Source: Comamonas sp. (GTDB lineage: Bacteria > Pseudomonadota > Gammaproteobacteria > Burkholderiales > Burkholderiaceae_C). Taken from it: DNA of 64,000 nt. The position numbers and the translations under genes were made by a program. Below, piece by piece: positions 1-64,000 of this stretch (its first letter is position 1; every line of letters starts with the position of its first letter). The notes beneath the pieces were generated by a model. The model had not been told where the DNA came from. It searched no databases and saw nothing but the letters and a program-made list of their open reading frames with translations. The DNA is taken from assembly GCA_021166775.1 (NCBI GenBank), contig JAJPEQ010000004.1, positions 1-64,000 on the forward strand, read 5' to 3'.

Positions 1-164
1 TTTTGTTTTCTGTTGGGGTTTTTGGGAGGGGATACCGCGGCGCGGGGGTGGGCCGGCGTTTTCGGGGCTTACCCCGCTCCCACAGGGATGGTCTTTTGCA
101 GCACGGGCTGGCTCATCGGCTCGATCGGCGAGACCACGCACACGGCATTTTCTGAGGTGGATAC

Positions 165-1130
165 ATGCATTTTTCGTTTATCAAGCTTCGCGCACCCGCT
201 GGGCGCGCGCGAATCGTCGCCTGGCTGGGCATGGCCTGTCTGACCCTGTCGGCGCAGGCGGCCCAGCCGCTGGCGCAGGGCAGCGTGCCCGGCGCCGGGC
301 AGGTGGTGGTCAGCCCGGCCGACCTGCAGGCCGACCTGCAGCGTGTGCCGCCCGAGGTGCGCCCGCAGTTGCTGGCACGGCCCGAGGCGATGCAGCGCCT
401 GGTCACTAACCTCTACACCCGCCGCGCGCTGGCTGAACGCGCGCAGGAGCAGGGGCTGGACAAGCGCCCCGAGATCGCCGCCGAGCTGGCGCTGGCGCGC
501 GACAAGGTGCTCTCTGACGCACTGTTGGCGCAGGTGGTGGACAAGGGCAACACCCCGCCCGACGACAAGGCGCTGGCGCTGGCCAAAGCCATGTACCAGG
601 CCCACCCCGAGGACTACCAGAACCCTGAGCAGGTGCGCGTGCGCCACATCCTCATTGCGCCCACCAAGGACAAGGACGATGCCGCCGCCGCCAAGGAGGC
701 CGCCGATCTGCTGGCCAAGCTCAAGTCCGGCGCCGATTTCGCCGCGTTGGCCAAGGAGTTTTCCGCCGACCCGGGCAGCGCTGAAAAGGGCGGGGATCTG
801 GGCTTCTTTGCGCCCGGTCGCATGGTGCCCGAATTCACCGAGGCGGCGTTCGCGCTCAAGAAGCCGGGGGAACTCAGCGGTGTGGTCAAGACCAAGTACG
901 GTTATCACATTCTGCAACTGGAGGCCCGCAAGCCCGCGGGGCCGCAATCATTTGACGAGGTAAAGGACACCCTGCTCGCGAAGGTCAAGCAGTCTGAAGT
1001 CCAGAAGGGCCGCACCGAACTGGCCGGCCAGCTCGAAGCCACGATGAAGCTCGACGAAGCCGCTCTGAAGGCCGCGACCGCGTCGCTCAAACAGGCCGAA
1101 GCCGCGCAAGAGCCCGCCCCCAAGAAATAG
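165..1130 (+). CDS. Periplasmic parvulin-type peptidyl-prolyl cis-trans isomerase (PpiC/SurA family)
   Basis: This 321-residue protein begins with a signal peptide: a basic N-terminus, a hydrophobic stretch VAWLGMACLTL and a likely cut after AQA near residue 33. A helical region resembling the SurA/PpiC chaperone arm (residues 60-150) follows. The parvulin rotamase domain lies at about 155-255 and shows VRHILIAP, a GGDLGFF loop and YGYHILQLE. The C-terminal tail is rich in Ala, Lys and Gln. Family knowledge points to prolyl isomerisation and chaperoning of exported proteins in the periplasm. The gene stands alone, and the polysaccharide genes begin after a REP cluster just downstream. The start gives a complete signal peptide. 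The exact client role is not visible. Confidence 0.9.
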   Translation: MHFSFIKLRAPAGRARIVAWLGMACLTLSAQAAQPLAQGSVPGAGQVVVSPADLQADLQRVPPEVRPQLLARPEAMQRLVTNLYTRRALAERAQEQGLDKRPEIAAELALARDKVLSDALLAQVVDKGNTPPDDKALALAKAMYQAHPEDYQNPEQVRVRHILIAPTKDKDDAAAAKEAADLLAKLKSGADFAALAKEFSADPGSAEKGGDLGFFAPGRMVPEFTEAAFALKKPGELSGVVKTKYGYHILQLEARKPAGPQSFDEVKDTLLAKVKQSEVQKGRTELAGQLEATMKLDEAALKAATASLKQAEAAQEPAPKK

Positions 1131-1137
1131 TCTCTCG

Positions 1138-1244
1138 CAGGAGCGGCTTGAGCCGCGAAGGTATGCTTTCGCTTTCGCGTTGTAGGAGCGGCTTCAGCCG
1201 CGAAGGCGTGCGCTCGCGCTTTCGCGGCTGAAGCCGCTCCCACA
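1138..1244. repeat. Cluster of three REP units
   Basis: Three REP units lie between the PpiC and wzm genes: a diverged direct unit at 1138-1159, a direct unit at 1181-1204 and an inverted unit at 1221-1244. The core GGGAGCGGCTTCAGCCGC contains a perfect GCGGCT-TC-AGCCGC hairpin. The inverted pair could fold into a long stem and act as a transcription end or mRNA stabiliser downstream of the PpiC gene. The same unit recurs around the RAYT gene at 4883. Confidence 0.9.
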
Positions 1245-1287
1245 GGGGCTCCTACAATCGCAGGTTTTCCTTTTTCCCTTGTTCTTC

Positions 1288-2088
1288 ATGAGCGCTTTGT
1301 GGACCGAGGCTCTGGCGCTGCGGCGCGCGCGCGCGCTGGCCTGGGTGCTCACCCGCCGTGAGCTGGCGCAGCGCCACCAGGGCACGGCGCTGGGCATCGC
1401 CTGGCCCTACCTGCAGCCGCTGCTGACGGTGGCGGCCTACTACCTGGTGTTCGACGTGGTGTTCGCCATGCGCCTGGGCGAGGGCGCGCCCACGCGCGCG
1501 GTGGGCGCCTTCCTGGTCGTCGGCGCGCTGCCGTGGATGGCGTTTTGCGACGCGCTCTCGCGCGGCATGAACAGCCTGATCGACGCGGGCGAGCTGTTGC
1601 GCAAGAACCCGCTGCCGCCAGTGCTCTTCACCACCCGCGCGGTGCTGGCCAGCAGCCTGATCTACGGCCCCTTGATGCTGCTCGTCGCCCTGGCCTACAT
1701 CCCGGCGCACGGGCTGCGCCCGGCCATCGTGGCACTGCTGCCCTTGATGGCGCTGCAGTTGCTCTTGTGCCTGCTGCTGGCCTACCTGCTTGCCATCCTC
1801 ACCGCCGCGCTGCGCGACGTGGGGCAGTTGGTGGGTTTCATGCTTTCCGTGGGCATTTATCTCTCGCCCATCCTGTTCCCGCTGAGCCTGTTCCCCGTCA
1901 ACTGGCGCTGGGTGCTGTGGCTCAACCCGATGACGGCGCTGGTGATCGGCTACCAGCAGGTGCTGCTGGCAGGCGCCTGGCCGCCCGTGAGTACCTGGCT
2001 GGTGGCGCTGGCCTGGATCGCGCTGGCGGCGCTGCTGCTCAACGCCCTGGTGGCGCGCAGCCGCGATCAATTGGTGGATTGGTTGTAG
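1288..2088 (+). CDS. wzm: ABC-2 type polysaccharide export permease (Wzm-like)
   Basis: This is a 266-residue integral membrane protein of the ABC-2 permease family with about six hydrophobic segments. It has the family's N-terminal pattern of a short cytoplasmic helix (LAWVLTRRELAQRHQGTALGIAWPYLQPL) before the first membrane span. The family exports finished O-antigen or capsule chains across the inner membrane with a Wzt ATPase. The partner ATPase is at 3561 on the same strand, separated by an inserted toxin/antitoxin pair on the other strand. The ATG at 1288 is preferred over a TTG nine bases upstream. The substrate cannot be read from the sequence, but the neighbouring glycosyltransferases and methyltransferases fit O-antigen. 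Confidence 0.85.
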   Translation: MSALWTEALALRRARALAWVLTRRELAQRHQGTALGIAWPYLQPLLTVAAYYLVFDVVFAMRLGEGAPTRAVGAFLVVGALPWMAFCDALSRGMNSLIDAGELLRKNPLPPVLFTTRAVLASSLIYGPLMLLVALAYIPAHGLRPAIVALLPLMALQLLLCLLLAYLLAILTAALRDVGQLVGFMLSVGIYLSPILFPLSLFPVNWRWVLWLNPMTALVIGYQQVLLAGAWPPVSTWLVALAWIALAALLLNALVARSRDQLVDWL

Positions 2089-2267
2089 GTGTTTTCTCCT
2101 TCCCCCTTTGGGGCTGAGGGCTGCGGCTCCCTCTGCGCCTGCGCGCAGATGGACAGCCCGAAGAGCGGCGGCGTCTCGCCGCCAGCACCGAGGCAGGGAC
2201 GGGGGCTGCGGCTTGTGGACGAAGTGAAGCGCGAGCTTGACTGGGCTGAAGTTTGAATGGAGCGCGG

Positions 2268-2930
2268 CTACAGGCTGTCCAGAAATTTACCAGCCACGGC
2301 CACGCAGTGATCGAAGCGCGGCGAGTATTCCAGCGTAGCGATCGCGTCGAACGCAGCCCGCAAACTGGGATGTGGCTGCCGGATCTGAGCCAGGAAGGCA
2401 TTCCGATGACGCAGCAAAAATGGCTTTGCTGCCAGCAGCTGCATCGGCTTTCGCTCGACCACCAGCGCCAAATCAAACAGGTCGCGCGCCGTGACGCGGT
2501 CGCCACGGTGGTACATCTTCTTGGCGATGATCTCGGCAGCCGTTTCCACTTTGACGACACGGCCTCCAAGGTTCCAGATTTCCCAGGCGTCATCCAGCAG
2601 ATTGGGGGCGGATATGAAGTCCACCTCACCCTCTTCGAACTGGAGCTTGACGAACATGCCCGGCTGTTCCGTGTAATCCCCGGTCATATCCGCCGCCGTG
2701 TCGCTCAGCCGTGGGGTGACAAAGCCCAGGTACTGCGGATCAGGCACAAAAATGTCGATGTCCTTGCTCATCCGGTGGCGGTAGCGGAACATCAACACGG
2801 TTCCACCGCCCAAGGTCCAGAACGGGTCTGTTATGCCACCGTACTGGCTGATCTCGTCGATCAACGCCAACGCACGCGGAAACAGGCTCTCCCAAGCCCC
2901 GCTGGGCAGCGAATCGGATTTCATGCCCAC
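2268..2930 (-). CDS. AbiEii-type nucleotidyltransferase toxin (type IV-like toxin/antitoxin)
   Basis: This 220-residue protein belongs to the nucleotidyltransferase AbiEii/AbiGii toxin family. The nucleotidyltransferase signature is LGGGTVLMFRYRHRMSKDID at about residues 42-62, giving GG-T followed by the metal-binding D-I-D. A later ARDLFDLALV motif (about 148-157) matches the conserved (K/A)-R-D-x-x-D-L of these toxins. Family members add nucleotides to RNA and block growth when the partner is lost. The gene overlaps the 3' end of its upstream partner by 10 bases, which suggests translational coupling. The pair is transcribed against the flanking exporter genes and is visibly less GC-rich than they are, which points to acquisition. 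Confidence 0.82.
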   Translation of the reverse strand: MGMKSDSLPSGAWESLFPRALALIDEISQYGGITDPFWTLGGGTVLMFRYRHRMSKDIDIFVPDPQYLGFVTPRLSDTAADMTGDYTEQPGMFVKLQFEEGEVDFISAPNLLDDAWEIWNLGGRVVKVETAAEIIAKKMYHRGDRVTARDLFDLALVVERKPMQLLAAKPFLLRHRNAFLAQIRQPHPSLRAAFDAIATLEYSPRFDHCVAVAGKFLDSL

Positions 2931-3412
2931 AGTGCCCGGCGGTGGACGGATAGCGCCTGCGCGAGTTTTGCGACGTTGCGCCAGATCTGCCGAGGTGGGC
3001 GATGCGCATGCGCCGCAGCCTCCTCCACCGCCATCACGACGGTGGGCACGGGGGCCTCATCCAGCAAATGGGTCAGGTGTGGGGCGAACGCAGGCGGCAC
3101 ATCGCCACTGGCCAGGGCCTGCTCCAGTACCTCGGGGGCCAGTTCATGCGCATAGCTGACACTGGCTGTCTTGGCCGCCATCCACAAGCCGCGTTTTTTG
3201 CGCCGCGCCTGGGTATCCGGCTGGGCGCTATCGAGCCCCAGTACGGCCATCACCTGCCCAACACGGTTGACACCCAGATCACTCAAGGTGCCGCGTTCCA
3301 GCCCAACCACGGTCTGGCGCGACAGGCCGCTCAGGTGTGCCAGTTGCGCCTGGGTCAGACCCAGCTCGGCACGCCGGGCGCCGACGGTATGGCCAATTTC
3401 GATCAGGTTCAT
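2921..3412 (-). CDS. XRE-family helix-turn-helix antitoxin partner
   Basis: This is a 163-residue protein with an N-terminal XRE-type helix-turn-helix at about residues 8-62 (GLTQAQLAHLSGLSRQTVVGLE). A roughly 95-residue C-terminal region follows whose family I do not recognise. It is encoded directly upstream of, and overlaps, the AbiEii-type toxin gene. By analogy with such pairs it should neutralise the toxin and repress the shared promoter. Inverted repeats just upstream (3428-3444 and 3487-3508) are candidate operators. Assignment as antitoxin rests on the arrangement rather than on a specific antitoxin motif. Confidence 0.75.
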   Translation of the reverse strand: MNLIEIGHTVGARRAELGLTQAQLAHLSGLSRQTVVGLERGTLSDLGVNRVGQVMAVLGLDSAQPDTQARRKKRGLWMAAKTASVSYAHELAPEVLEQALASGDVPPAFAPHLTHLLDEAPVPTVVMAVEEAAAHAHRPPRQIWRNVAKLAQALSVHRRALWA

Positions 3413-3427
3413 GATGAACGACGGTTC

Positions 3428-3508
3428 AATATGTTTAAAATATTCGACATCGTAAGCGATCTTCTGCTGGATTCAAACCGCAAGTGCAATGTCTGCTTTC
3501 TGACATTG
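3428..3508 (-). promoter_or_regulatory. Candidate promoter and operators of the toxin/antitoxin pair
   Basis: On the minus strand a -35-like TTGAAT (3471-3476) and a -10-like TACGAT (3449-3454) are separated by 16 bases, ahead of the antitoxin start at 3412. A perfect inverted repeat, CAATGTC-8-GACATTG, lies at 3487-3508. A second, AATAT-7-ATATT, lies at 3428-3444. Both are AT-rich against their surroundings and suit autoregulation by an XRE repressor. This is inference from sequence symmetry only. Confidence 0.5.
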
Positions 3509-3560
3509 TGGAGGGGGGGCTCATTTGAGCTGCGAACGCCTCGGCCACAATACGCCCCTC

Positions 3561-4775
3561 ATGACCGCCACCGACACCGTGCTCCAGGTTGAAAGCCTGG
3601 GCAAGGAATACAAGCTCTATCCCTCGCCGCGCGCGCGCCTGAAGGCGCTGGTGACGGGCCGCGCCACGCACCGCAGTCACTGGGCGCTGCGGGACGTATC
3701 GTTCACGCTGCGCCGCGGCCAGTGCATCGGCGTGATCGGCGATAACGGCGCGGGCAAGAGCACGCTGCTCAAGCTGCTGGCGGGCACGTTGCAGCCTTCC
3801 ACCGGGCAGCTCAGCCGCATCGGGCGCGTGACGGCCATCCTGGAGCTGGGCGCGGGCTTTCACCCCGATTTCAGCGGGCGCGATAACCTGTACTTCGGCG
3901 GCAGCCTGATCGGCATCGCACGCGAAGAGATGGCGCGGCTGGAGCCTTCGATCATCGAGTTCTGCGAGCTGGGCGAGGCGCTGGACCGCCCGGTGAAGAC
4001 GTATTCCTCGGGCATGACGGTGCGCCTGGCGTTCGCGCTCGTCACCGCCGTGCAGCCGGACGTGCTCATCATCGACGAGGCGCTGGCCGTGGGCGACCAG
4101 CATTTCCAGAAGAAGTGCGTGGAGCGCATCACCGCGTTCCGCGAAAACGGCTGCACCATCCTGTTTTGCTCGCACAGCCCCTACCACGTGCGCCACCTGT
4201 GCGACGCGGCGCTGTGGCTGGACGGCGGGCGCGTGCAGCAGTTCGGCGAGACCGAGGCGGTGCTGGCCGCCTACGACCTGCACACGCGCGAGGCCGAGGC
4301 CGCCGCCGGGCCGCCCGAACTGCCCCTGGCCGCCGCGCCGGTGCCCGTGCCCCCGGCGGATGCGGGCAGCGCCTGCATCGTGGCCGTCGACGTGGCCCAC
4401 CTGCACGACGAGGGTGACGGCCAGCCGCCGCTGCTGCAGGGGCAGGACCTGGTCGTAACCCTCACCGTGCGCGGACGCGGCGAAGAGCGCCCGCACATCG
4501 GCTTCATGATCGAGCAGTCGCGGGGCGTGGGCATCACGTCGCTGGCCACGCACGAGGACGGCGCCGCCCCGGTGCGGCTGCCCGACGGCACCTGGCGCTC
4601 GGTGCTGACCTTTCCCGACCTGCCGCTGCACAGCGGCAGCTACGTGATCAGCGCCTTCCTGTTCGACGAGACGGGCCTGGCGGTGTATGACCAGTGGTTT
4701 CAGTTCAGGCACTTTCGCTTCATCTACCCCAAGCCGCTGCCGGGGCTGGTGCGGCTGGCGCATCGGTGGGAGTGA
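3561..4775 (+). CDS. wzt: ABC exporter ATPase with C-terminal carbohydrate-binding domain (Wzt-like)
   Basis: This 404-residue ATPase has Walker A GDNGAGKST near residue 65, the ABC signature as YSSGMTVRLAFA, Walker B VLIIDEAL and a switch histidine in FCSHSPYHV. A Pro/Ala-rich linker (about 250-275) leads to a beta-rich C-terminal domain of about 130 residues. This layout is typical of Wzt proteins whose extra domain recognises the modified non-reducing end of the O-polysaccharide before export. It pairs with the permease at 1288. An upstream in-frame TTG at 3525 with a purine-rich stretch before it is an alternative start. Methyltransferase genes nearby could make the terminal mark that the domain reads. 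Confidence 0.87.
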   Translation: MTATDTVLQVESLGKEYKLYPSPRARLKALVTGRATHRSHWALRDVSFTLRRGQCIGVIGDNGAGKSTLLKLLAGTLQPSTGQLSRIGRVTAILELGAGFHPDFSGRDNLYFGGSLIGIAREEMARLEPSIIEFCELGEALDRPVKTYSSGMTVRLAFALVTAVQPDVLIIDEALAVGDQHFQKKCVERITAFRENGCTILFCSHSPYHVRHLCDAALWLDGGRVQQFGETEAVLAAYDLHTREAEAAAGPPELPLAAAPVPVPPADAGSACIVAVDVAHLHDEGDGQPPLLQGQDLVVTLTVRGRGEERPHIGFMIEQSRGVGITSLATHEDGAAPVRLPDGTWRSVLTFPDLPLHSGSYVISAFLFDETGLAVYDQWFQFRHFRFIYPKPLPGLVRLAHRWE

Positions 4776-4787
4776 TGGGGTGGCTTT

Positions 4788-4863
4788 TTCGCGGCTGAAG
4801 CCGCTCCCAAAAAACAGTCAGCAGGCATCTAGCTTGTTCTGTGGGAGCGGCTTCAGCCGCGAA
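4788..4863. repeat. Inverted pair of REP units upstream of the RAYT gene
   Basis: An inverted unit (4788-4809) and a direct unit (4840-4863) of the GGGAGCGGCTTCAGCCGC family face each other across about 30 bases. They form a classical BIME-like pair between wzt and the RAYT gene, whose ATG lies 20 bases beyond the second unit. The pair may also work as the transcription end of wzt. Confidence 0.9.
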
Positions 4864-4882
4864 TGTTGAACATGATGCACCG

Positions 4883-5344
4883 ATGAATGTCCTCGCCACC
4901 AGCCACCGTTTGCGCACCGGCCGCCATTCAGACATTGGCCGTGCTTACCTGCTGACCACGGTGGCACGTGAGAGGCAGACGGTGTTTGCACATTTTCCCC
5001 ATGCCCGGATGGCGATCAGCGCTTTACATGACTGCGACGCGGCGGGCTTGTCGTTCACGCTGGCTTTTGTCTTGATGCCTGATCATTTGCGCTGGCTGGT
5101 TCAGTTGCAATGCGGCACTTTGTCGGGGTTGATGCAGCGCTTCAAGTCGCGCAGCGCTGCCGCCATCAATCACTGTCGCGGCATGGCGGGCAAATCTTTG
5201 TGGCAGCCAGGGTTTCATGATCACGCGCTACGCGATGGGCAGAATATCCGCGCCGTGGCTCGCTACGTGATCGCGAACCCGCTGCGCGCCGGGCTGGCAG
5301 AGCGGGTGGGAGACTATCCCCATTGGGATGCCGTTTGGATGTGA
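4883..5344 (+). CDS. REP-associated tyrosine transposase (RAYT, Y1 family)
   Basis: This 153-residue protein is of the single-domain Y1/RAYT class. It has the family blocks FVLMPDHLRWLVQL (metal-binding HUH region, residues 62-75), WQPGFHDHALR (107-117) and RYVIANPLRAGL (127-138), with Y128 as the expected nucleophile. RAYTs cut and move REP hairpins, and this gene is bracketed on both sides by inverted REP pairs with identical cores, so it is probably the enzyme that spread them. The second histidine of the HUH motif is replaced by arginine (H68-L69-R70), which may impair metal binding. An in-frame start at 4841 would lie inside the REP unit and is not preferred. Confidence 0.88.
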   Translation: MNVLATSHRLRTGRHSDIGRAYLLTTVARERQTVFAHFPHARMAISALHDCDAAGLSFTLAFVLMPDHLRWLVQLQCGTLSGLMQRFKSRSAAAINHCRGMAGKSLWQPGFHDHALRDGQNIRAVARYVIANPLRAGLAERVGDYPHWDAVWM

Positions 5345-5353
5345 GTCGTGCTG

Positions 5354-5429
5354 TTCGCGGCTGAAGCCGCTCCCACCAACTCGAAGCAGACAAGTCCTCC
5401 CCCCCTGTGGGAGCGGCTTCAGCCGCGAA
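5354..5429. repeat. Inverted pair of REP units downstream of the RAYT gene
   Basis: An inverted unit at 5354-5376 and a direct unit at 5406-5429 repeat the arrangement found upstream of the RAYT gene, so the gene is symmetrically flanked. The following methyltransferase gene starts 28 bases after the second unit. Confidence 0.9.
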
Positions 5430-5456
5430 TGCCCCGATATCCCCGAAAATACCCGC

Positions 5457-6344
5457 ATGACACACCACCCAACCCCCGGCGAGCAACTGCTGCGCGAAGG
5501 GGAACAACTGTTGGCGCGCGGCGACCGCGTCGGCGCGGCGCAGGTGCTGGCGCGCGCGCGCGATGAGCGCGATGTGCTGCTGGCGGCCCATGCGCTGATC
5601 GAGGCGCACGATCTCGTGGGCTCGTACCGCAATGTGATGGGGCTCGACTGCACCATCAGCCCCGACGACGACATCTTTCGCTTCTTTCTGGGGCATGCCT
5701 CCAGCCGCAACCCGTTGCGCGACTATCTGGCCGACGGCTGGCGCACGCTGGCCGAGTTGATGCTGCTCCTTGAACGCGTGGATCAGCCCCTCGTGAAGAT
5801 GTCGGACGTGCTCGAATTCGCCAGCGGCCACGGCCGCTTCACGCGTCATCTGGTCAAGGCCATCGGCGCCGGGCGGGTGACGGTGTCGGACGTGGTGGAC
5901 AGCGCCGTGGCCTTTGCCCGCGACACCTTCGCGGTGCGTGGCTTCGCCTCGGCCAGCGTGCCCGAGCAGGTGCGCTGGCCGCAGGCGTTCGATCTGGTGT
6001 TCGTGCTCTCGCTGTTCAGCCACCTGCCGCGCACCACCTGGGCGCGCTGGCTGGCGCAGTTGTGGAGCGCGGTGGCGCCGGGGGGGCTGCTGGTGCTGTC
6101 CACCCACGGCGCCAAGGCGGCGGCGTTCGACAGCGTGGCCCTTGACGAGGACGGCTTCTTCTTCGCCCCGTCGAGCGAATCACATGCGATCGCGGCGCAG
6201 GAGTACGGCACGGCCTTCACCAGCGAGGCTTTCGTGCGCGCGCGCATCGCCGAGGTTTGCGGCGCCGAGAGTCTGGTGCATTTCGCCCCGGTGCATTTCT
6301 GGAACCATCAGGATGCGTGGGTGCTGCGCAAGAGCGCGTCATGA
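5457..6344 (+). CDS. Class I SAM-dependent methyltransferase
   Basis: This is a 295-residue protein. A helical N-terminal part (residues 1-110) precedes a Rossmann methyltransferase core with motif I as VLEFASGHGRFTRHL near residue 120. Post-I is TVSDVVDSAVAFAR, and a motif-IV-like stretch reads FDLVFVLSLFSHL followed by PGGLLVLSTHG. It is coupled to the next methyltransferase gene by an ATGA overlap. In this polysaccharide locus it probably methylates a sugar or a lipid-linked chain end, but the acceptor is not determinable. The start is just after the REP pair. A longer frame running back through the REP was rejected because the N-terminus would be repeat-encoded. Confidence 0.82.
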   Translation: MTHHPTPGEQLLREGEQLLARGDRVGAAQVLARARDERDVLLAAHALIEAHDLVGSYRNVMGLDCTISPDDDIFRFFLGHASSRNPLRDYLADGWRTLAELMLLLERVDQPLVKMSDVLEFASGHGRFTRHLVKAIGAGRVTVSDVVDSAVAFARDTFAVRGFASASVPEQVRWPQAFDLVFVLSLFSHLPRTTWARWLAQLWSAVAPGGLLVLSTHGAKAAAFDSVALDEDGFFFAPSSESHAIAAQEYGTAFTSEAFVRARIAEVCGAESLVHFAPVHFWNHQDAWVLRKSAS

Positions 6345-7207
6345 GGCACGCGTGGCTGGCGCTGCGCGAGCGCTTTTTCGGACTGGCACCGTGGGATGCC
6401 TCGCGCATCGGCGACGAGTGGTTTCGAGCGCATTTCGACTATGCGGCCGAGGTGGTGCATGCCTGGCTGGCCGATGCGCTCGATCTGCGCACCGCGCGGC
6501 TGCTCAACTTCGGCTGCGGCGATGGCATCTCTGACCTGGCGCTGGTGCTGCGCCATGGCGCGACGCGCATCCACGGCGTGGACATCCGCCGCGAGTACGC
6601 CAAGCTGCCGCGCATCGCGCGCGAGCAGCTTGGCATGGCGCGCATTCCAGCGGCGCTGACCTTTGAAACCATAGCACCTGGCACGGCACTGGCGGGGCGC
6701 CATCAAGGTTTTGACGGCATCATGAGCTGGTCCACCTTTGAGCATGTGCAGCGTGAGCAGTTGCTGCCCATCCTGCGCGACCTGCACACCTGCCTGCGCC
6801 CGGGCGGGGTGTTCTTCCTGCAGATCGAGCCGCTGTTCCATTCGCCCTGGGGCTCGCACCTGCGCCGCTACATCGAGACGCCATGGCAGCATCTGCTGGT
6901 GCCGGAAGACGAACTGTGGCGCGAGATCGAGGCGCACCAGGGGCCGATCGCCGCCGACGAGGTGGATTTCGGCTTCGCCGACTTTGGCGTCGATGGCTAC
7001 AAGCGCTTCGTCTTCGAGCAGTACCGCGAGCTCAACCGTCTGACGGCGGACGAGCTGGTGGCGCTGGTGCAGCAGGCGGGCTTTGCAGTGCAGCGGCAGG
7101 AACGGCGCAGCGTGGATGTGCAACCCCCGCCCGAGCTGGTCGAGCGCCATGGTGCCGAGGTGCTGCGCAACAACGAGATTTTCCTGCTCTTGCGCAAGGG
7201 CGAATGA
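6341..7207 (+). CDS. Class I SAM-dependent methyltransferase
   Basis: This 288-residue methyltransferase has motif I LLNFGCGDGISDLAL at about residues 52-66, followed by IHGVDIRREYAKL. An acidic FDGIMSWSTFEHV and a LRPGGVFFLQIEPLF segment complete the fold. The C-terminal third (about 185-288) probably forms the acceptor side. It overlaps the preceding methyltransferase by four bases, which implies translational coupling, so the two probably act in sequence on the same glycan. Neither acceptor can be named. Together with the N-terminal domain of the protein at 9427 this makes three methyltransferase domains in one locus. Confidence 0.82.
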   Translation: MRHAWLALRERFFGLAPWDASRIGDEWFRAHFDYAAEVVHAWLADALDLRTARLLNFGCGDGISDLALVLRHGATRIHGVDIRREYAKLPRIAREQLGMARIPAALTFETIAPGTALAGRHQGFDGIMSWSTFEHVQREQLLPILRDLHTCLRPGGVFFLQIEPLFHSPWGSHLRRYIETPWQHLLVPEDELWREIEAHQGPIAADEVDFGFADFGVDGYKRFVFEQYRELNRLTADELVALVQQAGFAVQRQERRSVDVQPPPELVERHGAEVLRNNEIFLLLRKGE

Positions 7208-7280
7208 CCGTGGCGCTCGCTTCGATGGCAGGGCGGAAAGACGGCAAACCCTTGCTGCCGCCATGCGGCCGGGCTGCGTG

Positions 7281-8354
7281 ATGTCCTCCAATCGCTTCGA
7301 TGCCCTGCGCCTGGCGGCCGCGCTTGCGGTGCTGGCCGCGCATGGCGATTTTCTCTATCGGCTGCATCTGCCCGTGCCGTTTCCCGGGCACAGCCTGGGC
7401 TCGCTGGCGGTGTATGTTTTTTTCTTCATCAGCGGCTACCTCGTCTGCCAGAGCTGGCAGCGCCAGCCTGTCTGGAGCGCGTTCTGGACCAAGCGCCTGG
7501 CGCGCATCTTCCCGGGCCTGATCGTGGCGGTGGGGTTTTCGGTGTTCGTGCTCGGGTGGGTGGTCACCACCTTGCCCTCGGTCGCTTACTGGAGCGCGCC
7601 CGGCACCTGGCTCAATTTCGTGAACAACGCGTTGGCGCTGGCGACGGTGCAGACGCTGCCGGGCGTGTTCGAGTCCAACCCTTTTGCGCGCGCGGTCAAT
7701 GGTTCGCTCTGGACCATACGCTACGAGCTGGCGATGTACCTGCTGCTGGCGCTGCTGGCCTGGCTGGTTCGGGGGCAGCGCCGGGCCTATGGTGCGATGG
7801 CTCTGGCGCTGGCTTTGCTCTGGTGGGTGGCGCGCCGCTGGCATTGGGATGCGGCGCTGGAGGCGGGTGGCGGCCCTCTCGCGCAGGTCTTTCGCTGGCA
7901 GGATTTTTGCGGATTCGGCGTGCCGTTTTTCATGGGCAGTGCGTTTGCCGCCCACGCGGTGCGGGTGCGGCACTGGATGGCCGCGGCGGCGCTGCTGGCG
8001 GCGGGCGTGGCGCTCTGGGTCACCAGCGATACCGTGCGCCAGGTGGCGGTGTGGGGCCTGATCGCGCTGGGCACGTTTTACCTGGCGCACGTGGCGGCAT
8101 CGGCTCAGGGCGGCGCCCGGCGCGGGCGCGTCGATCTGTCCTACGGCGTGTACATCTACGCGTTTCCGGTGCAGCAGGCGGTGACGCAGTGGAGCCTGAG
8201 CGCCGGTTGGCCGCTGTGGGCCTGCATGTCGCTCTCGCTGGTGCTGGTGCTGGTACTGGCGTGGCTGTCGTGGTTCAGGGTGGAGCGCCCGTGCATCGAG
8301 TGGGCGCAGCGGCGCCTTCGTCGCGGGGATGGGCGCGCGGCTGTTCGCGGCTGA
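7281..8354 (+). CDS. Acyltransferase-3 family membrane protein (OafA-like)
   Basis: This 357-residue protein has about ten membrane segments. The N-terminus, FDALRLAAALAVLAAHGDF, carries the R-x10-H signature of acyltransferase-3 enzymes, and VYVFFFISGYLVCQSW provides the F-F-x-x-S-G-Y/F block. The family transfers acetyl or other acyl groups to periplasmic sugars, here plausibly the O-antigen. The stop codon TGA (8352-8354) lies inside the REP unit that follows, so the last three residues (AVRG region) are read from repeat DNA. That suggests the original C-terminus was replaced when the REP inserted. Confidence 0.87.
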   Translation: MSSNRFDALRLAAALAVLAAHGDFLYRLHLPVPFPGHSLGSLAVYVFFFISGYLVCQSWQRQPVWSAFWTKRLARIFPGLIVAVGFSVFVLGWVVTTLPSVAYWSAPGTWLNFVNNALALATVQTLPGVFESNPFARAVNGSLWTIRYELAMYLLLALLAWLVRGQRRAYGAMALALALLWWVARRWHWDAALEAGGGPLAQVFRWQDFCGFGVPFFMGSAFAAHAVRVRHWMAAAALLAAGVALWVTSDTVRQVAVWGLIALGTFYLAHVAASAQGGARRGRVDLSYGVYIYAFPVQQAVTQWSLSAGWPLWACMSLSLVLVLVLAWLSWFRVERPCIEWAQRRLRRGDGRAAVRG

Positions 8355-8415
8355 AGCCGCTCCCACCAATACCCAGCTTGTGTCCGTGCCCTGTGGGAGC
8401 GGCTTCAGCCGCGAA
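8344..8415. repeat. Inverted pair of REP units overlapping the acyltransferase stop
   Basis: An inverted unit (8344-8366) and a direct unit (8392-8415) form a BIME-like pair. The first unit supplies the TGA that ends the acyltransferase gene. The pair also lies between this gene and the convergent disrupted gene at 8472-9227, where it could end transcription from both sides. Confidence 0.9.
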
Positions 8416-8471
8416 GGTCTGGTCGGTGGCCAGTCTCGGGCAGACACATGTGCGCGTTGGCCGACCGACTT

Positions 8472-9227
8472 TCAGAATTTACCCAGGCCTGCCAGCGTGC
8501 CGTGCCGATCTTTCACGCGCAGGACATAGACGGTGCTGGAGCCGCTGGCGTTGTCGTGGAGGCCGATGGCGCGGCCGCTGACCGGCGTGAAGCGGTAGTT
8601 GTCGATGGACACCATGGTCTGGTCCGTGCATTTGACCGCTTCCATCGCGCCACCGCCCGGGTAGTTGCAGCGGATGCTCAGAAGGGCGCCTGTGCCGGTT
8701 GCGGTGTTCGGGTCGGACGAATACGCAGCGTTGAGATCGTAATACCGCAGTTGCCTTCTTTCCGGATCGAAGATCATCCAGCCACCGAACAGGGATTCGG
8801 GAGACGGAGCGGTGGCCCCGAACCGGTAGCGCTGCATGGCCACGGGCGATTCACCGGGGAACTGGATCGTGCCCTGGGTGGGTGAGCTGAAGCGCTACTG
8901 CACCGCGCCGACGTCGGCCACCTCATGGCCGCTGAGCGCCGGGCCGCCGAAGTAGCGCCCGCCCTCATAGCGTTTGAGGTGTCCGCCCGCCTCGTTGTGC
9001 GCGTATGGCGCGACGGCAAGGTGGGAGGTGGGCGCGCCGGATTTCTTGTAGTTGTAGACCTGCATCACGAGAATGCCGTCCTGCACGTCGATGGCCATGC
9101 CCCGGCCAGGATTGCCGTCTACCTCGGAGGTAACGACCCAGGCGCCGTTCTGCACCGTGAAGTCGTTGGCGGCCAGGACGATGCTGCCGGCAAGTGCGGT
9201 GGAGCGCTGAAACTGCGTGATCTTCAT
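8472..9227 (-). pseudogene. Secreted-type protein of unrecognised family, split by an in-frame amber codon
   Basis: Reading from the ATG at 9227 (purine-rich GAGGGA upstream), a frame begins MKITQFQRSTALAGS and meets TAG at 8895-8897. It then continues in the same frame, without indel, to a natural stop at 8472. The full frame would be about 251 residues. The text on both sides is coherent and beta-rich: GRGMAIDVQDGILVMQVYNY before the stop, and IQFPGESPVAMQRYRFG after it. A single base change from TAC or CAG would explain the stop. The N-terminus looks like a weak signal peptide. I do not recognise the family. The frame may be a recent pseudogene, a sequencing error or read through. Confidence 0.7.
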
Positions 9228-9339
9228 CGGTGATCCCTCTATTTCATGGTTCGCGAGCGTGCGCGTAGGCACGAACAGCCATTCTGTGGGGCGGGGAAGA
9301 GGGGGACAAGTGACTTTCGTCACGGCTTGTAGGGGGGCA

Positions 9340-9414
9340 TTCGCGGCTGAAGCCGCTCCCACAAACCACCGCAACGGGGTGCTCTGTTCCTGTGGGAGCG
9401 GCTTCAGCCGCGAA
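9340..9414. repeat. Inverted pair of REP units
   Basis: An inverted unit at 9340-9363 and a direct unit at 9391-9414 lie between the 3' end of the large glycosyltransferase gene and the start of the disrupted gene, both on the minus strand. The pair probably forms a stem-loop in the transcript. Confidence 0.9.
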
Positions 9415-9426
9415 GACTCGCGAGCC

Positions 9427-12400
9427 TCAGGCCTGCAGCCAGTTCTTCACGCGGCGCTGCCAGTGCGCGGGCACGGCGCGTGCCACCGCGCGCAGCACGG
9501 GCAGCGAACGCAGCCAGACAAGGCCGCCCAGAAGGCCGGTCTTGACGAGGGTGTTGGCACCGGGCTGCGGCAGGTAGCGCGCGAGCGTGGCGGCGTCCAG
9601 TGCTGGCGCCAGTGCGTCGGGCGCTTGCAGGCCGCTGGAGTAGTCGCGGTCATAGCGCCAGTCGGTGGCGGCGGTGCCGGTGCCCGCCGGGAGCTGCGGC
9701 GCGGTGGCGTCGATGAAGTGCGTGCTGCGCAGCGCGCCGAAGAACTCCACCCATTGCGCTGCACTCTGGTTCCAGGGGGCGACCCAGCTCCAGGCGCGGC
9801 CCGCGAGGCGCTCGGCAAAGGCGCCGACGTCGGGCACGGCCACGGGCAGGCCCGCGGCCAGCACGGCGCTCAGCGTGTAGCTGTAGGTCTCAGGCCATTG
9901 CGCCGGAAACCAGACCAGATCGGGCTTGAGCCAGGCCAGCAGGCCGGGCAGGTCCTCGTCCTGGTATTCGCCGTGCACCGTGAGCCGCGCGCGCGGCTGG
10001 GTCTGCAGGTGGCGGTAGCAGTAGCCGAGCAGGTGAAATTCCAGCGGGGCGCCGCGCCGCGCGGCTTCGAGCGCGGCGGCTTCGAGCACATCGGCGCCCT
10101 TGATGACGCTGAGCGCGCCGATGACGACGATTTTCAGGGGTCGGTCGCCCTGCATCGGTTCGGGTGCGGGTTCGGGCAACGGGGTGCCGGGCGCGATGTC
10201 GGTGTGCGCCACGACGAGCAGGTGTGCCGCCGGCGCGAACGCGGCGATGCGCCGGCCGCAGTCGTCGCTGGGGGCGAAGACGTGGCGCGCGCCGGTGAGC
10301 AGTTGCGCGTTGGCACCGCGCCATTGGGCGACGGTGCTGGCCCCGGGTGGCGCGTCGCCGGGCGCGGCCATGCTGGGCGGGCAGCAGTTGCACTGGCCCG
10401 GGGTGTCTTCACCCTCGTAGCGGCCGCTCGTGCCCGTCATGCTGATGTGGGTGCAGTAGCTGTAGTAGTCGTGGACCGTGCAGTCGTAGGCCACGTTCAG
10501 CAGCGCGGGCAGGTCGCGCACGCGTGCGTCGTGTCCGAGCAGGTGATGAAAGTGCACATGGCACACGCCGAGCTGGCGCAGGATGGCGAGCAGTTCATCG
10601 ACCTGGTCTTTCAGGCGGAAGGCGAGTGCGAAGCCTTCGTTCCTGTCTGCCATGCGCAGCAGGACACAGCCGCCTGCGGCCGGGGTGAGCGTGAGGAACT
10701 GCGCCTGATCGGCCAGGTGCAGGGCCAGCTCGCGCACGTGGCGCAGCGTGCCGCCAGCGCGGTCGTGCAGCACGGCGAGGACGGTCGGCAGATGCGTGGC
10801 CTGCAGCCGCGCGACGTCGATCGCCAGGCGGTACGGTGCCGCCGGATCGGCCGCCACGAAGGCCTGCACCTCGCGCGCGTAGCGCGGGTGCAGGCGGTCG
10901 AGCGTCTGCATGGCGGCGCGCTCGCGCGGGCTCTTGCTGTCGCCGAAGCTCACGCCGCCGGTGTGCAGCACAAAGGTGTCCAGCAGGTGCAGGTTGCGCC
11001 AGCCTTGGGCGGCGGCGCGCTGGCAGAAGTCGTTTTCCTCGCCATAGCCCTTGCCGAAGTGCTCGACGTCGAACAGGCCGATCTCGCGCAGGGCGTCGCG
11101 GCGGATGTACATGCAGAAACCCACGCCCGTGGGCACGTCCACCACCGCGCCGGGGTTGGTTCGAGCGCACAGCGCGTCCAGGCTCGCGGTGGTGTGCCCG
11201 GGCGGCAGCGCGTTGGCCTCGCAAAAACGCGGATAGCTGCAGAGGGTGGCGTTGGTCGAGAGCGGCGTGACGCTGGCCACGCGCGCATCGCCGTAGGCGG
11301 CGGCGCGCAGGCGGTCGAGCCAGTCGTTCGCCACCTCGGTGTCGCTGTTGAGCAGCAGCACGTCGTTCTCGCCCGAGTGCCGCATGCCGCGGTTGACGGT
11401 GGCGACGAAGCCGAGGTTCTCCTCGTTCTCCAGCAGCGTGATGCGCTCGTCCTGTGCCGCGATCTCGCGCAGCCATGCGGTGACCTCGGGCTCGGGGCTG
11501 GCGTCGTTGATGACGATGAGGCGCCAGGCGCAGCGCACGGGCGCGGCAAGCACGGAGCGGATGCACAGCTGGGTATCGGCCAGGCCCTTGTAGACCGGGA
11601 CGATGATGTCCACCGGGTGTGCGGGTGGCGCGATCGGATGCGAGACGGGAGGTGCCGCTGGCTTGGCGCTGCCGCGGCCGAGCAGGCGATCAAGGCTCAT
11701 CTTGGCGTGGACGATGGGGCGGGTGGCCCGGAAGATGGTGGAATTTTCGATGGTGGTCAGGTGCTCGCTCAGGCCACGCAATTCATGGCGCAGACGAATG
11801 GATTCATTGCCCCACTGGGCAGACTGCCGCTGGAATTCCTGGCTCTGGCGATGCCAGTGGGCCGCTTCCGTCTGACTTGTCTGGAGCTGCTCTGCCAAGT
11901 GATGTGCAATGGGTTCGAGTTCGGCAATGCGCGCCTGCAGAGGCTGCACGGTGGTTGACAGGGCCAGGTAGTCGGCCGACATGGGCCAGCCCAGGTCGGC
12001 TTCGAGCCTGGCGGCGCCGGCCATGTGCGGCGCGGGAATGGGCAGCTCCATCCACGGGTCGTCGCCCGTGAGCAGCAGCAGCGCGGGGCTGCTGGCGGGC
12101 AGCGGCGCCTGCCAGAGAATGTGCTGCAGGCGTGCATGGGCGAGCAGGTGCGGCTCGCGCTCTTCGCTGCTCCAGCGCCACAACACGGCACCTTGGGCAT
12201 CGAGTAGGCGCAGGCCGTGCAGGCGCAGGAAGCCGGGTCGGTCGGCCGGGTCGAGCCGGATGGTGGCTGGGGGCGCATCGCGCGTGGGCAGATCGAAGCG
12301 CAGCGTCTGCCGATCCAGCCCCATGATGCCCGTGGCGCTGCGCTTGTCTTCTTCGGCAAAGCCCTGCCCCCAGGAGACATAGAGCTGCGCGGTGAAAAGC

Positions 12401-13140
12401 GCCGAGGCGGGCGCGGTGTCCGCCGGGATGTCGTTCGAAGCGGCTTCTTCGACCGGTTCGGCCACGCCGATGAACTGGTAGGTGAGCGCATCGGGCGCGG
12501 CCAGCAGGTAGCGCGCGACGGCGGGCGGCAGGTCGTCGAAGCGTGCCTTGAACTCCGAATCGGGCAGCTCGCGGCGGATGGTGTCGAGCTCGCGCAATGC
12601 CCAGCGGTGCTCGCCCAGGAAGCGCCCGAGCGAGCGGCGCGTGAAAAAGCGCAGGTGGGTGCGATCGAGCAGCCCTTCCTCGCGGTAGCGGAACTCGCCC
12701 TGCAGCAGCTCGGCGATGAGGCCGGCGTAACCGGCGTTGGGCACCGAGGTGAGCAACTGGCCGCCGCCCTTGAGCAGCAGGCGGCAGGCATCGAGCACGC
12801 GCTCGGGTGCGCTCAGGTGTTCGAGCACGTCGGCGCAGACGATGATGTCGTAAGTGTTGTGCTCGAATGTTTCCGGCAGATTGCAGGTTTCGAGGTTGGC
12901 GACGACCACGCGCCGGTAGTGCGGACGCGCGTGCGCGGCTTCAAGCTCGCTCCAGGTCAGGCCGTCGACGGTGCACTGCCGGGTTTCGCGCAGATGCTGG
13001 CCGAGCGCGCCGCTGCCGCAGCCCAGGTCGAGCACGGTGGCGCCCGCCGGGGTGAGGCCAGCCAGGACGGAGAGCGAGGTGCGCTCGCCCTCGCGGATGC
13101 TGCGCAGGTAGACGTGCAGATCCGTGATGGTTTGTGTCAT
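9427..13140 (-). CDS. Multidomain methyltransferase / coiled-coil / GT2 / GT4 glycosyltransferase
   Basis: This 1237-residue protein has at least four parts. Residues 1-200 are a SAM methyltransferase (VLDLGCGSGALGQHL, then CADVLEHLSAPERVL). Residues 240-390 are a beta-rich region I cannot name. Residues 400-465 form a charged heptad-like coiled coil. Residues 508-750 are a family-2 glycosyltransferase with VDIIVPVYKG, an NSD acidic motif near 600 and GYGEENDFCQRA. Residues 785-1150 are a GT-B fold glycosyltransferase of the family 1/4 kind, with VVIGALSVIKGADVL. It probably builds and perhaps caps the O-polysaccharide. The methyltransferase-plus-coiled-coil part recalls WbdD chain terminators. 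It is transcribed divergently from the GT2 gene at 13205. Confidence 0.85.
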   Translation of the reverse strand: MTQTITDLHVYLRSIREGERTSLSVLAGLTPAGATVLDLGCGSGALGQHLRETRQCTVDGLTWSELEAAHARPHYRRVVVANLETCNLPETFEHNTYDIIVCADVLEHLSAPERVLDACRLLLKGGGQLLTSVPNAGYAGLIAELLQGEFRYREEGLLDRTHLRFFTRRSLGRFLGEHRWALRELDTIRRELPDSEFKARFDDLPPAVARYLLAAPDALTYQFIGVAEPVEEAASNDIPADTAPASALFTAQLYVSWGQGFAEEDKRSATGIMGLDRQTLRFDLPTRDAPPATIRLDPADRPGFLRLHGLRLLDAQGAVLWRWSSEEREPHLLAHARLQHILWQAPLPASSPALLLLTGDDPWMELPIPAPHMAGAARLEADLGWPMSADYLALSTTVQPLQARIAELEPIAHHLAEQLQTSQTEAAHWHRQSQEFQRQSAQWGNESIRLRHELRGLSEHLTTIENSTIFRATRPIVHAKMSLDRLLGRGSAKPAAPPVSHPIAPPAHPVDIIVPVYKGLADTQLCIRSVLAAPVRCAWRLIVINDASPEPEVTAWLREIAAQDERITLLENEENLGFVATVNRGMRHSGENDVLLLNSDTEVANDWLDRLRAAAYGDARVASVTPLSTNATLCSYPRFCEANALPPGHTTASLDALCARTNPGAVVDVPTGVGFCMYIRRDALREIGLFDVEHFGKGYGEENDFCQRAAAQGWRNLHLLDTFVLHTGGVSFGDSKSPRERAAMQTLDRLHPRYAREVQAFVAADPAAPYRLAIDVARLQATHLPTVLAVLHDRAGGTLRHVRELALHLADQAQFLTLTPAAGGCVLLRMADRNEGFALAFRLKDQVDELLAILRQLGVCHVHFHHLLGHDARVRDLPALLNVAYDCTVHDYYSYCTHISMTGTSGRYEGEDTPGQCNCCPPSMAAPGDAPPGASTVAQWRGANAQLLTGARHVFAPSDDCGRRIAAFAPAAHLLVVAHTDIAPGTPLPEPAPEPMQGDRPLKIVVIGALSVIKGADVLEAAALEAARRGAPLEFHLLGYCYRHLQTQPRARLTVHGEYQDEDLPGLLAWLKPDLVWFPAQWPETYSYTLSAVLAAGLPVAVPDVGAFAERLAGRAWSWVAPWNQSAAQWVEFFGALRSTHFIDATAPQLPAGTGTAATDWRYDRDYSSGLQAPDALAPALDAATLARYLPQPGANTLVKTGLLGGLVWLRSLPVLRAVARAVPAHWQRRVKNWLQA

Positions 13141-13204
13141 GGAGCGCGATTATCCCTGGGTCCCGCCATGGGCTGTATCGGCTTGCAGCGACAATAGCCG
13201 CCCT

Positions 13205-13993
13205 ATGGGAGCGTCAGTTTCGACCGCGGGAAGAGGGCTGGTCGTGTCGGTGGTGAGCCACGGGCACGGCGCGGCCGTGCGGGCCTTGCTGGCCGATCTG
13301 GCGCGCGGCTCGGCGGGCGTGGTCACGCGCGTGGTGCTGACGCTCAATGCGCCGGGCGAGCCCGACCCGGTCGAGGCCGACGCGCCGTGGCCGTTTGCGC
13401 TGCAGGTGCGGCGCAATGCGCGCTCGCGCGGCTTTGGCGCCAACCACAACCGGGCGCTGCAGGGTGCCGATGAGGCCTTCGTCTGCGTGCTCAATCCGGA
13501 CGTGCGGCTGCCCATGGAGCCGTTTGCCGATCTGACGCGGCTGGCGGGCGCGCCGGGCGTGGGCGCGGCCTACCCGCTGCAGCTCGATGGCGATGGGCAG
13601 GTGCAGGACAGCGAGCGTGCGCTGCCCACGCCGCTGGCGCTGTGGCGCAGGCGCGTGCTCGGCCGCGGCGAGGCACGCGTGGATTGGGTGAACGCGGCCT
13701 GCCTGGTGCTGCCCTTGCCGGTATGGCGCCGGATGGGCGGCTTCGATGAGCGTTATTTCATGTATTGCGAGGATGTGGACCTGTGCCTGCGCCTTCGCCT
13801 GGCGGGCCTGCGCCTGGTGCGCGCGCCGGTGAGCGTGGTGCACGCGGGGCGGCGCGCGAGCCGGCGCAGCGTGGTGCATCTGGCCTGGCATGTGCGCAGC
13901 CTGCTGCGGCTGTGGTGCTCACGCAGTTTTCGGGCGGCTTGCCGCCTGGCGCCGGTCGGCCGGACGGCGCTGGCGCGTGAAGGGCGGTCATGA
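13205..13993 (+). CDS. Family 2 glycosyltransferase (rhamnosyltransferase-like)
   Basis: This 262-residue GT-A enzyme shows LVVSVVSHGHGAAV at the N-terminus, ANHNRAL in the nucleotide pocket and a VLNPDVRL acidic motif near residue 100. Later it has WVNAACLVLPLPVWRRMGGFDERYFMYCEDVDLCLRLRLAG, a typical ending of the WbbL/RfbF rhamnosyltransferase-like group (given here in pieces of the conserved Y-x-E-D-x-D-L-C type). It overlaps the next gene by four bases (ATGA). The two probably act together at the start of glycan assembly on the lipid carrier. The donor sugar is not determinable from sequence. Confidence 0.85.
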   Translation: MGASVSTAGRGLVVSVVSHGHGAAVRALLADLARGSAGVVTRVVLTLNAPGEPDPVEADAPWPFALQVRRNARSRGFGANHNRALQGADEAFVCVLNPDVRLPMEPFADLTRLAGAPGVGAAYPLQLDGDGQVQDSERALPTPLALWRRRVLGRGEARVDWVNAACLVLPLPVWRRMGGFDERYFMYCEDVDLCLRLRLAGLRLVRAPVSVVHAGRRASRRSVVHLAWHVRSLLRLWCSRSFRAACRLAPVGRTALAREGRS

Positions 13994-15090
13994 TCGTGCT
14001 GGCTGTCGTGGCGTTTCTTGTGACCCTGTGCTCGGCGGCGCTGGTGATCCGCTGGCTGGGGCGGCGCGCGGTGCGCTACGGCGCGCGCAAGCCGCAGCGC
14101 TTTCATGCGGGGGAGATTCCGCGCCTGGGCGGGGTGGCGCTGCTGGCGGGGCTGGGCGCGGGCTGGCTCGTCGGCGCCTGGCAGACGCTGGGCGGAGACC
14201 CGGGCTCGCTGCGGCTCGGTCCGGACGTGCTGCTGTGGCTGGTGGTGCTGCTGCCGGCCGTGCTGTGCGGCGTGCTCGAGGACATGACACAGCGCCTGAA
14301 GGTGGGCTGGCGCCTGACGATGACGCTGATTTCGGGCCTGCTGGCGCTGTGGCTGCTTGGTCTGAACGTAGTGCGGCTGGATTTGCACTGGCTCGATGCC
14401 GTGCTGCGGATGGCACCCTGGCTGGGCATGGGCATCGTGCTGCTGGCGGTGGCGGGCCTGCCGCATGCGTTCAACATCATCGACGGCTACAACGGTCTGG
14501 CGGGCATGGTGGCCTTCATCATCAGCCTGGCGCTGGCGCATGTGTGCCTGCAGGTGGGCGACCGCCAGCTGGCGGCCATCGTCGTGTGCCTGGCAGGGGC
14601 GACAGCGGGTTTCCTGGTGTGGAACTATCCGCGCGGCCTGCTGTTCGCGGGCGATGGCGGGGCCTATCTCTGGGGCGGCGTGGTGGCGTTGGCGAGCATC
14701 GCGCTGGTGCAGCGCCACCCCCAGGTGTCGCCCTGGTTTCCGGCGCTGCTGCTGATCTACCCGGTGTGGGAGACGGTGTTTTCCATCTACCGCAAGCTCG
14801 CGCGCGGCGAGTCGCCGGGCATGGCCGATGCGCTGCATTTTCATCAGCTGATCTACCGGCGCATCGTGCGCAGCGTGCTGTTCGAGGACGAGGCGCGGCG
14901 CATGCTCAAGCGCAACAACCGCACGGCGCCCTATCTGTGGGCCTTCACCATGCTGTCGGTCGTGCCGGCCGTGCTGTTCTGGAGCAACACGCCGGTGCTG
15001 CTGGCGGTGTGCCTGCTGTTTTGCGTGAGCTATGTGGTGGCTTACGTGGCCATCATCCGGTTCCGGGTGCCGGACTGGCTCAGGTTCTGA
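13990..15090 (+). CDS. WecA/WbpL-like polyprenyl-phosphate sugar-1-phosphate transferase
   Basis: This 366-residue membrane protein has about ten hydrophobic segments and the MraY/WecA family signatures. PRLGGVAL is near residue 45, a cytoplasmic DD-like acidic loop (GVLEDMTQRLKVGWR) follows, NIIDGYNGLAGM is near 165 and FAGDGGAYLWG near 220. A histidine loop DALHFHQLIYRR lies near 280. The family transfers a HexNAc-1-phosphate from UDP to undecaprenyl phosphate and starts O-antigen or similar glycan synthesis at the inner membrane. It is translationally coupled to the GT2 gene just upstream. Confidence 0.88.
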   Translation: MIVLAVVAFLVTLCSAALVIRWLGRRAVRYGARKPQRFHAGEIPRLGGVALLAGLGAGWLVGAWQTLGGDPGSLRLGPDVLLWLVVLLPAVLCGVLEDMTQRLKVGWRLTMTLISGLLALWLLGLNVVRLDLHWLDAVLRMAPWLGMGIVLLAVAGLPHAFNIIDGYNGLAGMVAFIISLALAHVCLQVGDRQLAAIVVCLAGATAGFLVWNYPRGLLFAGDGGAYLWGGVVALASIALVQRHPQVSPWFPALLLIYPVWETVFSIYRKLARGESPGMADALHFHQLIYRRIVRSVLFEDEARRMLKRNNRTAPYLWAFTMLSVVPAVLFWSNTPVLLAVCLLFCVSYVVAYVAIIRFRVPDWLRF

Positions 15091-15135
15091 GGCGGCAGTG
15101 CGGCACAATTTTCGCAATGCCTTTCTTTTTTGCCG

Positions 15136-15159
15136 TTCGCGGCCGAAGGCGCTCCCACC
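15136..15159 (-). repeat. Diverged single REP unit in the argB leader
   Basis: The sequence starting TTCGCGGCCGAAGGCGCTCC matches the inverted REP unit with two substitutions that partly break the hairpin. It sits 37 bases before the argB start, between argB and the WecA-like gene, and looks like an old, decaying copy. Confidence 0.65.
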
Positions 15160-15195
15160 GTGGCTGAGAGTTTTGAATTTGTCCGGAGACCCGAC

Positions 15196-16083
15196 ATGAC
15201 CGACTTCGCTTCCATCGCCGCCCGCGACAAGGCCGAGATCCTGGCCCAGGCGCTGCCCTACATCCGTGCATTTCACGGCAAGACGCTGGTGATCAAGTAC
15301 GGCGGCAACGCCATGACCGACCCGGCGCTGCAGCAGGATTTTGCCGAGGACGTGGTGCTGCTCAAGCTCGTGGGCATGAACCCGGTGGTGGTGCACGGCG
15401 GCGGGCCGCAGATCGAGGCGGCCTTGAAGCGCCTGGGCAAGCAGGGGCGCTTCATCCAGGGCATGCGCGTGACCGATGCCGAGACCATGGAGGTGGTCGA
15501 GTGGGTGCTGGCGGGCGAGGTGCAGCAGGACATCGTCGGCCTGATCAACCAGGCGGGCGGCAAGGCCGTGGGCCTGACCGGGCGCGACGGCGGGCTGATC
15601 CGCGCGAAAAAGCTCAAGCTGCTGGACCCCAAGGACCCGAGCGTGGAGCATGACGTGGGGCAGGTGGGCGAGATCGTGGCGGTGGATTCGAGCGTGGTCA
15701 AGGCCTTGCAGGACGACGCCTTCATTCCGGTGGTCAGCCCCATCGGCTTCGGCGCGGACAACGAGAGCTACAACATCAACGCCGACGTGGTGGCGAGCCG
15801 CCTGGCGACGGAGCTCAAGGCCGAAAAGCTGCTGCTGCTGACCAACATCCCGGGCGTGCTCGACAAGCAGGGTCAACTGCTGCCCGAGCTGACCGCGGCG
15901 CAGATCGATGCGCTCATCGATGACGGCACGATCTCGGGCGGCATGCTGCCCAAGCTGGCGGGCGCGATCGCCGCGGCCAAGGCCGGGGTGAACGCGGTGC
16001 ACATCGTGGACGGGCGCGTGCCGCATGCGATGCTGCTGGAAATTTTGACCGATCAGGCGTACGGGACGATGATTCGGGGCTGA
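15196..16083 (+). CDS. argB: Acetylglutamate kinase
   Basis: This 295-residue ArgB phosphorylates N-acetyl-L-glutamate in the second step of arginine synthesis in the cytoplasm. The kinase fold shows [10 protein letters not shown] near residue 30, [14 protein letters not shown] near 65, [12 protein letters not shown] near 195 and [15 protein letters not shown] with the lysine that contacts phosphate near 243. The length is normal. The ATG at 15196 has a GGAGAC ribosome binding site; the in-frame ATG at 15130 would add residues read from the diverged REP and is not preferred. It is a housekeeping gene next to the polysaccharide locus. Confidence 0.96.
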
Positions 16084-16147
16084 GGGCCGGCCCCGGCGCG
16101 GGCGCGGGCACACTGGGTATGAGGGGGCTGGCGTTGCACCGGACTTT

Positions 16148-16172
16148 CGTGCAAAATAGCACGACCGTTCGT
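16148..16172 (+). promoter_or_regulatory. Candidate TetR operator before the region 2 regulator
   Basis: Two overlapping symmetric stretches precede the TetR start at 16181: CGTGC-6-GCACG (16148-16163) and the near-palindrome ACGACCGTTCGT (16161-16172, 10 of 12 positions symmetric). The second resembles the short operators of many TetR proteins and lies only eight bases before the start codon, which suits autorepression. No binding data are available. Confidence 0.45.
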
Positions 16173-16180
16173 TTTATTCC

Positions 16181-16828
16181 ATGCCCATTTCTCTCCTCTC
16201 CTCTCACACGCCCCCGGTGCGCCGAGGCGGCGCTCGCGCCGCGCACAAGGGCCAGCAGACCAAGGCCGCCATCGTGGATGCCGCGCTGCAGCTGGCCACG
16301 CAGGTGGGGCTGGAGGGGCTGTCGATCGGCGCCGTCGCCGAGGCCACGGGCATGAGCAAGTCGGGCGTGTTCGCCCACTTCGGCTCGCGCGAGGAGCTGC
16401 AGATCTCGGTCATTCACGAATACCACCAGCGCTTCGAGCAGGAGGTGTTTCAGCCCGCGATGCAGCAGGCGCGCGGCCTGCCGCGCCTGAAGGCGCTGTT
16501 CGACCACTGGATGCAGCGCACCTCGGTGGAACTCGATTCGGGCTGCATCTACATCAGCGGCGCGGTGGAGTTCGACGACCGCCCGGGGCCGGTGCGCGAT
16601 GCGCTGGCCGAGTCGGTGCGCATCTGGCTTGCCGCCGTGCGCCGCGCCATCGTGCAGGCGCGCGAATGCGGGCAGCTCAGGCCCGACACCGACGAGGCGC
16701 AGATGCTGTTCGGCATCCACGGCCTGATTCTGGCGCTGCACTACGAGGCGCGCTTCTTGAAGGTGCCGGGCGCGATCGAGCGCGCGCACCGGGGATTCGA
16801 CAACATCCTTGCACGCTACGCCGTGTAA
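16181..16828 (+). CDS. TetR-family regulator of the fatty-acid degradation run
   Basis: This is a 215-residue TetR protein. The helix-turn-helix domain covers about residues 28-72: AAIVDAALQLATQVGLEG, then AVAEATGMSKSGVFAHFGS. A variable ligand-binding C-terminal domain follows. It lies 35 bases before an acyl-CoA dehydrogenase gene and leads a run of beta-oxidation genes on the same strand, so the ligand is probably an acyl-CoA. A near-palindrome in its own leader suggests autoregulation. It differs from the TetR at 25485 and has a different putative operator. Confidence 0.85.
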   Translation: MPISLLSSHTPPVRRGGARAAHKGQQTKAAIVDAALQLATQVGLEGLSIGAVAEATGMSKSGVFAHFGSREELQISVIHEYHQRFEQEVFQPAMQQARGLPRLKALFDHWMQRTSVELDSGCIYISGAVEFDDRPGPVRDALAESVRIWLAAVRRAIVQARECGQLRPDTDEAQMLFGIHGLILALHYEARFLKVPGAIERAHRGFDNILARYAV

Positions 16829-16863
16829 ATCCTCAACCACAGCAACCACTCAGGAGAGTCCAC

Positions 16864-18660
16864 ATGCCCACTTACACGCCGCCGCTGCGCGACATGCAAT
16901 TCGTGATGCACGAGGTGTTTCACGTGACCGACGAGTTCAAGGCCATGCCGCGCTATGCCGAGGTCGATGTCGACACGGTCAACGCGGTGCTGCAAGAGGC
17001 GGGCAAGTTCGCCGCCGAGGTGGCGTTTCCGCTGAACATCAGCGGCGACACCGAGGGCTGCCGGCTCGATCCGGCAACGCACGAGGTGGCGACACCCAAG
17101 GGCTTCAAGGAGGCCTACCAACAGTATGTGCAAGGCGGCTGGGCGGCGCTCTCGTGCGAGCCCGAGTATGGCGGGCAGGGCTTGCCGTATGCGGTCAACC
17201 AGGGCCTGTACGAGATGCTCAACAGCGCCAACCAGGCATGGACGATGTACCCTGGCCTGTCGCACGGCGCGTACGAGGCGCTGCATGCGCACGGCACGCA
17301 AGAGCAGAAAAAGACCTATCTGCCCAAGCTCACGAGCGGCGAGTGGACGGGCACGATGTGCCTGACCGAGCCGCACTGCGGCACCGACCTGGGCCTGCTG
17401 CGCACCAAGGCCGAGCCCGTGGGCGACGGCACGTACAGGATCACCGGCAACAAGATCTTCATCAGCGCGGGTGAGCACGGCTTCACCAGCAACATCGTGC
17501 ACCTGGTGCTCGCGCGACTGCCCGACGCGCCTAAGGGCAGCAAGGGCATCAGCCTCTTCGTCGTGCCCAAGTTCAAGGTCAATGCCGACGGCAGCCTGGG
17601 CGAGCGCAACGCCATCTACTGCACGGCGCTGGAGCACAAGATGGGCATCCACGGCAACGCCACCTGCGCGCTCAGCCTGGACGGCGCCGTGGGCACCCTG
17701 GTGGGCGAGCCCAACAAGGGCCTGGCCGCGATGTTCGTGATGATGAACACGGCGCGCCTGGGCGTGGGCAACCAGTCGCTGGGTCTGACCGAGGTGGCGT
17801 TCCAGAACGCGCTCGCCTACGCCAAGGACCGCATCCAGATGCGCAGCCTCTCGGGCAAGAAGGCCAAGGACAAGGAGGCCGATCCCATCATCTTTCATCC
17901 CGACGTGCGCAAGATGCTGCTCACGGCGCGGGCCTGGGCCGACGGCGCGCGCGCGCTGCAGGTGTTCTGCTCGGTGCTGGTGGACAAGGCGCACCACCAC
18001 CCCGACGAGAAGGTGCGCAAGGACAGCGATGCGCTGGTCGCGCTGCTCACGCCCATCGTGAAGGCTTTCGTGACCGACAACGGCTTTGCCGCGACCAACG
18101 CCTGCATGCAGGTGTTCGGCGGCCACGGCTACATCAAGGAATGGGGCATGGAGCAGTTCGTGCGCGATGCCCGCATCAACATGATCTATGAGGGTACGAA
18201 CACGGTGCAGTCGCTGGACCTGCTCGGGCGCAAGGTGCTGGGCGACCAGGGCGCGGTGCTCAGGAAGCTGGGCAAGCTCGTGGAGCAGCTGGTGCAGGAA
18301 GAGGGCGTGAACGAGGCCATGGCCGAGTTCATCAACCCCATCGCCACCCTGGGCGATCAGATGACCAAGTTCACGACCGAGATCGGCTTCAAGGGTTTGC
18401 AAAACCCCGACGAGGTGGGCGCGGCCGCCGTGGACTACCTGCGCGTGGCCGGGCACCTGGTGTTCGGCTACCTGTTCGCGCGCATGGCGCAGGTGGCGCT
18501 GCGCAAGATCGCCGAGGGCAGCCAGGATCCGTTCTACACGGCCAAGCTGCAGACGGCGCGTTTTTACTTTGCCAAGCTGTTCCCCGAGATTCATTCGCTG
18601 ATGCGCACGGCGCGCGCGGGCGGCAAGACGCTGATGGACACCGACGCCGTGCTGGCCTGA
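16864..18660 (+). CDS. Acyl-CoA dehydrogenase, long form (about 600 residues)
   Basis: This 598-residue flavoprotein is of the long acyl-CoA dehydrogenase type, as in AcdA/DmdC-like enzymes, which carry an extra C-terminal helical domain. Visible blocks are MCLTEPHCGTDLG (FAD/substrate region near residue 165), ITGNKIFISAGEH, FGGHGYIKEWGMEQFVRDARI near 420 and MIYEGTNTVQSLDL, whose Glu matches the medium-chain type catalytic base. It performs the first alpha,beta-oxidation of an acyl-CoA. AGGAGAG before the ATG is a good ribosome binding site. It is the first enzyme gene after the TetR gene. Confidence 0.92.
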   Translation: MPTYTPPLRDMQFVMHEVFHVTDEFKAMPRYAEVDVDTVNAVLQEAGKFAAEVAFPLNISGDTEGCRLDPATHEVATPKGFKEAYQQYVQGGWAALSCEPEYGGQGLPYAVNQGLYEMLNSANQAWTMYPGLSHGAYEALHAHGTQEQKKTYLPKLTSGEWTGTMCLTEPHCGTDLGLLRTKAEPVGDGTYRITGNKIFISAGEHGFTSNIVHLVLARLPDAPKGSKGISLFVVPKFKVNADGSLGERNAIYCTALEHKMGIHGNATCALSLDGAVGTLVGEPNKGLAAMFVMMNTARLGVGNQSLGLTEVAFQNALAYAKDRIQMRSLSGKKAKDKEADPIIFHPDVRKMLLTARAWADGARALQVFCSVLVDKAHHHPDEKVRKDSDALVALLTPIVKAFVTDNGFAATNACMQVFGGHGYIKEWGMEQFVRDARINMIYEGTNTVQSLDLLGRKVLGDQGAVLRKLGKLVEQLVQEEGVNEAMAEFINPIATLGDQMTKFTTEIGFKGLQNPDEVGAAAVDYLRVAGHLVFGYLFARMAQVALRKIAEGSQDPFYTAKLQTARFYFAKLFPEIHSLMRTARAGGKTLMDTDAVLA

Positions 18661-18704
18661 AGTGGCTTTTCGGTGAATTCAAGCAAAAACACGAGGAAAC
18701 GCAT

Positions 18705-19133
18705 ATGAGGCAAGCGCTTGCAGCCCTGTTTGTGACAGCACTCTCGTTCCCGGCCTGGGCCCAGATGACCCCCCTGGGCACCTGGAACAGCATCGACGAC
18801 AAGACCGGCCAGCCCAAGGCCGAAATCCAGATCGTGGACAAGGATGGGGCGCTCAGCGGGCGCGTCGTCAAGAGTCTGCAGCCCAGCAGCGAGCCGCTGT
18901 GCACCGAGTGCACGGACGACCGCAAGGACCAGCCCAAGATCGGCATGGAGATCATCCGCGGCGGCAAGCAGGCCGAGGGCGGTGAGGTCTGGGAGGGCGG
19001 CAGGATTCTCGACCCCGACAACGGCAAGGACTACCGCGCGACCTTCACCCCGATCGACGGCGGCAAGCAGCTGCAGGTGCGTGGTTTCATCGGGCCGTTC
19101 TTCCGCACGCAGGTGTGGAAGCGCGTGCAGTGA
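18705..19133 (+). CDS. DUF2147 secreted protein
   Basis: This 142-residue protein has a signal peptide (MRQALAALFVTALSFPAWA, cut before QMTPLGTW) and one DUF2147 domain. The family's W-x-x-I-D-D-x-T-G start, the GG-x-I-x-D-P-x-x-GK-x-Y block (GRILDPDNGKDYRA) and a closing RTQVWKR are visible. Family members are small periplasmic or surface proteins of unknown function, often found among beta-oxidation genes in this bacterial group. It lies between the acyl-CoA dehydrogenase and the FadN-like fusion and is probably co-transcribed. Confidence 0.88.
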   Translation: MRQALAALFVTALSFPAWAQMTPLGTWNSIDDKTGQPKAEIQIVDKDGALSGRVVKSLQPSSEPLCTECTDDRKDQPKIGMEIIRGGKQAEGGEVWEGGRILDPDNGKDYRATFTPIDGGKQLQVRGFIGPFFRTQVWKRVQ

Positions 19134-19154
19134 TTCAGCGTTTCAGAGAGAGCC

Positions 19155-21575
19155 ATGACCCGATTCAACGTGAAAAAAGTCGCCGTGCTCGGCGCGGGCG
19201 TGATGGGCGCGCAGATTGCGGCGCATCTCGTCAATGTGAAGGTGCCGGTCGTGCTGTTCGACCTGCCCGCCAAGGATGGCCCCAAGAGCGCGATTGCGCT
19301 CAAGGCCATCGCCAACCTCAAGAAGCTCAAGCCCTCGCCGATCGGCGTGGCGGGTGACGTGGATCTGATCCAGCCCGCCAACTACGAAGAGCACATGGCG
19401 CTGCTCGGCGAATGCGACCTGGTGATCGAGGCGATCGCCGAGCGCATGGACTGGAAGCAGGACCTGTACCACAAGATCGCGCCGCATGTGGCGGAGCACG
19501 CGCTGCTCGCCTCCAACACCTCGGGCCTGTCGATCACCAAGCTCTCCGAGGCGCTGCCCGAGCCACTGCGCCCGCGCTTTTGCGGCATCCACTTCTTCAA
19601 CCCGCCGCGCTACATGCCGCTGGTGGAGCTGATCAAGACGCCGACGACCGAGCCGCAGGTGCTCGACCACCTTGAAGCCTTCGTCACCAGCGGCCTGGGC
19701 AAGGGCGTGGTGCGCGCCAAGGACACGCCCAACTTCATCGCCAACCGCATCGGCATCGCGGGCATCCTCTCGACCATGCAGGAGGTGCAGAAATACGGCC
19801 TGACGTTCGACGTGGTGGACGACCTCACGGGCAAGAAGCTCGGGCGCGCATCGAGCGGCACCTTCCGCACGGCGGACGTGGTGGGGCTGGACACGATGGC
19901 GCACGTCATCAAGACCATGCAGGACAACCTGAGCTTGGAGAGCGATCCGTTCTACGACAGCTTCAAGACCCCGCCCGTGCTGGCCAAGCTGATCGAGCTG
20001 GGCAACCTCGGGCAGAAGACCAAGGCGGGCTTCTTCAAGAAGGTGGGGCGCGACATCCTGCGCTTCGAGCTGGAGAGCGAGGACTACGTGAGTGCCGGGG
20101 CCAAGGCCGACGACGTGTACGCGCGCATGCTCAAGCGCCCCGCGGCCGAGCGGCTCAAGCTCTTGCGCGAGGCCAAGGGCGCCGAGGGGCAGTTCCTCTG
20201 GGCGATTCTGCGCAACGGCTTTCACTACGCCGCCGTGCATCTGGAGCACATCGCCGAGACCGCGCGCGACGTCGATCAGGCGATGCGCTGGGGCTTCGGC
20301 ATGAAGCAGGGGCCGTTCGAGCTGTGGCAGGAAGCGGGCTGGCTCGAGGTGGCGAAGATGGTGCAGGAGGACATCGATGCCGGCAAGGCGCTGTGCCAGG
20401 CGCCGCTGCCCAGGTGGGTGTTCGAGGGGCCGGTGGCCGACGCGGGCGGGGTGCACACGGCGCAGGGCTCGTGGAGTCCGAAGGCGGGAAAATTCATGGC
20501 GCGCCGCGCTTTGCCCGTCTATGAAAGGCAGTATTTCCCTGAAAAACTGCGGGGCGAAGACCACCTGCCCGACTGGCGCGTGGCGGGCACGACGATCAGC
20601 GACGGCGACGGCGTGCGCGTGTGGACGCTGGATCAGAACTGCCAGGACGGCGAGCGCGTGCTGATCGCCTCGATCAAGAGCAAGATGCACGCGATCAGCC
20701 CGGCGGTGTTCGAGGAGCTCTCCGAGGCGCTGGATCTGGCCGAGCGCGACTACGCGGGCCTCGTCATCTGGTCGGGTGATGCGCCTTTCAGCGTGGGCGC
20801 CGATCTGCAGGCGGCGATGCCGGCCCTCGCCGCCGCGGGCATCGATGCCATCGACGGCCTGCAGCAGGAGCTGCAGGGCCTGATGCTGCGCATCCGCTAC
20901 GCGCAGGTGCCGGTGGTCTCGGCCATTCACGGCATGGCGCTGGGCGGTGGTTGCGAGCTGGCGGTGCACAGCGCGCGGCGCGTGGCGCACATGGAGAGCT
21001 ACATCGGCCTCGTTGAGGTCGGCGTGGGCCTGGTGCCGGGCGCGGGCGGCCTGACCTACATCGCGCGCCGCGCGGCGGAGAACGCCGAAAAATCCACCGG
21101 CAAGGACCTGCTGCCCTTCCTCACCGAAGGCTTCACCGCGGCGGCCATGGCCAAGGTGGGCACGAGCGCGATCGAGTCGCGCCAGCTTGGCTACCTGCTG
21201 GACTGCGACCTCATCGTGCCGCACAAGGACGAGCTCTTGTTCGTCGCGATCAACGAGGCGCGTGCGATGGCCCGCGGCGGCTGGCGCGCGCCGCTCAAGC
21301 GCACGTTCCCGGTGGCCGGCAGGAGCGGCATTGCCACCATCCGTGGCTCGCTCGTGAACATGCGCGGCGGCGGCTTCATCAGCGACCACGACCAGCACAT
21401 CGCCACCCTGATCGCCGAAGTGGTCTGCGGCGGCGATGTGGACGCGGGCACGCTGGTCAACGAGGAGTACCTGATGAGCCTGGAGCGCAAGGCCTTCTGT
21501 GCGCTGATCCAGCACCCGAAGACGCAGGAGCGGATTCTGGGGATGCTGAGCACCGGCAAGCCGGTGCGCAACTGA
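19155..21575 (+). CDS. 3-hydroxyacyl-CoA dehydrogenase / enoyl-CoA hydratase fusion (FadN-like)
   Basis: This 806-residue bifunctional enzyme has the dehydrogenase part first, as in FadN. The NAD-binding KVAVLGAGVMGAQIAAHL lies at residues 8-25, the catalytic region GIHFFNPPRYMPLVELI near 145, and the C-terminal dehydrogenase domain runs to about 420. A crotonase domain (about 480-720) follows with HGMALGGGCELAVHSARR and LVEVGVGLVPGAGG. It hydrates enoyl-CoA and oxidises the resulting 3-hydroxyacyl-CoA. The thiolase gene follows after 21 bases, so the two likely work as a pair. Confidence 0.93.
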   Translation: MTRFNVKKVAVLGAGVMGAQIAAHLVNVKVPVVLFDLPAKDGPKSAIALKAIANLKKLKPSPIGVAGDVDLIQPANYEEHMALLGECDLVIEAIAERMDWKQDLYHKIAPHVAEHALLASNTSGLSITKLSEALPEPLRPRFCGIHFFNPPRYMPLVELIKTPTTEPQVLDHLEAFVTSGLGKGVVRAKDTPNFIANRIGIAGILSTMQEVQKYGLTFDVVDDLTGKKLGRASSGTFRTADVVGLDTMAHVIKTMQDNLSLESDPFYDSFKTPPVLAKLIELGNLGQKTKAGFFKKVGRDILRFELESEDYVSAGAKADDVYARMLKRPAAERLKLLREAKGAEGQFLWAILRNGFHYAAVHLEHIAETARDVDQAMRWGFGMKQGPFELWQEAGWLEVAKMVQEDIDAGKALCQAPLPRWVFEGPVADAGGVHTAQGSWSPKAGKFMARRALPVYERQYFPEKLRGEDHLPDWRVAGTTISDGDGVRVWTLDQNCQDGERVLIASIKSKMHAISPAVFEELSEALDLAERDYAGLVIWSGDAPFSVGADLQAAMPALAAAGIDAIDGLQQELQGLMLRIRYAQVPVVSAIHGMALGGGCELAVHSARRVAHMESYIGLVEVGVGLVPGAGGLTYIARRAAENAEKSTGKDLLPFLTEGFTAAAMAKVGTSAIESRQLGYLLDCDLIVPHKDELLFVAINEARAMARGGWRAPLKRTFPVAGRSGIATIRGSLVNMRGGGFISDHDQHIATLIAEVVCGGDVDAGTLVNEEYLMSLERKAFCALIQHPKTQERILGMLSTGKPVRN

Positions 21576-21596
21576 AGGCGCAAGGAGGACATGACC

Positions 21597-22796
21597 ATGA
21601 AACAAATCCAGGACGCCTACATCGTCGCCGCCACGCGCACGCCGATCGGCAAATCGCACAAGGGCTTTTTCCGCAACATGCGGCCCGACGACCTGCTCGC
21701 CACCACCATCCGCGCGGCGCTCGCGCAGGTGCCGGGGCTCGATCCCAAGGCCGTGGAAGACGTGATCTCCGGCTGCGCCATCCCCGAGGCGCAGCAGGGG
21801 CTGAACGTGGCGCGCATCGCCGCCGTGCTCGCGGGCCTGCCCAAGAGCGTGGGCGGCATCACCGTCAACCGCTTCTGCGCCTCGGGCCTGTCGGCGGTGC
21901 AGATGGCGGCCGACCGCATCCGCGTGGGCGAGGCCGAGGTGTTGATCGCCGCGGGCGTGGAGAGCATGAGCATGGTGCCCATGATGGGCAACAGCCCCAG
22001 CCTGTCGCCCGCCATCTTCGCGGGCGGCGATGAGGACGTGGGCATCGCCTACGGCATGGGCCTGACGGCCGAGAAGGTGGCGCAGCAGTGGAAGGTGACG
22101 CGGGACGCCCAGGATGCGTTCGCGCTCGAATCGCACCGGCGCGCGATCGCGGCGCAGCAGGCCGGGCGCTTTGCCAACGAGATCACGCCCATCGAGGTGA
22201 CCGAGCGCGGCGTCGATCTGGCCACGGGCGAGCCCACGCAAGCCAAGCGCACTGTGAACCTGGACGAAGGCCCGCGCCCCGATACGACCATGGAAGGCCT
22301 GGCCAAGCTGCGCACGGTGTTTGCCGCGCGCGGCACGGTGACGGCGGGCAACAGCAGCCAGACCAGCGACGGCGCGGGCGTGCTGATCCTGGCGAGCGAG
22401 GCGGCGGTGAAGCGTTTCAACCTCAAGCCCCTGGCACGCTTCGTGAGTTTTGCCAGCCGCGGCGTGCGCCCCGAAATCATGGGCGTGGGCCCGATCGAGG
22501 CGATTCCGGCCGCGCTCAGGCTCGCGGGCCTGAAGCACGAGGACATGGGCTGGATCGAGCTCAACGAGGCGTTTGCCGCGCAGTCGCTCGCCGTGATCAA
22601 CACCTTGGGTCTGAACACCGACGTGGTCAACCCCATGGGCGGCGCGATCGCGCTCGGCCACCCGCTGGGCGCCACGGGCGCGATCCGCTCGGCCACGGTG
22701 GTGCACGCGCTGCAGCGCGAGAACCTCAGGTACGGCATGGTCACGATGTGCGTGGGCATGGGACAGGGCGCGGCGGGCATCTTCGAGCGCGTCTGA
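21597..22796 (+). CDS. Acetyl-CoA acyltransferase (thiolase)
   Basis: This 399-residue thiolase has the nucleophile in [14 protein letters not shown] near residue 93. [11 protein letters not shown] carries the catalytic His near 354, and CVGMGQGAAGIFERV carries the second Cys near the C-terminus. It cleaves 3-ketoacyl-CoA to acetyl-CoA and a shortened acyl-CoA, which fits the FadN-like partner upstream. The ATG at 21597 is preferred over 21591 because AGGAGG lies eight bases before it and only two bases before the other. Confidence 0.94.
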   Translation: MKQIQDAYIVAATRTPIGKSHKGFFRNMRPDDLLATTIRAALAQVPGLDPKAVEDVISGCAIPEAQQGLNVARIAAVLAGLPKSVGGITVNRFCASGLSAVQMAADRIRVGEAEVLIAAGVESMSMVPMMGNSPSLSPAIFAGGDEDVGIAYGMGLTAEKVAQQWKVTRDAQDAFALESHRRAIAAQQAGRFANEITPIEVTERGVDLATGEPTQAKRTVNLDEGPRPDTTMEGLAKLRTVFAARGTVTAGNSSQTSDGAGVLILASEAAVKRFNLKPLARFVSFASRGVRPEIMGVGPIEAIPAALRLAGLKHEDMGWIELNEAFAAQSLAVINTLGLNTDVVNPMGGAIALGHPLGATGAIRSATVVHALQRENLRYGMVTMCVGMGQGAAGIFERV

Positions 22797-22816
22797 AGCC
22801 CCGCTTCGCCGCCGTC

Positions 22817-23710
22817 ATGCGCACCTTCACGCTCAGCGCCAGCGGCGCGCCGGTGGCTGTCACACGGCACGAGGGCGGCGCGGCCGCGCGCGCCAGTGTG
22901 GTCATCGGTGGCGCCATCGGCGTGCCGCAGCGCTACTACCAGGACTTCGCGGCCTGGCTCGCGCGCCAGGGCTTTCACGTCAGCACCTTCGACTGGCGCG
23001 GACAGGGGCAGTCGCTGCAGGGGCCGATGCGCTCGGTGCGCGCGACGCTGCAAGACTGGGCGGCGGACTACGAGGCGGTGATCGCTCACGCGCGCGAGGC
23101 GCTGCCGCAGCGTCCGCTGCTGCTCGTCGGCCACAGCTTGGGCGCGCAGCTGCCAGGCCTGTTCGCCCACCCCGAGCGGGTGGACGGCCTGCTGGCGGTG
23201 GCCGCGGGCAGCGGCTATTGGCGCGTGAATGCGCCGCAACTCAGACGCACCATCCTGCCGTTCTGGTATCTGGTGATGCCGCTTGCCACCATGGCGTGCG
23301 GCTATTTCCCCGGTGCGCGCCTGGGAATGATCGGCGATTTGCCGGCCGCCATCGCCTGGCAGTGGCGCCGCTGGTGCCTGAACCCGCTCTATGGCATGGG
23401 CGCCGAGCACGCGCGCGAGGCGTATGCGCGCGTGCGTTTCCCCATCCACCTGCTGCGCATGCACGATGACGAGATGATGAGCGAGCAGGGCGCGCGTGAT
23501 CTGCTGGCGATGTATGCGAACGCCGAGCAGGCCAGCGCATGCCTCACCGCCGACGACGCGCAGGGCCAGCGCATCGGCCACCTGGGCTTTTTCAAGGCGC
23601 GCTTCGAGCCGCTGCTGTGGCCGCGCGCCGAGGCGGCGCTGCGCCGCTGGTGCGCCGTCGCGCAGACGACCGGGGCGGCGGCCGATTGTGGGCACACTAC
23701 GGCGTCATGA
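22817..23710 (+). CDS. Alpha/beta hydrolase
   Basis: This 297-residue serine hydrolase has the nucleophile elbow LLVGHSLGAQLPG (Ser near residue 112) and an oxyanion-side VVIGGAIGVPQRYY. FDWRGQGQSLQG matches the strand-4 region of the S33/monoglyceride lipase-like group, and a late GHLGFF supplies the expected His. It follows the thiolase by 20 bases and overlaps the next gene by four bases. It may release a fatty or branched acid from an ester or thioester to feed the pathway, but the substrate is unknown. The frame extends far upstream inside the thiolase gene; that part is ignored. Confidence 0.82.
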   Translation: MRTFTLSASGAPVAVTRHEGGAAARASVVIGGAIGVPQRYYQDFAAWLARQGFHVSTFDWRGQGQSLQGPMRSVRATLQDWAADYEAVIAHAREALPQRPLLLVGHSLGAQLPGLFAHPERVDGLLAVAAGSGYWRVNAPQLRRTILPFWYLVMPLATMACGYFPGARLGMIGDLPAAIAWQWRRWCLNPLYGMGAEHAREAYARVRFPIHLLRMHDDEMMSEQGARDLLAMYANAEQASACLTADDAQGQRIGHLGFFKARFEPLLWPRAEAALRRWCAVAQTTGAAADCGHTTAS

Positions 23711-24540
23711 CTGCGACGACTTCTCTTCATCCGCTCGACGATGCGCTGGCGCTCACGCCGGGCGCGGCCGATATCTTCACCGGCCGCACCACCGCGCCCT
23801 ACTGGAACATGGTGGGACCGTTTGGCGGCATCACCGCCGCCACCCTGCTGCAGGCGGTGATGCAGCACCCCGCGCGCCTGGGCGAGCCGCTGTCGATGAC
23901 GGTGAACTACGCGGGCGCGATCGCCGAGGGGGCGTTCGAGGTGCAGGCGACGCCGCTGCGCACCAACCGCTCGACCCAGCACTGGTCGATCACGCTGCGG
24001 CAGATCGGCAAGGATGGCGCGCCCCAGGTGATGACCAGCGCCACCGCGGTGACGGCGGCGCGCCGCGACACCTGGAGCGCGACCGACCTGCCCATGCCCA
24101 GGGTGCCTGCGCCCGAGGCCTGCGCGCAGGTGGAGCAGGCCATTGCCGTGCAATGGGTCAACCGCTATGCGATGCGTCCCGTGACGGGCATGCCGCCCGC
24201 GCGCTGGGACGGGGCCGAGGGCGACAGCCTGAGCCAGCTCTGGGTGCGCGACACGCCCGGGCGGACGCTGGACTTTCCGGCGCTGGCGGCGCTGTGCGAC
24301 GTGTTCTACCCGCGCGTGTGGCGCCGCCGCGCGCTGCAGGTGCCGGCGGGCACGGTGTCGATGACGGCGTACTTTCATGCGGGCAGCGAACTGCTGGCGC
24401 AGACCGGCGCGGGCTGGCTGCTGGCGCAGGCGCGCGGGCAGGAGTTTCGCAACGGGTTTTTCGATCAGACGGCGCAGCTGTGGAACGCGGCGGGGCAGAT
24501 GCTGGCCACGTCCCATCAGATCGTCTACTACAAGGAGTGA
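23707..24540 (+). CDS. Acyl-CoA thioesterase, TesB-like double hotdog fold
   Basis: This 277-residue protein has two hotdog halves. The N-terminal half has WNMVGPFGGITAATLLQAVM and the C-terminal half VSMTAYFHAGSELLAQTG with RGQEFRNGFFDQTAQLWN, as in TesB-like acyl-CoA thioesterases. It would hydrolyse acyl-CoA to free acid and CoA, perhaps to relieve CoA sequestration. It overlaps the hydrolase gene by four bases (ATGA) and is followed four bases later by an enoyl-CoA hydratase gene, so it belongs to the same transcript. Confidence 0.85.
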   Translation: MTATTSLHPLDDALALTPGAADIFTGRTTAPYWNMVGPFGGITAATLLQAVMQHPARLGEPLSMTVNYAGAIAEGAFEVQATPLRTNRSTQHWSITLRQIGKDGAPQVMTSATAVTAARRDTWSATDLPMPRVPAPEACAQVEQAIAVQWVNRYAMRPVTGMPPARWDGAEGDSLSQLWVRDTPGRTLDFPALAALCDVFYPRVWRRRALQVPAGTVSMTAYFHAGSELLAQTGAGWLLAQARGQEFRNGFFDQTAQLWNAAGQMLATSHQIVYYKE

Positions 24541-24544
24541 ACAC

Positions 24545-25330
24545 ATGAGCGAGCCGGACATCCTGGTGCACCATGAGGCGGGTGTGACCACGATCACCTT
24601 CAACCGCGTGGACAAGAAGAATTCGTTCACCGAGGCCATGTACGGCGCGATGGCCGAGGTGCTGAACGCCGCTGCCGAGGAGGCGAGCGTGCGCTGCGTC
24701 GTCTTCCAGGGCGACGTGACGGTGTTTTCCGCCGGCAACGACATCGGCGACTTCCTGCGCCAGGGCGGCGAGACGCAGCCGGCGCCATTCACCGACCGCG
24801 CGGTGTGGCGCTTCTTGAATGCCATCGCCACCTTTCCCAAGCCGCTCGTCGCGGCGGTCTGCGGCCCGGCCGTGGGCGTGGGCACGACGCTGCTGCTGCA
24901 CTGCGACCTGGTCTACGCGGGCGACAACGCGGCGTTCGCCCTGCCCTTCGTCAATCTGGGGTTGTGCCCCGAGGCGGCGTCCAGCCTGCTGCTGCCGAAG
25001 ATGCTGGGCATGCACCGCGCGGCCGAGGCCCTGATGCTGGGCGAGCCCTTCATGGCCGAGGCGGCGCTGGAGGTGGGGCTGGTCAACCGCGTCGTGCCGC
25101 CGACCGAGTGCAACGCGGTGGCGCAGGCGCAGGCGAGGAAACTCGCGGCCAAGCCGCTGTCGGCGCTGATGCAGACCAAGCGGCTGATGAAGGGCGCGCA
25201 GACTCAAGAGGTGCTCGCCCGCATGCAGGAAGAGGCGGGGGCGTTCTCGCGGCTGATGCGCTCGCCGGCCGCGAAGGAGGCGTTTTCGGCGTTCATGCAG
25301 AAGAGGAAGCCGGATTTCAGCGGGATGTGA
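24545..25330 (+). CDS. Enoyl-CoA hydratase/isomerase family protein
   Basis: This 261-residue crotonase has FSAGNDIGDF for the first oxyanion strand and CGPAVGVGTTLLLHCDLVYAG for the second. At the place of the first catalytic Glu of classical hydratases it reads ALPFVNLGL, with Phe instead of Glu. The second Glu (AAEALMLG) is kept. It therefore may be an isomerase or an atypical hydratase rather than a standard one. It is the last gene of the run, ending 24 bases before a strong terminator. Confidence 0.88.
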   Translation: MSEPDILVHHEAGVTTITFNRVDKKNSFTEAMYGAMAEVLNAAAEEASVRCVVFQGDVTVFSAGNDIGDFLRQGGETQPAPFTDRAVWRFLNAIATFPKPLVAAVCGPAVGVGTTLLLHCDLVYAGDNAAFALPFVNLGLCPEAASSLLLPKMLGMHRAAEALMLGEPFMAEAALEVGLVNRVVPPTECNAVAQAQARKLAAKPLSALMQTKRLMKGAQTQEVLARMQEEAGAFSRLMRSPAAKEAFSAFMQKRKPDFSGM

Positions 25331-25354
25331 TCGCCGGGGTGCTCACCCGGGGAG

Positions 25355-25384
25355 AAAAAAGCGGCTCGCGAGCCGCTTTTTTTT
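25355..25384 (+). terminator. Rho-independent terminator after the beta-oxidation run
   Basis: A perfect 16-base palindrome GCGGCTCGCGAGCCGC (25361-25376) is preceded by six A and followed by eight T. It is strong and could work in both directions. It separates the region 2 run from the TetR-led atu-like operon. Confidence 0.95.
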
Positions 25385-25429
25385 CGTGGCTGCCGCGGCC
25401 ACGTCGAGGAGCGTGATCTCCGCCGCCGA

Positions 25430-25478
25430 TATTTTTACAAAGCAAGCGCTTGATTAAATTAAAAAGCTTTGCTACGCT
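25430..25478 (+). promoter_or_regulatory. Shared 30-bp operator and promoter of the atu-like operon
   Basis: The element at 25430-25459 starts TATTTTTACAAAGC, continues AAGC-GCTTG and ends AAAT. The symmetric core is AAGC-N4-GCTT. The same element occurs at 54244-54273 and 61056-61086. Overlapping its right side is a promoter-like pair: TTGATT (25450-25455), 17 bases, TACGCT (25473-25478). The start point would fall at or next to the TetR ATG at 25485, so the transcript may be leaderless. The match is seen directly; the regulator is inferred. Confidence 0.7.
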
Positions 25479-25484
25479 GCGCGC

Positions 25485-26144
25485 ATGGCCGAATCCCGCG
25501 CGCATGTTTCCCTCGTTCAACCAGTTCCGCGGCGTCCGCGCGGGCGTCCGCGCAAGAGCGCCGAGCATCCCGACGAAGGCAACCGCCGGCACGAGCTGAT
25601 GGAGCATGCGGCGCGGCTGTTCCTCGTCAAGGGCTATGCGGCGACGACGACGCGCGACATCGCGGCGGCGATGGGCATGCACAGCGGCTCGCCCTTTTAT
25701 TATTTCAAGAGCAAGAGCGCGCTGCTGTACGCCGTGATGCGCGAGGGCATGGAAATGGCGGCGGCGAGCCAGCGGCAGGCGCTGGCCAGGCTCGCGCCCG
25801 AGGCCGATGCGCATGCGCGCCTGCGGGTGCTGGTGCGTCATCACTTCGACATCCTGCTGGGGCCGGCGAGCGGTTTCATTCCGGTGATGCTCTACGAGTG
25901 GCGCTCGCTCACGGCGGCGCAGAAAAAGGGCGTCTCGCAGATCAAGGATGCCTACGAGGCGGCGTGGATGCCCACGCTCGCGCAGCTCTTTGACGCCGGC
26001 TTTCTGCGCGCCGAGCCCGCGGTGGCTCGGCTCTTCATTTTTGGTGCACTGAACTGGTCGGTGCAGTGGTTTCACGCGCGCGGCAGCCATTCGCTCGATG
26101 AACTGACCGACGAGGCGCTGCGCTTGTTTGCGGGGCAGGCATGA
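25485..26144 (+). CDS. TetR-family regulator of the atu-like operon (AtuR-like)
   Basis: This 219-residue TetR protein has an RGRPRKSAE-type basic N-terminus. The helix-turn-helix follows at about residues 35-80 (LMEHAARLFLVKGYAATTTRDIAAAMGMHSG, then FYYFKSKSALLYAVM). The C-terminal domain should bind an acyl-CoA. The gene is the first of an operon whose members match the atu set, which in Pseudomonas is controlled by a TetR protein. The operator-like element just upstream, repeated at two catabolic promoters 29 and 36 kb away, suggests it controls all three. It overlaps the SDR gene by four bases. Confidence 0.88.
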   Translation: MAESRAHVSLVQPVPRRPRGRPRKSAEHPDEGNRRHELMEHAARLFLVKGYAATTTRDIAAAMGMHSGSPFYYFKSKSALLYAVMREGMEMAAASQRQALARLAPEADAHARLRVLVRHHFDILLGPASGFIPVMLYEWRSLTAAQKKGVSQIKDAYEAAWMPTLAQLFDAGFLRAEPAVARLFIFGALNWSVQWFHARGSHSLDELTDEALRLFAGQA

Positions 26145-27046
26145 ACTATCGATCCATCTTTGCGGCCGGGCTGTTTGCCGGCCGCACCGCCATCGTGACC
26201 GGCGGCGGCTCGGGCATAGGGCGCTGCACGGCGCATGAACTGGCGGCGCTGGGCGCGCACGTGGTGCTCGTCGGGCGCAAGCAGGACAAGCTCGAAGCCG
26301 TGCGGCGCGAGATCGAAGCCGACGGCGGACAGGCGAGCTGGCAGGTCTGCGACATCCGCGACGAGGCGCGCGTGCGCGAGGTGGTGGCGGCCGTGGTGGC
26401 CGGGCGCGGGCGCGTCGACCACCTGGTGAACAACGCGGGCGGGCAGTACATGACGCCGCTGGAGGCCATCAGCGCCAAGGGCTGGGAGGCGGTGGTGGCG
26501 AGCAACCTCACGGGCGGCTTTCTCATGGCGCGCGAGTGCTATCTGCAAAGCATGCAGGCGCACGGCGGCGCGGTGGTGAACATCGTCGCCGACATGTGGG
26601 GCTCGATGCCGGGCATGGGCCACAGCGGCGCGGCGCGCGCGGGCATGGTGAGTTTCACCGAGACCGCCGCGCTCGAGTGGGCCAGGAGCGGCGTGCGCGT
26701 GAACGCGGTGGCGCCCGGCTACATCGCCTCCAGCGGCATGGACCACTACCCGCGCGAGGTGGGCGAGCTGCTGCGCACCATGCGCCAGACCGTGCCCGAG
26801 GGGCGCTTCGGCACCGAGGCCGAGGTGTCCGCGGCGATCGCCTTCCTGCTCAGCCCCGCGGCCAGCTTCATCAGCGGCAGCGTGCTGCGCGTCGATGGCG
26901 CGCGCCCGCAGGCGCGCATGGGCTGGGCCTTGCAGTTGCCGAGCGAGGAGGTGCGCCAGCGCGATGCGGTGCGCCCGTTCGACGGCTTTCACCGCGCGGT
27001 CACGCCCCGGCTGTTCGCGGATCAAGAGACGGGAAAACCGGCATGA
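26141..27046 (+). CDS. Short-chain dehydrogenase, trans-2-enoyl-CoA reductase-like (AtuB/AtuG-like)
   Basis: This 301-residue SDR has the cofactor loop VTGGGSGIGRCTAHELAALG and the structural NNAGGQY. Where most SDRs carry the Tyr-x3-Lys pair it reads GMGHSGAARAGMVSF, as in peroxisomal trans-2-enoyl-CoA reductase and the AtuB/AtuG-like proteins. It is thus probably an NADPH-linked reductase acting on enoyl-CoA, or a citronellal/citronellol-type dehydrogenase. It is coupled by four-base overlaps to the genes on both sides, placing it inside the atu-like operon. Confidence 0.85.
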   Translation: MNYRSIFAAGLFAGRTAIVTGGGSGIGRCTAHELAALGAHVVLVGRKQDKLEAVRREIEADGGQASWQVCDIRDEARVREVVAAVVAGRGRVDHLVNNAGGQYMTPLEAISAKGWEAVVASNLTGGFLMARECYLQSMQAHGGAVVNIVADMWGSMPGMGHSGAARAGMVSFTETAALEWARSGVRVNAVAPGYIASSGMDHYPREVGELLRTMRQTVPEGRFGTEAEVSAAIAFLLSPAASFISGSVLRVDGARPQARMGWALQLPSEEVRQRDAVRPFDGFHRAVTPRLFADQETGKPA

Positions 27047-28689
27047 ACCTGCCTTTCGCATCGCGCTGGAACGCCGCCGGCGCCCAGGCGCAGGAGCGGC
27101 GCGCGCACATGCTCGCGCGCATCGGTGCGCTGCGCGCGCTCGAGCAGCGCGCGGCCGACGCCTCGGCCCAGGCGGCGCCGCGCTTTGCCAGGCGCCACCA
27201 GCTGCTGCCGCGCGAGCGCGTGGCGCTGCTCATCGACCCCGGGGCGCCGTGGCTGCCGCTGGCGTCGCTCGCGGGCTACCTGCGCGATACCGACGATGCG
27301 AGCCGCTCGATTCCCGGCGGCAGCGTGGTTGCGGGCATCGGTTTTGTCTCGGGCACGCGCTGCATGGTGGTGGCGAGCGATTCGGGGATCGACGCGGGCG
27401 CGCTCGTGCCCATGGGCCTGTACAAGGTGCTGCGCGTGCAGGAGATCGCGTTGGCCGAGCGCCTGCCCTTCATCCACCTGGTCGAGAGCGCGGGCGCGAA
27501 CCTGGCGAACTACGCGGTCAACACCTTCATCGATGGCGGCAGCCTGTTTCGCAACCTCGCGAGGCTCTCAAGCGCGGGCATTCCGGTGATCACCGTGCAG
27601 CACGGCTCGGGCACCGCGGGCGGGGCCTACATGCCGGGGCTGTCGGACATCGTGATCATGGTCGAGGGCCGCTCGCGCGCCTTTCTCGCCGGCCCGCCCC
27701 TGCTCAAGGCGGCGACCGGCGAGGTGGCGAGCGAGGAGGAGCTGGGCGGCGCGCTGATGCACACCAGCGTCTCGGGTCTGGGCGAATACCTGGCGCAGGG
27801 CGACCGCGAGGCGCTGGGCATCGCGCGGCGGGTGGTGGCGCAGCTTCAATGGTCAAATCGGCCTCAAACGCTTGATGGACAAGCGCAAGCAGCTATCAAG
27901 ACAGCGTATGCCGAGCCGCCTTGGCCGGCCGAGGAGCTGCTCACGCTGATGCCCGCGCACCACCGCGAGCCGGTGGACATGCGCGAGGTGGCGGCGCGCC
28001 TCGTCGACGGCGGCGCGCTGCTCGAATTCAAGAGCGGCTACGGCATGGCGACGGTCTGCGCGCAGGCGGCGATCCACGGCCATGCGGTCGGCCTCATCAC
28101 CAACAACGGGCCGATCGACATCGCGGGCGCGAACAAGGCCACGCATTTCATCCAGTGGATGTGCCAGCTCGGCCACCCCATCGTCTACTTGCAGAACACC
28201 ACCGGCTACATGGTGGGCAAGGACGTGGAGCAGGGCGGCATCATCAAGCACGGCAGCAAGATGATCCAGGCGGTGACCAGCGCCACCGTGCCGCAGCTCA
28301 CCATCCAGTGCGGCGCGAGCTTCGGCGCGGGCAACTACGGCATGTGCGGGCGGGGCTTCGCGCCGCGCTTTCTCTTCACCTGGCCCAGCGCCGTGACCGC
28401 CGTGATGGGCGGCGAGCAGGCGGCGGGCACCATGCGCATCGTGGCCGAGGAGGGCTTGCGGCGCAAAGGCATGGAGCCCGATGCCGCGCGCCTGCAAAAG
28501 CAGTACGACGCCATCGTCGCGATGTTCGAGCGCCAGCAGGATGCCTTCTACACCAGCGGCGGGCTGCTCGACGACGGCGTGATCGACCCGCGCGACACGC
28601 GCGCCGTGCTGGGGTTCTGCCTGGACACCATCGCCGAGGGCGCGGCACGCGCGCTGCGGCCCATGCAGTTCGGCGTGGCGCGGATGTGA
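27043..28689 (+). CDS. atuC: Acyl-CoA carboxylase carboxyltransferase (beta) subunit, geranyl-CoA carboxylase-like
   Basis: This 548-residue carboxyltransferase has two crotonase-fold lobes. The N-lobe shows GSGTAGGAYMPGLSD, FLAGPPLLKAATGEVASEEELGGA and SGLGEYL, which look more like AtuC than methylcrotonyl-CoA carboxylase. The C-lobe shows GANKATHFIQWM, NTTGYMVGKDVEQGGIIKHG and SFGAGNYGMCGRGF. It transfers CO2 from biotin to the gamma carbon of a branched enoyl-CoA. The lobes are joined by a linker (about residues 269-287) encoded by a dispersed repeat read in frame. The alpha subunit is two genes downstream. Another branched or long-chain substrate is possible. Confidence 0.85.
   Translation: MNLPFASRWNAAGAQAQERRAHMLARIGALRALEQRAADASAQAAPRFARRHQLLPRERVALLIDPGAPWLPLASLAGYLRDTDDASRSIPGGSVVAGIGFVSGTRCMVVASDSGIDAGALVPMGLYKVLRVQEIALAERLPFIHLVESAGANLANYAVNTFIDGGSLFRNLARLSSAGIPVITVQHGSGTAGGAYMPGLSDIVIMVEGRSRAFLAGPPLLKAATGEVASEEELGGALMHTSVSGLGEYLAQGDREALGIARRVVAQLQWSNRPQTLDGQAQAAIKTAYAEPPWPAEELLTLMPAHHREPVDMREVAARLVDGGALLEFKSGYGMATVCAQAAIHGHAVGLITNNGPIDIAGANKATHFIQWMCQLGHPIVYLQNTTGYMVGKDVEQGGIIKHGSKMIQAVTSATVPQLTIQCGASFGAGNYGMCGRGFAPRFLFTWPSAVTAVMGGEQAAGTMRIVAEEGLRRKGMEPDAARLQKQYDAIVAMFERQQDAFYTSGGLLDDGVIDPRDTRAVLGFCLDTIAEGAARALRPMQFGVARM
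27850..27902 (+). repeat. Dispersed AGCAGCTATCAA repeat, copy A, read in frame inside atuC
   Basis: This stretch of about 53 bases shares its 3' half (ACAAGCGC then AGCAGCTATCAA) with copies at 35326, 46335 and 53006. It lies in the coding frame between the two lobes of the carboxyltransferase and is read as SNRPQTLDGQAQAAIKT. No stop is created. The repeat is seen directly; insertion history is inferred. Confidence 0.85.
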
Positions 28690-28708
28690 ATCTTTCAGGA
28701 GACCTGTG

Positions 28709-29887
28709 ATGCAACTGACCCCCGAACACGAACAGATCCGCGACACGCTCAAGCGCTACATCGCCGAGCACATCAACCCGCACGTCGACGAGTGGGAGGC
28801 GGCGCAGATGTTCCCCGCGCACGAGGTCTTCAAGGGCCTGGGCGATCTGGGCCTGCTGGGCCTGACCAAGCCGGTCGAGTACGGCGGCATGGGGCTCGAT
28901 TACTCCTACAGCATGCTGATGGCCGAGACCATGGGCCTCGTGAACTGCGGCGCCATCCCCATGGCCGTGGGCGTGCAGACCGACATGTGCACCCCGGCGC
29001 TGGCGCGCTTTGGCAGCGATGAACTGCGGCGCGAGTTCCTGGCCCCGGCGATCGCGGGCGACCAGGTGGGCTGCATCGGCGTTTCCGAGCCCGGCGCGGG
29101 CAGCGACGTCGCGGGCATCACCAGCCGCGCGCGCCGCGACGGCGACGATTACGTGATCAGCGGGCAGAAGATGTGGATCACCAACAGCCTGCAGGCCGAC
29201 TGGATGTGCATGCTGGTGAACACCGGCGAGGGCCCCATGCACAAGAACAAGAGCCTGATCATCGTGCCCATGCGCGATGGCCCGAGCGGCAAGCTGACCA
29301 AGGGCATCGAGGTCGCGCAGAAGATCAGGAAGATCGGCATGCACGCCAGCGACACCGGCCTGATCTACTTCGACGAGGTGCGCGTGCCACGGCGCAACCT
29401 GATCGGCCAGGAGGGCCAGGGCTTCATCTACCAGATGCAGCAGTTCCAGGAAGAGCGCCTGTGGGCCGCGGCCAATGCCATCACCGGGCTGGACGTGGCG
29501 ATCCGCGAGACCATCGAATACGCGCGCCAGCGCCGGATGTTCGGCGCCACGCTGCTGGAGCAGCAGTGGGTGCAGTTCAAGCTGGTGGAGCTGCAGACCG
29601 AGGTGGAGGCGCTGCGCGCGCTCACCTGGTCGGCGGGCGAGCGCTACGTGGCGGGCGAGGACGTGCTGCAGTGGGCCAGCATGGCCAAGCTCAAGGCCGG
29701 GCGGCTCACGCGTGAGGTGGCGGACACCTGTTTGCAGTTCTGGGGCGGCATGGGCTTCACCTGGGACAACCGCGTCTCGCGTCTGTACCGCGACGGGCGC
29801 CTGGGCTCGATCGGCGGCGGCGCCGACGAGGTGATGATGGGCATCATCGCCAAGACCATGGGGATGGCGAAGCGGGCGGGGGCATGA
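28709..29887 (+). CDS. Acyl-CoA dehydrogenase (AtuD-like)
   Basis: This 392-residue dehydrogenase has the family blocks CIGVSEPGAGSDVAGI (near residue 125), ISGQKMWITNSLQADW and WAAANAITGLDVAIRETIEYARQRRMFG. The C-terminal segment SIGGGADEVMMGI lacks the medium-chain type Glu, so the base probably sits earlier, as in isovaleryl-CoA and long-chain enzymes. In atu pathways AtuD oxidises citronellyl-CoA to geranyl-CoA. A second paralogue is at 31950. The ATG at 28709, eight bases after CAGGAG, is preferred to an adjacent GTG. Confidence 0.9.
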   Translation: MQLTPEHEQIRDTLKRYIAEHINPHVDEWEAAQMFPAHEVFKGLGDLGLLGLTKPVEYGGMGLDYSYSMLMAETMGLVNCGAIPMAVGVQTDMCTPALARFGSDELRREFLAPAIAGDQVGCIGVSEPGAGSDVAGITSRARRDGDDYVISGQKMWITNSLQADWMCMLVNTGEGPMHKNKSLIIVPMRDGPSGKLTKGIEVAQKIRKIGMHASDTGLIYFDEVRVPRRNLIGQEGQGFIYQMQQFQEERLWAAANAITGLDVAIRETIEYARQRRMFGATLLEQQWVQFKLVELQTEVEALRALTWSAGERYVAGEDVLQWASMAKLKAGRLTREVADTCLQFWGGMGFTWDNRVSRLYRDGRLGSIGGGADEVMMGIIAKTMGMAKRAGA

Positions 29888-31953
29888 AGAAGATCCTCAT
29901 TGCGAATCGAGGAGAGATCGCGCGCCGGGTGATCGCCACGGCGCAGTGCATGGGCATCGCCACCGTGGCCGTGTATTCCGACGCGGACGCTCAGGCCCCG
30001 CATGTGCGCGAGGCCACGCAGGCGGTGGCGCTGGGCGGCCACACCTCGGCCGAGAGCTATCTGCGCATCGACAAGCTGCTCGCGGCAGCGCGGGCCACGG
30101 GCGCCGATGCGGTGCACCCGGGCTACGGCTTTCTGAGCGAGGACGCAGGTTTTGCGCAGGCCGTGCGGGATGCGGGCCTGACCTGGATCGGCCCGCCGCC
30201 CGAGGCGATCCGCGCGCTCGGCGACAAGGGCGCGGCCAAGCGTCTGGCGGTGCAGCAGGGCGTGCCGGTGCTGCCGGGCTACGCGGGCGAGGATCAATCG
30301 GTCGAACGCTTTGCGCGCGAGGCGCAGGCCATCGGCTACCCGGTGATGGTCAAGGCCGTGGCCGGCGGCGGCGGGCGCGGCATGCGCCTGGTGCGAGGGG
30401 CCGCCGAACTGCCCGCGGCCCTGCAAGCTGCAAGCTCGGAGGCGCTGGCGGGCTTCGGCAACGGCCGCCTCCTGATCGAGCGCGCGGTGATGCGCCCGCG
30501 CCACGTGGAGCTGCAGGTCTTCGCCGACGCGCACGGTCACGTCATCCATCTGGGCGAGCGCGACTGCTCGGTGCAGCGGCGCCACCAGAAGATCATCGAG
30601 GAGTCGCCTTCGCCCGCCGTCTCGCCCGGGCTGCGCGAGCGCATGGGCGAGTGCGCCGCGCGGCTGGCGCGGGGCGCGGGTTATGTGGGCGCGGGCACGG
30701 TGGAGTTTTTGCTCGAAGGCGAGGACTTCTACCTGATGGAGATGAACACGCGGCTGCAGGTCGAGCACCCGGTGACCGAGGCGGTGACGGGGCTGGATCT
30801 GGTGCAGTGGCAGATCCGCGTGGCGCGCGGCGAGGTGCTGCCTTTGATGCAGGAGCAGGTGCACCTGAGCGGCCACGCGATCGAGGTGCGGCTGTGCGCC
30901 GAGGACGAGCGCTACGCACCGCACGCCGGGCGCATCGCGCACTTCGCCGAGCCTGCGGGGGCCGCCCACTTCACGCGTGCGCCGCTGCGCTTCGACCATG
31001 CGATCGCCGCGGGTGGCGAGGTCACGCCGTTCTACGACGCGATGCTCGGCAAGCTCATCGTGCATGCGCCCACGCGCGCCGAGGCCATCGCGCAGCTGGC
31101 CGACGCGCTGGCGCGCACCGAGGTGCTGGGGCTGCCGACCAACCGGGCCTTCCTGATCGAGTGCCTCGGCGATGCGCGCTTTGCCCGTGGCGAGGCGCTG
31201 ATTTCCTTCCTCGATGAGCACGGCGATGCCCTGCGCACATCGCTCCTCGAAAAAGAGCGTGCCGCGCATGACCAGTGGGCGCTTGCGGCCATTTTGCCTC
31301 TGAACCGTGGTCTGGCCTGCGGCTTTGCCGCGCCGCGCCGGCTCGTTTATCGGGGAACGTCCGTGACGCTGCCGGTGCGTGCCGTGGCCGGTGGCTGGCA
31401 GGTGCAGGAAGTCGGTAGTCCGTCGCCCGACCCCTCTGGTGGGAGCGGCTTCAGCCGCGAAGAAGCGCTTTCGCGGCTGAAGCCGCTCCCACAAAGGAAG
31501 GGAGATGTCCAGCCGCCGCGCGCCATCGCCGTGCAGCCGCTCGCGGATGGGAGCCTGCGTTGCATCGAGGGCGGTATTTCCGAGCGCGTGCGCGCCGTGG
31601 CCGTGCCCGGCGGCGAGGGCGGCCAGCGCTGGCACGCGCAGGCGGGCGGTGTGGATTGGTGGTTTGAAGATGCCACCTATCTGCCGCAAGCGGGCGCGGG
31701 TGGCGCGCTGGCAGCCACGGAATTGAAGGCACCCTTCAATGGCCGCGTGGTGCGCGTGGCCGCGCGGCCAGGGCAGCCGCTGGCGGCGGGCGAGGCGGCG
31801 GTGGTGATCGAATCGATGAAGCTGGAGCACGGCCTGTCGCCGCGCGCGGACGTGACAGTGGCCGAGGTGCTGGTCGAAGTGGGCCAGCAGGTCAGCCCTG
31901 GCCAGGCGTTGCTGCGCTTTGCGCCCCCGGCGGCGAAGGAGCAGGCCGCATGA
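29884..31953 (+). CDS. atuF: Biotin carboxylase / biotin carboxyl carrier (alpha) subunit, geranyl-CoA carboxylase-like
   Basis: This 689-residue alpha subunit starts with biotin carboxylase: MKKILIANRGEIARRVI, the ATP-grasp glycine-rich KAVAGGGGRGMRLV near residue 160 and EMNTRLQVEHPVTEAVTG near 290. A middle domain (about 460-600) follows, then a biotinyl domain with IESMKLEHG near 645, where Ser replaces the usual Ala of the AMKM motif. It carboxylates biotin with ATP and bicarbonate and works with the beta subunit at 27043. About 18 residues in the middle domain (GSGFSRE...SRLKPLP) are encoded by an inserted REP pair, so this part is repeat-derived. Confidence 0.9.
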   Translation: MKKILIANRGEIARRVIATAQCMGIATVAVYSDADAQAPHVREATQAVALGGHTSAESYLRIDKLLAAARATGADAVHPGYGFLSEDAGFAQAVRDAGLTWIGPPPEAIRALGDKGAAKRLAVQQGVPVLPGYAGEDQSVERFAREAQAIGYPVMVKAVAGGGGRGMRLVRGAAELPAALQAASSEALAGFGNGRLLIERAVMRPRHVELQVFADAHGHVIHLGERDCSVQRRHQKIIEESPSPAVSPGLRERMGECAARLARGAGYVGAGTVEFLLEGEDFYLMEMNTRLQVEHPVTEAVTGLDLVQWQIRVARGEVLPLMQEQVHLSGHAIEVRLCAEDERYAPHAGRIAHFAEPAGAAHFTRAPLRFDHAIAAGGEVTPFYDAMLGKLIVHAPTRAEAIAQLADALARTEVLGLPTNRAFLIECLGDARFARGEALISFLDEHGDALRTSLLEKERAAHDQWALAAILPLNRGLACGFAAPRRLVYRGTSVTLPVRAVAGGWQVQEVGSPSPDPSGGSGFSREEALSRLKPLPQRKGDVQPPRAIAVQPLADGSLRCIEGGISERVRAVAVPGGEGGQRWHAQAGGVDWWFEDATYLPQAGAGGALAATELKAPFNGRVVRVAARPGQPLAAGEAAVVIESMKLEHGLSPRADVTVAEVLVEVGQQVSPGQALLRFAPPAAKEQAA
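31439..31493. repeat. REP pair read in frame inside atuF
   Basis: A direct unit (31439-31461) and an inverted unit (31470-31493) lie in the reading frame of the alpha subunit and are translated as GSGFSRE and SRLKPLP. The stop-bearing frame of the inverted unit is avoided. This is the only REP pair in the window away from the first 16 kb. Confidence 0.95.
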
Positions 31954-33110
31954 ACTGGAGTGCCGAAGAACTCGCGCAGGCGCGCGCCCAGCTCGTCGAT
32001 GCGGTGACGCGCTTTGCACGCAGCGAGATCGCGCCGCACGCCACCGCATGGGATGCGGCGGGCGAGTTCCCGCGGCTGCTGTACCGCCGCGCGGCCGAGC
32101 TCGGCCTGCTGGGCCTGGGCTACCCCGAGGCGCTGGGCGGCACGCCCGCGCCCCATGCACTGCGCATGCCTGCCTGGCGCGCGCTGTGCCGCCATGGCGC
32201 CTCGGGCGGCGTGCAGGCGAGCCTGTTCTCGCACAACATCGCGCTGCCGCTGGTGGTGGCGTTGGCGAGCGACGAAGTCAAGCGCGAGGTGGTGCCGCCG
32301 GTGCTCGCGGGCGAGCAGATCGCGGCGCTCGCCATCACCGAGCCCGGCGGCGGCTCGGACGTGGCCCAGCTCACCACCACGGCGCGCCGCGACGGCGACG
32401 ACTATGTGATCGACGGCGAAAAGATCTTCATCACCAGCGGCATGCGCGCCGATTGGATCACGCTGGCGGTGCGCACCGACGCCACGCGCAAGGGCGCGGG
32501 CGGCATCAGCCTGATCGTGGTGCCGGGCGATAGCAGCGGAATTTCGCGCACACGGCTCGACAAGATGGGCTGGCTCAGTTCCGACACCGCGCACCTGCGT
32601 TTCGACGGCGTGCGCGTGAGCGCGCGCTACCTGCTGGGCGGCGAGGGCGAGGGCTTCAAGGCCATCATGAGCAATTTCAACGGCGAGCGCCTGGGCCTGG
32701 CGGCCGGGGCCGTGGGTTTTGCCGAGGCCTGCTACGACGAGGCGCTGGCCTGGGCGCGCCAGCGCACGGCGTTCGGCCAGCCGCTCGTCCAGCACCAGGT
32801 GATCCGCCACAAGCTCGTGGACATGCGCCAGCGCATCTGCGCCAGTGCCGCCTGGCTCGAAGCCGTGGCCGCGCGCGCCGACGCGGGCGACACGGGCGCG
32901 GACTGGGTGGCCGAGGTCTGCACGCTCAAGAACCAGGCGACGCAGACGATGCAGTTCTGCGCCGACGCGGGCGTGCAGATCCTGGGCGGCATGGGCTACA
33001 TGCGTGGCACGGTGTGCGAGCGCATCTACCGCGAGGTCAAGGTCGTCACCATCGGCGGCGGCACCGAGGAAATCATGAAGGAACTGGCGGCGCGCCAGTG
33101 GGGTTTTTGA
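31950..33110 (+). CDS. Acyl-CoA dehydrogenase (second AtuD-like paralogue)
   Basis: This 386-residue acyl-CoA dehydrogenase has LAITEPGGGSDVAQLTTTARR near residue 130, IDGEKIFITSGMRADWITLA, an FNGERLGLAAGAVGFAEACYDEAL helix and ILGGMGYMRGTVCERIYREVK. As in its neighbour at 28709, the C-terminal GGGTEEIMKEL lacks the medium-chain type catalytic Glu. Two dehydrogenases in one operon would fit two rounds of oxidation on branched acyl-CoAs of different length. It overlaps atuF by four bases and is followed 12 bases later by a crotonase gene. Confidence 0.9.
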   Translation: MNWSAEELAQARAQLVDAVTRFARSEIAPHATAWDAAGEFPRLLYRRAAELGLLGLGYPEALGGTPAPHALRMPAWRALCRHGASGGVQASLFSHNIALPLVVALASDEVKREVVPPVLAGEQIAALAITEPGGGSDVAQLTTTARRDGDDYVIDGEKIFITSGMRADWITLAVRTDATRKGAGGISLIVVPGDSSGISRTRLDKMGWLSSDTAHLRFDGVRVSARYLLGGEGEGFKAIMSNFNGERLGLAAGAVGFAEACYDEALAWARQRTAFGQPLVQHQVIRHKLVDMRQRICASAAWLEAVAARADAGDTGADWVAEVCTLKNQATQTMQFCADAGVQILGGMGYMRGTVCERIYREVKVVTIGGGTEEIMKELAARQWGF

Positions 33111-33122
33111 CCGGAGGGGGCT

Positions 33123-33896
33123 GTGGCAGACACGGAAGAACTGAGCATCTCGCGCGAGGGCGGCGTGCTGCGCCTGACCATCGCGCGGGAAGCGCGGCGC
33201 AACGCCATGAGCGCCGCCGTCATCGCGGGCTTGACCCGCGAGCTGACGCAGGCGAATGCGGACCGCGGCCTGCGCGCCATCGTGCTCAGCGGCGCGGGCG
33301 ACAAGGCTTTCTGCGCCGGGGCCGACCTGGCCACGGGCAAGTCGTTTCAGTTCGACTACGCCGAGCCGCAACAGGGCTTTGCCAACCTGCTGCGCGCGGC
33401 GCATGCCGTGCACGTGCCCTTGATCGCGCGCGTCAACGGCGCCTGCATGGCGGGCGGCATGGGGCTGCTGGCGATGTGCGACCTGGCGGTGGCCGCGCCC
33501 CATGCGCGCTTTGGCCTGCCCGAAGTCAAGGTGGGGGTGTTCCCCGCGCAGGTGCTCACGGTGCTGCAGGGCCTGATCGGCCGGCGTGCGCTGGCCGAGC
33601 TGTGCATCACGGGCGAGCCGATAGCTGCGCGGCAGGCGCTGGCGATCGGCCTCGTCAACGAGGTCAGCGAGGACCTCGACGGCGCCATCGACAGGCTGCT
33701 CGCGCGCATCGTGGACAAATCGCCCAGCGCGATCCGCCGCGGCCTGTACCTGATGAAGCACCTGGAGGGCCTGCCGTTCGAGCAGTCCATGGCCTTCACC
33801 GAAAGCCAGATCGGACTGATCGCACAGACCGAGGACGCGACCGAGGGGCAGGCGGCGTTCCGTGAAAAACGCGCGCCGAATTGGAGCGGACGATGA
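33123..33896 (+). CDS. Enoyl-CoA hydratase family protein (AtuE-like)
   Basis: This 257-residue crotonase starts at GTG after CGGAGGGGG. FCAGADLATGKSF and VNGACMAGGMGLLAMCDLA form the oxyanion hole. Both catalytic Glu positions are present (FGLPEVKVG and ALAELCITG), so it should be an active hydratase. In atu clusters AtuE hydrates isohexenylglutaconyl-CoA, the carboxylated intermediate. Its position between the carboxylase and AtuA genes supports that role, though a hydratase of related glutaconyl-type CoAs is equally possible. It overlaps the next gene by four bases. Confidence 0.88.
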   Translation: MADTEELSISREGGVLRLTIAREARRNAMSAAVIAGLTRELTQANADRGLRAIVLSGAGDKAFCAGADLATGKSFQFDYAEPQQGFANLLRAAHAVHVPLIARVNGACMAGGMGLLAMCDLAVAAPHARFGLPEVKVGVFPAQVLTVLQGLIGRRALAELCITGEPIAARQALAIGLVNEVSEDLDGAIDRLLARIVDKSPSAIRRGLYLMKHLEGLPFEQSMAFTESQIGLIAQTEDATEGQAAFREKRAPNWSGR

Positions 33897-35752
33897 ACAG
33901 CGACAAGATCATTCGCATCGGCGGCGCCTCGGGCTTCTGGGGCGATTCGAGCGTGGGCGCGCCGCAGCTCGTGGCCAGCGGCCAGGTGGACTACCTGGCG
34001 TTCGACTACCTGGCCGAGCTGACCATGTCCATCCTCGCGGCCGCGCGCATGAAAAAGCCCGAGCTGGGTTACGCGACGGACTTCGTCACCGTGGCGATGC
34101 GCAGCGTGCTCAAGGACGTCGTGGCGAAAGGCATACGCGTGGTGAGCAACGCCGGCGGCGTGAACCCCGAGGGCTGCGCCCAGGCGCTGCGCGCGCTGGC
34201 CGAGGAGCTGGGCGTGCAGGTCAAGATCGCCGTGGTGACGGGCGACGACGTGATGCCGCTGCTGCCTGCACTACGCGAGCAACAGCCCCCGGTGGCTGAG
34301 CTGCAGAGCGGCGCGCCGTTGCCCGCGCGGGTGGTGACGGCCAATGCCTACCTGGGTGCGCGGCCGATCCAGGCGGCGCTCGATGCGGGCGCGCAGATCG
34401 TCATCACCGGGCGCTGCGTCGATTCGGCGGTGACGCTGGGCATCCTCATGCATGAATTCGGCTGGCAGGCGGATGAGTTCGACCGCCTCGCGGGCGGGAG
34501 CCTCGCGGGCCACATCATCGAATGCGGTTGCCAGGGCACGGGCGGGCTGCACACCGACTGGCAGGCCGTGCCCGACTGGGCGCACATCGGCTACCCCATC
34601 GTCGAGTGTGAGCGTGATGGCAGCTTCACCGTCACCAAGCCCGCGGGCACGGGCGGGCTGGTGGCGCCGCAGGTTGTGGCCGAGCAGATGCTGTACGAAA
34701 TCCACGACCCCGCGGCCTACCTGCTGCCCGACGTGGTCTGCGACTTCACGCAGGTGACGATGGTGCAGACCGGGCCCGATCGCGTGCGCGTGACCGGCGC
34801 GCGCGGCCTGGCGCCGACGGGCAGCTACAAGGTCAGCGCCACGTATCTGGACGGCTACAAGACCTCGGCGCAGCTCACCATCGTGGGCCTGCAGGCCGTG
34901 GCCAAGGCGAGGCGCACCGGCGAGGCGATTTTCGAGCGCGTGGGCGAGCTGCTCGCCGCGCAGGGCCTGGCGCCGCTGTCGCGCACGCACCTGGAGGTGC
35001 TGGGCGCCGAAAGCGGCTGGGGTCCGCTCGCCGCGCCCGGGGCGCTCGCCACGCGCGAGGCGGTGCTGCGCCTCACGGCCTGCCATGCGGACAAGCGCGC
35101 GCTGGAGCTGCTGGCGCGCGAGATCGCACCCGCGGGCACCTCGTTTGCGCCCGGCACGACCGGGGCGGGCGGGCGCGCCAGCGTCTCGCCGCTGATCCGG
35201 CAGTACGCGTTCTTGCTGGACAAGGCGCAGCTTGCAGCGCGCGTGGTGCTCGATGGGGTGGAGGTGGCGCTGTCCACGCTCGATTCACCCGCTCTTGCGC
35301 TGGGACAGGGCAGGGGTGACGGTTCTGAATCAAATCAGGCTGAAGCGCAGGCAGGACAAGCGCGAGCAGCTATCAATACGGAATCAGCGGCAACCGTGGA
35401 ACTTCCGCTGATCCGCCTCGCCTGGGCGCGCTCGGGCGACAAGGGCGACACCTCCAACATCGGCGTGATCGCACGCCGACCCGAGTGGCTGCCCCTCCTG
35501 CGCGCGCAGCTCACGCCCGAGCGCGTGAAGGCGTATCTGGCGCACGCCATCCAGGGGCGCGTCACGCGCCACGAGGTGCCGGGCATCGCCGCCTTCAACT
35601 TCGTCTGCGAGCAGGCGCTGGGCGGCGGCGGCATGGCCTCGCTGAACAACGACGCGCTCGGCAAGGGTATGGCGCAGATGCTGCTCACGCTGCCCGTGCG
35701 CGTGCCCGCGGACCTGGCTTGGAATCTGACAACCCAAGGAGACCGATCATGA
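33893..35752 (+). CDS. atuA: AtuA-like acyclic terpene utilisation protein (DUF1446)
   Basis: This 619-residue protein starts with the DUF1446 domain (about residues 5-455). Family blocks are KIIRIGGASGFWGDS, AGGVNPEGCAQAL, VITGRCVDSAVTLG, IECGCQGTGGLHTDW and KPAGTGGLVAPQVV. A smaller C-terminal domain (about 505-605) begins IRLAWARSGDKGDTSNIGV. AtuA is needed for citronellol/geraniol growth in Pseudomonas and is thought to act on the 3-hydroxy-3-isohexenylglutaryl-CoA stage, but its exact reaction is not settled. The two domains are joined by a segment (about 478-496) encoded by a dispersed repeat. It is coupled to the ligase gene by a four-base overlap. Confidence 0.9.
   Translation: MNSDKIIRIGGASGFWGDSSVGAPQLVASGQVDYLAFDYLAELTMSILAAARMKKPELGYATDFVTVAMRSVLKDVVAKGIRVVSNAGGVNPEGCAQALRALAEELGVQVKIAVVTGDDVMPLLPALREQQPPVAELQSGAPLPARVVTANAYLGARPIQAALDAGAQIVITGRCVDSAVTLGILMHEFGWQADEFDRLAGGSLAGHIIECGCQGTGGLHTDWQAVPDWAHIGYPIVECERDGSFTVTKPAGTGGLVAPQVVAEQMLYEIHDPAAYLLPDVVCDFTQVTMVQTGPDRVRVTGARGLAPTGSYKVSATYLDGYKTSAQLTIVGLQAVAKARRTGEAIFERVGELLAAQGLAPLSRTHLEVLGAESGWGPLAAPGALATREAVLRLTACHADKRALELLAREIAPAGTSFAPGTTGAGGRASVSPLIRQYAFLLDKAQLAARVVLDGVEVALSTLDSPALALGQGRGDGSESNQAEAQAGQARAAINTESAATVELPLIRLAWARSGDKGDTSNIGVIARRPEWLPLLRAQLTPERVKAYLAHAIQGRVTRHEVPGIAAFNFVCEQALGGGGMASLNNDALGKGMAQMLLTLPVRVPADLAWNLTTQGDRS
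35326..35379 (+). repeat. Dispersed AGCAGCTATCAA repeat, copy B, read in frame inside atuA
   Basis: This copy lies between the DUF1446 and C-terminal domains of AtuA and is read as SNQAEAQAGQARAAINT. It is in the same orientation and the same reading frame as copy A in atuC (SN...GQAxAAI), with 16 codons between the shared ends in both. Confidence 0.85.
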
Positions 35753-37335
35753 ACGAGATGGACCCATCCCCGCAGCAGCGGCGCATCCGCCGCGTCGCGC
35801 TGGGCGACATGATCCACCGCAGCGCACTCAAATTCCCTGAGCGCACCGCCGTCGTCGATGGCGCGCTGCGCCTGAACTACGCCGAGCTCGACGCGCGCAG
35901 TTCGCGCTTCGCGCACCACCTGCTGCAGCAGATCGGCAGCGGCAGGCAGGTGGGCATGCTGTGCCTGAATTCGGCCGACATGATCGTGGCCTACAACGGC
36001 ATCCACAAGTCCGGCAACGTCTGGGTGCCGGTGAACGTGCGCCTGGACGCCGAGACCATCGCCTACATCCTGCGGCATGCCGAGGTGGCGGCCGTGGTGG
36101 TCGACGAGGCCTTCATGGCCATGCCCGCGCTGGCCCGGGTGCTGCACGATCTCGCGGTGCCGCTCATCCTCACCATGGCCGCGGCGCCCGTCGATGGGGC
36201 GACGCCACTGGCGCAGGCCGAACGCGGGCACGGCGCCGATCTGCCCGAGGTCACGATCGACAGCGAGCAGAGCGCGCTCATCATGTACACCAGCGGCACC
36301 ACCGGCCGGCCCAAGGGCGTGGTGCACTCGCATGCCTCGGTGGCCGCGGCCGTCATGGGCAACATGGCTGGCCTCTCGGTGACCGAGCAGGACGTGTTCT
36401 CGGGCGTGCTGCCGCTGTTTCACTGCGCGCAGCACTGCCTCGTGGCGACGGTGCATGCGGCCGGCGGTTGCGTGGTGCTGCTGCGCGGCTTCGTGCCCGA
36501 GGAGGTGCGCGATTCGATCACGCGCGAGCACTACACGGTCTTCACCGGCCTGCCGATGATGTATGGCGCGCTGCTGGCCGACCCGGCGTTTCGCGCGCCG
36601 TCACTGCGCCTGGCGATGTATGCGATGGCGCCGATTCCGAAGCCGCTCATCGCGCAGATCGCCGAGCGCATGACGGCCAACGTCATGCTCGCCACCGGGC
36701 AGACCGAGATGTATCCAGGCACCATGACCTTCCGCCCGCTCGACCATCCCGATCTGGACGCCAACTACTGGGGCAGCTCGCTGGCGCACAACGAGACGGC
36801 GGTGATGGACGACGAGGGCCGCCTGCTGGGCGAGGGCCAGCCCGGCGAGATCGTGCACCGCGGCGCCAACGCCATGCTCGGCTACTTCAAGGACCCCGAG
36901 GCCACGGCCGCCGCGCAGCGCTTCGGCTGGCACCACACGGGTGACCTCGGCATGTGGGGGCCGCATGGGCAGATGATGTTCCTGGACCGCAAGAAGGACA
37001 TGATCAAGAGCGGCGGCGAGAACGTCGCCAGCGTCAAGGTCGAGGCCGTGATCCTCGCGCACCCGGGCGTGGCGGGCGTGGGCGTGATCGGCGTGGCGCA
37101 CCCGCGCTGGATCGAGGCGGTCTGCGCCTTCGTGGTGAAGAAGCCCGGCGCCGAACTCGACGAAGCGGCGCTGCTCGCGCACTGCCGCCAGCACCTGGGG
37201 GGCTTCGAGGTGCCCAAGCTCATCCGCTTCGTCGAGCAGCTGCCCGCGACTTCCACCGGCAAGGTGCAGAAGCACGTGCTGCGCAAGCAGTTCGAGGCCC
37301 TGGCGCAGGAGGCCTGGGATAGCGAAGGAGCGTGA
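35749..37335 (+). CDS. AMP-forming acyl-CoA ligase (AtuH-like)
   Basis: This 528-residue adenylate-forming enzyme has the P-loop-like MYTSGTTGRPKGVVHSH near residue 185, LATGQTEMYPGT as the ATP/AMP motif and WHHTGDLGMWG with the conserved Asp near 395. DRKKDMIKSGGENVASVKVE marks the hinge, and PATSTGKVQKHVLR carries the catalytic Lys. It activates a carboxylic acid with ATP and CoA. As the last gene of the atu-like operon it probably makes citronellyl-CoA or another branched acyl-CoA. The 290 bases downstream to the next gene hold no recognised gene. Confidence 0.9.
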   Translation: MNEMDPSPQQRRIRRVALGDMIHRSALKFPERTAVVDGALRLNYAELDARSSRFAHHLLQQIGSGRQVGMLCLNSADMIVAYNGIHKSGNVWVPVNVRLDAETIAYILRHAEVAAVVVDEAFMAMPALARVLHDLAVPLILTMAAAPVDGATPLAQAERGHGADLPEVTIDSEQSALIMYTSGTTGRPKGVVHSHASVAAAVMGNMAGLSVTEQDVFSGVLPLFHCAQHCLVATVHAAGGCVVLLRGFVPEEVRDSITREHYTVFTGLPMMYGALLADPAFRAPSLRLAMYAMAPIPKPLIAQIAERMTANVMLATGQTEMYPGTMTFRPLDHPDLDANYWGSSLAHNETAVMDDEGRLLGEGQPGEIVHRGANAMLGYFKDPEATAAAQRFGWHHTGDLGMWGPHGQMMFLDRKKDMIKSGGENVASVKVEAVILAHPGVAGVGVIGVAHPRWIEAVCAFVVKKPGAELDEAALLAHCRQHLGGFEVPKLIRFVEQLPATSTGKVQKHVLRKQFEALAQEAWDSEGA

Positions 37336-37625
37336 AACGCGCAGCTGGCGGCCAGTAGCTGCGGCAGGGCGATCTGATCGCGTGGGCGAGCGACTTGTGC
37401 CGACTTCAATTACCCGAGCCTGATCCGCTTCGTTGACGCGCTGTCATGCGCGCTTGGGCGATTGCGAGGGGCCCAAGCCGGGAGACTTTCACGGGCAGGC
37501 CGATGGCATCGGTGCTTGTCAATCGGTGGTGTTTCTTGATCCAAATGGACTAACACAATAGGCTTGCCAGGTTTGATTGGCCAACCCTATGATTTGAAAA
37601 CTCGGGGGAATTCAAGGAGAGCTTC

Positions 37626-38237
37626 ATGTTGAAAAATCTGGTCTTTTTGGCGGCAGGTGTCTTGGCTGCGACGGCGGGCGTGAGCCATGCCAGTCCGATT
37701 TCCCTGACCGGCAGCACGGTGGACTACCAAGTTGTATCAACGCCGGGCAATGGCAATGCCAGTGGCTCAGCGGTGGCGGGAGCGGGTACCGATGTGTACT
37801 ATCCCTATACCTATTTGAATTTTGATTTCAATGCGGGGGCTGATCAGGACATATTCCAGATCAGCGTGAACGAGGGAAATCCTTGGTGCACCCTGGCAGC
37901 GAACTGCGCCACCGAAGGCACGCCGACGACGATCACCTTGTCCAGTCTTCTGTTTTCGGGTGGCGGCCTCGCCAGCATCAATTTCCTGGTCAACCCCTTG
38001 AACATGTTCGTGTCGTCGATTGCTGCCGATGCGGTCACGTTCATGTTCAACGAGCCTTTTGGTTTTAATACGACAGCCGGGCAAATCGTGCTTTCCGCGC
38101 AGTTTGTCGGTGGCGATGTGCCCGTAGGGGTCACGCCACTACCAGGTGCAGCCTTGTTATTCGGCTCGGCACTGCTTGGAGGCGGTTTACTGCGCCGGAA
38201 AAATCGCGGTTCAAACAAGGTGGATGTGGCGGCGTGA
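37626..38237 (+). CDS. Secreted protein with VPLPA/PEP-CTERM-like sorting signal
   Basis: This 203-residue exported protein begins with a signal peptide (MLKNLVFLAAGVLAATAGVSHA). A Gly/Ser/Asn-rich beta-type middle follows, and the tail is VTPLPGAALLFGSALLGGGLLRRK: a Pro-Leu-Pro motif, one membrane span and a basic end, as in VPLPA-CTERM/PEP-CTERM proteins cut by exosortases. Such proteins are usually tied to exopolysaccharide production. No exosortase gene is in the window. Base use is visibly more AT-rich than in neighbouring genes, suggesting acquisition. AAGGAG lies nine bases before the ATG. A hairpin terminator follows at 38314. Confidence 0.78.
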   Translation: MLKNLVFLAAGVLAATAGVSHASPISLTGSTVDYQVVSTPGNGNASGSAVAGAGTDVYYPYTYLNFDFNAGADQDIFQISVNEGNPWCTLAANCATEGTPTTITLSSLLFSGGGLASINFLVNPLNMFVSSIAADAVTFMFNEPFGFNTTAGQIVLSAQFVGGDVPVGVTPLPGAALLFGSALLGGGLLRRKNRGSNKVDVAA

Positions 38238-38313
38238 GCCTTCGATAGGCCCTGCGACGCTTGGTGAAACCGAGCGTTCGGCGTTCCTTCAAGTCTCGTG
38301 GCGCATGCCATTG

Positions 38314-38338
38314 AAAAGCGGCTTTCAAGTCGCTTTTT
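38314..38338 (+). terminator. Rho-independent terminator
   Basis: A nine-base stem, AAAAGCGGC pairing with GTCGCTTTT (one G-T pair), around a TTTCAA loop is followed by T. It ends the CTERM-like gene and lies about 60 bases before the MFS gene. Confidence 0.8.
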
Positions 38339-38398
38339 GTTGTTCAGGCATCAGTTGAGACTGCTGCTCACTGGTGCCGGTGAGCGAAAAATCGCGCC

Positions 38399-39901
38399 AT
38401 GTTTGCCATTCCCTCTTCTGCGGCTGCCCGTCGCGGCAGGATCCTCGCTGGCCTGATGGCGATGATGATGCTGGCGGCGATGGACACCACCATCGTCTCC
38501 ACCGCCATCCCGCAGATCGTGGGCGAGCTCGGCGGGCTGGCGCTCGTGAGCTGGGTGTTTTCCATCTACCTCGTGGCGCAGACGGTCACGATTCCGATCT
38601 ACGGCAAGCTCTCCGATCTGTTCGGGCGCAAGCCCGTGCTGCTGGGCGGCACGGTGCTGTTCCTGCTCGGCTCGGTGGCGTGCTCCGCCGCGTGGAACAT
38701 GCCTGCGCTGATCGCGTTTCGTGGTCTGCAGGGGCTGGGCGCGGGCGCCATCATGGCCACGGTGATGACGCTCGCGGGCGATCTCTACACCGTACAGGAG
38801 CGCGGCGCGGTGCAGGGCTGGCTGTCCAGCGTCTGGGGCATGGCCGCCATCGCCGGGCCGCTGCTGGGCGGGGCGTTCGCCGAATACGCCTCGTGGCGCT
38901 GGATCTTCCTCGTGAACCTGCCGATCGGCGCGGTGGCGCTGGCGCTCATCGGGCGCGCGCTGCATGAGGCATTTCATCGGCGCGAGGCGCGCATCGACGG
39001 GGCGGGCGCGGCCCTGCTGCTGTTGGCGCTGGGCCTGCTGATTTTCGGCGTGCTCGAAGGCGGGCAGCGCTGGCCCTGGGCCTCGTGGCCCGTGGCGCTG
39101 GTGTTCGCTCTCGCCGCGCTGGCCATCGCGGCGCTGGTGTGGGTGCAGCGGCGCGCCGCCGAGCCGGTGCTGCCCGGCTGGCTGTGGCGGCGGCGCGAGC
39201 TGCTGGGCTCCAACCTCGCGGCCATCGGCATGGGTCTGGTGATGATGGCGCCCAGCGTCTACCTGCCCACCTTCCTGCAATCGGTGCAGTCGCTGGGCGC
39301 GATCGCGGCCGGGCTGGTGCTCGCCGCCATCAGCATGGGCTGGCCGGTGGCCTCGGCGCTGTCGCCGCCGCTGTATGCGCGCCTCGGTTTTCGGGATGCG
39401 GGCCTGGGCGGCTGTGCGCTCATCCTGCTGTCCTCGCTGGCCTTCCTGTGGATGCCGCGACCGCAGCCGGTGGCTCTGGTGTTGCTCGACCAGATCCTGC
39501 TGGGTGCGGGGCTGGGGTTCTTCTCCACGCCGATTCTCGTGGGCATGCAGTCCACGGTGGACTGGGGGCGGCGCGGCGTGGTGACGGGCTCGCACATGTT
39601 CTCGCGCTACCTCGGCCAGAGTCTGGGGGCGGCGCTCTTCGGCGCCATCTTCAACGCCACGCTGGGCGCGCATCTCGCGGCCGCGCCGCAGACCCTGGCC
39701 GCACGCCTGCCTGCCGATGTGGACGCGGTCATCGGCGCGCTGCACTCCCCCGCCACCGATACGGCCGTGGCGGGGTATCTGCGCGCGGGTATCGGCGTCG
39801 CGACCGACCAGCTTTACGTGGGCATGAGCGTGATCGCCGTGCTGATGCTGCTCGTGTTGTTGATCGCACCTCGGCGCTTTCCCGTTCTGGAAGAAAAGTA
39901 G
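38399..39901 (+). CDS. MFS drug exporter, DHA2 (EmrB/QacA) family
   Basis: This 500-residue protein has about 14 hydrophobic segments. The DHA2 opening is LMAMMMLAAMDTTIVSTAIPQIVGEL, with the D-x-T-I-V motif in the first span. Motif A reads GKLSDLFGRKPVLLGG, and motif C of antiporters reads VWGMAAIAGPLLGGAFAEY. It probably exports toxic organic compounds or intermediates with proton antiport across the inner membrane. It is a single gene with a terminator before it and putA after it. The substrate is unknown. Confidence 0.9.
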   Translation: MFAIPSSAAARRGRILAGLMAMMMLAAMDTTIVSTAIPQIVGELGGLALVSWVFSIYLVAQTVTIPIYGKLSDLFGRKPVLLGGTVLFLLGSVACSAAWNMPALIAFRGLQGLGAGAIMATVMTLAGDLYTVQERGAVQGWLSSVWGMAAIAGPLLGGAFAEYASWRWIFLVNLPIGAVALALIGRALHEAFHRREARIDGAGAALLLLALGLLIFGVLEGGQRWPWASWPVALVFALAALAIAALVWVQRRAAEPVLPGWLWRRRELLGSNLAAIGMGLVMMAPSVYLPTFLQSVQSLGAIAAGLVLAAISMGWPVASALSPPLYARLGFRDAGLGGCALILLSSLAFLWMPRPQPVALVLLDQILLGAGLGFFSTPILVGMQSTVDWGRRGVVTGSHMFSRYLGQSLGAALFGAIFNATLGAHLAAAPQTLAARLPADVDAVIGALHSPATDTAVAGYLRAGIGVATDQLYVGMSVIAVLMLLVLLIAPRRFPVLEEK

Positions 39902-39906
39902 AACAA

Positions 39907-39925
39907 AGGGTTAACCCTAGTTACC
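39907..39925 (+). promoter_or_regulatory. Candidate PutA operator
   Basis: The perfect palindrome AGGGTTAACCCT (39907-39918) is followed by a second, imperfect GTTA-CC half (39920-39925). It is the only strong symmetry in the short space before putA, and PutA proteins with an N-terminal ribbon-helix-helix repress their own gene. Binding is inferred. Confidence 0.5.
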
Positions 39926-39984
39926 TTTTCCCTGTGCCCGGGCGCAAGATCGGCGCTTTCCTTTCACCGTTCATCGAGAGCCGC

Positions 39985-42900
39985 ATGTCCGCCACCACTC
40001 TGGGTATCAAAGTCGACGACACGCAGCGCCAGCGCATCCATGCCGCCGCGCAGCAGATCGGCCGCACGCCGCACTGGCTGGTCAAGCAGGCGGCGCTGCT
40101 GTACGTGGATGCGATCGAACGCGGCGTGCATGAAATCCGCCTGCAGGGCCTGCCCGGCAGCGCCCCGGACGAGGCCGAAGAAGTGTCACCACCGGCACCG
40201 CACGAAGTGCAACCCTTCCTGGCCTTCGCTCAGTCCATCCTGCCGCAGACGCCGCTGCGCGCGGCCATCACCGCCGGCTGGCACCGGCCCGAGCCCGAGT
40301 GCCTCGCGGCGCTGCTGCCGCAGGCGCGTGCGCACGACGACGAACAGGCCGCCCAGGTGCGCGCGCTCGCGACGCGCCTGGTGCAAGGTCTGCGCGAGGC
40401 GCCTGTCACCAGCGGCGTGGCGGCGCTGGTGCAGGAGTTTTCGCTGTCCAGCCAGGAGGGTGTGGCGCTGATGTGCCTGGCCGAGGCGCTGCTGCGCATC
40501 CCCGACCGGGCCACGCGCGACGCGCTCATCCGCGACAAGATCAGTCACGGCGACTGGCGCGCGCACGTCGGGCGCTCGCCCTCGCTCTTCGTCAACGCCG
40601 CGGCCTGGGGCCTGGTGCTCACGGGCAAACTCACCGCCACCAGCAGCGAAAAGACGCTTTCGGCGGCCCTGACGCGCGTCATCGGCAAGGGCGGTGAGCC
40701 GCTGATCCGCCAGGGCGTGCACCGCGCGATGAAGCTCATGGGCGAACAGTTCGTTACCGGCCAGAACATCGCCGAGGCGCTGGCCAACAGCCGCGCGCAC
40801 GAGAAGCAGGGATTTCGCTACAGCTACGACATGCTGGGCGAGGCCGCCACCACCGAGCAGGACGCGCAGCGCTACCTGGCCGACTACCAGCAGGCGATCC
40901 ACGCCATCGGCAGCGCTTCCAATGGGCGCGGCATCTTCGACGGGCCGGGCATCTCGATCAAGCTCTCGGCGCTGCACCCACGCTATGCGCGTGGCCAGTA
41001 CGAGCGCGTGATGAGCGAACTGCTGCCGCGCGTGCTGCACCTGGCGGAGCTGGCGCGCCAGTACGACATCGGCATGAACATCGACGCCGAGGAGGCCGAC
41101 CGGCTCGAGCTTTCGCTCGATCTGCTCGAAGCGCTGTGCGCCGCGCCCTCGCTCAAGGGCTGGAGCGGCATCGGCTTCGTCGTGCAGGCCTACCAGAAGC
41201 GCTGCCCGCAGGTCATCGACTATCTTGTGGACCTGGCGCGGCGCAGCCGCCGCCGCCTCATGGTGCGCCTGGTCAAGGGCGCGTACTGGGACAGCGAAAT
41301 CAAGCGTTCGCAGATCGACGGCCACGCCGGCTACCCGGTCTACACGCGCAAGGCCTACACCGATGTGAGCTACCTCGCCTGCGCGAAAAAGCTGCTGTCC
41401 GCGCCCGACGCCGTCTACCCGCAGTTCGCCACGCACAATGCGCAGACGCTCGCCAGCATCCACCATCTGGCGCAGGCCGTGGGCGGCAGCTACTACAGCG
41501 GCCAGTACGAATTTCAATGCCTGCATGGCATGGGCGAGCCGCTGTATGCGCAGGTCGTCGGCCCCACGGCCGAGGGCAAGCTGGCGCGGCCCTGCCGCAT
41601 CTACGCGCCCGTGGGCAACCACGAGACGCTGCTCGCCTACCTCGTGCGCCGTTTGCTGGAAAACGGCGCCAACACCTCGTTCGTCAACCGCATCGGCGAT
41701 GCTTCCGTGCCGGTGGCCGAACTGGTGCAGGACCCGGTGCAGGAGGTGCTGCGCATCGCGCAGGAGGAGGGGCAGCTGGGCGCGCCGCACCCGCGCATTG
41801 CGCTGCCGATCGACCTCTACGCCGGGCAGGGCGTGCTCGCGCGCACCAACTCGCAGGGTTTGAATCTGGCGAACGAGCAGCGCCTGGCGTCGCTGGCCGT
41901 GGCGCTGCTGCAAAGCACCAGCCGACCGTGGTTTGCGGCCGCTCCCGGGGTGGCCACACCGGCCGATCCGGCACGGGACCCGGCGTGGGAGCCGGTGCGC
42001 AACCCGGCGGAGCTTGGCGATGTCGTCGGCTGGGTGCGCGAGGCAAGCGCGCCGGACGTGGATGCGGCGGCCCGGCGCGCCGCGCAGGCGCTGCCGATCT
42101 GGGCCGGCATGCCGCCGTCGGGACGCGCGGACGTGCTCCTGCGCACCGCCGATCTGCTGGAGCAGCGCGGCCAGACGCTCATGGGCTTGGTCCAGCGCGA
42201 AGCCGGCAAGACGCTGGCCGCGGCCCTGGGCGAGGTGCGCGAAGCGGCCGACTTCATGCGCTACTACGGCGCGCAGGTGGCTGCGCATTTCGACAACGCG
42301 GCGCAGCGCCCGCTGGGCGTGGTGCTGGCCATCAGCCCGTGGAACTTTCCGCTCGCGATCTTCGCCGGGCAGGTGGCGGCGGCGCTGGCGGCGGGCAACG
42401 CGGTGCTGGCCAAGCCGGCGGAGCAGACGCCGCTCACCGCGGCCGCGATGGTCGCGATTTTTCACGAGGCCGGCGTGCCGCACGACGTGCTGCAGCTGCT
42501 GCCCGGGCGCGGCGAGACCGTGGGCGCGCAGCTCGTCGCGCACCCGCAGGTCGCGGGCGTGATGTTCACCGGCTCCACCGAGGTGGCGCGGCTCATCAAC
42601 CGGCAGCTCGCCACGCGCCTGTCGCCCTCGGGGCGCGTGATTCCGCTGATCGCTGAAACCGGCGGGCTCAACGCCATGGTGGTCGATTCCTCGGCGCTGG
42701 CCGAGCAGGTGGTGCTGGACGTGCTGGCCTCGGCCTTCGATTCGGCCGGGCAGCGCTGCTCGGCGCTGCGCTTGCTGTGCCTGCAGGAGGACGTGGCCGA
42801 GCGCCAGATGACGATGCTCAAGGCGGCGCTGCAGGAGTGGAGCATGGGCAACCCCGATCGCCTCTCCACCGACATCGGCCCCGTCATCGACGAAGCGGCG

Positions 42901-43998
42901 CGCGCGCAGATCGAATCGCACATCGAGGCCATGCAGGCCGCCGGGCAGAAGGTCACGCGGCTGCATCAAAACGGCGGCAACGGCCACTTCGTGGCGCCGG
43001 CGATCATCGAGATCGACAGCCCCGCGCGGCTCACGCGCGAGGTCTTCGGCCCGGTGCTGCACGTGCTGCGCTATGAGCGCGAGCGGCTCGACGAGCTGAT
43101 CGGGCAGATCAACGCCGCCGGCTACGGCCTCACTTTCGGCGTGCACAGCCGCATCGACGAGACCATCGACCACCTCACCGACCGCGTGCACGCGGGCAAC
43201 GTCTACGTGAACCGCAACATCATCGGCGCCGTCGTCGGCGTGCAGCCCTTCGGCGGCATGGGCCTGTCGGGCACCGGCCCCAAGGCGGGCGGGCCGCTGT
43301 ACCTGTACCGCCTGGTGCAGGGCGAGCCGGGTGACGCGCTGGCGCTGCTGCCGCGCGGGCAGGCCGCCGAGCAAGGCGCCGGCCACGGCGCGGCAGCGGC
43401 GCCAGAGCTCGCGTCGATCGAGCGGCTGCTCGCCACCACGCTGCCTGAGGCCGAGGCGGCGCAGGCCCGCGTGCTGCTCGATGCCGCGCGGCGCGCGGCG
43501 CGCATGAACGAGCGCTGGCTGCTGCCCGGCCCCACCGGCGAATCCAACGTCTACCGCCTGCTGCCGCGCGGCCCGGTGTGGGCCATGCCCGCCACCGCGT
43601 TGGGGCTGCTGGCGCAGGTGGCCGCGGCGCTGGCGAGCGGCAACGAATGCCATGTGGTGCTGCCCGAAGGCGATGCCGCCTGCGCCAGCGTGTGGCAGGC
43701 GTTGCGCGGTGCGCTGGGCGAAGACGCCAGGCGCTTGAAGCCCGGCGCGCGCCAGAACCTGGGCGATGCCGCCGTGCCCGTCACCGCACTGCTCTTCGAG
43801 GGCGACGGCGACGCGCTGGCCCAGGCGCTTGCCGAGGTAGCGGCGCGCGAAGGCGCCATCGTGCGCGTGGAAAGCCGCGCGAGTTTTGAGCTGCAATCGG
43901 GCCGCGGCTACGACCTCGCGGCGCTGGTGCACGAGCAGTCCATCAGCACCAACACGGCGGCGGCGGGGGGCAATGCGCAGCTGATGACGATGGCGTGA
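39985..43998 (+). CDS. putA: Trifunctional proline dehydrogenase / P5C dehydrogenase / repressor PutA
   Basis: This 1337-residue protein oxidises proline to glutamate at the membrane and also represses transcription. The first 47 residues are a ribbon-helix-helix DNA-binding domain (TLGIKVDDTQRQRIHAAAQQ). The FAD-linked proline dehydrogenase barrel follows (about 130-560) with MNIDAEEADRLELSLDLLEA and RLVKGAYWDSEIKR. The aldehyde dehydrogenase part (about 640-1110) has SPWNFPLAIF, ETGGLNAM with the general-base Glu and AGQRCSALRLL with the catalytic Cys near residue 925. The remaining C-terminal domain completes the long PutA type. The palindrome upstream is a likely operator. The ATG at 39985 gives the complete DNA-binding domain. 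Confidence 0.96.
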   Translation: MSATTLGIKVDDTQRQRIHAAAQQIGRTPHWLVKQAALLYVDAIERGVHEIRLQGLPGSAPDEAEEVSPPAPHEVQPFLAFAQSILPQTPLRAAITAGWHRPEPECLAALLPQARAHDDEQAAQVRALATRLVQGLREAPVTSGVAALVQEFSLSSQEGVALMCLAEALLRIPDRATRDALIRDKISHGDWRAHVGRSPSLFVNAAAWGLVLTGKLTATSSEKTLSAALTRVIGKGGEPLIRQGVHRAMKLMGEQFVTGQNIAEALANSRAHEKQGFRYSYDMLGEAATTEQDAQRYLADYQQAIHAIGSASNGRGIFDGPGISIKLSALHPRYARGQYERVMSELLPRVLHLAELARQYDIGMNIDAEEADRLELSLDLLEALCAAPSLKGWSGIGFVVQAYQKRCPQVIDYLVDLARRSRRRLMVRLVKGAYWDSEIKRSQIDGHAGYPVYTRKAYTDVSYLACAKKLLSAPDAVYPQFATHNAQTLASIHHLAQAVGGSYYSGQYEFQCLHGMGEPLYAQVVGPTAEGKLARPCRIYAPVGNHETLLAYLVRRLLENGANTSFVNRIGDASVPVAELVQDPVQEVLRIAQEEGQLGAPHPRIALPIDLYAGQGVLARTNSQGLNLANEQRLASLAVALLQSTSRPWFAAAPGVATPADPARDPAWEPVRNPAELGDVVGWVREASAPDVDAAARRAAQALPIWAGMPPSGRADVLLRTADLLEQRGQTLMGLVQREAGKTLAAALGEVREAADFMRYYGAQVAAHFDNAAQRPLGVVLAISPWNFPLAIFAGQVAAALAAGNAVLAKPAEQTPLTAAAMVAIFHEAGVPHDVLQLLPGRGETVGAQLVAHPQVAGVMFTGSTEVARLINRQLATRLSPSGRVIPLIAETGGLNAMVVDSSALAEQVVLDVLASAFDSAGQRCSALRLLCLQEDVAERQMTMLKAALQEWSMGNPDRLSTDIGPVIDEAARAQIESHIEAMQAAGQKVTRLHQNGGNGHFVAPAIIEIDSPARLTREVFGPVLHVLRYERERLDELIGQINAAGYGLTFGVHSRIDETIDHLTDRVHAGNVYVNRNIIGAVVGVQPFGGMGLSGTGPKAGGPLYLYRLVQGEPGDALALLPRGQAAEQGAGHGAAAAPELASIERLLATTLPEAEAAQARVLLDAARRAARMNERWLLPGPTGESNVYRLLPRGPVWAMPATALGLLAQVAAALASGNECHVVLPEGDAACASVWQALRGALGEDARRLKPGARQNLGDAAVPVTALLFEGDGDALAQALAEVAAREGAIVRVESRASFELQSGRGYDLAALVHEQSISTNTAAAGGNAQLMTMA

Positions 43999-44005
43999 GC
44001 GGGGA

Positions 44006-44860
44006 TTAGCCGAAAGAAGCGCGGTACGCCGTCGGGTTCAGGATCAGGCTGGACTCTAGCGGCGGCGTGATCAGGAAGGCGCGTGGCTCGGTGCCCCAGC
44101 CGTACAGCCTGAAGATGCGGAATCGATCCGGCGCTTCCTGCGCGAAGTCTCGCTCGTTGCTTGAAAGGTAGAAGGGCGTGCGTTGGTGACCGACGGTGGT
44201 CTTCACTTCCAGAAAACGCTCTTCGCCATTGGGCTCGAACGACAAGATGTCGTAACCCGCACCGTCACCCTGTTCCTGTGCGACCCAGACGATTTTTCTT
44301 GCGAGGTCCGCGCGTCCATGGGCGGTGAGGCGGGCGCGTTCTGATTCGAGCACACGTTCCTCACCCGCGCGCCCCAGCTTGCGGTTGCGCTCATCGCGCA
44401 GTGCTGGGTCAAAGCGCCGAGCGATGCGTTCAAGTTCCTCGTGCGTGGAGGTCAGCGCCATATTGATTTGCGGAGGCGGTTCGATCATCAGTGCATGAAT
44501 GTCAGCCGCCTTCCAGCTTGCCTGCTCGGGAATGATGGGACCGTCCCATTCTTGAGCGACGCGCGTTTCCACGGCCTTCAGCAAGGCGTTCTGGAAGTTG
44601 CGCAGGGGCGCATACCCGCTGACCCAGGGCAGGCTCAGGCGCTCCAGCGTCGCGCTGATGTTCATGTACTTGTGCTCGATCGACGCGACGGATCGCCCGA
44701 GACGCTTTGCCGTTTCCTTGTAATAGTGCGCCTTGACGAAGGGTTGGCCCTGCAAGAAGAGCGAGCGCATCGCGAAGTAGTCCCGAACGACCTGCTCGAT
44801 CTCGGCATCCGTCCAGGCTGCCTTGATCGCGGTTTGATCTTCTTCCTGGTTGTTGGGCAT
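44006..44860 (-). CDS. DUF3883 restriction-endonuclease-like protein
   Basis: This 284-residue protein has two parts. The N-terminal domain (about residues 14-100) resembles a domain found fused to HNH and similar nucleases: DAEIEQVVRDYFAMRS, then KRLGRSVASIEHKYMNISATL and GYAPLRNFQ. The C-terminal DUF3883 domain carries a PD-(D/E)xK-like core, GYDILSFEPNGEERFLEVKTT. This suggests a nuclease, perhaps in phage defence. The gene stands alone, convergent with putA, and is visibly less GC-rich than its surroundings. The frame also has an ATG at 44989, which would add 43 residues; 44860 is preferred because it begins next to the conserved domain, but this is uncertain. Confidence 0.72.
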   Translation of the reverse strand: MPNNQEEDQTAIKAAWTDAEIEQVVRDYFAMRSLFLQGQPFVKAHYYKETAKRLGRSVASIEHKYMNISATLERLSLPWVSGYAPLRNFQNALLKAVETRVAQEWDGPIIPEQASWKAADIHALMIEPPPQINMALTSTHEELERIARRFDPALRDERNRKLGRAGEERVLESERARLTAHGRADLARKIVWVAQEQGDGAGYDILSFEPNGEERFLEVKTTVGHQRTPFYLSSNERDFAQEAPDRFRIFRLYGWGTEPRAFLITPPLESSLILNPTAYRASFG

Positions 44861-45102
44861 CAGCGAGAACTCGAAGTGGCTGGGTTGGTCTGTGTGCGGC
44901 TGATAGGCATCGACGCTGATCCGACCGGCATCGGTGAAATCCGTGTGATGTTGGTCGTGCTGGCGTACATCCCCTCGAACATGGCGCATTATGGTTCGCG
45001 ACTTGCGCTGGTGCTCGAGATGCCTTGCCGTATCGATGATTGATGCGAGGTGCGTGGCGCCCGGCGCCGCTGGCTCAAAGCGCGGACAATCGCCGCTTCC
45101 CC

Positions 45103-46305
45103 ATGCCTTCCTCCCCCGAAGACTTCAGCCTGCGCCGCATGGCCATCCCGGCGTTTGGCCCCTCGCTCATGTTCGGCCTGTGCGAGGGCACCATCCTGCC
45201 GGTGCTGGCGCTCAGCGCCCGGGCGCTGGGCGCGAGCCTGGCGGCGGCGGGGCTGATCGTGGCGCTGATCGGTCTGGGCTCGCTGCTGGCCAACGTGCCG
45301 GCGGCGTGGCTCGCGACGCGCTTTGGCGAGCGGCGCGCGATGGTGGGTGCCGCGGCATTCGCGCTGGTGGCGCTGGTGCTGTGTCTCGTGGCGCGGCGGG
45401 CCTGGGTACTGGGCCTGGGTGTCTTCATGGTGGGGCTGGCGCGGGCGGTGTTCATGCTGGCGCGCCAGAGCTTCCTCGTCGAGGCCGCGCCCGTGCACCT
45501 GCGCGCGCGCGCCATGGCCCTGCTGGGCGGCGTGCACCGCATCGGCATGTTCGCCGGGCCGTTTCTCGGGGCCGCCTTCATCCACGGGCTGGGGCTGTCG
45601 GGCGCGTACTGGGCGGCGCTCATCGTGATGCTGGCCACGGGGGCGCTGTCGCTGCTCGTGCCTGACCTGCAAGCGCGCGCGCAGCCCGATGGCGCGCAGC
45701 AAGCGGTGCCCGCCGCCTGGCCCATGATGCGCGCCCATGCCCCGGTGCTGGCCACGCTGGGCGTTGCGACCTCGCTGGTGGCGGCGATCCGCGCCTGCCG
45801 CCAGGTGGTGATTCCGCTCTGGGCGAGCCACATCGGGCTGGATGCCGCGACCACGTCGCTGATCTACGGCCTGATGGGCGCGGTGGACATGCTGCTCTTC
45901 TACCCCGCGGGCCGGGTGATGGACCAGCGCGGGCGCCGCGCGGTGGCGCTGCCCAGCATGCTCATCATGGGCGCGAGCTTTTGCCTGATGCCACTCACCA
46001 GCGGTTTCGCCAGCCTGCTCGCCGTGAGCCTCCTGATGGGCGTGGGCAATGGCATGGGCGCGGGCATCGTGCTCACCATCGGGGCCGATGCGTCGCCGCT
46101 GAAGGGGCGCACGCAGTTCCTGGGCCTGTGGCGCGTGATCACCGACATGGGCGGCGGCGGTGGGCCGCTGCTGCTTTCCCTGCTGACCGCGCTGATCACG
46201 CTGGCGGGCGGCGTGGTGGTGACGGGCGGCCTGGGCCTGACGGCTGCCTGGATGTTCTGGCGCTGGCTGCCGCGCGGCGCGGCGGCGGTGGCGCGTCCGT
46301 CTTGA
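45103..46305 (+). CDS. MFS transporter
   Basis: This 400-residue protein has about 12 membrane segments and a motif-A-like loop, PAAWLATRFGERRAMVGAA, between spans 2 and 3. A second-half counterpart reads PAGRVMDQRGRRAVALPSMLI. It is probably a proton-linked exporter or importer of a small molecule, but the substrate cannot be told. It is transcribed divergently from the DUF3883 gene and followed by a dispersed repeat. The ATG at 45103 is preferred over an upstream in-frame ATG because the extension is polar and not conserved-looking. Confidence 0.85.
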   Translation: MPSSPEDFSLRRMAIPAFGPSLMFGLCEGTILPVLALSARALGASLAAAGLIVALIGLGSLLANVPAAWLATRFGERRAMVGAAAFALVALVLCLVARRAWVLGLGVFMVGLARAVFMLARQSFLVEAAPVHLRARAMALLGGVHRIGMFAGPFLGAAFIHGLGLSGAYWAALIVMLATGALSLLVPDLQARAQPDGAQQAVPAAWPMMRAHAPVLATLGVATSLVAAIRACRQVVIPLWASHIGLDAATTSLIYGLMGAVDMLLFYPAGRVMDQRGRRAVALPSMLIMGASFCLMPLTSGFASLLAVSLLMGVGNGMGAGIVLTIGADASPLKGRTQFLGLWRVITDMGGGGGPLLLSLLTALITLAGGVVVTGGLGLTAAWMFWRWLPRGAAAVARPS

Positions 46306-46334
46306 GCCTTGCGGCCATGGCCACAAGATCGTTC

Positions 46335-46392
46335 TTTGATTTGATAGCTGCTGGCGCTTGACCAGCAATGGTTGCAGCCGTATTTGGTTTGA
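46335..46392 (-). repeat. Dispersed AGCAGCTATCAA repeat, copy C (intergenic)
   Basis: This intergenic copy, inverted relative to copies A and B, lies between the convergent MFS and NAD(P)-binding genes. It reads TTTGATAGCTGCTGGCGCTTG at its conserved end (given here in part: TTGATAGCTGCT). It shows that the stretches inside atuC and atuA belong to a dispersed family. Confidence 0.85.
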
Positions 46393-46400
46393 ATTTGCGG

Positions 46401-47108
46401 TCAGCGGGCTGGGCTGCCGCCGTCGCTGCCCAGGCGCAGGCGCGCGCCCTGCATCGCCGACGAGGTCAGCAGCACGCGGCCTTGCGCCGCGGGCAGGTGC
46501 AGCGCCAGCGCCGCGGCCACGTCGGCGGCGTCGATCACGCGCAGATCGGCCGGAACGAGCGGGCGCAGCCAGCCGCCGATGCGATCCATCCACCGCTCGC
46601 CCGGGCGCAGGGCCTGACCCAGCGCCAGGCGATCGCCGCGCAGCACCGAGGGCCGGGCGATGACCAGCGCGTCAAAGCCCAGCGTGGCCAGCGCGTCTTC
46701 GAGTTCGCCCTTGACGCGGCTGTAGAACACGCGCGAGCGCGGGTTCGCGCCGAGCGCGCTCACCAGGCCCAGGCGCGTCGCGCCCGCCGCGCGCGCGGCA
46801 CGCGCCACGGCCAGGTTGGCGTCGAAATCCACCGCGCGAAACGCCGCCTGGCTGCCTGCCGCCTTGATCGTCGTGCCCAGCGCCAGGTACACCTCGTCGA
46901 GCGCGGGCAGTGGCGCCAGCGCCGTGAAATCCACCTGGTGCGCGATGAGCTTGGCGTGATACCAGTCGGGCGCGCGGCGTGCGAGCGCGTGCACCGCCGC
47001 CACCGACGGATCGGCGCAGAGCAGGCGCGCCAGCGTGCGTCCGACGAGCCCTGTCGCGCCCGCCACGGCGACGATCCGGTGGGCGCTGGGTGGTGTGGCC
47101 GTGGTCAT
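46401..47108 (-). CDS. NAD(P)-binding atypical SDR / NmrA-like oxidoreductase
   Basis: This 235-residue protein has an N-terminal Rossmann motif VAVAGATGLVGRTLARLL with GATG-x-x-G typical of atypical short-chain dehydrogenases. LALGTTIKAAGSQAAFRAVDF, RLGLVSALGANPRSRVFYSRVKGELE (with the family Tyr and Lys of Y-x3-K: YSRVK) and IARPSVLRG follow. It resembles the HTATIP2-like group of NAD(P)H-binding proteins. Cytoplasmic redox or regulatory function is likely, but the substrate is unknown. A DUF2939 gene lies 39 bases upstream on the same strand. Confidence 0.82.
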   Translation of the reverse strand: MTTATPPSAHRIVAVAGATGLVGRTLARLLCADPSVAAVHALARRAPDWYHAKLIAHQVDFTALAPLPALDEVYLALGTTIKAAGSQAAFRAVDFDANLAVARAARAAGATRLGLVSALGANPRSRVFYSRVKGELEDALATLGFDALVIARPSVLRGDRLALGQALRPGERWMDRIGGWLRPLVPADLRVIDAADVAAALALHLPAAQGRVLLTSSAMQGARLRLGSDGGSPAR

Positions 47109-47147
47109 GGCGTGTTCCGCGTGCAGTCGGGTGGCATCGCCGCGCGG

Positions 47148-47678
47148 TCAGCGCAGCACGATGGCCGTGAGTTTCCAGCCCAGGCCACGCCGGCGCAGCA
47201 CGAACTGGCTGACGCCCGCGTCTGCCCGGGTTTGAATGACGAAGGTGCCGGGCGAGGTATAGAACATCGACGCGCCCGCCAGGGGCTGGTCGTGCTCGGC
47301 GCGGGCGCCGTCCCGTGACGCGCCGCGCCCCGCATCCTCGCGAGGCGGCTGGCCATCGAGCAGCTCGATCACGCCCGCCGGGGTGACATACCAGTCGACC
47401 ATCTTGTCGACCATGGCGCCCGCCAGCGGCGCGACCAGTGCCGCCAGCGGGTTGTCCTGCAGCTGCCCGCCGTCGGTCATTTTCCGCATGAACCTGGCGT
47501 TCAACTGGTCCTTCAGGCTGGCGCGCACGCTCGGGAAGTCGACGTGTTCGGCCAGGGCGACGTCGTCATGCGCCTGCGCGGCGGCCTTGATCTGGTAGAC
47601 GGTGATCCAGGGCGCGGCGACGAGGTAGGCCAGCACCAGCGCCGCGAGCGATCCGAGGATGATGAATTTGCGCTTCAT
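47148..47678 (-). CDS. DUF2939 membrane-anchored protein
   Basis: This 176-residue protein has one N-terminal membrane segment or uncleaved signal (KFIILGSLAALVLAYLVAAPW). A DUF2939 domain follows, with ITVYQIKAAAQAHDDVALAEHVDFPSVRASLKDQL near residues 26-60 and a beta-rich end (TFVIQTRADAGVSQFVLRR). The family function is unknown. The protein is probably anchored in the inner membrane with a periplasmic body. A longer frame exists, but the ATG at 47678 places the hydrophobic segment at the N-terminus, as expected. Confidence 0.85.
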   Translation of the reverse strand: MKRKFIILGSLAALVLAYLVAAPWITVYQIKAAAQAHDDVALAEHVDFPSVRASLKDQLNARFMRKMTDGGQLQDNPLAALVAPLAGAMVDKMVDWYVTPAGVIELLDGQPPREDAGRGASRDGARAEHDQPLAGASMFYTSPGTFVIQTRADAGVSQFVLRRRGLGWKLTAIVLR

Positions 47679-47788
47679 GGTGTATGCGTTGCACACCGGT
47701 GCGGTGTCACGGGCGGATGGGCAGGAACCACAGGATACAGCCACCGGGCCGCGCGCCGCGGCCGCCGCGCTGGCACAATGGCCGGCTC

Positions 47789-48733
47789 ATGTCTGACATG
47801 CTGCTGCTCGACATCCGCGATCTGGTCAAGAGCTATGGCGGCACGCGCGTCGTCGATGGCGTGTCGCTGGCCATTGCGCCGGGCGAATGCTTGGGCGTGA
47901 TCGGGCCCAACGGCGCGGGCAAGACCACCACCATCCGCCTGGCCCTGGGGCTGAGCGCGCCCGATTCGGGGCAGATCCGCTTCTTTGCGCGCGCCGATGG
48001 CACGGCGCTGGAGATGCCGCGCGACGCGCTGGCGATCAAGCAGCGGCTGGGCGTGGTGTCGCAGTTCGATTCGCTCGACCCCGACTTCAGCTGCGTCGAG
48101 AACCTGTTTGTCTTTGGCCGCTACTTTGGCTTGGGCCGCGCGGCCCTGGCCGAGCGCGTGCCGCGGCTGCTCGACTTTGCCGCGCTGGCGCACAATGCCG
48201 ACGCGCGACCGGCCGAGCTGTCGGGCGGCATGCGCCGGCGCCTGTCGCTGGCGCGCGCGCTCATCAACGACCCCGACCTGCTGTTGCTCGACGAGCCGAC
48301 CACGGGGCTGGATCCGCAGGCGCGCCACCTGATGTGGGAGCGGCTGCAGATGCTGCTGGCGCAAGGCAAGTCGATCCTGTTGACGACGCACTTCATGGAC
48401 GAGGCCGAGCGCTTGTGCCAGCGCCTGCTGGTGATCGACCGCGGCCGCAAGATCGCTGAAGGCGCGCCGCGCGCGCTGATTGCCGAGCACCTGGAGCCCG
48501 AGGTGGTCGAGCTGTACGGCAGCGGCGCGCTGGCGCTGGCCCGCTCGCCACTGGCCGACCACGCCGAGCGCGTGGAAACCAGCGGCGAGACGGTTTTTTT
48601 CTACACCCGCCACGCGCGTGCGCTGCTGCGGGCGCTGGAAGCGTACCCGCAACTGCGCACGCTGCACCGGCCGGCCAACCTGGAGGATTTGTTCCTCAAG
48701 CTGACGGGCCGGAAGATTCGCGACGATGGCTGA
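47789..48733 (+). CDS. ABC transporter ATP-binding protein (NodI-type)
   Basis: This 314-residue ATPase of the DRA/NodI type shows Walker A GPNGAGKTTTIRL near residue 43, signature LSGGMRRRLSLARAL, Walker B LLLLDEPTTGLDPQARHLMWE and switch LTTHFMDEAERLC. A C-terminal extension of about 80 residues fits this subfamily. It overlaps the ABC-2 permease gene by eight bases. Such pairs export lipids, glycolipids or drugs. The NodI likeness concerns family only; no nodulation genes are present. Confidence 0.9.
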   Translation: MSDMLLLDIRDLVKSYGGTRVVDGVSLAIAPGECLGVIGPNGAGKTTTIRLALGLSAPDSGQIRFFARADGTALEMPRDALAIKQRLGVVSQFDSLDPDFSCVENLFVFGRYFGLGRAALAERVPRLLDFAALAHNADARPAELSGGMRRRLSLARALINDPDLLLLDEPTTGLDPQARHLMWERLQMLLAQGKSILLTTHFMDEAERLCQRLLVIDRGRKIAEGAPRALIAEHLEPEVVELYGSGALALARSPLADHAERVETSGETVFFYTRHARALLRALEAYPQLRTLHRPANLEDLFLKLTGRKIRDDG

Positions 48734-49565
48734 GAAGCTGCGAACGAACCCCCTCCGCTCCGATATGAACGACCTTTCCCTCTGGGCCCCGCCGCGCCCC
48801 TCGATGCGCTGGTGGCCGGTGTTCCGGCGCAACTGGCTGGTGTGGCGCAAGCTCGCGATTCCCAGCCTGCTGGCCAACATCGGCGAGCCGCTGATCTGGC
48901 TGGTCGCCTTTGGCTACGGCCTGGGCAGCATGATCGGGCAGGTGGACACGCACGGCCAGCAGGTGCCCTACATCCTGTACCTGGCCAGCGGCTCGGTGTG
49001 CATGAGCGCGATGAACGCCGCCAGCTTCGAGGCGCTGTACTCGGCCTTCTCGCGCATGCACGTGCAAAAAACCTGGGACGGCATCTTGAACACCCCCGTG
49101 CAACTGGACGACGTGGTGCTGGCCGAGATGCTGTGGGCAGGCTTCAAGGCGCTGTTCTCGGTCACCATCATCCTGGGGGTGATCTGGGCGCTGGACATCA
49201 GCCGCGCGCCGCGCATGTGGCTGGCGGTGCCCATCCTCCTGGGCGCGGGCATCACCTTTGCCAGCATGGCGCTGGTGTTCAATGCCAAGGCGCCGGGCTA
49301 TGACTTCTTCACCTATTACTTCACGCTGGTGCTCTCGCCCATGATGTTTCTCTCGGGCGTGTTCTTTCCGCGCGAGCAATTGCCCGAGGCCGCACGCGTG
49401 GTGACGGACTGGCTGCCGCTCACGGCCGCGGTCGAGCTGGCGCGCCCGCTCTTCCTGGGCCAGTGGCCCGAGCAGCCCTGGCGCTGGACGGCGGTGCTGG
49501 CGGCCTATGCCGTCGTCGGGCTCTGGGTGGCGCTGGCGCTCACGCGCCAGCGTTTTCGGCGTTAG
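48726..49565 (+). CDS. ABC-2 transporter permease (NodJ-type)
   Basis: This 279-residue permease has about six membrane spans. It shows the NodJ-like stretches LLANIGEPLIWLVAFGYGLG, YILYLASGSVCMSAMNAASFEALYS and PMMFLSGVFFPREQLPEA, the last being the family's conserved loop before the fifth span. It partners the ATPase encoded just upstream, with which it overlaps. An in-frame ATG at 48765 is an alternative start that drops a polar N-terminal 13 residues. The substrate is unknown. Confidence 0.88.
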   Translation: MAEKLRTNPLRSDMNDLSLWAPPRPSMRWWPVFRRNWLVWRKLAIPSLLANIGEPLIWLVAFGYGLGSMIGQVDTHGQQVPYILYLASGSVCMSAMNAASFEALYSAFSRMHVQKTWDGILNTPVQLDDVVLAEMLWAGFKALFSVTIILGVIWALDISRAPRMWLAVPILLGAGITFASMALVFNAKAPGYDFFTYYFTLVLSPMMFLSGVFFPREQLPEAARVVTDWLPLTAAVELARPLFLGQWPEQPWRWTAVLAAYAVVGLWVALALTRQRFRR

Positions 49566-49604
49566 GGCGACCTGAACAAGTCCCTCGCGCGCGGCCCGGG
49601 CGTG

Positions 49605-51773
49605 TCACCACACGGGGCGGTGCCGCTCCAACGCCTCGCGAACGGGCTGCCCCACCACGAAACCGTCCCCGTGCTTGTCGGCCAGCCGCGCCGCGCGCTC
49701 CAGGAAAACATCGACCCCGGTGCCGTAGATGAACTGCATGGCGCCTCCCGTCCAGGCGGGAAAGCCGATGCCGAAGATGGAGCCGATGTTGGCGTCGTGC
49801 ACGCTGGTGAGCACGCCCTCGGCCAGGCAGCGCGCGGTTTCGATCGCCTGGCGGTAGAGCAGCCGGTCCTGGATATCCGGCACGTTCCAAGCGGCGCCGG
49901 GCTGCTCGAACAGGGCCTTGAGTTCGGGCCAGAGCGTCTTCCTGCCGCCCTGTGGGTAGTCATAGAAGCCGCCGCCGCCCGCGCGGCCGGGGCGTTTGAG
50001 CTCTTTCACCATGCGCTCGACCAGCAGCTCGCCGGGCGTGGCGTGGTAGGGCTTGCCCTCGGCGGCGAAGTCGGCGCGGGTCTGGTCCATGACATGCACG
50101 CTCAAACTGAGCGCGGTTTCATCGAGTACCGCCAGCGGCCCCACGGGCATGCCCGCCTGCATCGCGGCGTTCTCGATGACGGCGGCGGGAATGCCTTCGG
50201 AGAGCAGGGTGGCGCCCTCCATCACGTAGGTGCCGAAGGTGCGGCTGGTGTAGAAGCCCCGCGCGTCGTTGACCACGATGGGCGTCTTGCCCAGGGCCTG
50301 TACGTAGTCGAAGGCGCGCGCCACGGTGTCGTCGCTCGTTGCCTTGCCGCGGATGATCTCCACGAGCTGCATCTTGTCCACGGGGCTGAAGAAGTGGATG
50401 CCGATGAATTTCTCCGGCGTGCGGCTGGCCCGGGCCAGGCCCGTGATGGGCAGCGTGGAGGTGTTGCTCGCGAAGAAGCCGTGGGCGGCCAGTTGCGGCT
50501 CGGCCTCTTGCGTGACCCGGGCCTTGAGCTCGCGGTTCTCGAACACGGCCTCGATGATGAGATCGCACCCCGAAAGCGCCTGGGCGTCGGCCGTGGGCGT
50601 GATGCGCGCCAGCAGCCCCTGCGCCGCCTCTTCGGTCATGCGGCCTTTTTCGACGCGCTTGTGCGCCAGCCTGGCGCTGTAGGCCTTGCCTGCCTCGGCC
50701 TTTTCCACGCTCACATCCTTGAGCACGGTGGCGATGCCGCGGCTGGCCTGCGCCCAGGCAATGCCCGCGCCCATCATGCCGGCGCCGAGGATGCCGACCT
50801 TCGCGGGTTTGAAGCGCTCGGCCGCCGCCGGGCGCGACTTGCCGCTCTTGATCGCGTTCAGGTCGAAGAAGAAGGTGCCCACCATGTTGCGCGCGACCTG
50901 GCTCGTCATGATCTTGGCGAGGTAGCGGCTTTCGATGCGCAGCGCCGTGTCGAAGTCCACCAGCGCGCCCTCGACCATGGCGCTGAGCGCCGCTTCGGGC
51001 GCGGGGTAGCGCCCGCGCGTGGTCTTGCGCAGCATCGCGGGTGCGACGGCCAGGGCGGCGGCAATCTTCGGGTTCGCGGGCGTGCCGCCGGGCATTTTGT
51101 AGCCCTTCTCATCCCAGGGGTGGCGCGATGCGGGGTGGGCGGCGATCCACGCGAGGGCGGCGGGCCGCAGCGCGCCGGCGTCGGCCACCAGCTCGTGCAC
51201 CAGGCCCAGCTCCTTGCCCTTGCGCGGGTTGAAGAGCTTGCCTTCCATGATCCAGGGCTGCGCGCCCATCAGACCCAGCAGCCGCACCATCTTGGTGATG
51301 CCGCTGGCGCCGGGGATCAGGCCCAGCGTCACTTCGGGCAGGCCGAGCTGGATCTTCGCGTCATCGACGGCGATGCGGTGGTGGCCGATCAGCGCCACCT
51401 CCCAGCCGCCACCCAGCGCCGTGCCGTTGATGCAGGTGGCGACGGGCAGGCCCAGCGTCTCCAGCGTGCGCATCTGCCGCTTCATGTGCTCGATGCGCTC
51501 GAAGGCCCGCGGCGCGTCGGCCTCGCTCATCTGGAAGATGGCCTTGAGGTCGGCCCCGGCGAAGAAGCTGCTCTTGGCCGAGGCGAGCACGATGCCCTTG
51601 AGCGCCGCGCCGAGGCGCTCGCGCTCGGCCAGCACCTGCGCGGTCACGGTGGCCAGGTCATCCTGCCAGCGCTGGCACATGGTGTTGACGGGCGAGCCGG
51701 GCTCGTCGAAGGTGATGAGCGCCACCTGGCCTTCGCCGTGGGCCGGGATCAGTTCGTAGCGGATGGTGTCCAT
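49605..51773 (-). CDS. Enoyl-CoA hydratase / 3-hydroxyacyl-CoA dehydrogenase fusion (FadB/FadJ-like)
   Basis: This 722-residue fusion has the crotonase domain first (residues 1-200) with FFAGADLKAIFQM and NGTALGGGWEVALIGHHRIA. The dehydrogenase follows (about 325-710) with VGILGAGMMGAGIAWAQASRG and IGIHFFSPVDKMQLVEIIRG. The first hydratase Glu is present (LGLPEVTLG), but the second position appears to read Pro/Trp, so hydratase activity should be checked. It runs two steps of beta-oxidation. The start after AAGGA at 51773 is preferred to an upstream extension. The thiolase gene lies 14 bases upstream. Confidence 0.92.
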   Translation of the reverse strand: MDTIRYELIPAHGEGQVALITFDEPGSPVNTMCQRWQDDLATVTAQVLAERERLGAALKGIVLASAKSSFFAGADLKAIFQMSEADAPRAFERIEHMKRQMRTLETLGLPVATCINGTALGGGWEVALIGHHRIAVDDAKIQLGLPEVTLGLIPGASGITKMVRLLGLMGAQPWIMEGKLFNPRKGKELGLVHELVADAGALRPAALAWIAAHPASRHPWDEKGYKMPGGTPANPKIAAALAVAPAMLRKTTRGRYPAPEAALSAMVEGALVDFDTALRIESRYLAKIMTSQVARNMVGTFFFDLNAIKSGKSRPAAAERFKPAKVGILGAGMMGAGIAWAQASRGIATVLKDVSVEKAEAGKAYSARLAHKRVEKGRMTEEAAQGLLARITPTADAQALSGCDLIIEAVFENRELKARVTQEAEPQLAAHGFFASNTSTLPITGLARASRTPEKFIGIHFFSPVDKMQLVEIIRGKATSDDTVARAFDYVQALGKTPIVVNDARGFYTSRTFGTYVMEGATLLSEGIPAAVIENAAMQAGMPVGPLAVLDETALSLSVHVMDQTRADFAAEGKPYHATPGELLVERMVKELKRPGRAGGGGFYDYPQGGRKTLWPELKALFEQPGAAWNVPDIQDRLLYRQAIETARCLAEGVLTSVHDANIGSIFGIGFPAWTGGAMQFIYGTGVDVFLERAARLADKHGDGFVVGQPVREALERHRPVW

Positions 51774-51787
51774 GGTGTGTTCCTTGT

Positions 51788-52993
51788 TCAGACGCGCTCG
51801 ACGATGGTCGCGATGCCCATGCCCCCGCCCACGCACAGCGTGACGAGGCCGTAGCGCAGCTGGCGCCGGTGCAGCTCGTCGATCAGCGTGGAGAGCAGCA
51901 TCGCTCCGGTGGCGCCCAGCGGATGGCCCATGGCGATCGCGCCGCCGTTGACGTTCACCTTCTCGTGCGGCACCCCCATCTCGCGCATGAAGCGCATGGG
52001 CACGGCGGCGAAGGCTTCGTTCACCTCGAAGAGGTCGATCTGCTCGATGCTCATGCCCGCGCGGGCCAGCGCCTTGCGCGTGGCGGGCATGGGGCCGGTG
52101 AGCATGATGGTGGGGTCGGCCCCGCTCACGGCGGTGGCCACGATGCGCGCGCGCGGCGTGAGACCGTGGGTCCTGGCGGCGGCCTCGCTGCCGATCAGCA
52201 CGGCGGCGGCGCCATCGACGATGCCCGAGGAATTGCCCGCGTGGTGCACGTGCTGAATCTGCGCCACCTGCGGGTAGCGCTGCAGCGCCACGGCGTCAAA
52301 GCCCATGTCGCCGAGCTGCGCGAACGAGGGCTTGAGCGCGGCCAGCACCTCCAGCGTGGTCTGCGGCTTGATGAATTCGTCTTCTTCCAGAATGGTCTGG
52401 CCGAGGAAGTCGCGCACCGGAACGACCGAACGCCTGAAGTGGCCGGCGGCGCGCGCGGCGGCGGCGCGCTGCTGCGAGGCGACGGCGAAGGCGTCGACGT
52501 CGCCGCGCGTGAAGCCGTCGAGCGTGGCGATCAGGTCCGCGCCTATGCCCTGGGGCACGAACAGCGTGTCCATGTTGGTGGCCGGGTCCTGCGCCCAGGC
52601 GCCGCCGTCGCTGCCCAGCGGCACGCGGCTCATGCTCTCCACGCCGCCCGCGACGACCAGGTCTTCCCAGCCGCTCGCGACCTTCTGCGCCGCCAGGTTC
52701 ACCGCCTCCAGGCCCGAGGCGCAGAAGCGGTTGATCTGCACGCCCGCGCACGTCCAGGCCCAGCCGGCCTTGAGCGCCGCCACCTTCGGCAGCACCGAGC
52801 CCTGTTCGCCCACGGGCGAGACGATGCCCATGACCACGTCATCGACGGCGGCGGTGTCGAAGTCGTGGCGCGCCTGCAGTTCCTTGAGCAGGCCCACGGC
52901 CAGGTCGATGGGCTTGACCTCGTGCAGGTGGCCGTCCTTCTTGCCCTTGCCACGCGGAGTGCGCAGGGCTTCGAATACGAAGGCGGATGTCAT
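51788..52993 (-). CDS. Acetyl-CoA acetyltransferase / 3-ketoacyl-CoA thiolase
   Basis: This 401-residue thiolase has [17 protein letters not shown] with the nucleophilic Cys near residue 92. [15 protein letters not shown] carries the catalytic His near 354, and [15 protein letters not shown] carries the second Cys. It performs the last cleavage of the beta-oxidation round with the fusion enzyme encoded next. A dispersed repeat lies directly upstream, between this gene and the acyl-CoA dehydrogenase gene, and the two are probably still co-transcribed. Confidence 0.94.
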
Positions 52994-53005
52994 GGAGTAT
53001 CTCCG

Positions 53006-53063
53006 GTTTGAATAAAAAAAGGCCGCCGGCGCTTATGCGACAAGCGCGGACAGCTATCAATAG
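53006..53063 (+). repeat. Dispersed AGCAGCTATCAA repeat, copy D (intergenic)
   Basis: This intergenic copy is in the same orientation as A and B, with ACAAGCGC and a one-base variant end, GACAGCTATCAATA. It lies between the acyl-CoA dehydrogenase and thiolase genes of region 5, in their transcript. Confidence 0.85.
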
Positions 53064-53074
53064 AGAAGTTCAAC

Positions 53075-54241
53075 TCAGCGACCACCCAGGCCCATGCCGC
53101 GCGAGATCACCTCTTTCATGATCTCGTTGGTGCCGCCGTAGATGCGCTGCACGCGCGCGTCGGCCCAGGCGCGGGTGATCGGGTATTCCCACATGTAGCC
53201 GTAGCCGCCAAAAAGCTGCACGCACTCGTCCATCACCTTGAACTGCAGGTCGGTGGTCCAGGACTTGGCCATGCTCGCGGTGGCGGTATCGAGTTCGTCC
53301 TTGAGGATCAGCTCGCAGCATTTGTCGACGAACACGCGCGCCACCTGCACCTGCGTCTGCAGATCGGCCAGCTGGTAACGCGTGTTCTGGAAGGCGGCCA
53401 CGCTCTGGCCGAAGACCTTGCGCTGCTTGACGTAATCCACCGTCCAGTCGATCGCGGCCTGCGCGGCGGCGACGGCGGTGATCGCGATCTGCAGCCGCTC
53501 CCAGGGCAGCTGCTCCATCAGGCAGATGAAGCCCTTGTTCTGCAGCGCCGCGCCGCCCAGCAGGTTCTCGGCCGGCACCTGCACGTCGTTGAAGAACAGC
53601 TCGGAGGTGTCCTGCGCCTTCATGCCGGCTTTCTTCAGGCGCTGGCCCTTCTCGAAGCCCGCCATGCCGCGCTCCACGAGCAGCAGGCTCGTGCCCTTGG
53701 CGCCCGCGGCCGGGTCGGTTTTGGCGACGACGATGACCAGGTCCGCATGCCAGCCGTTGGTGATGAAGGTCTTGCTGCCGTTGAGCACGTAGTGGCTGCC
53801 GTCCGGCGCGAGCAGCGCGGTGGTCTTCACGCCCTGCAGGTCGCTGCCGGCCGCGGGCTCGGTCATCGCGATCGCGCCCACCATCTCGCCGCTGGCGAGC
53901 CGGGGCAGGTATTTGCGCTTCTGCGCCTCGGTGCCGTAGTGCAGGATGTAGGGCGCGACGATCTCGCTGTGCAGCCCGAAGCCGATGCCGGTGCAGCCTG
54001 CGCGCGCGATCTCCTCCATCTGCACCACCGAGTAGAGCTTGTCCGCGCCCGCGCCGCCGTAGGTCTCGGGGAGGCTCAGGCACAGGAAACCGTTGGCGCC
54101 GGCCTTGTTCCAGACGGCGCGGTCCACGTAGCCCTGCTCTTCCCAGGCGGCGTGGTGCGGGGTGACTTCCTTGTCGATGAAGCGGCGAAAGCTGTCGGCG
54201 AACGCCAGGTGGCCGGAATCAAACAGGGTGCGGGCGATCAT
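53075..54241 (-). CDS. Acyl-CoA dehydrogenase of region 5
   Basis: This 388-residue acyl-CoA dehydrogenase has AIAMTEPAAGSDLQGV (near residue 127), LNGSKTFITNGWHADLVIV, RLQIAITAVAAAQAAIDWTVDYVKQRKVFGQ and LFGGYGYMWEYPITR. The C-terminal RIYGGTNEIMKEVI has Gly where medium-chain enzymes carry the catalytic Glu, so the base is probably at the alternative position used by long- and branched-chain enzymes. The start codon lies three bases from the shared 30-bp operator element at 54244, pointing to its own regulated promoter. It begins the transcript that also carries the thiolase and the FadB-like gene. Confidence 0.93.
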   Translation of the reverse strand: MIARTLFDSGHLAFADSFRRFIDKEVTPHHAAWEEQGYVDRAVWNKAGANGFLCLSLPETYGGAGADKLYSVVQMEEIARAGCTGIGFGLHSEIVAPYILHYGTEAQKRKYLPRLASGEMVGAIAMTEPAAGSDLQGVKTTALLAPDGSHYVLNGSKTFITNGWHADLVIVVAKTDPAAGAKGTSLLLVERGMAGFEKGQRLKKAGMKAQDTSELFFNDVQVPAENLLGGAALQNKGFICLMEQLPWERLQIAITAVAAAQAAIDWTVDYVKQRKVFGQSVAAFQNTRYQLADLQTQVQVARVFVDKCCELILKDELDTATASMAKSWTTDLQFKVMDECVQLFGGYGYMWEYPITRAWADARVQRIYGGTNEIMKEVISRGMGLGGR

Positions 54242-54243
54242 GG

Positions 54244-54273
54244 TATTTTTCCAAAGCAAATGCTTGGTCAAAT
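54244..54273 (-). promoter_or_regulatory. Shared 30-bp operator before the acyl-CoA dehydrogenase
   Basis: The element starts TATTTTTCCAAAGC, has core AAGC-AAAT-GCTT and ends AAAT. It is the same length and layout as the one at 25430. On the minus strand it covers a TTGACC that could be a -35 box. It lies 3-32 bases before the start codon of the acyl-CoA dehydrogenase, an ideal place for repression. Confidence 0.7.
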
Positions 54274-54313
54274 TCTGACAGCTGACCGGCAAATTGCAAG
54301 TCGCACAAACGAC

Positions 54314-54333
54314 AAACCGCCCGAAGGCGGCTT
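54314..54333 (-). terminator. Terminator after the substrate-binding protein gene
   Basis: On the minus strand AAGCCGCC-TTCG-GGCGGTTT forms an eight-base stem with a stable UUCG loop, followed by a T-rich stretch. It ends the LivH-to-binding-protein transcript before the acyl-CoA dehydrogenase promoter. Confidence 0.85.
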
Positions 54334-54353
54334 GCGTGCAGGTGAGAGGGCGC

Positions 54354-55523
54354 CTACTTGGTGTGGTAGGGCGAGACCACCTTCCACTTGCCATCCTCGA
54401 CCTGCGACAGGCGCCACGCCGTGCTGCCCAGGTGGTTGGTGGCGGTGTAATGCGCGGGGGCGCTGCCGAAGATGTCGGTCGGGTAGCTCATGCCGTCCAT
54501 GGTCTTGATGAAGGCGTCGGTCGTCAGGTTGGGGCCGGCCTTGGCGACCGCCTGCAGGAACATGTCCATGACGATGTAGCCATAGGCCGAGAAAATGCCG
54601 CCGTCCTCGTTGTACTTGGTCTTGTACTTGGTGGCCCAGAACGCGAGTTGCTTGTTGCTGGTGTCATCGGCGTAGGGCACCTGCGCGGCCATCGTGGCGT
54701 ACAGGCCATCCATGGCCTTGCCGCCGAGCTTGGGGATGAGCTCGCTGTACGACGCGGCCGAGCCCAGGAACACCGGGTTGTAGCCCATCTTCCTGGAGGT
54801 GGCCACGGTGCCTATGGTCTCGCGGATCACACCGCCCAGCGTCACCAGATCGCAGCCCGCGGCCTTGGTCTTGGCCACCTGCGATGAGAAATCGGTGGCG
54901 CCGCGCTTGAAGCTGGCTTTCTCCACGAGCTGCATGCCGATGTCCTTGAGGCCGTCCTCGGTGCCCTTGAGCACTTCGGCGCCGAACTCATCGTCCTGGT
55001 AGATGGTGCAGACCTTGGAGAGCTTCTTTTCCTTCACGAGCTCGGGCACGGCCTCGCGGATCTGCTGGTAATAGGGCGCGATGAAGGCGTAGGTGAGCGG
55101 GTTCAGCGGCTCGTACATCTCGCGCGCGGCCGTGAGCGGAAGGAAGTTGATCACCTTCTTGGGGAACATCACCGGGAAGGTGGCCAGGTTGGCCGCCGTG
55201 CCGATGTGGCCGACGATGGCGAACACCTTCTCCTGGTTCACCAGTTTTTGCGCCGCCAGCACCGCGCGCTTGGGGTCGTAGCCGTCGTCTTCCACCTTGA
55301 AGACGATCTTGCGGCCGTTGATGCCGCCCTGCTCGTTGGCCTCGTCCACGCGCAACTGCATGCCGTCGCGCGCCTGCTTGCCGATGGGCGCGAGCGGCCC
55401 CGAGAGATCCTGGATGGTGGCCAGCTTGAGTTCGGTCTTGCTCACGCCCAGGTTCTGCGCCAGAGCGGTGCCGGCAAAGCCCAGGGCGCAGGCGGCGGCC
55501 ACAAGGGTGGTCTTCAGGTGCAT
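54354..55523 (-). CDS. Periplasmic substrate-binding protein of a Liv-type ABC transporter
   Basis: This 389-residue type I periplasmic-binding-fold protein has a signal peptide (MHLKTTLVAAACALGFAGTALA, cut before QNLGVSK). The family opening IQDLSGPLAPIGKQARDGMQL follows, with GHIGTAANLATFPVMFPKKV and a hinge. It should capture the substrate for the LivHMGF permease encoded upstream in the same transcript. The nearby acyl-CoA ligase and beta-oxidation genes suggest an organic acid rather than an amino acid. AAGGAG precedes the ATG at 55523. A terminator follows the gene. Confidence 0.9.
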   Translation of the reverse strand: MHLKTTLVAAACALGFAGTALAQNLGVSKTELKLATIQDLSGPLAPIGKQARDGMQLRVDEANEQGGINGRKIVFKVEDDGYDPKRAVLAAQKLVNQEKVFAIVGHIGTAANLATFPVMFPKKVINFLPLTAAREMYEPLNPLTYAFIAPYYQQIREAVPELVKEKKLSKVCTIYQDDEFGAEVLKGTEDGLKDIGMQLVEKASFKRGATDFSSQVAKTKAAGCDLVTLGGVIRETIGTVATSRKMGYNPVFLGSAASYSELIPKLGGKAMDGLYATMAAQVPYADDTSNKQLAFWATKYKTKYNEDGGIFSAYGYIVMDMFLQAVAKAGPNLTTDAFIKTMDGMSYPTDIFGSAPAHYTATNHLGSTAWRLSQVEDGKWKVVSPYHTK

Positions 55524-55579
55524 GGTCGGGTCTCCTTGGTTCAACGAAATGATTGTGGGTGCTCTTGCTCGGGTGCGGC

Positions 55580-57451
<1,872 letters not shown>

Positions 57452-57455
57452 GCCG

Positions 57456-58247
57456 TCATCTCCAGGTCTTCTTCCTTTTCCAGCGCCGCTCGCCGCGCAT
57501 GCCCGTGTCCTTCATGCCGAGGTAGAACTCCTTGATGTCCTCCTTCTCGCGCAGGCGCTCGCAGCGGTCTTCCATCACGATGCGGCCGTTTTCCAGCACG
57601 TAGCCGAAATCGGCGGCGTTCAGCGCCATGTTGGCGTTTTGCTCGACCAGCAGGATGGTGGTGCCGCGCTCGCGGTTGATGCGCACCACGATCTCGAAGA
57701 TCTCCTTGGTCAGGCGCGGGCTCAGGCCGAGGCTGGGCTCGTCCAGCAGGATGAGCTCGGGCGCGGCCATGAGCGCGCGGCTGATCGCCAGCATCTGCTG
57801 CTGCCCGCCCGAGAGCAGCCCCGCGTCCTGCTGCATACGCTCCTTGAGCACGGGAAAGTAGCCGTAGACCAGCTCCAGGTCGCGCGCCACCGCGTCGCGG
57901 TCGCGCCGCGTGTAGGCGCCCATCATGAGGTTGTCGCGCACCGACAGAAGCGGGAAGACCTCGCGCCCCTCGGGCACATGCATCAGGCCCAGGCGCACGA
58001 TGCTCGTCGGGTCCTGCGCGGTGATGTTGCCGCCCTTGAAATGCACGCTGCCCTTGAGCGGATCGATGATGCCCGAGATGGTCTTGAGGATGGTGGTCTT
58101 GCCCGCGCCGTTGCTGCCCAGCACCGTGGCGATCTCGCCGGGATGCACGGTGAGGCTCACGCCGCGGATGGCCTTGATTGGGCCATAGGCACTCTCCACG
58201 TTCTGCAGTTGCAGCAGCGGTTGCGCGCTGGTTTCCGGCGCGCTCAT
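57456..58247 (-). CDS. livF: Liv-type ABC transporter ATPase (LivF)
   Basis: This 263-residue ATPase shows Walker A GSNGAGKTTILKTI near residue 43, signature LLSGGQQQMLAISRALM, Walker B LILLDEPSLGLSPRLTKEIFE and an H-loop-free Q-type end (LLVEQNANMAL), all typical of LivF. It pairs with LivG, which it overlaps by four bases, and powers the LivH/LivM permease. The basic C-terminal tail (RWKRKKTWR) is longer than usual. The open frame extends upstream inside livG; the ATG at 58247 is the natural start. Confidence 0.93.
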   Translation of the reverse strand: MSAPETSAQPLLQLQNVESAYGPIKAIRGVSLTVHPGEIATVLGSNGAGKTTILKTISGIIDPLKGSVHFKGGNITAQDPTSIVRLGLMHVPEGREVFPLLSVRDNLMMGAYTRRDRDAVARDLELVYGYFPVLKERMQQDAGLLSGGQQQMLAISRALMAAPELILLDEPSLGLSPRLTKEIFEIVVRINRERGTTILLVEQNANMALNAADFGYVLENGRIVMEDRCERLREKEDIKEFYLGMKDTGMRGERRWKRKKTWR

Positions 58248-59083
58248 GCCCGGCCTCCCACCTGCTGCCCGGCCGGGCGGCGCAGATTGCTCACGTCGTC
58301 GATGGTGCCCAGATACGCCTCGATCACGCCCGGATGCGCCTGCACCTCGGCCGGCGTGCCCAGCGCCAGCACCTCGCCCTGGTTCATGGCCAGCACCCGG
58401 TCGGAGACGCGCGAGACCAGCGACATGTCGTGCTCCACCATCAGCACGGTGATGCCCAGGTCGCTCGCGATGTCCTCGATCCAGAACGCCATGTCGTCCG
58501 TCTCCTCCACGTTCAGGCCCGAAGAGGGCTCGTCGAGCAGCAGCAGCCGCGGCTCGGTCGCCAGCGCGCGGCCCAGCTCCACCACCTTGCGCACGCCGTA
58601 GGGCAGGCCGCCGACCAGCGTGTCGCGGAAGTGCTGCAAGTCCAGGAAGTCGATCACTTCCTCGACCTTCTCGCGGGCGCGCACCTCGGCAGCGCGCGTG
58701 CGCGGCGTGAACAGCAGCTCGCGCCACAGGCCGGTCTCGCGCCGCGTATGGCGGCCGATCAGGAGGTTGGCCAGCACGCTGGCGTGCTCGAACAGTTCGA
58801 TGTTCTGGAAGGTACGCGCGATGCCCAGCTGCGCCACCGTGTGCGGCGCCTGCTCGGTGAGTCTGAGCTCGCCGTGCGGCCCGGCCCAGGTGATGTGTCC
58901 GCTCGTGGGCTGGTAGATGCGGCTGATGAGGTTGAACACCGTCGTCTTGCCCGCGCCGTTGGGGCCGATGAGCGTGAAGACTTCGCCTTCATGCACATCG
59001 AAGCTCACGTCGTTGACCGCCAGCAGGCCGCCGAAGCGCACGCTCAAGTTGCGGGCCGAAAGCAGGATGTCGCCGCCCGTCAT
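58244..59083 (-). CDS. livG: Liv-type ABC transporter ATPase (LivG)
   Basis: This 279-residue ATPase shows Walker A GPNGAGKTTVFNLISRIY near residue 41, QLGIARTFQNIELFEHASVLANLLIG as in LivG, and signature-region LPYGVRKVVELGRALA in which the usual LSGGQ is replaced by the LivG-type LPYG. Walker B is LLLLDEPSSGLN. It forms the ATPase pair with LivF at the membrane. It overlaps livM and livF by four bases each, so the cassette is translationally coupled. Confidence 0.93.
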   Translation of the reverse strand: MTGGDILLSARNLSVRFGGLLAVNDVSFDVHEGEVFTLIGPNGAGKTTVFNLISRIYQPTSGHITWAGPHGELRLTEQAPHTVAQLGIARTFQNIELFEHASVLANLLIGRHTRRETGLWRELLFTPRTRAAEVRAREKVEEVIDFLDLQHFRDTLVGGLPYGVRKVVELGRALATEPRLLLLDEPSSGLNVEETDDMAFWIEDIASDLGITVLMVEHDMSLVSRVSDRVLAMNQGEVLALGTPAEVQAHPGVIEAYLGTIDDVSNLRRPAGQQVGGRA

Positions 59084-60156
59084 CTCAGGCGCTCCGATTT
59101 CTGGAAACTCTTCTGGCGCTTGAACATGCCGCGGCGGTAGAAGGGAAAGAGCTGCAGCCAGGCGCGCACCTTGATCCAGCGCCCGTAGATGCCCAGCGGC
59201 TCGAACATGACGAAGGCGATCAGCACCGCGCCGTAGACGAAGGTCTGCAGGCCCGGCGACTGGCCGATCGATTCAGGCAGCCAGTCCTTGCCCAGGCCGA
59301 TGAGCTGCGGCATGAAGATGAGGAACATCGCCCCGAGGAAGGCGCCGTGCACCGAGCCCAGTCCGCCGATCACGATCATCAGCAGCAGGTCGATGGACTG
59401 CACGATGCCGAACTGCTCGGGCGTGATGAACTGCAGCTTGTGCGCGTACAGCGCCCCGGCGATGCCCGCCAGCGCCGCCGAGAGCGCGAACGACAGCGTC
59501 TTGTAGTACGCGAGGTGAATGCCCATGCTCTGCGCCGAGATCTCCGAATCGCGGATCGCGACGAAGGCCCGGCCCGTGGATGCGCGCAGCAGGTTGAGGA
59601 TGGCCAGGGTGCAGACCACGGCGATCGCCAGGCACAGGAAATAGAACGCCTCGGATGACTCGAACGCATGGCCCATGATCTGCGGAGGCTGCAGGAAGAT
59701 GCCCTTGTTGCCGCCCGTCACCGACTCCCAGCGCGCGAAGGCCTCCTCGACGATGAAGCCGAACGCCAGCGTCGCGATCGCAAGATAAATGCCCTTGACG
59801 CGCAGCGCCGGCAGCCCGACGACGATGCCCACGGCCGCGGCCAGCAGCGCCGCGCAGGCCAGCGCCAGAAAGAAGGGCCACCCCGCCGCCGTGAGCAGCG
59901 CCTGCGTGTACGCCCCCACGCCGAGAAAGGCCGCGTGCCCGAGCGAGAACTGCCCTGTGTAGCCCGACAGCAGCATCAGCCCCAGCCCGGCGATGCCGTA
60001 GATCAGCACGAAGGTGAGCTGCGCCAGCCAGTACTCGGGCAGTCCCCAGGGCGCCGCCAGCAGCGCCAGGCACAGCAGCCCGTACCAGAACACGTGTCCG
60101 CCGTGCCGGGCGAGACGGATGTCCTGCAGGTAGCTGGTCTTGAAGATGAATCTCAT
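59080..60156 (-). CDS. livM: Liv-type ABC transporter permease (LivM)
   Basis: This 358-residue membrane protein has about ten hydrophobic spans and the LivM features: GLGLMLLSGYTGQFSLGHAAFLGVGAYT near residue 60, an EAFARWESVTGG loop, the AIRDSEISAQSMGI cytoplasmic coupling loop and a closing IGGLGSVHGAFLGA. It forms the membrane channel with LivH. It lies nine bases after livH and overlaps livG by four bases. The basic C-terminal extension (KRQKSFQKSERLR) is cytoplasmic. Confidence 0.92.
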   Translation of the reverse strand: MRFIFKTSYLQDIRLARHGGHVFWYGLLCLALLAAPWGLPEYWLAQLTFVLIYGIAGLGLMLLSGYTGQFSLGHAAFLGVGAYTQALLTAAGWPFFLALACAALLAAAVGIVVGLPALRVKGIYLAIATLAFGFIVEEAFARWESVTGGNKGIFLQPPQIMGHAFESSEAFYFLCLAIAVVCTLAILNLLRASTGRAFVAIRDSEISAQSMGIHLAYYKTLSFALSAALAGIAGALYAHKLQFITPEQFGIVQSIDLLLMIVIGGLGSVHGAFLGAMFLIFMPQLIGLGKDWLPESIGQSPGLQTFVYGAVLIAFVMFEPLGIYGRWIKVRAWLQLFPFYRRGMFKRQKSFQKSERLR

Positions 60157-60165
60157 GATCCGGAC

Positions 60166-61041
60166 CTAGACCTTCTTGACCAGGCGTTCGCCGAAGAGCC
60201 CGTTGGGCCGCACCATCAGCATGGCGAGCACCACGATGTAGGCCGCCACGTCCTTGAAACCCTCGGGCAGATAAAAGCCCGAGAGTGATTCGATGATGCC
60301 GATCACCAGCCCCCCGACGATGGCGCCGGGCAGGCTGCCGAAGCCGCCGACCACGGCCGCGGGAAAGGCCTTCAGTCCGATGAAACCCATGTTGGCGTAG
60401 ACGAAAGTGATGGGCGCCAGCAGCAGGCCAGCGACGGCGGCCACCATGCCTGCCAGTGCCCACACCAGGCCGTTGATGCGTTGCACCGGGATGCCCATGT
60501 AGTAGGCCGCGAGCTGGTTCTGCGAGGCGGCCTGCATCGCCACGCCCATGCGCGTGTAGCGGAACATCATGAACAGCAGGGCGCACAGCACGGTGGTCAC
60601 CGCGATCACCGCGAGCTGCTCGGCCCCCAGGATCAAGGAGCCCCAGGCCATCGTCACGTCCTTGTAGGGGACGGCCAGCGTCAGTGTCTCGGTGCCTATG
60701 CCTGGAATCATCGTCACCAGCCCGCGCAGCAGGTAGCCGATGCCGATCGTGAGCATGACGATGGAAAACGCGGGTTGCCCCAGCACCGGCCGGATCACCA
60801 CGCGTTCGAGCAGCAGCCCCAGCAGCGCCATGGCTGCCATGCTGGCGATCACGGCCAGCCAGAATGGGAATTCGAGGTAGGCCATGACGGCCACGCCGAT
60901 GAAGGCGCCCACCATCATGAGCTCGCCCTGGGCGAAGCTGACGATTTCGGTGGCCTTGTAGATCAGTACGAAACCCAACGCGATCAGGCCGTAGATGCAC
61001 CCTTGTGCGACACCGCTGATCAGAAGTTGGACAAACTGCAC
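60166..61041 (-). CDS. livH: Liv-type ABC transporter permease (LivH)
   Basis: This 291-residue permease begins at GTG (MQFVQLLISGVAQGCIYGLIALG) with AAAGGGA eight bases upstream. An in-frame upstream start would run through the operator and is not preferred. Further family blocks are KATEIVSFAQGELMMVGAF, ASQNQLAAYYMGI (coupling loop) and AVVGGFGSLPGAIVGGLVIGIIES. It is the first gene of the transporter/ligase operon, with the shared 30-bp operator element 15-45 bases upstream. Confidence 0.92.
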   Translation of the reverse strand: MQFVQLLISGVAQGCIYGLIALGFVLIYKATEIVSFAQGELMMVGAFIGVAVMAYLEFPFWLAVIASMAAMALLGLLLERVVIRPVLGQPAFSIVMLTIGIGYLLRGLVTMIPGIGTETLTLAVPYKDVTMAWGSLILGAEQLAVIAVTTVLCALLFMMFRYTRMGVAMQAASQNQLAAYYMGIPVQRINGLVWALAGMVAAVAGLLLAPITFVYANMGFIGLKAFPAAVVGGFGSLPGAIVGGLVIGIIESLSGFYLPEGFKDVAAYIVVLAMLMVRPNGLFGERLVKKV

Positions 61042-61055
61042 CGACGCATTCCCTT

Positions 61056-61086
61056 TATTTTTACAAAGCACGCGCTTTGCGTAAAT
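61056..61086 (-). promoter_or_regulatory. Shared operator/promoter before livH
   Basis: The element starts TATTTTTACAAAGC, has core AAGC-ACGC-GCTT within the perfect inverted repeat CAAAGC-4-GCTTTG and ends AAAT; it is one base longer than the other two copies. On the minus strand TTTACG and TAAAAA, 16 bases apart, can serve as -35 and -10 with the inverted repeat between them, which fits repression. Confidence 0.7.
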
Positions 61087-61185
61087 GCCGATCATGCATG
61101 CTCGCGGCCGATTGCGCACCGCGTAATAACCCTGATGCGCGCGGCTGCCGGAGCCGGGCGGTGGGTTCCTGTGCGTTCGCCTGGA

Positions 61186-61599
61186 TCAGGGAGTCTGCTG
61201 CACCGCGCGCGGGCGGCCCTGGTCGTCGATGGCCACATAGGTCAGGCGCGCCTCGGTCACCTTCACGTACTGGCCCTGCGCCCGGATGCGCTCGGCGAAG
61301 ACCTCCACCTGTACCGTCATCGAGGTGCGCCCGATGCGCAGCACGCTGGAGTAGAACGAGAGCAGGTCGCCCACGCGCACCGGCTGCTTGAAGACAAATT
61401 CGTTGACTGCGACGGTCGCGATGCGCCCCTGTGCGATGCGGGCGCAGAGCACCGAACCCGCCAAGTCCACCTGGGACATGACCCAGCCGCCGAAGATGTC
61501 GCCATTGCCGTTGGTGTCGCTCGGCAGCGGAATCACCTTGAGCACGAGCTCCTTGTCGGTGGGCAGGCTGGTGTGGATGGCGTCGTCGCGGTGCGGCAT
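61186..61599 (-). CDS. yciA: Acyl-CoA thioesterase, YciA-like hotdog protein
   Basis: This 137-residue single hotdog protein carries the YciA-type active-site block PSDTNGNGDIFGGWVMSQVDLAG near residues 28-50. AVNEFVFKQPVRVGDLLSFYS and VFAERIRAQGQYVKVTEARLTYVAID follow. It hydrolyses a broad range of acyl-CoAs in the cytoplasm. A longer frame begins at 61644 and would add 15 residues; either start is possible. It stands between the livH promoter and the heme A synthase gene and need not belong to either transcript. Confidence 0.88.
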   Translation of the reverse strand: MPHRDDAIHTSLPTDKELVLKVIPLPSDTNGNGDIFGGWVMSQVDLAGSVLCARIAQGRIATVAVNEFVFKQPVRVGDLLSFYSSVLRIGRTSMTVQVEVFAERIRAQGQYVKVTEARLTYVAIDDQGRPRAVQQTP

Positions 61600-61657
61600 G
61601 GGCTGTGATCGTCCTTGGAATACAAGCCGCCGATTGTCGGTCATGCGTGCTCGGGCG

Positions 61658-62617
61658 TCAGCGCCGCGCCGTGGTCAGGATGGCCAGCAGCGCCAGCAGC
61701 AGCGCGGCCAGCAGGTTGTGCGTCCACGTGCCGCCCAGCGGCAGTTGCTGTGCCACCAGGCCCAGGCCCAGCAGGATCTGCAACGCGGGCAGCGCCACGC
61801 AGGCGGTGGCCACCCAGGGCTTGTCCAGGCGCATCGCGCGCCACGCCATGAAGGCGAGAAACCCCAGCAGCGCCAGTGCCGCGGCGCGGTGCAGCAGATG
61901 GATCAGCGCGCCGCCGGCATGGCTCGCACTGGTGCCGGCCGCGGGCGCCAGCCAGGGGTTCAATGCCTGCCATGAGGCCTGCGACAGATCGCACATGCCC
62001 CATGTCGGGCAGGAGAGCCCGGCGTGCGTGCTGCTCACCATGGCGCCGAACGCGGCCTGCATGAAGGCCAGCGCCAGCGCCACCCAGGCCCAGCGCGCCA
62101 GGGGCGAGGCGCCCGTGCCGGAGTCGGCTGCATCGGGCAGACGCGCCAGTCGCACGCTGAGCACGATCATGCCCAGCCCGGCCAGCAGGTTGCCCAGCGT
62201 GACCGCGGGCAGGGGCGAACTGCGCGCGCCCGCGCCCAGCCCGGCCAGGAACAGGGCCAGCGCCAGCAGGGCAGCGGCGTGCCGCGCCTGCTGGTGCAGT
62301 CGCCGCTTGAGGGCCAGTGCCAGCAACGCCAGGATCACGACCAGACTGCTTGACGCGATGACGCGATGCGCGGCGCGTGCCGTCGCGACGGCGGCCTGCG
62401 AAGCGCCGGCCTGCTCCCCGCCTGTTGCGTGGGTGCCGGGCTGCCCGTAGCATGCGGGCCAGGGCGTGCAGCCCACACCCGTATTGACGAGCCGGATAAA
62501 AGCTGAGAGGCTAGTAATGACCAGCATCATGACGGCGCACAGCCAGGCCAGGCGTCGCAGCCATGAGTGCGTGCGCTGGACGTCCGCGGTGGACGGATGC
62601 AAATGGGGAGGTGGCAT
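61658..62617 (-). CDS. COX15/CtaA-family heme A synthase
   Basis: This membrane protein of about 319 residues has eight hydrophobic spans. The family's paired halves are visible: FIRLVNTGVGCTPWPACYGQ (Cys pair) and AHRVIASS (heme-ligand His) in the first, and HAGLSCPTWGMC, LLHRAAALALLG and GTWTHNLLAALLL in the second. It oxidises the C8 methyl of heme O to a formyl group, giving heme A. It is divergent from a heme-copper oxidase operon, the probable user of that heme. A GTG start at 62641 is an alternative. Confidence 0.87.
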   Translation of the reverse strand: MPPPHLHPSTADVQRTHSWLRRLAWLCAVMMLVITSLSAFIRLVNTGVGCTPWPACYGQPGTHATGGEQAGASQAAVATARAAHRVIASSSLVVILALLALALKRRLHQQARHAAALLALALFLAGLGAGARSSPLPAVTLGNLLAGLGMIVLSVRLARLPDAADSGTGASPLARWAWVALALAFMQAAFGAMVSSTHAGLSCPTWGMCDLSQASWQALNPWLAPAAGTSASHAGGALIHLLHRAAALALLGFLAFMAWRAMRLDKPWVATACVALPALQILLGLGLVAQQLPLGGTWTHNLLAALLLALLAILTTARR

Positions 62618-62761
62618 ATGAATTTCCCGGGGCTCGATCACGAACGGTACGCGAATCTAGCGCATGCCGCGTGGCGTGCGCGCAAGCCGCGGCCGTTGTC
62701 CAAGACGCGGTGGCATGGCGTCTGGATACCCCTGCGATGGGTGTGTACATCCTCTCACAAC

Positions 62762-62803
62762 TTGATCCAGATCACGTTTGCGGACTTTCCATCCCTGTAG
62801 ACT
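62762..62803 (+). promoter_or_regulatory. FNR/ANR-type box and promoter of the oxidase operon
   Basis: TTGATCCAGATCAC (62762-62775) matches the FNR-family box TTGAT-N4-ATCAA in all but the last base. A -10-like TAGACT lies at 62798-62803, which puts the box centre close to -41.5 from the predicted start point, the classical activator position. It suggests induction at low oxygen, or by a related Crp/Fnr protein such as a nitric-oxide sensor. Confidence 0.65.
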
Positions 62804-62853
62804 GCGGCGTCCCCAAATCCGGATTCTGCCGGCCTTGCCAAGGAGCAATCAGC

Positions 62854-63012
62854 ATGAGCCAACACGACGAAGACGAGAACGAACCCATTCCCTTCATGCA
62901 GCGGCTGCTGGACAGCCCATTTCTGCTGCTGTTCCTGGGTGTGATGATCCCCATGGTTGTCTACAACCTCTGGGGCTTCATCGACACCTTGACCATTCCC
63001 CTGGCGAAATAA
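62854..63012 (+). CDS. Small one-span membrane protein of the oxidase operon
   Basis: This 52-residue protein has an acidic N-terminus (MSQHDEDENEPIPF) and one membrane span (LLLFLGVMIPMVVYNLWGF). AAGGAG lies eight bases before the ATG. It is the first gene after the FNR-type promoter, 13 bases before oxidase subunit II. Small single-span subunits accompany several ba3-type oxidases, so it may be an accessory subunit; no motif proves this. Confidence 0.75.
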   Translation: MSQHDEDENEPIPFMQRLLDSPFLLLFLGVMIPMVVYNLWGFIDTLTIPLAK

Positions 63013-63025
63013 AAAGGAAGCGCCC

Positions 63026-63565
63026 ATGACTGCAATACTGCCTCCTTCGGAGCGGCTGTGGTGGAAACACCCGATGGATCGCCAGGAGACCCTCTGGATA
63101 GCCATCGCCTTCGTCTGGTGCATGATCATGTTCGCCATGATGGTGGGCTGGCACTTCTTCGGCAAACAGAATCTCTCCACCGAAACCTACAAGGTCGATC
63201 CCGCCAAGTACGCCGAGCGTGCCGAGGCCTTCGTCGCCAAGTACACGGTGCGCAAGGAAACCGACCAGGAAATTCCGGTGGTGTCCGCGCCCGAGGGCTC
63301 CGATGTCTACATGATCGGGCGCCTGTGGAACTGGTGGCCCATCCTCGAACTGGAAAAGGGCAAGACCTACAAGTTGCACCTGACATCGATGGACTACAAC
63401 CACGGCTTCTCGCTGCAGCCCACCAATATCAACATCCAGGTGGTGCCTGGCTATGAGCACGTGATCAAGATCACGCCCAATGAATCGGGCACCTTCTCCA
63501 TCGTTTGCAACGAATACTGCGGCATCGGGCACCACGAGATGGTCGGTCGCCTGTACGTGAAGTAA
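63026..63565 (+). CDS. Heme-copper oxidase subunit II with CuA site
   Basis: This 179-residue protein has one N-terminal membrane span (about residues 23-45, WIAIAFVWCMIMFAMMVGW) and a periplasmic cupredoxin domain. The CuA ligands are complete: NHGFSLQPTNINIQV provides the first His, and CNEYCGIGHHEM the two Cys, the second His and Met. The short single-span form is like the B-type (ba3) oxidases rather than the A-type. It takes electrons from cytochrome c or a cupredoxin and passes them to subunit I, encoded 16 bases downstream. Confidence 0.92.
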   Translation: MTAILPPSERLWWKHPMDRQETLWIAIAFVWCMIMFAMMVGWHFFGKQNLSTETYKVDPAKYAERAEAFVAKYTVRKETDQEIPVVSAPEGSDVYMIGRLWNWWPILELEKGKTYKLHLTSMDYNHGFSLQPTNINIQVVPGYEHVIKITPNESGTFSIVCNEYCGIGHHEMVGRLYVK

Positions 63566-63581
63566 AGCGAGGGAAACCGAC

Positions 63582-64000
63582 ATGACCGTCTCCACCACCT
63601 ACCGTACCTGCCCTCGCTCCGGTCTGCAATTCGAAGACCAGGCCGAGAAGCTCATCAAGATCAATGCCTTTACCGCCGTCGTCGCCCTCATGGTGGGCGG
63701 CATCCTGGCGCTGGGCGTGGTGCTCACGCGCTGGCCTGCCGTGCACCTGCTGGCGGCCGACACCTTCTACATGGTGCTCACGGCCCACGGCCTGGACATG
63801 CTCATCTACTGGATGATCTTCTTCGAGGTCGCCGTGATGTATTTCGCGGCCTCCACGCTGCTGCGCTGCCGCATCGCGACGCCCAGGATCGCGTGGGCCG
63901 CCTACGCGCTCATGCTGGCGGGCGCCGTGATCAACAACATCGCGGTGTTCCAGGGTGAATCGAGCGTGATGATGACCTCGTATGTGCCCATGATGGCGCA
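63582..64000 (+). CDS. Heme-copper oxidase (B-type/ba3-like or sNOR-like) subunit I, N-terminal part
   Basis: The gene is cut by the window end; 139 complete codons are seen. The start is MTVSTTYRTCPRSGLQFEDQ after GAGGGAAA. Three hydrophobic segments follow, with the low-spin heme ligand His in VLTAHGLDMLIYWMIFFEVAVMYF near residue 70. The short N-terminus and pattern resemble B-type oxidases. Members of the sNOR nitric oxide reductase group look alike here, and the residues that would separate them lie beyond the window. Confidence 0.85.
   Translation, partial: MTVSTTYRTCPRSGLQFEDQAEKLIKINAFTAVVALMVGGILALGVVLTRWPAVHLLAADTFYMVLTAHGLDMLIYWMIFFEVAVMYFAASTLLRCRIATPRIAWAAYALMLAGAVINNIAVFQGESSVMMTSYVPMMA

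Follow-up and report, generated by a model that had tools for sequence, protein, structure and literature searches.

In Comamonadaceae, the in-gene copies of a dispersed DNA repeat were found at the same position and in the same frame in several genera and kept rare codons specific to the element. In G055, the only divergent genus compared, they carried that genus's own sequence dialect. The repeat is ~60 bp long (about 60-65 bp, or 20-21 codons; consensus TTTTTGAGTCAAATNGGCTCNAGCGCTTGNCNGNCAAGCGCNAGCAGCTATCAAAA; mean GC 47%). We put at close to an even chance the interpretation that it is a Comamonadaceae-restricted, REP-like chromosomal site, which would be held by selection via a putative trans-acting factor and would sit in tolerant protein linkers as well.

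The 64-kb window (the whole 64,000-nucleotide stretch of Comamonas sp. DNA analysed) was searched with the 20-mer CAAGCGCNNGCAGCTATCAA at up to 3 mismatches, which gave 4 matches, against a mean of 0.11 and a maximum of 2 in 100 shuffles. These copies, with their E-values under the repeat model R1, and the two host genes are listed below.

atuC, 27043..28689, + strand: geranyl-CoA carboxylase beta-type carboxyl transferase (PF01039, 1.4e-107; inferred start)
Copy A, 27840..27911, + strand: in AtuC, frame (+,0), peptide SNRPQTLDGQAQAAIK (E 3.8e-17; part of the R1 training set)
atuA, 33893..35752, + strand: AtuA and AtuA_ferredoxin domains (PF07287, 5.3e-145; PF23544, 1.7e-29; inferred start)
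Copy B, 35317..35388, + strand: in AtuA, frame (+,0), peptide SNQAEAQAGQARAAIN (E 2.3e-16; part of the R1 training set)
Copy C, 46329..46400, - strand: intergenic, neighbours gene-called (E 7.0e-18)
Copy D, 53001..53072, + strand: fills the gap between two minus-strand genes (E 9.3e-15)

The original prediction had copies A and B in the same orientation and frame and copies C and D outside genes, and both points held. TCA AAT to ATC AAR spanned 16 codons in A and in B, each of which contained the 20-mer core with 0 mismatches, and C and D were both placed between genes, with 12 and 10 bp separating copy D from the adjoining genes. Genes were called with a home-made codon model, whose calls matched those that it made with longer context in 460 of 500 windows. 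The two coding copies had also been said to lie exactly between domains. Copy B does (PF07287 ends at residue 456 and PF23544 starts at 509). Copy A fell within the single Pfam carboxyl-transferase match (222-702, in the ORF as given), in a stretch that is probably where the N and C subdomains join.

Genome-wide, the 20-mer occurred at 111 places (reversed control, 2), and R1 gave at least 150 matches in the 2.9-Mb genome, a lower bound because 150 of 2780 first-look candidates were scored and all 150 matched; those beyond about the 100th may in part be chance matches. Strict copies numbered 51 in G003 and 60 in G006, both single-contig genomes. At E 1e-5 with stricter filters, R1 found none in 59 other genomes of the order, a set covering 49 other families plus one genome of the host's own family (G116), which likewise had no R1 match. 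The predicted dispersed repeat was thus recovered as a Comamonadaceae-restricted family with copies read in frame. One match was found among 72,556 plasmid records and none among 50,697 phage records, the Comamonadaceae share of both being uncounted. By eye, the consensus ends TTTTGA...TCAAAA resemble short inverted ends. Full-text searches of openly licensed PMC papers with AGCAGCTATCAA and TTGATAGCTG gave no bacterial-repeat paper by title among the matches listed, and none of the titles and starts of abstracts listed from the same literature describes the repeat, with a possible exception for the beta-proteobacterial repeat element BRE.

Among the best 100 R1 matches, 20 were inside genes (PurL, TruB, HemD, RlmD, ProA, Tex, ParC and others). 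The AtuC/AtuA frame was used by 13 of these 20, against 26% expected (P 2.9e-4, the expectation being taken from the open frames of the remaining 80 matches), and by 7 of 11 in-gene copies on GTDB contigs, against 19% expected (P 1.6e-3). Reading in this one frame was therefore upheld as a clear preference, not as a rule: 7 of the 20 used other frames, five frames being seen in this genome, one of them from just two weak matches, and four among the GTDB copies. The preferred frame was the one most often without stops, and its peptide, xESNxAxxxxxQAxAAIK, resembles in our judgement a soft helix. The matches in LpxB (k=122), SelO (k=68) and the first in DnaE2 (k=67) may be native sequence that resembles the repeat by chance. 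Convergence at the peptide level alone was rejected, since the same DNA occurred in non-coding copies and in several frames, and a rare anchor codon was invariant.

Orthologues were searched with 21 joined pieces drawn from 28 in-gene copies, leaving out both Atu copies and five others that were weak or unusual. In six genomes, the same in-gene site recurred in up to five, four of them of other genera; shared sites were those of HemD, WaaA, TruB, RlmD, PurK, PurL, Tex, ParC, ProA and a flavin oxidase. Many in-gene sites are thus old. Codons were counted in eight (+,0) genes, with G057 omitted throughout and sequences lacking the element removed manually (for ProA and ParC, those of G010, G012 and G055; for Tex, those of G010 and G055). 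All 40 bearing sequences had the rare GCT as anchor Ala codon, including 32/32 outside this genome and 24/24 outside the genus, and GCT made up 7 of 252 flanking invariant Ala codons. The letters of the DNA, and not only the peptide, were therefore kept across genera, which a one-off selfish insertion does not predict.

The dialect was analysed against one divergent genus, G055, using PWMs built from non-coding copies (20 copies for G055). Of the 21 joined pieces, 15 were complete in the query and 10 were scored; the SpoU methylase, an unnamed ORF, PxpB/C, the first DnaE2 place and SelO were set aside because the alignment was ragged, linkers were fused or the match may be due to chance, and ProA, ParC and Tex lack the element in G055, leaving 7 genes. 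In 7/7 genes the copies of this genome fitted its own PWM better and the G055 copies fitted the G055 PWM better. At 6 diagnostic positions in each gene, the copies of this genome were own-type at 33, G055-type at 6 and neither at 3, and the G055 copies, for which GCTATCAAA was the search key, were G055-type at 33, own-type at 6 and neither at 3. The copies of this genome were mixed at these positions in two genes, the flavin oxidase (3 to 3) and WaaA (4 to 2). Together, the GCT anchor and the shared dialect suggest that coding sequence is here constrained as DNA or homogenised.

The two host genes in the window probably differ in the age of their sites. At the position of copy A, the repeat was also found in G010 and G023, two other genera, and AtuC of G055, a third, had the G055-type dialect there with no added length; copy A is therefore not a private insertion, and AtuC is an old repeat site. 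The best PDB match of AtuC, 5ikl (geranyl-CoA carboxylase beta), is 7 aa shorter than AtuC at the repeat. Copy B was found in this genome only among 11 AtuA genes, the other 10 being orthologues from other genera of the family, and in other genera the AtuA linker was occupied by other repeat families. AtuA is probably a recent site, and an interdomain linker such as this can receive repeats of several unrelated families.

On the favoured reading of a selected chromosomal site, the repeat fills short intergenic gaps, and tolerant linkers and loops of housekeeping enzymes carry it as well, mostly in one frame. The putative trans-acting factor would recognise the site as DNA (or RNA), in a form that may differ between genera, and through this recognition selection would hold sites wherever they are located. 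The preferred frame would be the one whose peptide proteins tolerate best, and entry into genes would proceed by local replacement instead of clean cassettes. A stronger form of the same proposal, possible though rather doubtful, is that a sequence-specific Comamonadaceae chromosomal factor with genus-specific specificity imposes its site on TruB, HemD, PurK, RlmD, Tex, AtuC and others, such that a DNA signal dictates parts of these proteins and a change of dialect changes them. The coding copies offer a direct test of whether a DNA signal can shape protein sequence in housekeeping genes, and they caution that the linkers of Comamonadaceae enzymes may owe some of their residues to constraints on DNA, not on protein.

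The concerted pattern could equally be produced by gene conversion or by replacement of copies time and again. Here the repeat would be a REP-type family without site function, whose in-gene copies are rewritten to the family consensus by gene conversion or template switching (molecular drive). The dialect common to coding and non-coding copies in G055 is consistent with this, as is PurK, where the motif was written over native codons with zero length change. However, ~60 bp of only partly alike sequence is short for RecA recombination, and the copies are just that; conservation was moreover not uniform but strongest in the CAAGCGC and GCTATCAA parts, which also served as search key. We consider homogenisation unlikely.

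The original prediction had read the repeat as mobile-type and likened it to the Rickettsia palindromic elements (RPEs), which corresponds to a selfish mobile element inserted in frame and then passively inherited. The many dispersed matches, their in-frame peptides and the apparent inverted ends agree with such an element, and several bearing loops or linkers were longer than in non-bearing orthologues. Of seven ProA proteins compared, only those of this genome, G003 and G023 were longer, by 12 to 14 aa, and this copy and the AtuA copy look like lineage-specific gains, as expected from a mobile element. Mobile insertion was nevertheless borne out only in part: the net gain in the eight genes with a measurable non-bearing orthologue was 0 to 17 residues and never the whole element. 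The invariant GCT, the concerted dialect, the near absence of the repeat from plasmid and phage records and the failure of a Y1_Tnp search in 9 genomes of the genus to find a transposase tracking the repeat also argue against it. RPEs use a single coding frame and insert as whole elements, and the present repeat does neither. Passive inheritance of a selfish element is therefore improbable.

REP elements mobilised by a RAYT (Y1 transposase) are hairpins with a GTAG-type foot, GTAG being a RAYT-type word. A Y1_Tnp ORF lies at 4841-5344 in the window, the G055 consensus contains GTAG (CTGTAGCCC), and divergent gaps held fewer copies than convergent gaps (8 and 17, P 0.11). However, the consensus of this genome lacks GTAG, and PF01797 was matched in 3 of 9 genomes of the genus (2 above the cut-off), with no match in G003 and G006 despite their strict copies. 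A RAYT as mover was thus unsupported, and we regard it as very improbable.

A conserved hairpin or covarying palindrome was likewise unsupported in the copies of this genome. For 56 copies RNAalifold predicted 3 pairs, of which none had both sides changed, and a named 7-bp stem was paired in 78.8% of cells (24/500 shuffles as high), with 2 pairs changed on both sides (226/500 as high) and a covariation score matched by 17/500. The pairing of the G055 consensus, judged by eye, falls in another register. All in-gene copies within the top 66 matches were sense (17/17, at a cut-off picked after the data were seen), but those among matches 67 to 130 were 6 sense and 9 antisense, those of the best 100 were 15 sense of 20 (not significant, P 0.18), and between co-directional genes 44 copies were antisense and 26 sense (P 0.04). 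An element that works in the sense strand as a structured RNA or like a terminator is on these stem and orientation counts disfavoured, to the point of being hardly credible.

Among known systems, DNA uptake sequences are words of 9-12 bp, present about a thousand or more times per genome and with dialects. The repeat resembles them as a DNA word that is selected within coding sequence, comes in dialects and can arise in place with nothing inserted; it differs in being a long composite element at low hundreds per genome, and it lacks a short, dense, strict word (AGCAGCTATCAA, with one mismatch allowed, occurs 42 times in 2.9 Mb, against 2 for the control). REP/BIME elements are short and many-copy, fill intergenic gaps and have genus-specific variants, all of which is true of the present repeat, but they are extragenic by definition, whereas it occupies coding sites that several genera conserve.

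BRE (Hot et al. 2011, PMC3110155) is about 90 bp with partial copies of 40-60 bp, 69% GC in Bordetella, sometimes in tandem and present 1 to 29 times per genome. It too is a betaproteobacterial dispersed repeat, also found in Comamonadaceae, with some copies wholly within coding sequence; the present repeat is set apart by description, in its length, GC and copy number. According to PMC2229807, the enterobacterial ERIC/RU-1 and the 107-bp Neisseria NEMIS/Correia elements have terminal inverted repeats and are likewise short and mostly intergenic, some being fused in frame to genes; this likeness is one of description, and concerted change of coding copies is not mentioned for them there. RPEs (Ogata 2000, 2002, as described in PMC10969869 and PMC2229807) measure 105-150 bp, form stem-loops and end in inverted repeats. 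Both families are dispersed between genes and in frame in unrelated conserved proteins, and their coding copies share a peptide; the present repeat is shorter, has no supported stem, lies at the same codons across genera with synonymous sites conserved, and changes in concert with non-coding copies. Protein-encoding repeats such as those of Rickettsia are read there as selfish insertions, whereas many of the coding copies described here are old, shared between genera and under constraint in their nucleotides, and those of one genus have changed in concert with the non-coding copies.

The core of the repeat, CAAGCGCNNGCAGCTATCAA, occurred four times in the window, compared with a mean of 0.11 and a maximum of 2 in 100 shuffles. 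The copies were located as follows.

27840..27911, + strand, copy A, within AtuC
35317..35388, + strand, copy B, within AtuA
46329..46400, - strand, copy C
53001..53072, + strand, copy D

The original prediction that two genes carry the repeat in the same orientation and frame was borne out, with copies A and B both read in one frame, designated (+,0); the 16-codon spacing from TCA AAT to ATC AAR was recovered in both, and copies C and D were indeed intergenic. The repeat is dispersed well beyond the window. The source genome (2.9 Mb, 13 contigs) contained 111 core places with up to 3 mismatches; reversing the pattern gave 2. Each of the 9 genus genomes searched carried the repeat, at 8 to 71 places (up to 1 mismatch). 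Taking 57 copies together, the element spanned roughly positions -35 to +29 relative to the core. A 72-position profile model built from 56 copies (R1) gave at least 150 matches in the source genome (weakest E 0.009), a lower bound because scoring covered 150 of the 2780 first-look candidates. Mean GC was 47% in the matches and 68% in the window. In G003, a single-contig genome of the same genus, the 51 strict copies appeared by eye more crowded in the first 1.0 Mb than in the stretch from 1.0 to 2.7 Mb.

A simple gene caller assigned the 130 best matches to genes (32), gaps between co-directional genes (70; 44 antisense and 26 sense), convergent gaps (17) and divergent gaps (8), with 3 undetermined. 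The 95 other matches with two neighbours lay at median distances of 5 and 8 bp from them, in gaps of median 85 bp. REP sequences are similarly found in short intergenic gaps, and the repeat outside genes resembles them in this respect. By the gene caller, in-gene copies were all sense among the best 66 matches (17/17), and 6 were sense and 9 antisense among matches 67 to 130. The window also holds a Y1_Tnp (IS200/RAYT-like) ORF (4841-5344, +, 167 aa, 26.2 bits), the sole PF01797 match in the source genome at E 0.001.

In-gene copies preferred one reading frame. A match counted as in-gene when the frame called on its two sides agreed and was open; the codon model used for this, with 38 ORFs of the window as its training set, reached the same call from longer context in 460 of 500 windows. 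By this measure 28 of the 150 matches were in genes, distributed as (+,0) 17, (-,2) 6, (+,1) 2, (-,1) 2 and (+,2) 1. Among the best 100 matches 20 were in genes: (+,0) 13, (-,2) 3, (+,1) 1, (-,1) 2 and (+,2) 1. The other 80, a background that includes four matches later put inside genes by the gene caller, had open frames in (+,0) 50, (-,2) 35, (+,1) 40, (-,1) 7, (+,2) 30 and (-,0) 30 cases, so that 26% was expected for (+,0) and the 13/20 observed was in excess (P 2.9e-4). Sense orientation, seen in 15 of the 20, was not significant. Of 90 copies on GTDB contigs 11 were in genes, 7 of them (+,0) against 19% expected (P 1.6e-3); of 27 copies in the genus set 4 were in genes, 2 of them (+,0), which was not significant. 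These sets are not wholly independent because some of the genes are orthologous to each other.

A family scan covering 25 of the 28 in-gene copies identified the bearers as AtuC, AtuA, ProA, PurL, SpoU methylase, HemD, WaaA, TruB, RlmD, flavin oxidase, PxpB/C-like, ParC, PurK, Tex, DnaE2 (two places), SelO, CobD-like aminotransferase, AroE, SrkA, MiaA, LpxB, a methyltransferase and an RNB-domain protein; one bearing ORF adjoining dnaE2 had no family match. Three matches fell within 4 kb in or adjoining dnaE2 (G000:C6:706294, 708008 and 710047; L311, L312 and L313), the middle of which (708008, L312) may be chance. For 15 in-gene pieces, and for one residue of a 16th, orthologues were aligned from G003 and from five genomes of other genera (G010, G012, G023, G055 and G057), and many sites were shared. 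The source genome, G003, G010, G012, G023 and G055 had the element in a common position in RlmD, TruB, HemD, PurK, PurL and WaaA (the last aligned with small gaps). The flavin oxidase element was found in five genomes, that of Tex was common to the source genome, G003, G012 and G023, and those of ProA and ParC to the source genome, G003 and G023. The G010 copies were the most degenerate (17 to 45 on the source-genome matrix, the own PWM). G057 lacked the element in every row found, with no HemD row recovered.

These copies are constrained at synonymous positions. The Ala codon of the GCTATCAA box was GCT in 40/40 element-bearing sequences of eight (+,0) genes (ProA, HemD, WaaA, TruB, RlmD, ParC, PurK and Tex); the independent count is 32/32 (24/24 outside the genus) because the anchor was picked from the own copy. 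Of the 252 flanking Ala codons that are invariant in these alignments 7 were GCT, and GCT made up 3.8% of Ala codons in the window training ORFs. Coding copies also follow the dialect of their genome in one other genus. G055 contained 91 GCTATCAAA words versus 5 for the reversed control, and its consensus (30 of the 91 words) departs from the own consensus upstream of the search-key box. PWMs were built from non-coding copies alone (own 69; G055 best 20 of 24, with 6 of 30 places set aside as coding and the seven tested in-gene copies absent from the 30). In 7/7 genes (PurL, HemD, WaaA, TruB, RlmD, flavin oxidase and PurK) own copies favoured the own PWM and G055 copies the G055 PWM. Absolute scores and diagnostic counts were preferred, because the PWM difference alone favours G055 in element-free sequences. 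At six diagnostic positions own copies were 33 own-type, 6 G055-type and 3 neither, and G055 copies 33 G055-type, 6 own-type and 3 neither; flavin oxidase (3 to 3) and WaaA (4 to 2) were the mixed own copies. Bearing copies of G003, G012, G023 and G010 fitted the own PWM better, some by a mere 2 to 6 bits. We infer that a putative factor would recognise the repeat; homogenisation among repeat copies is a live rival.

Net gain in length over non-bearing orthologues was 12 to 14 aa in ProA (14 versus 4ghk), 8 to 17 in ParC, 6 to 10 in Tex, 7 in PurL, 7 in RlmD (8 versus 1uwv), 4 in TruB (likewise versus 1k8w) and 7 to about 10 in AtuC. PurK gained none, with structures 10bm, 4izo and 4e4t aligning gap-free across the repeat. 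A whole-element gain (20-21 residues) was seen in 0 of the 8 genes measured.

AtuC homologues from 29 loci outside the genus were compared; as a background, the highest own-PWM score at 4000 random window positions, counting both strands, was -8. Own-PWM scores were good in G010 (42) and G023 (58), G055 carried an element of its own dialect (49) in a linker no longer than those of non-bearers, and G043 and G039 scored more weakly. Another 23 homologues were negative on both PWMs. The window linker is 7 aa longer than that of 5ikl and about 10 longer than most family rows. Since elements occur in AtuC of other genera, copy A is an old site. One of the 29, an AtuC paralogue in G012 (L127) that is probably a methylcrotonyl-CoA carboxylase beta, scored 31 on the own PWM over a stretch of the corresponding linker that resembles the element, and the AtuC linker of G027 (L104) spans 53 residues in the compared stretch versus about 30 and contains the repeat-like word GGACTCTGACCCCAATT. 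For AtuA, the repeat was found in none of 10 orthologues from outside the genus, drawn with the own gene from 60 family genomes; 5 of the 10 carried other repeat-like words in the same interdomain linker. These were TTGGGGTCTGACCCCAA, twice in frame, in G017 (L095), where it has 26 palindromic places; CTTCGACAGGCTCAG, in frame, in G050 (L089; 30 places) and G039 (L093; 4 places); and, by eye alone, in G043 and G020, words that are degenerate relatives of the one in G017. The strict G017 word occurred at 3 places in G043, all outside AtuA, and at 0 in G020. Plain selfish insertion best accounts for the ProA and AtuA copies, but leaves the others unexplained.

An exact 23-base pattern matched 88 stretches on GTDB contigs. 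The 80 listed were titled Acidovorax, Comamonas, Ottowia, Giesbergeria, Diaphorobacter, Simplicispira, Extensimonas and Polaromonas, or were bins named at family level or above, one Ottowia bin supplying 15. Acidovorax, Comamonas, Giesbergeria, Diaphorobacter, Simplicispira and Polaromonas are Comamonadaceae, and membership was confirmed by a check for Ottowia and Extensimonas. R1 at E 1e-5 matched none of 59 further genomes of the order, one of them from the same family and the rest from 49 other families, under stricter filters that gave 81 matches in the source genome. At E 0.01 it matched 1 of 72,556 plasmid records and 0 of 50,697 phage records, the totals being of all records, whether Comamonadaceae or not. 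Among 2.9 million viral contigs, 31 stretches had the repeat.

Searches of openly licensed literature gave no account of the present repeat, nor of coding copies changing in concert, the Betaproteobacterial repeat element BRE (PMC3110155) being compared by description only. Repeats read in frame within genes have precedents in the Rickettsia palindromic elements (PMC10969869 and PMC2229807) and in ERIC and NEMIS (PMC2229807).
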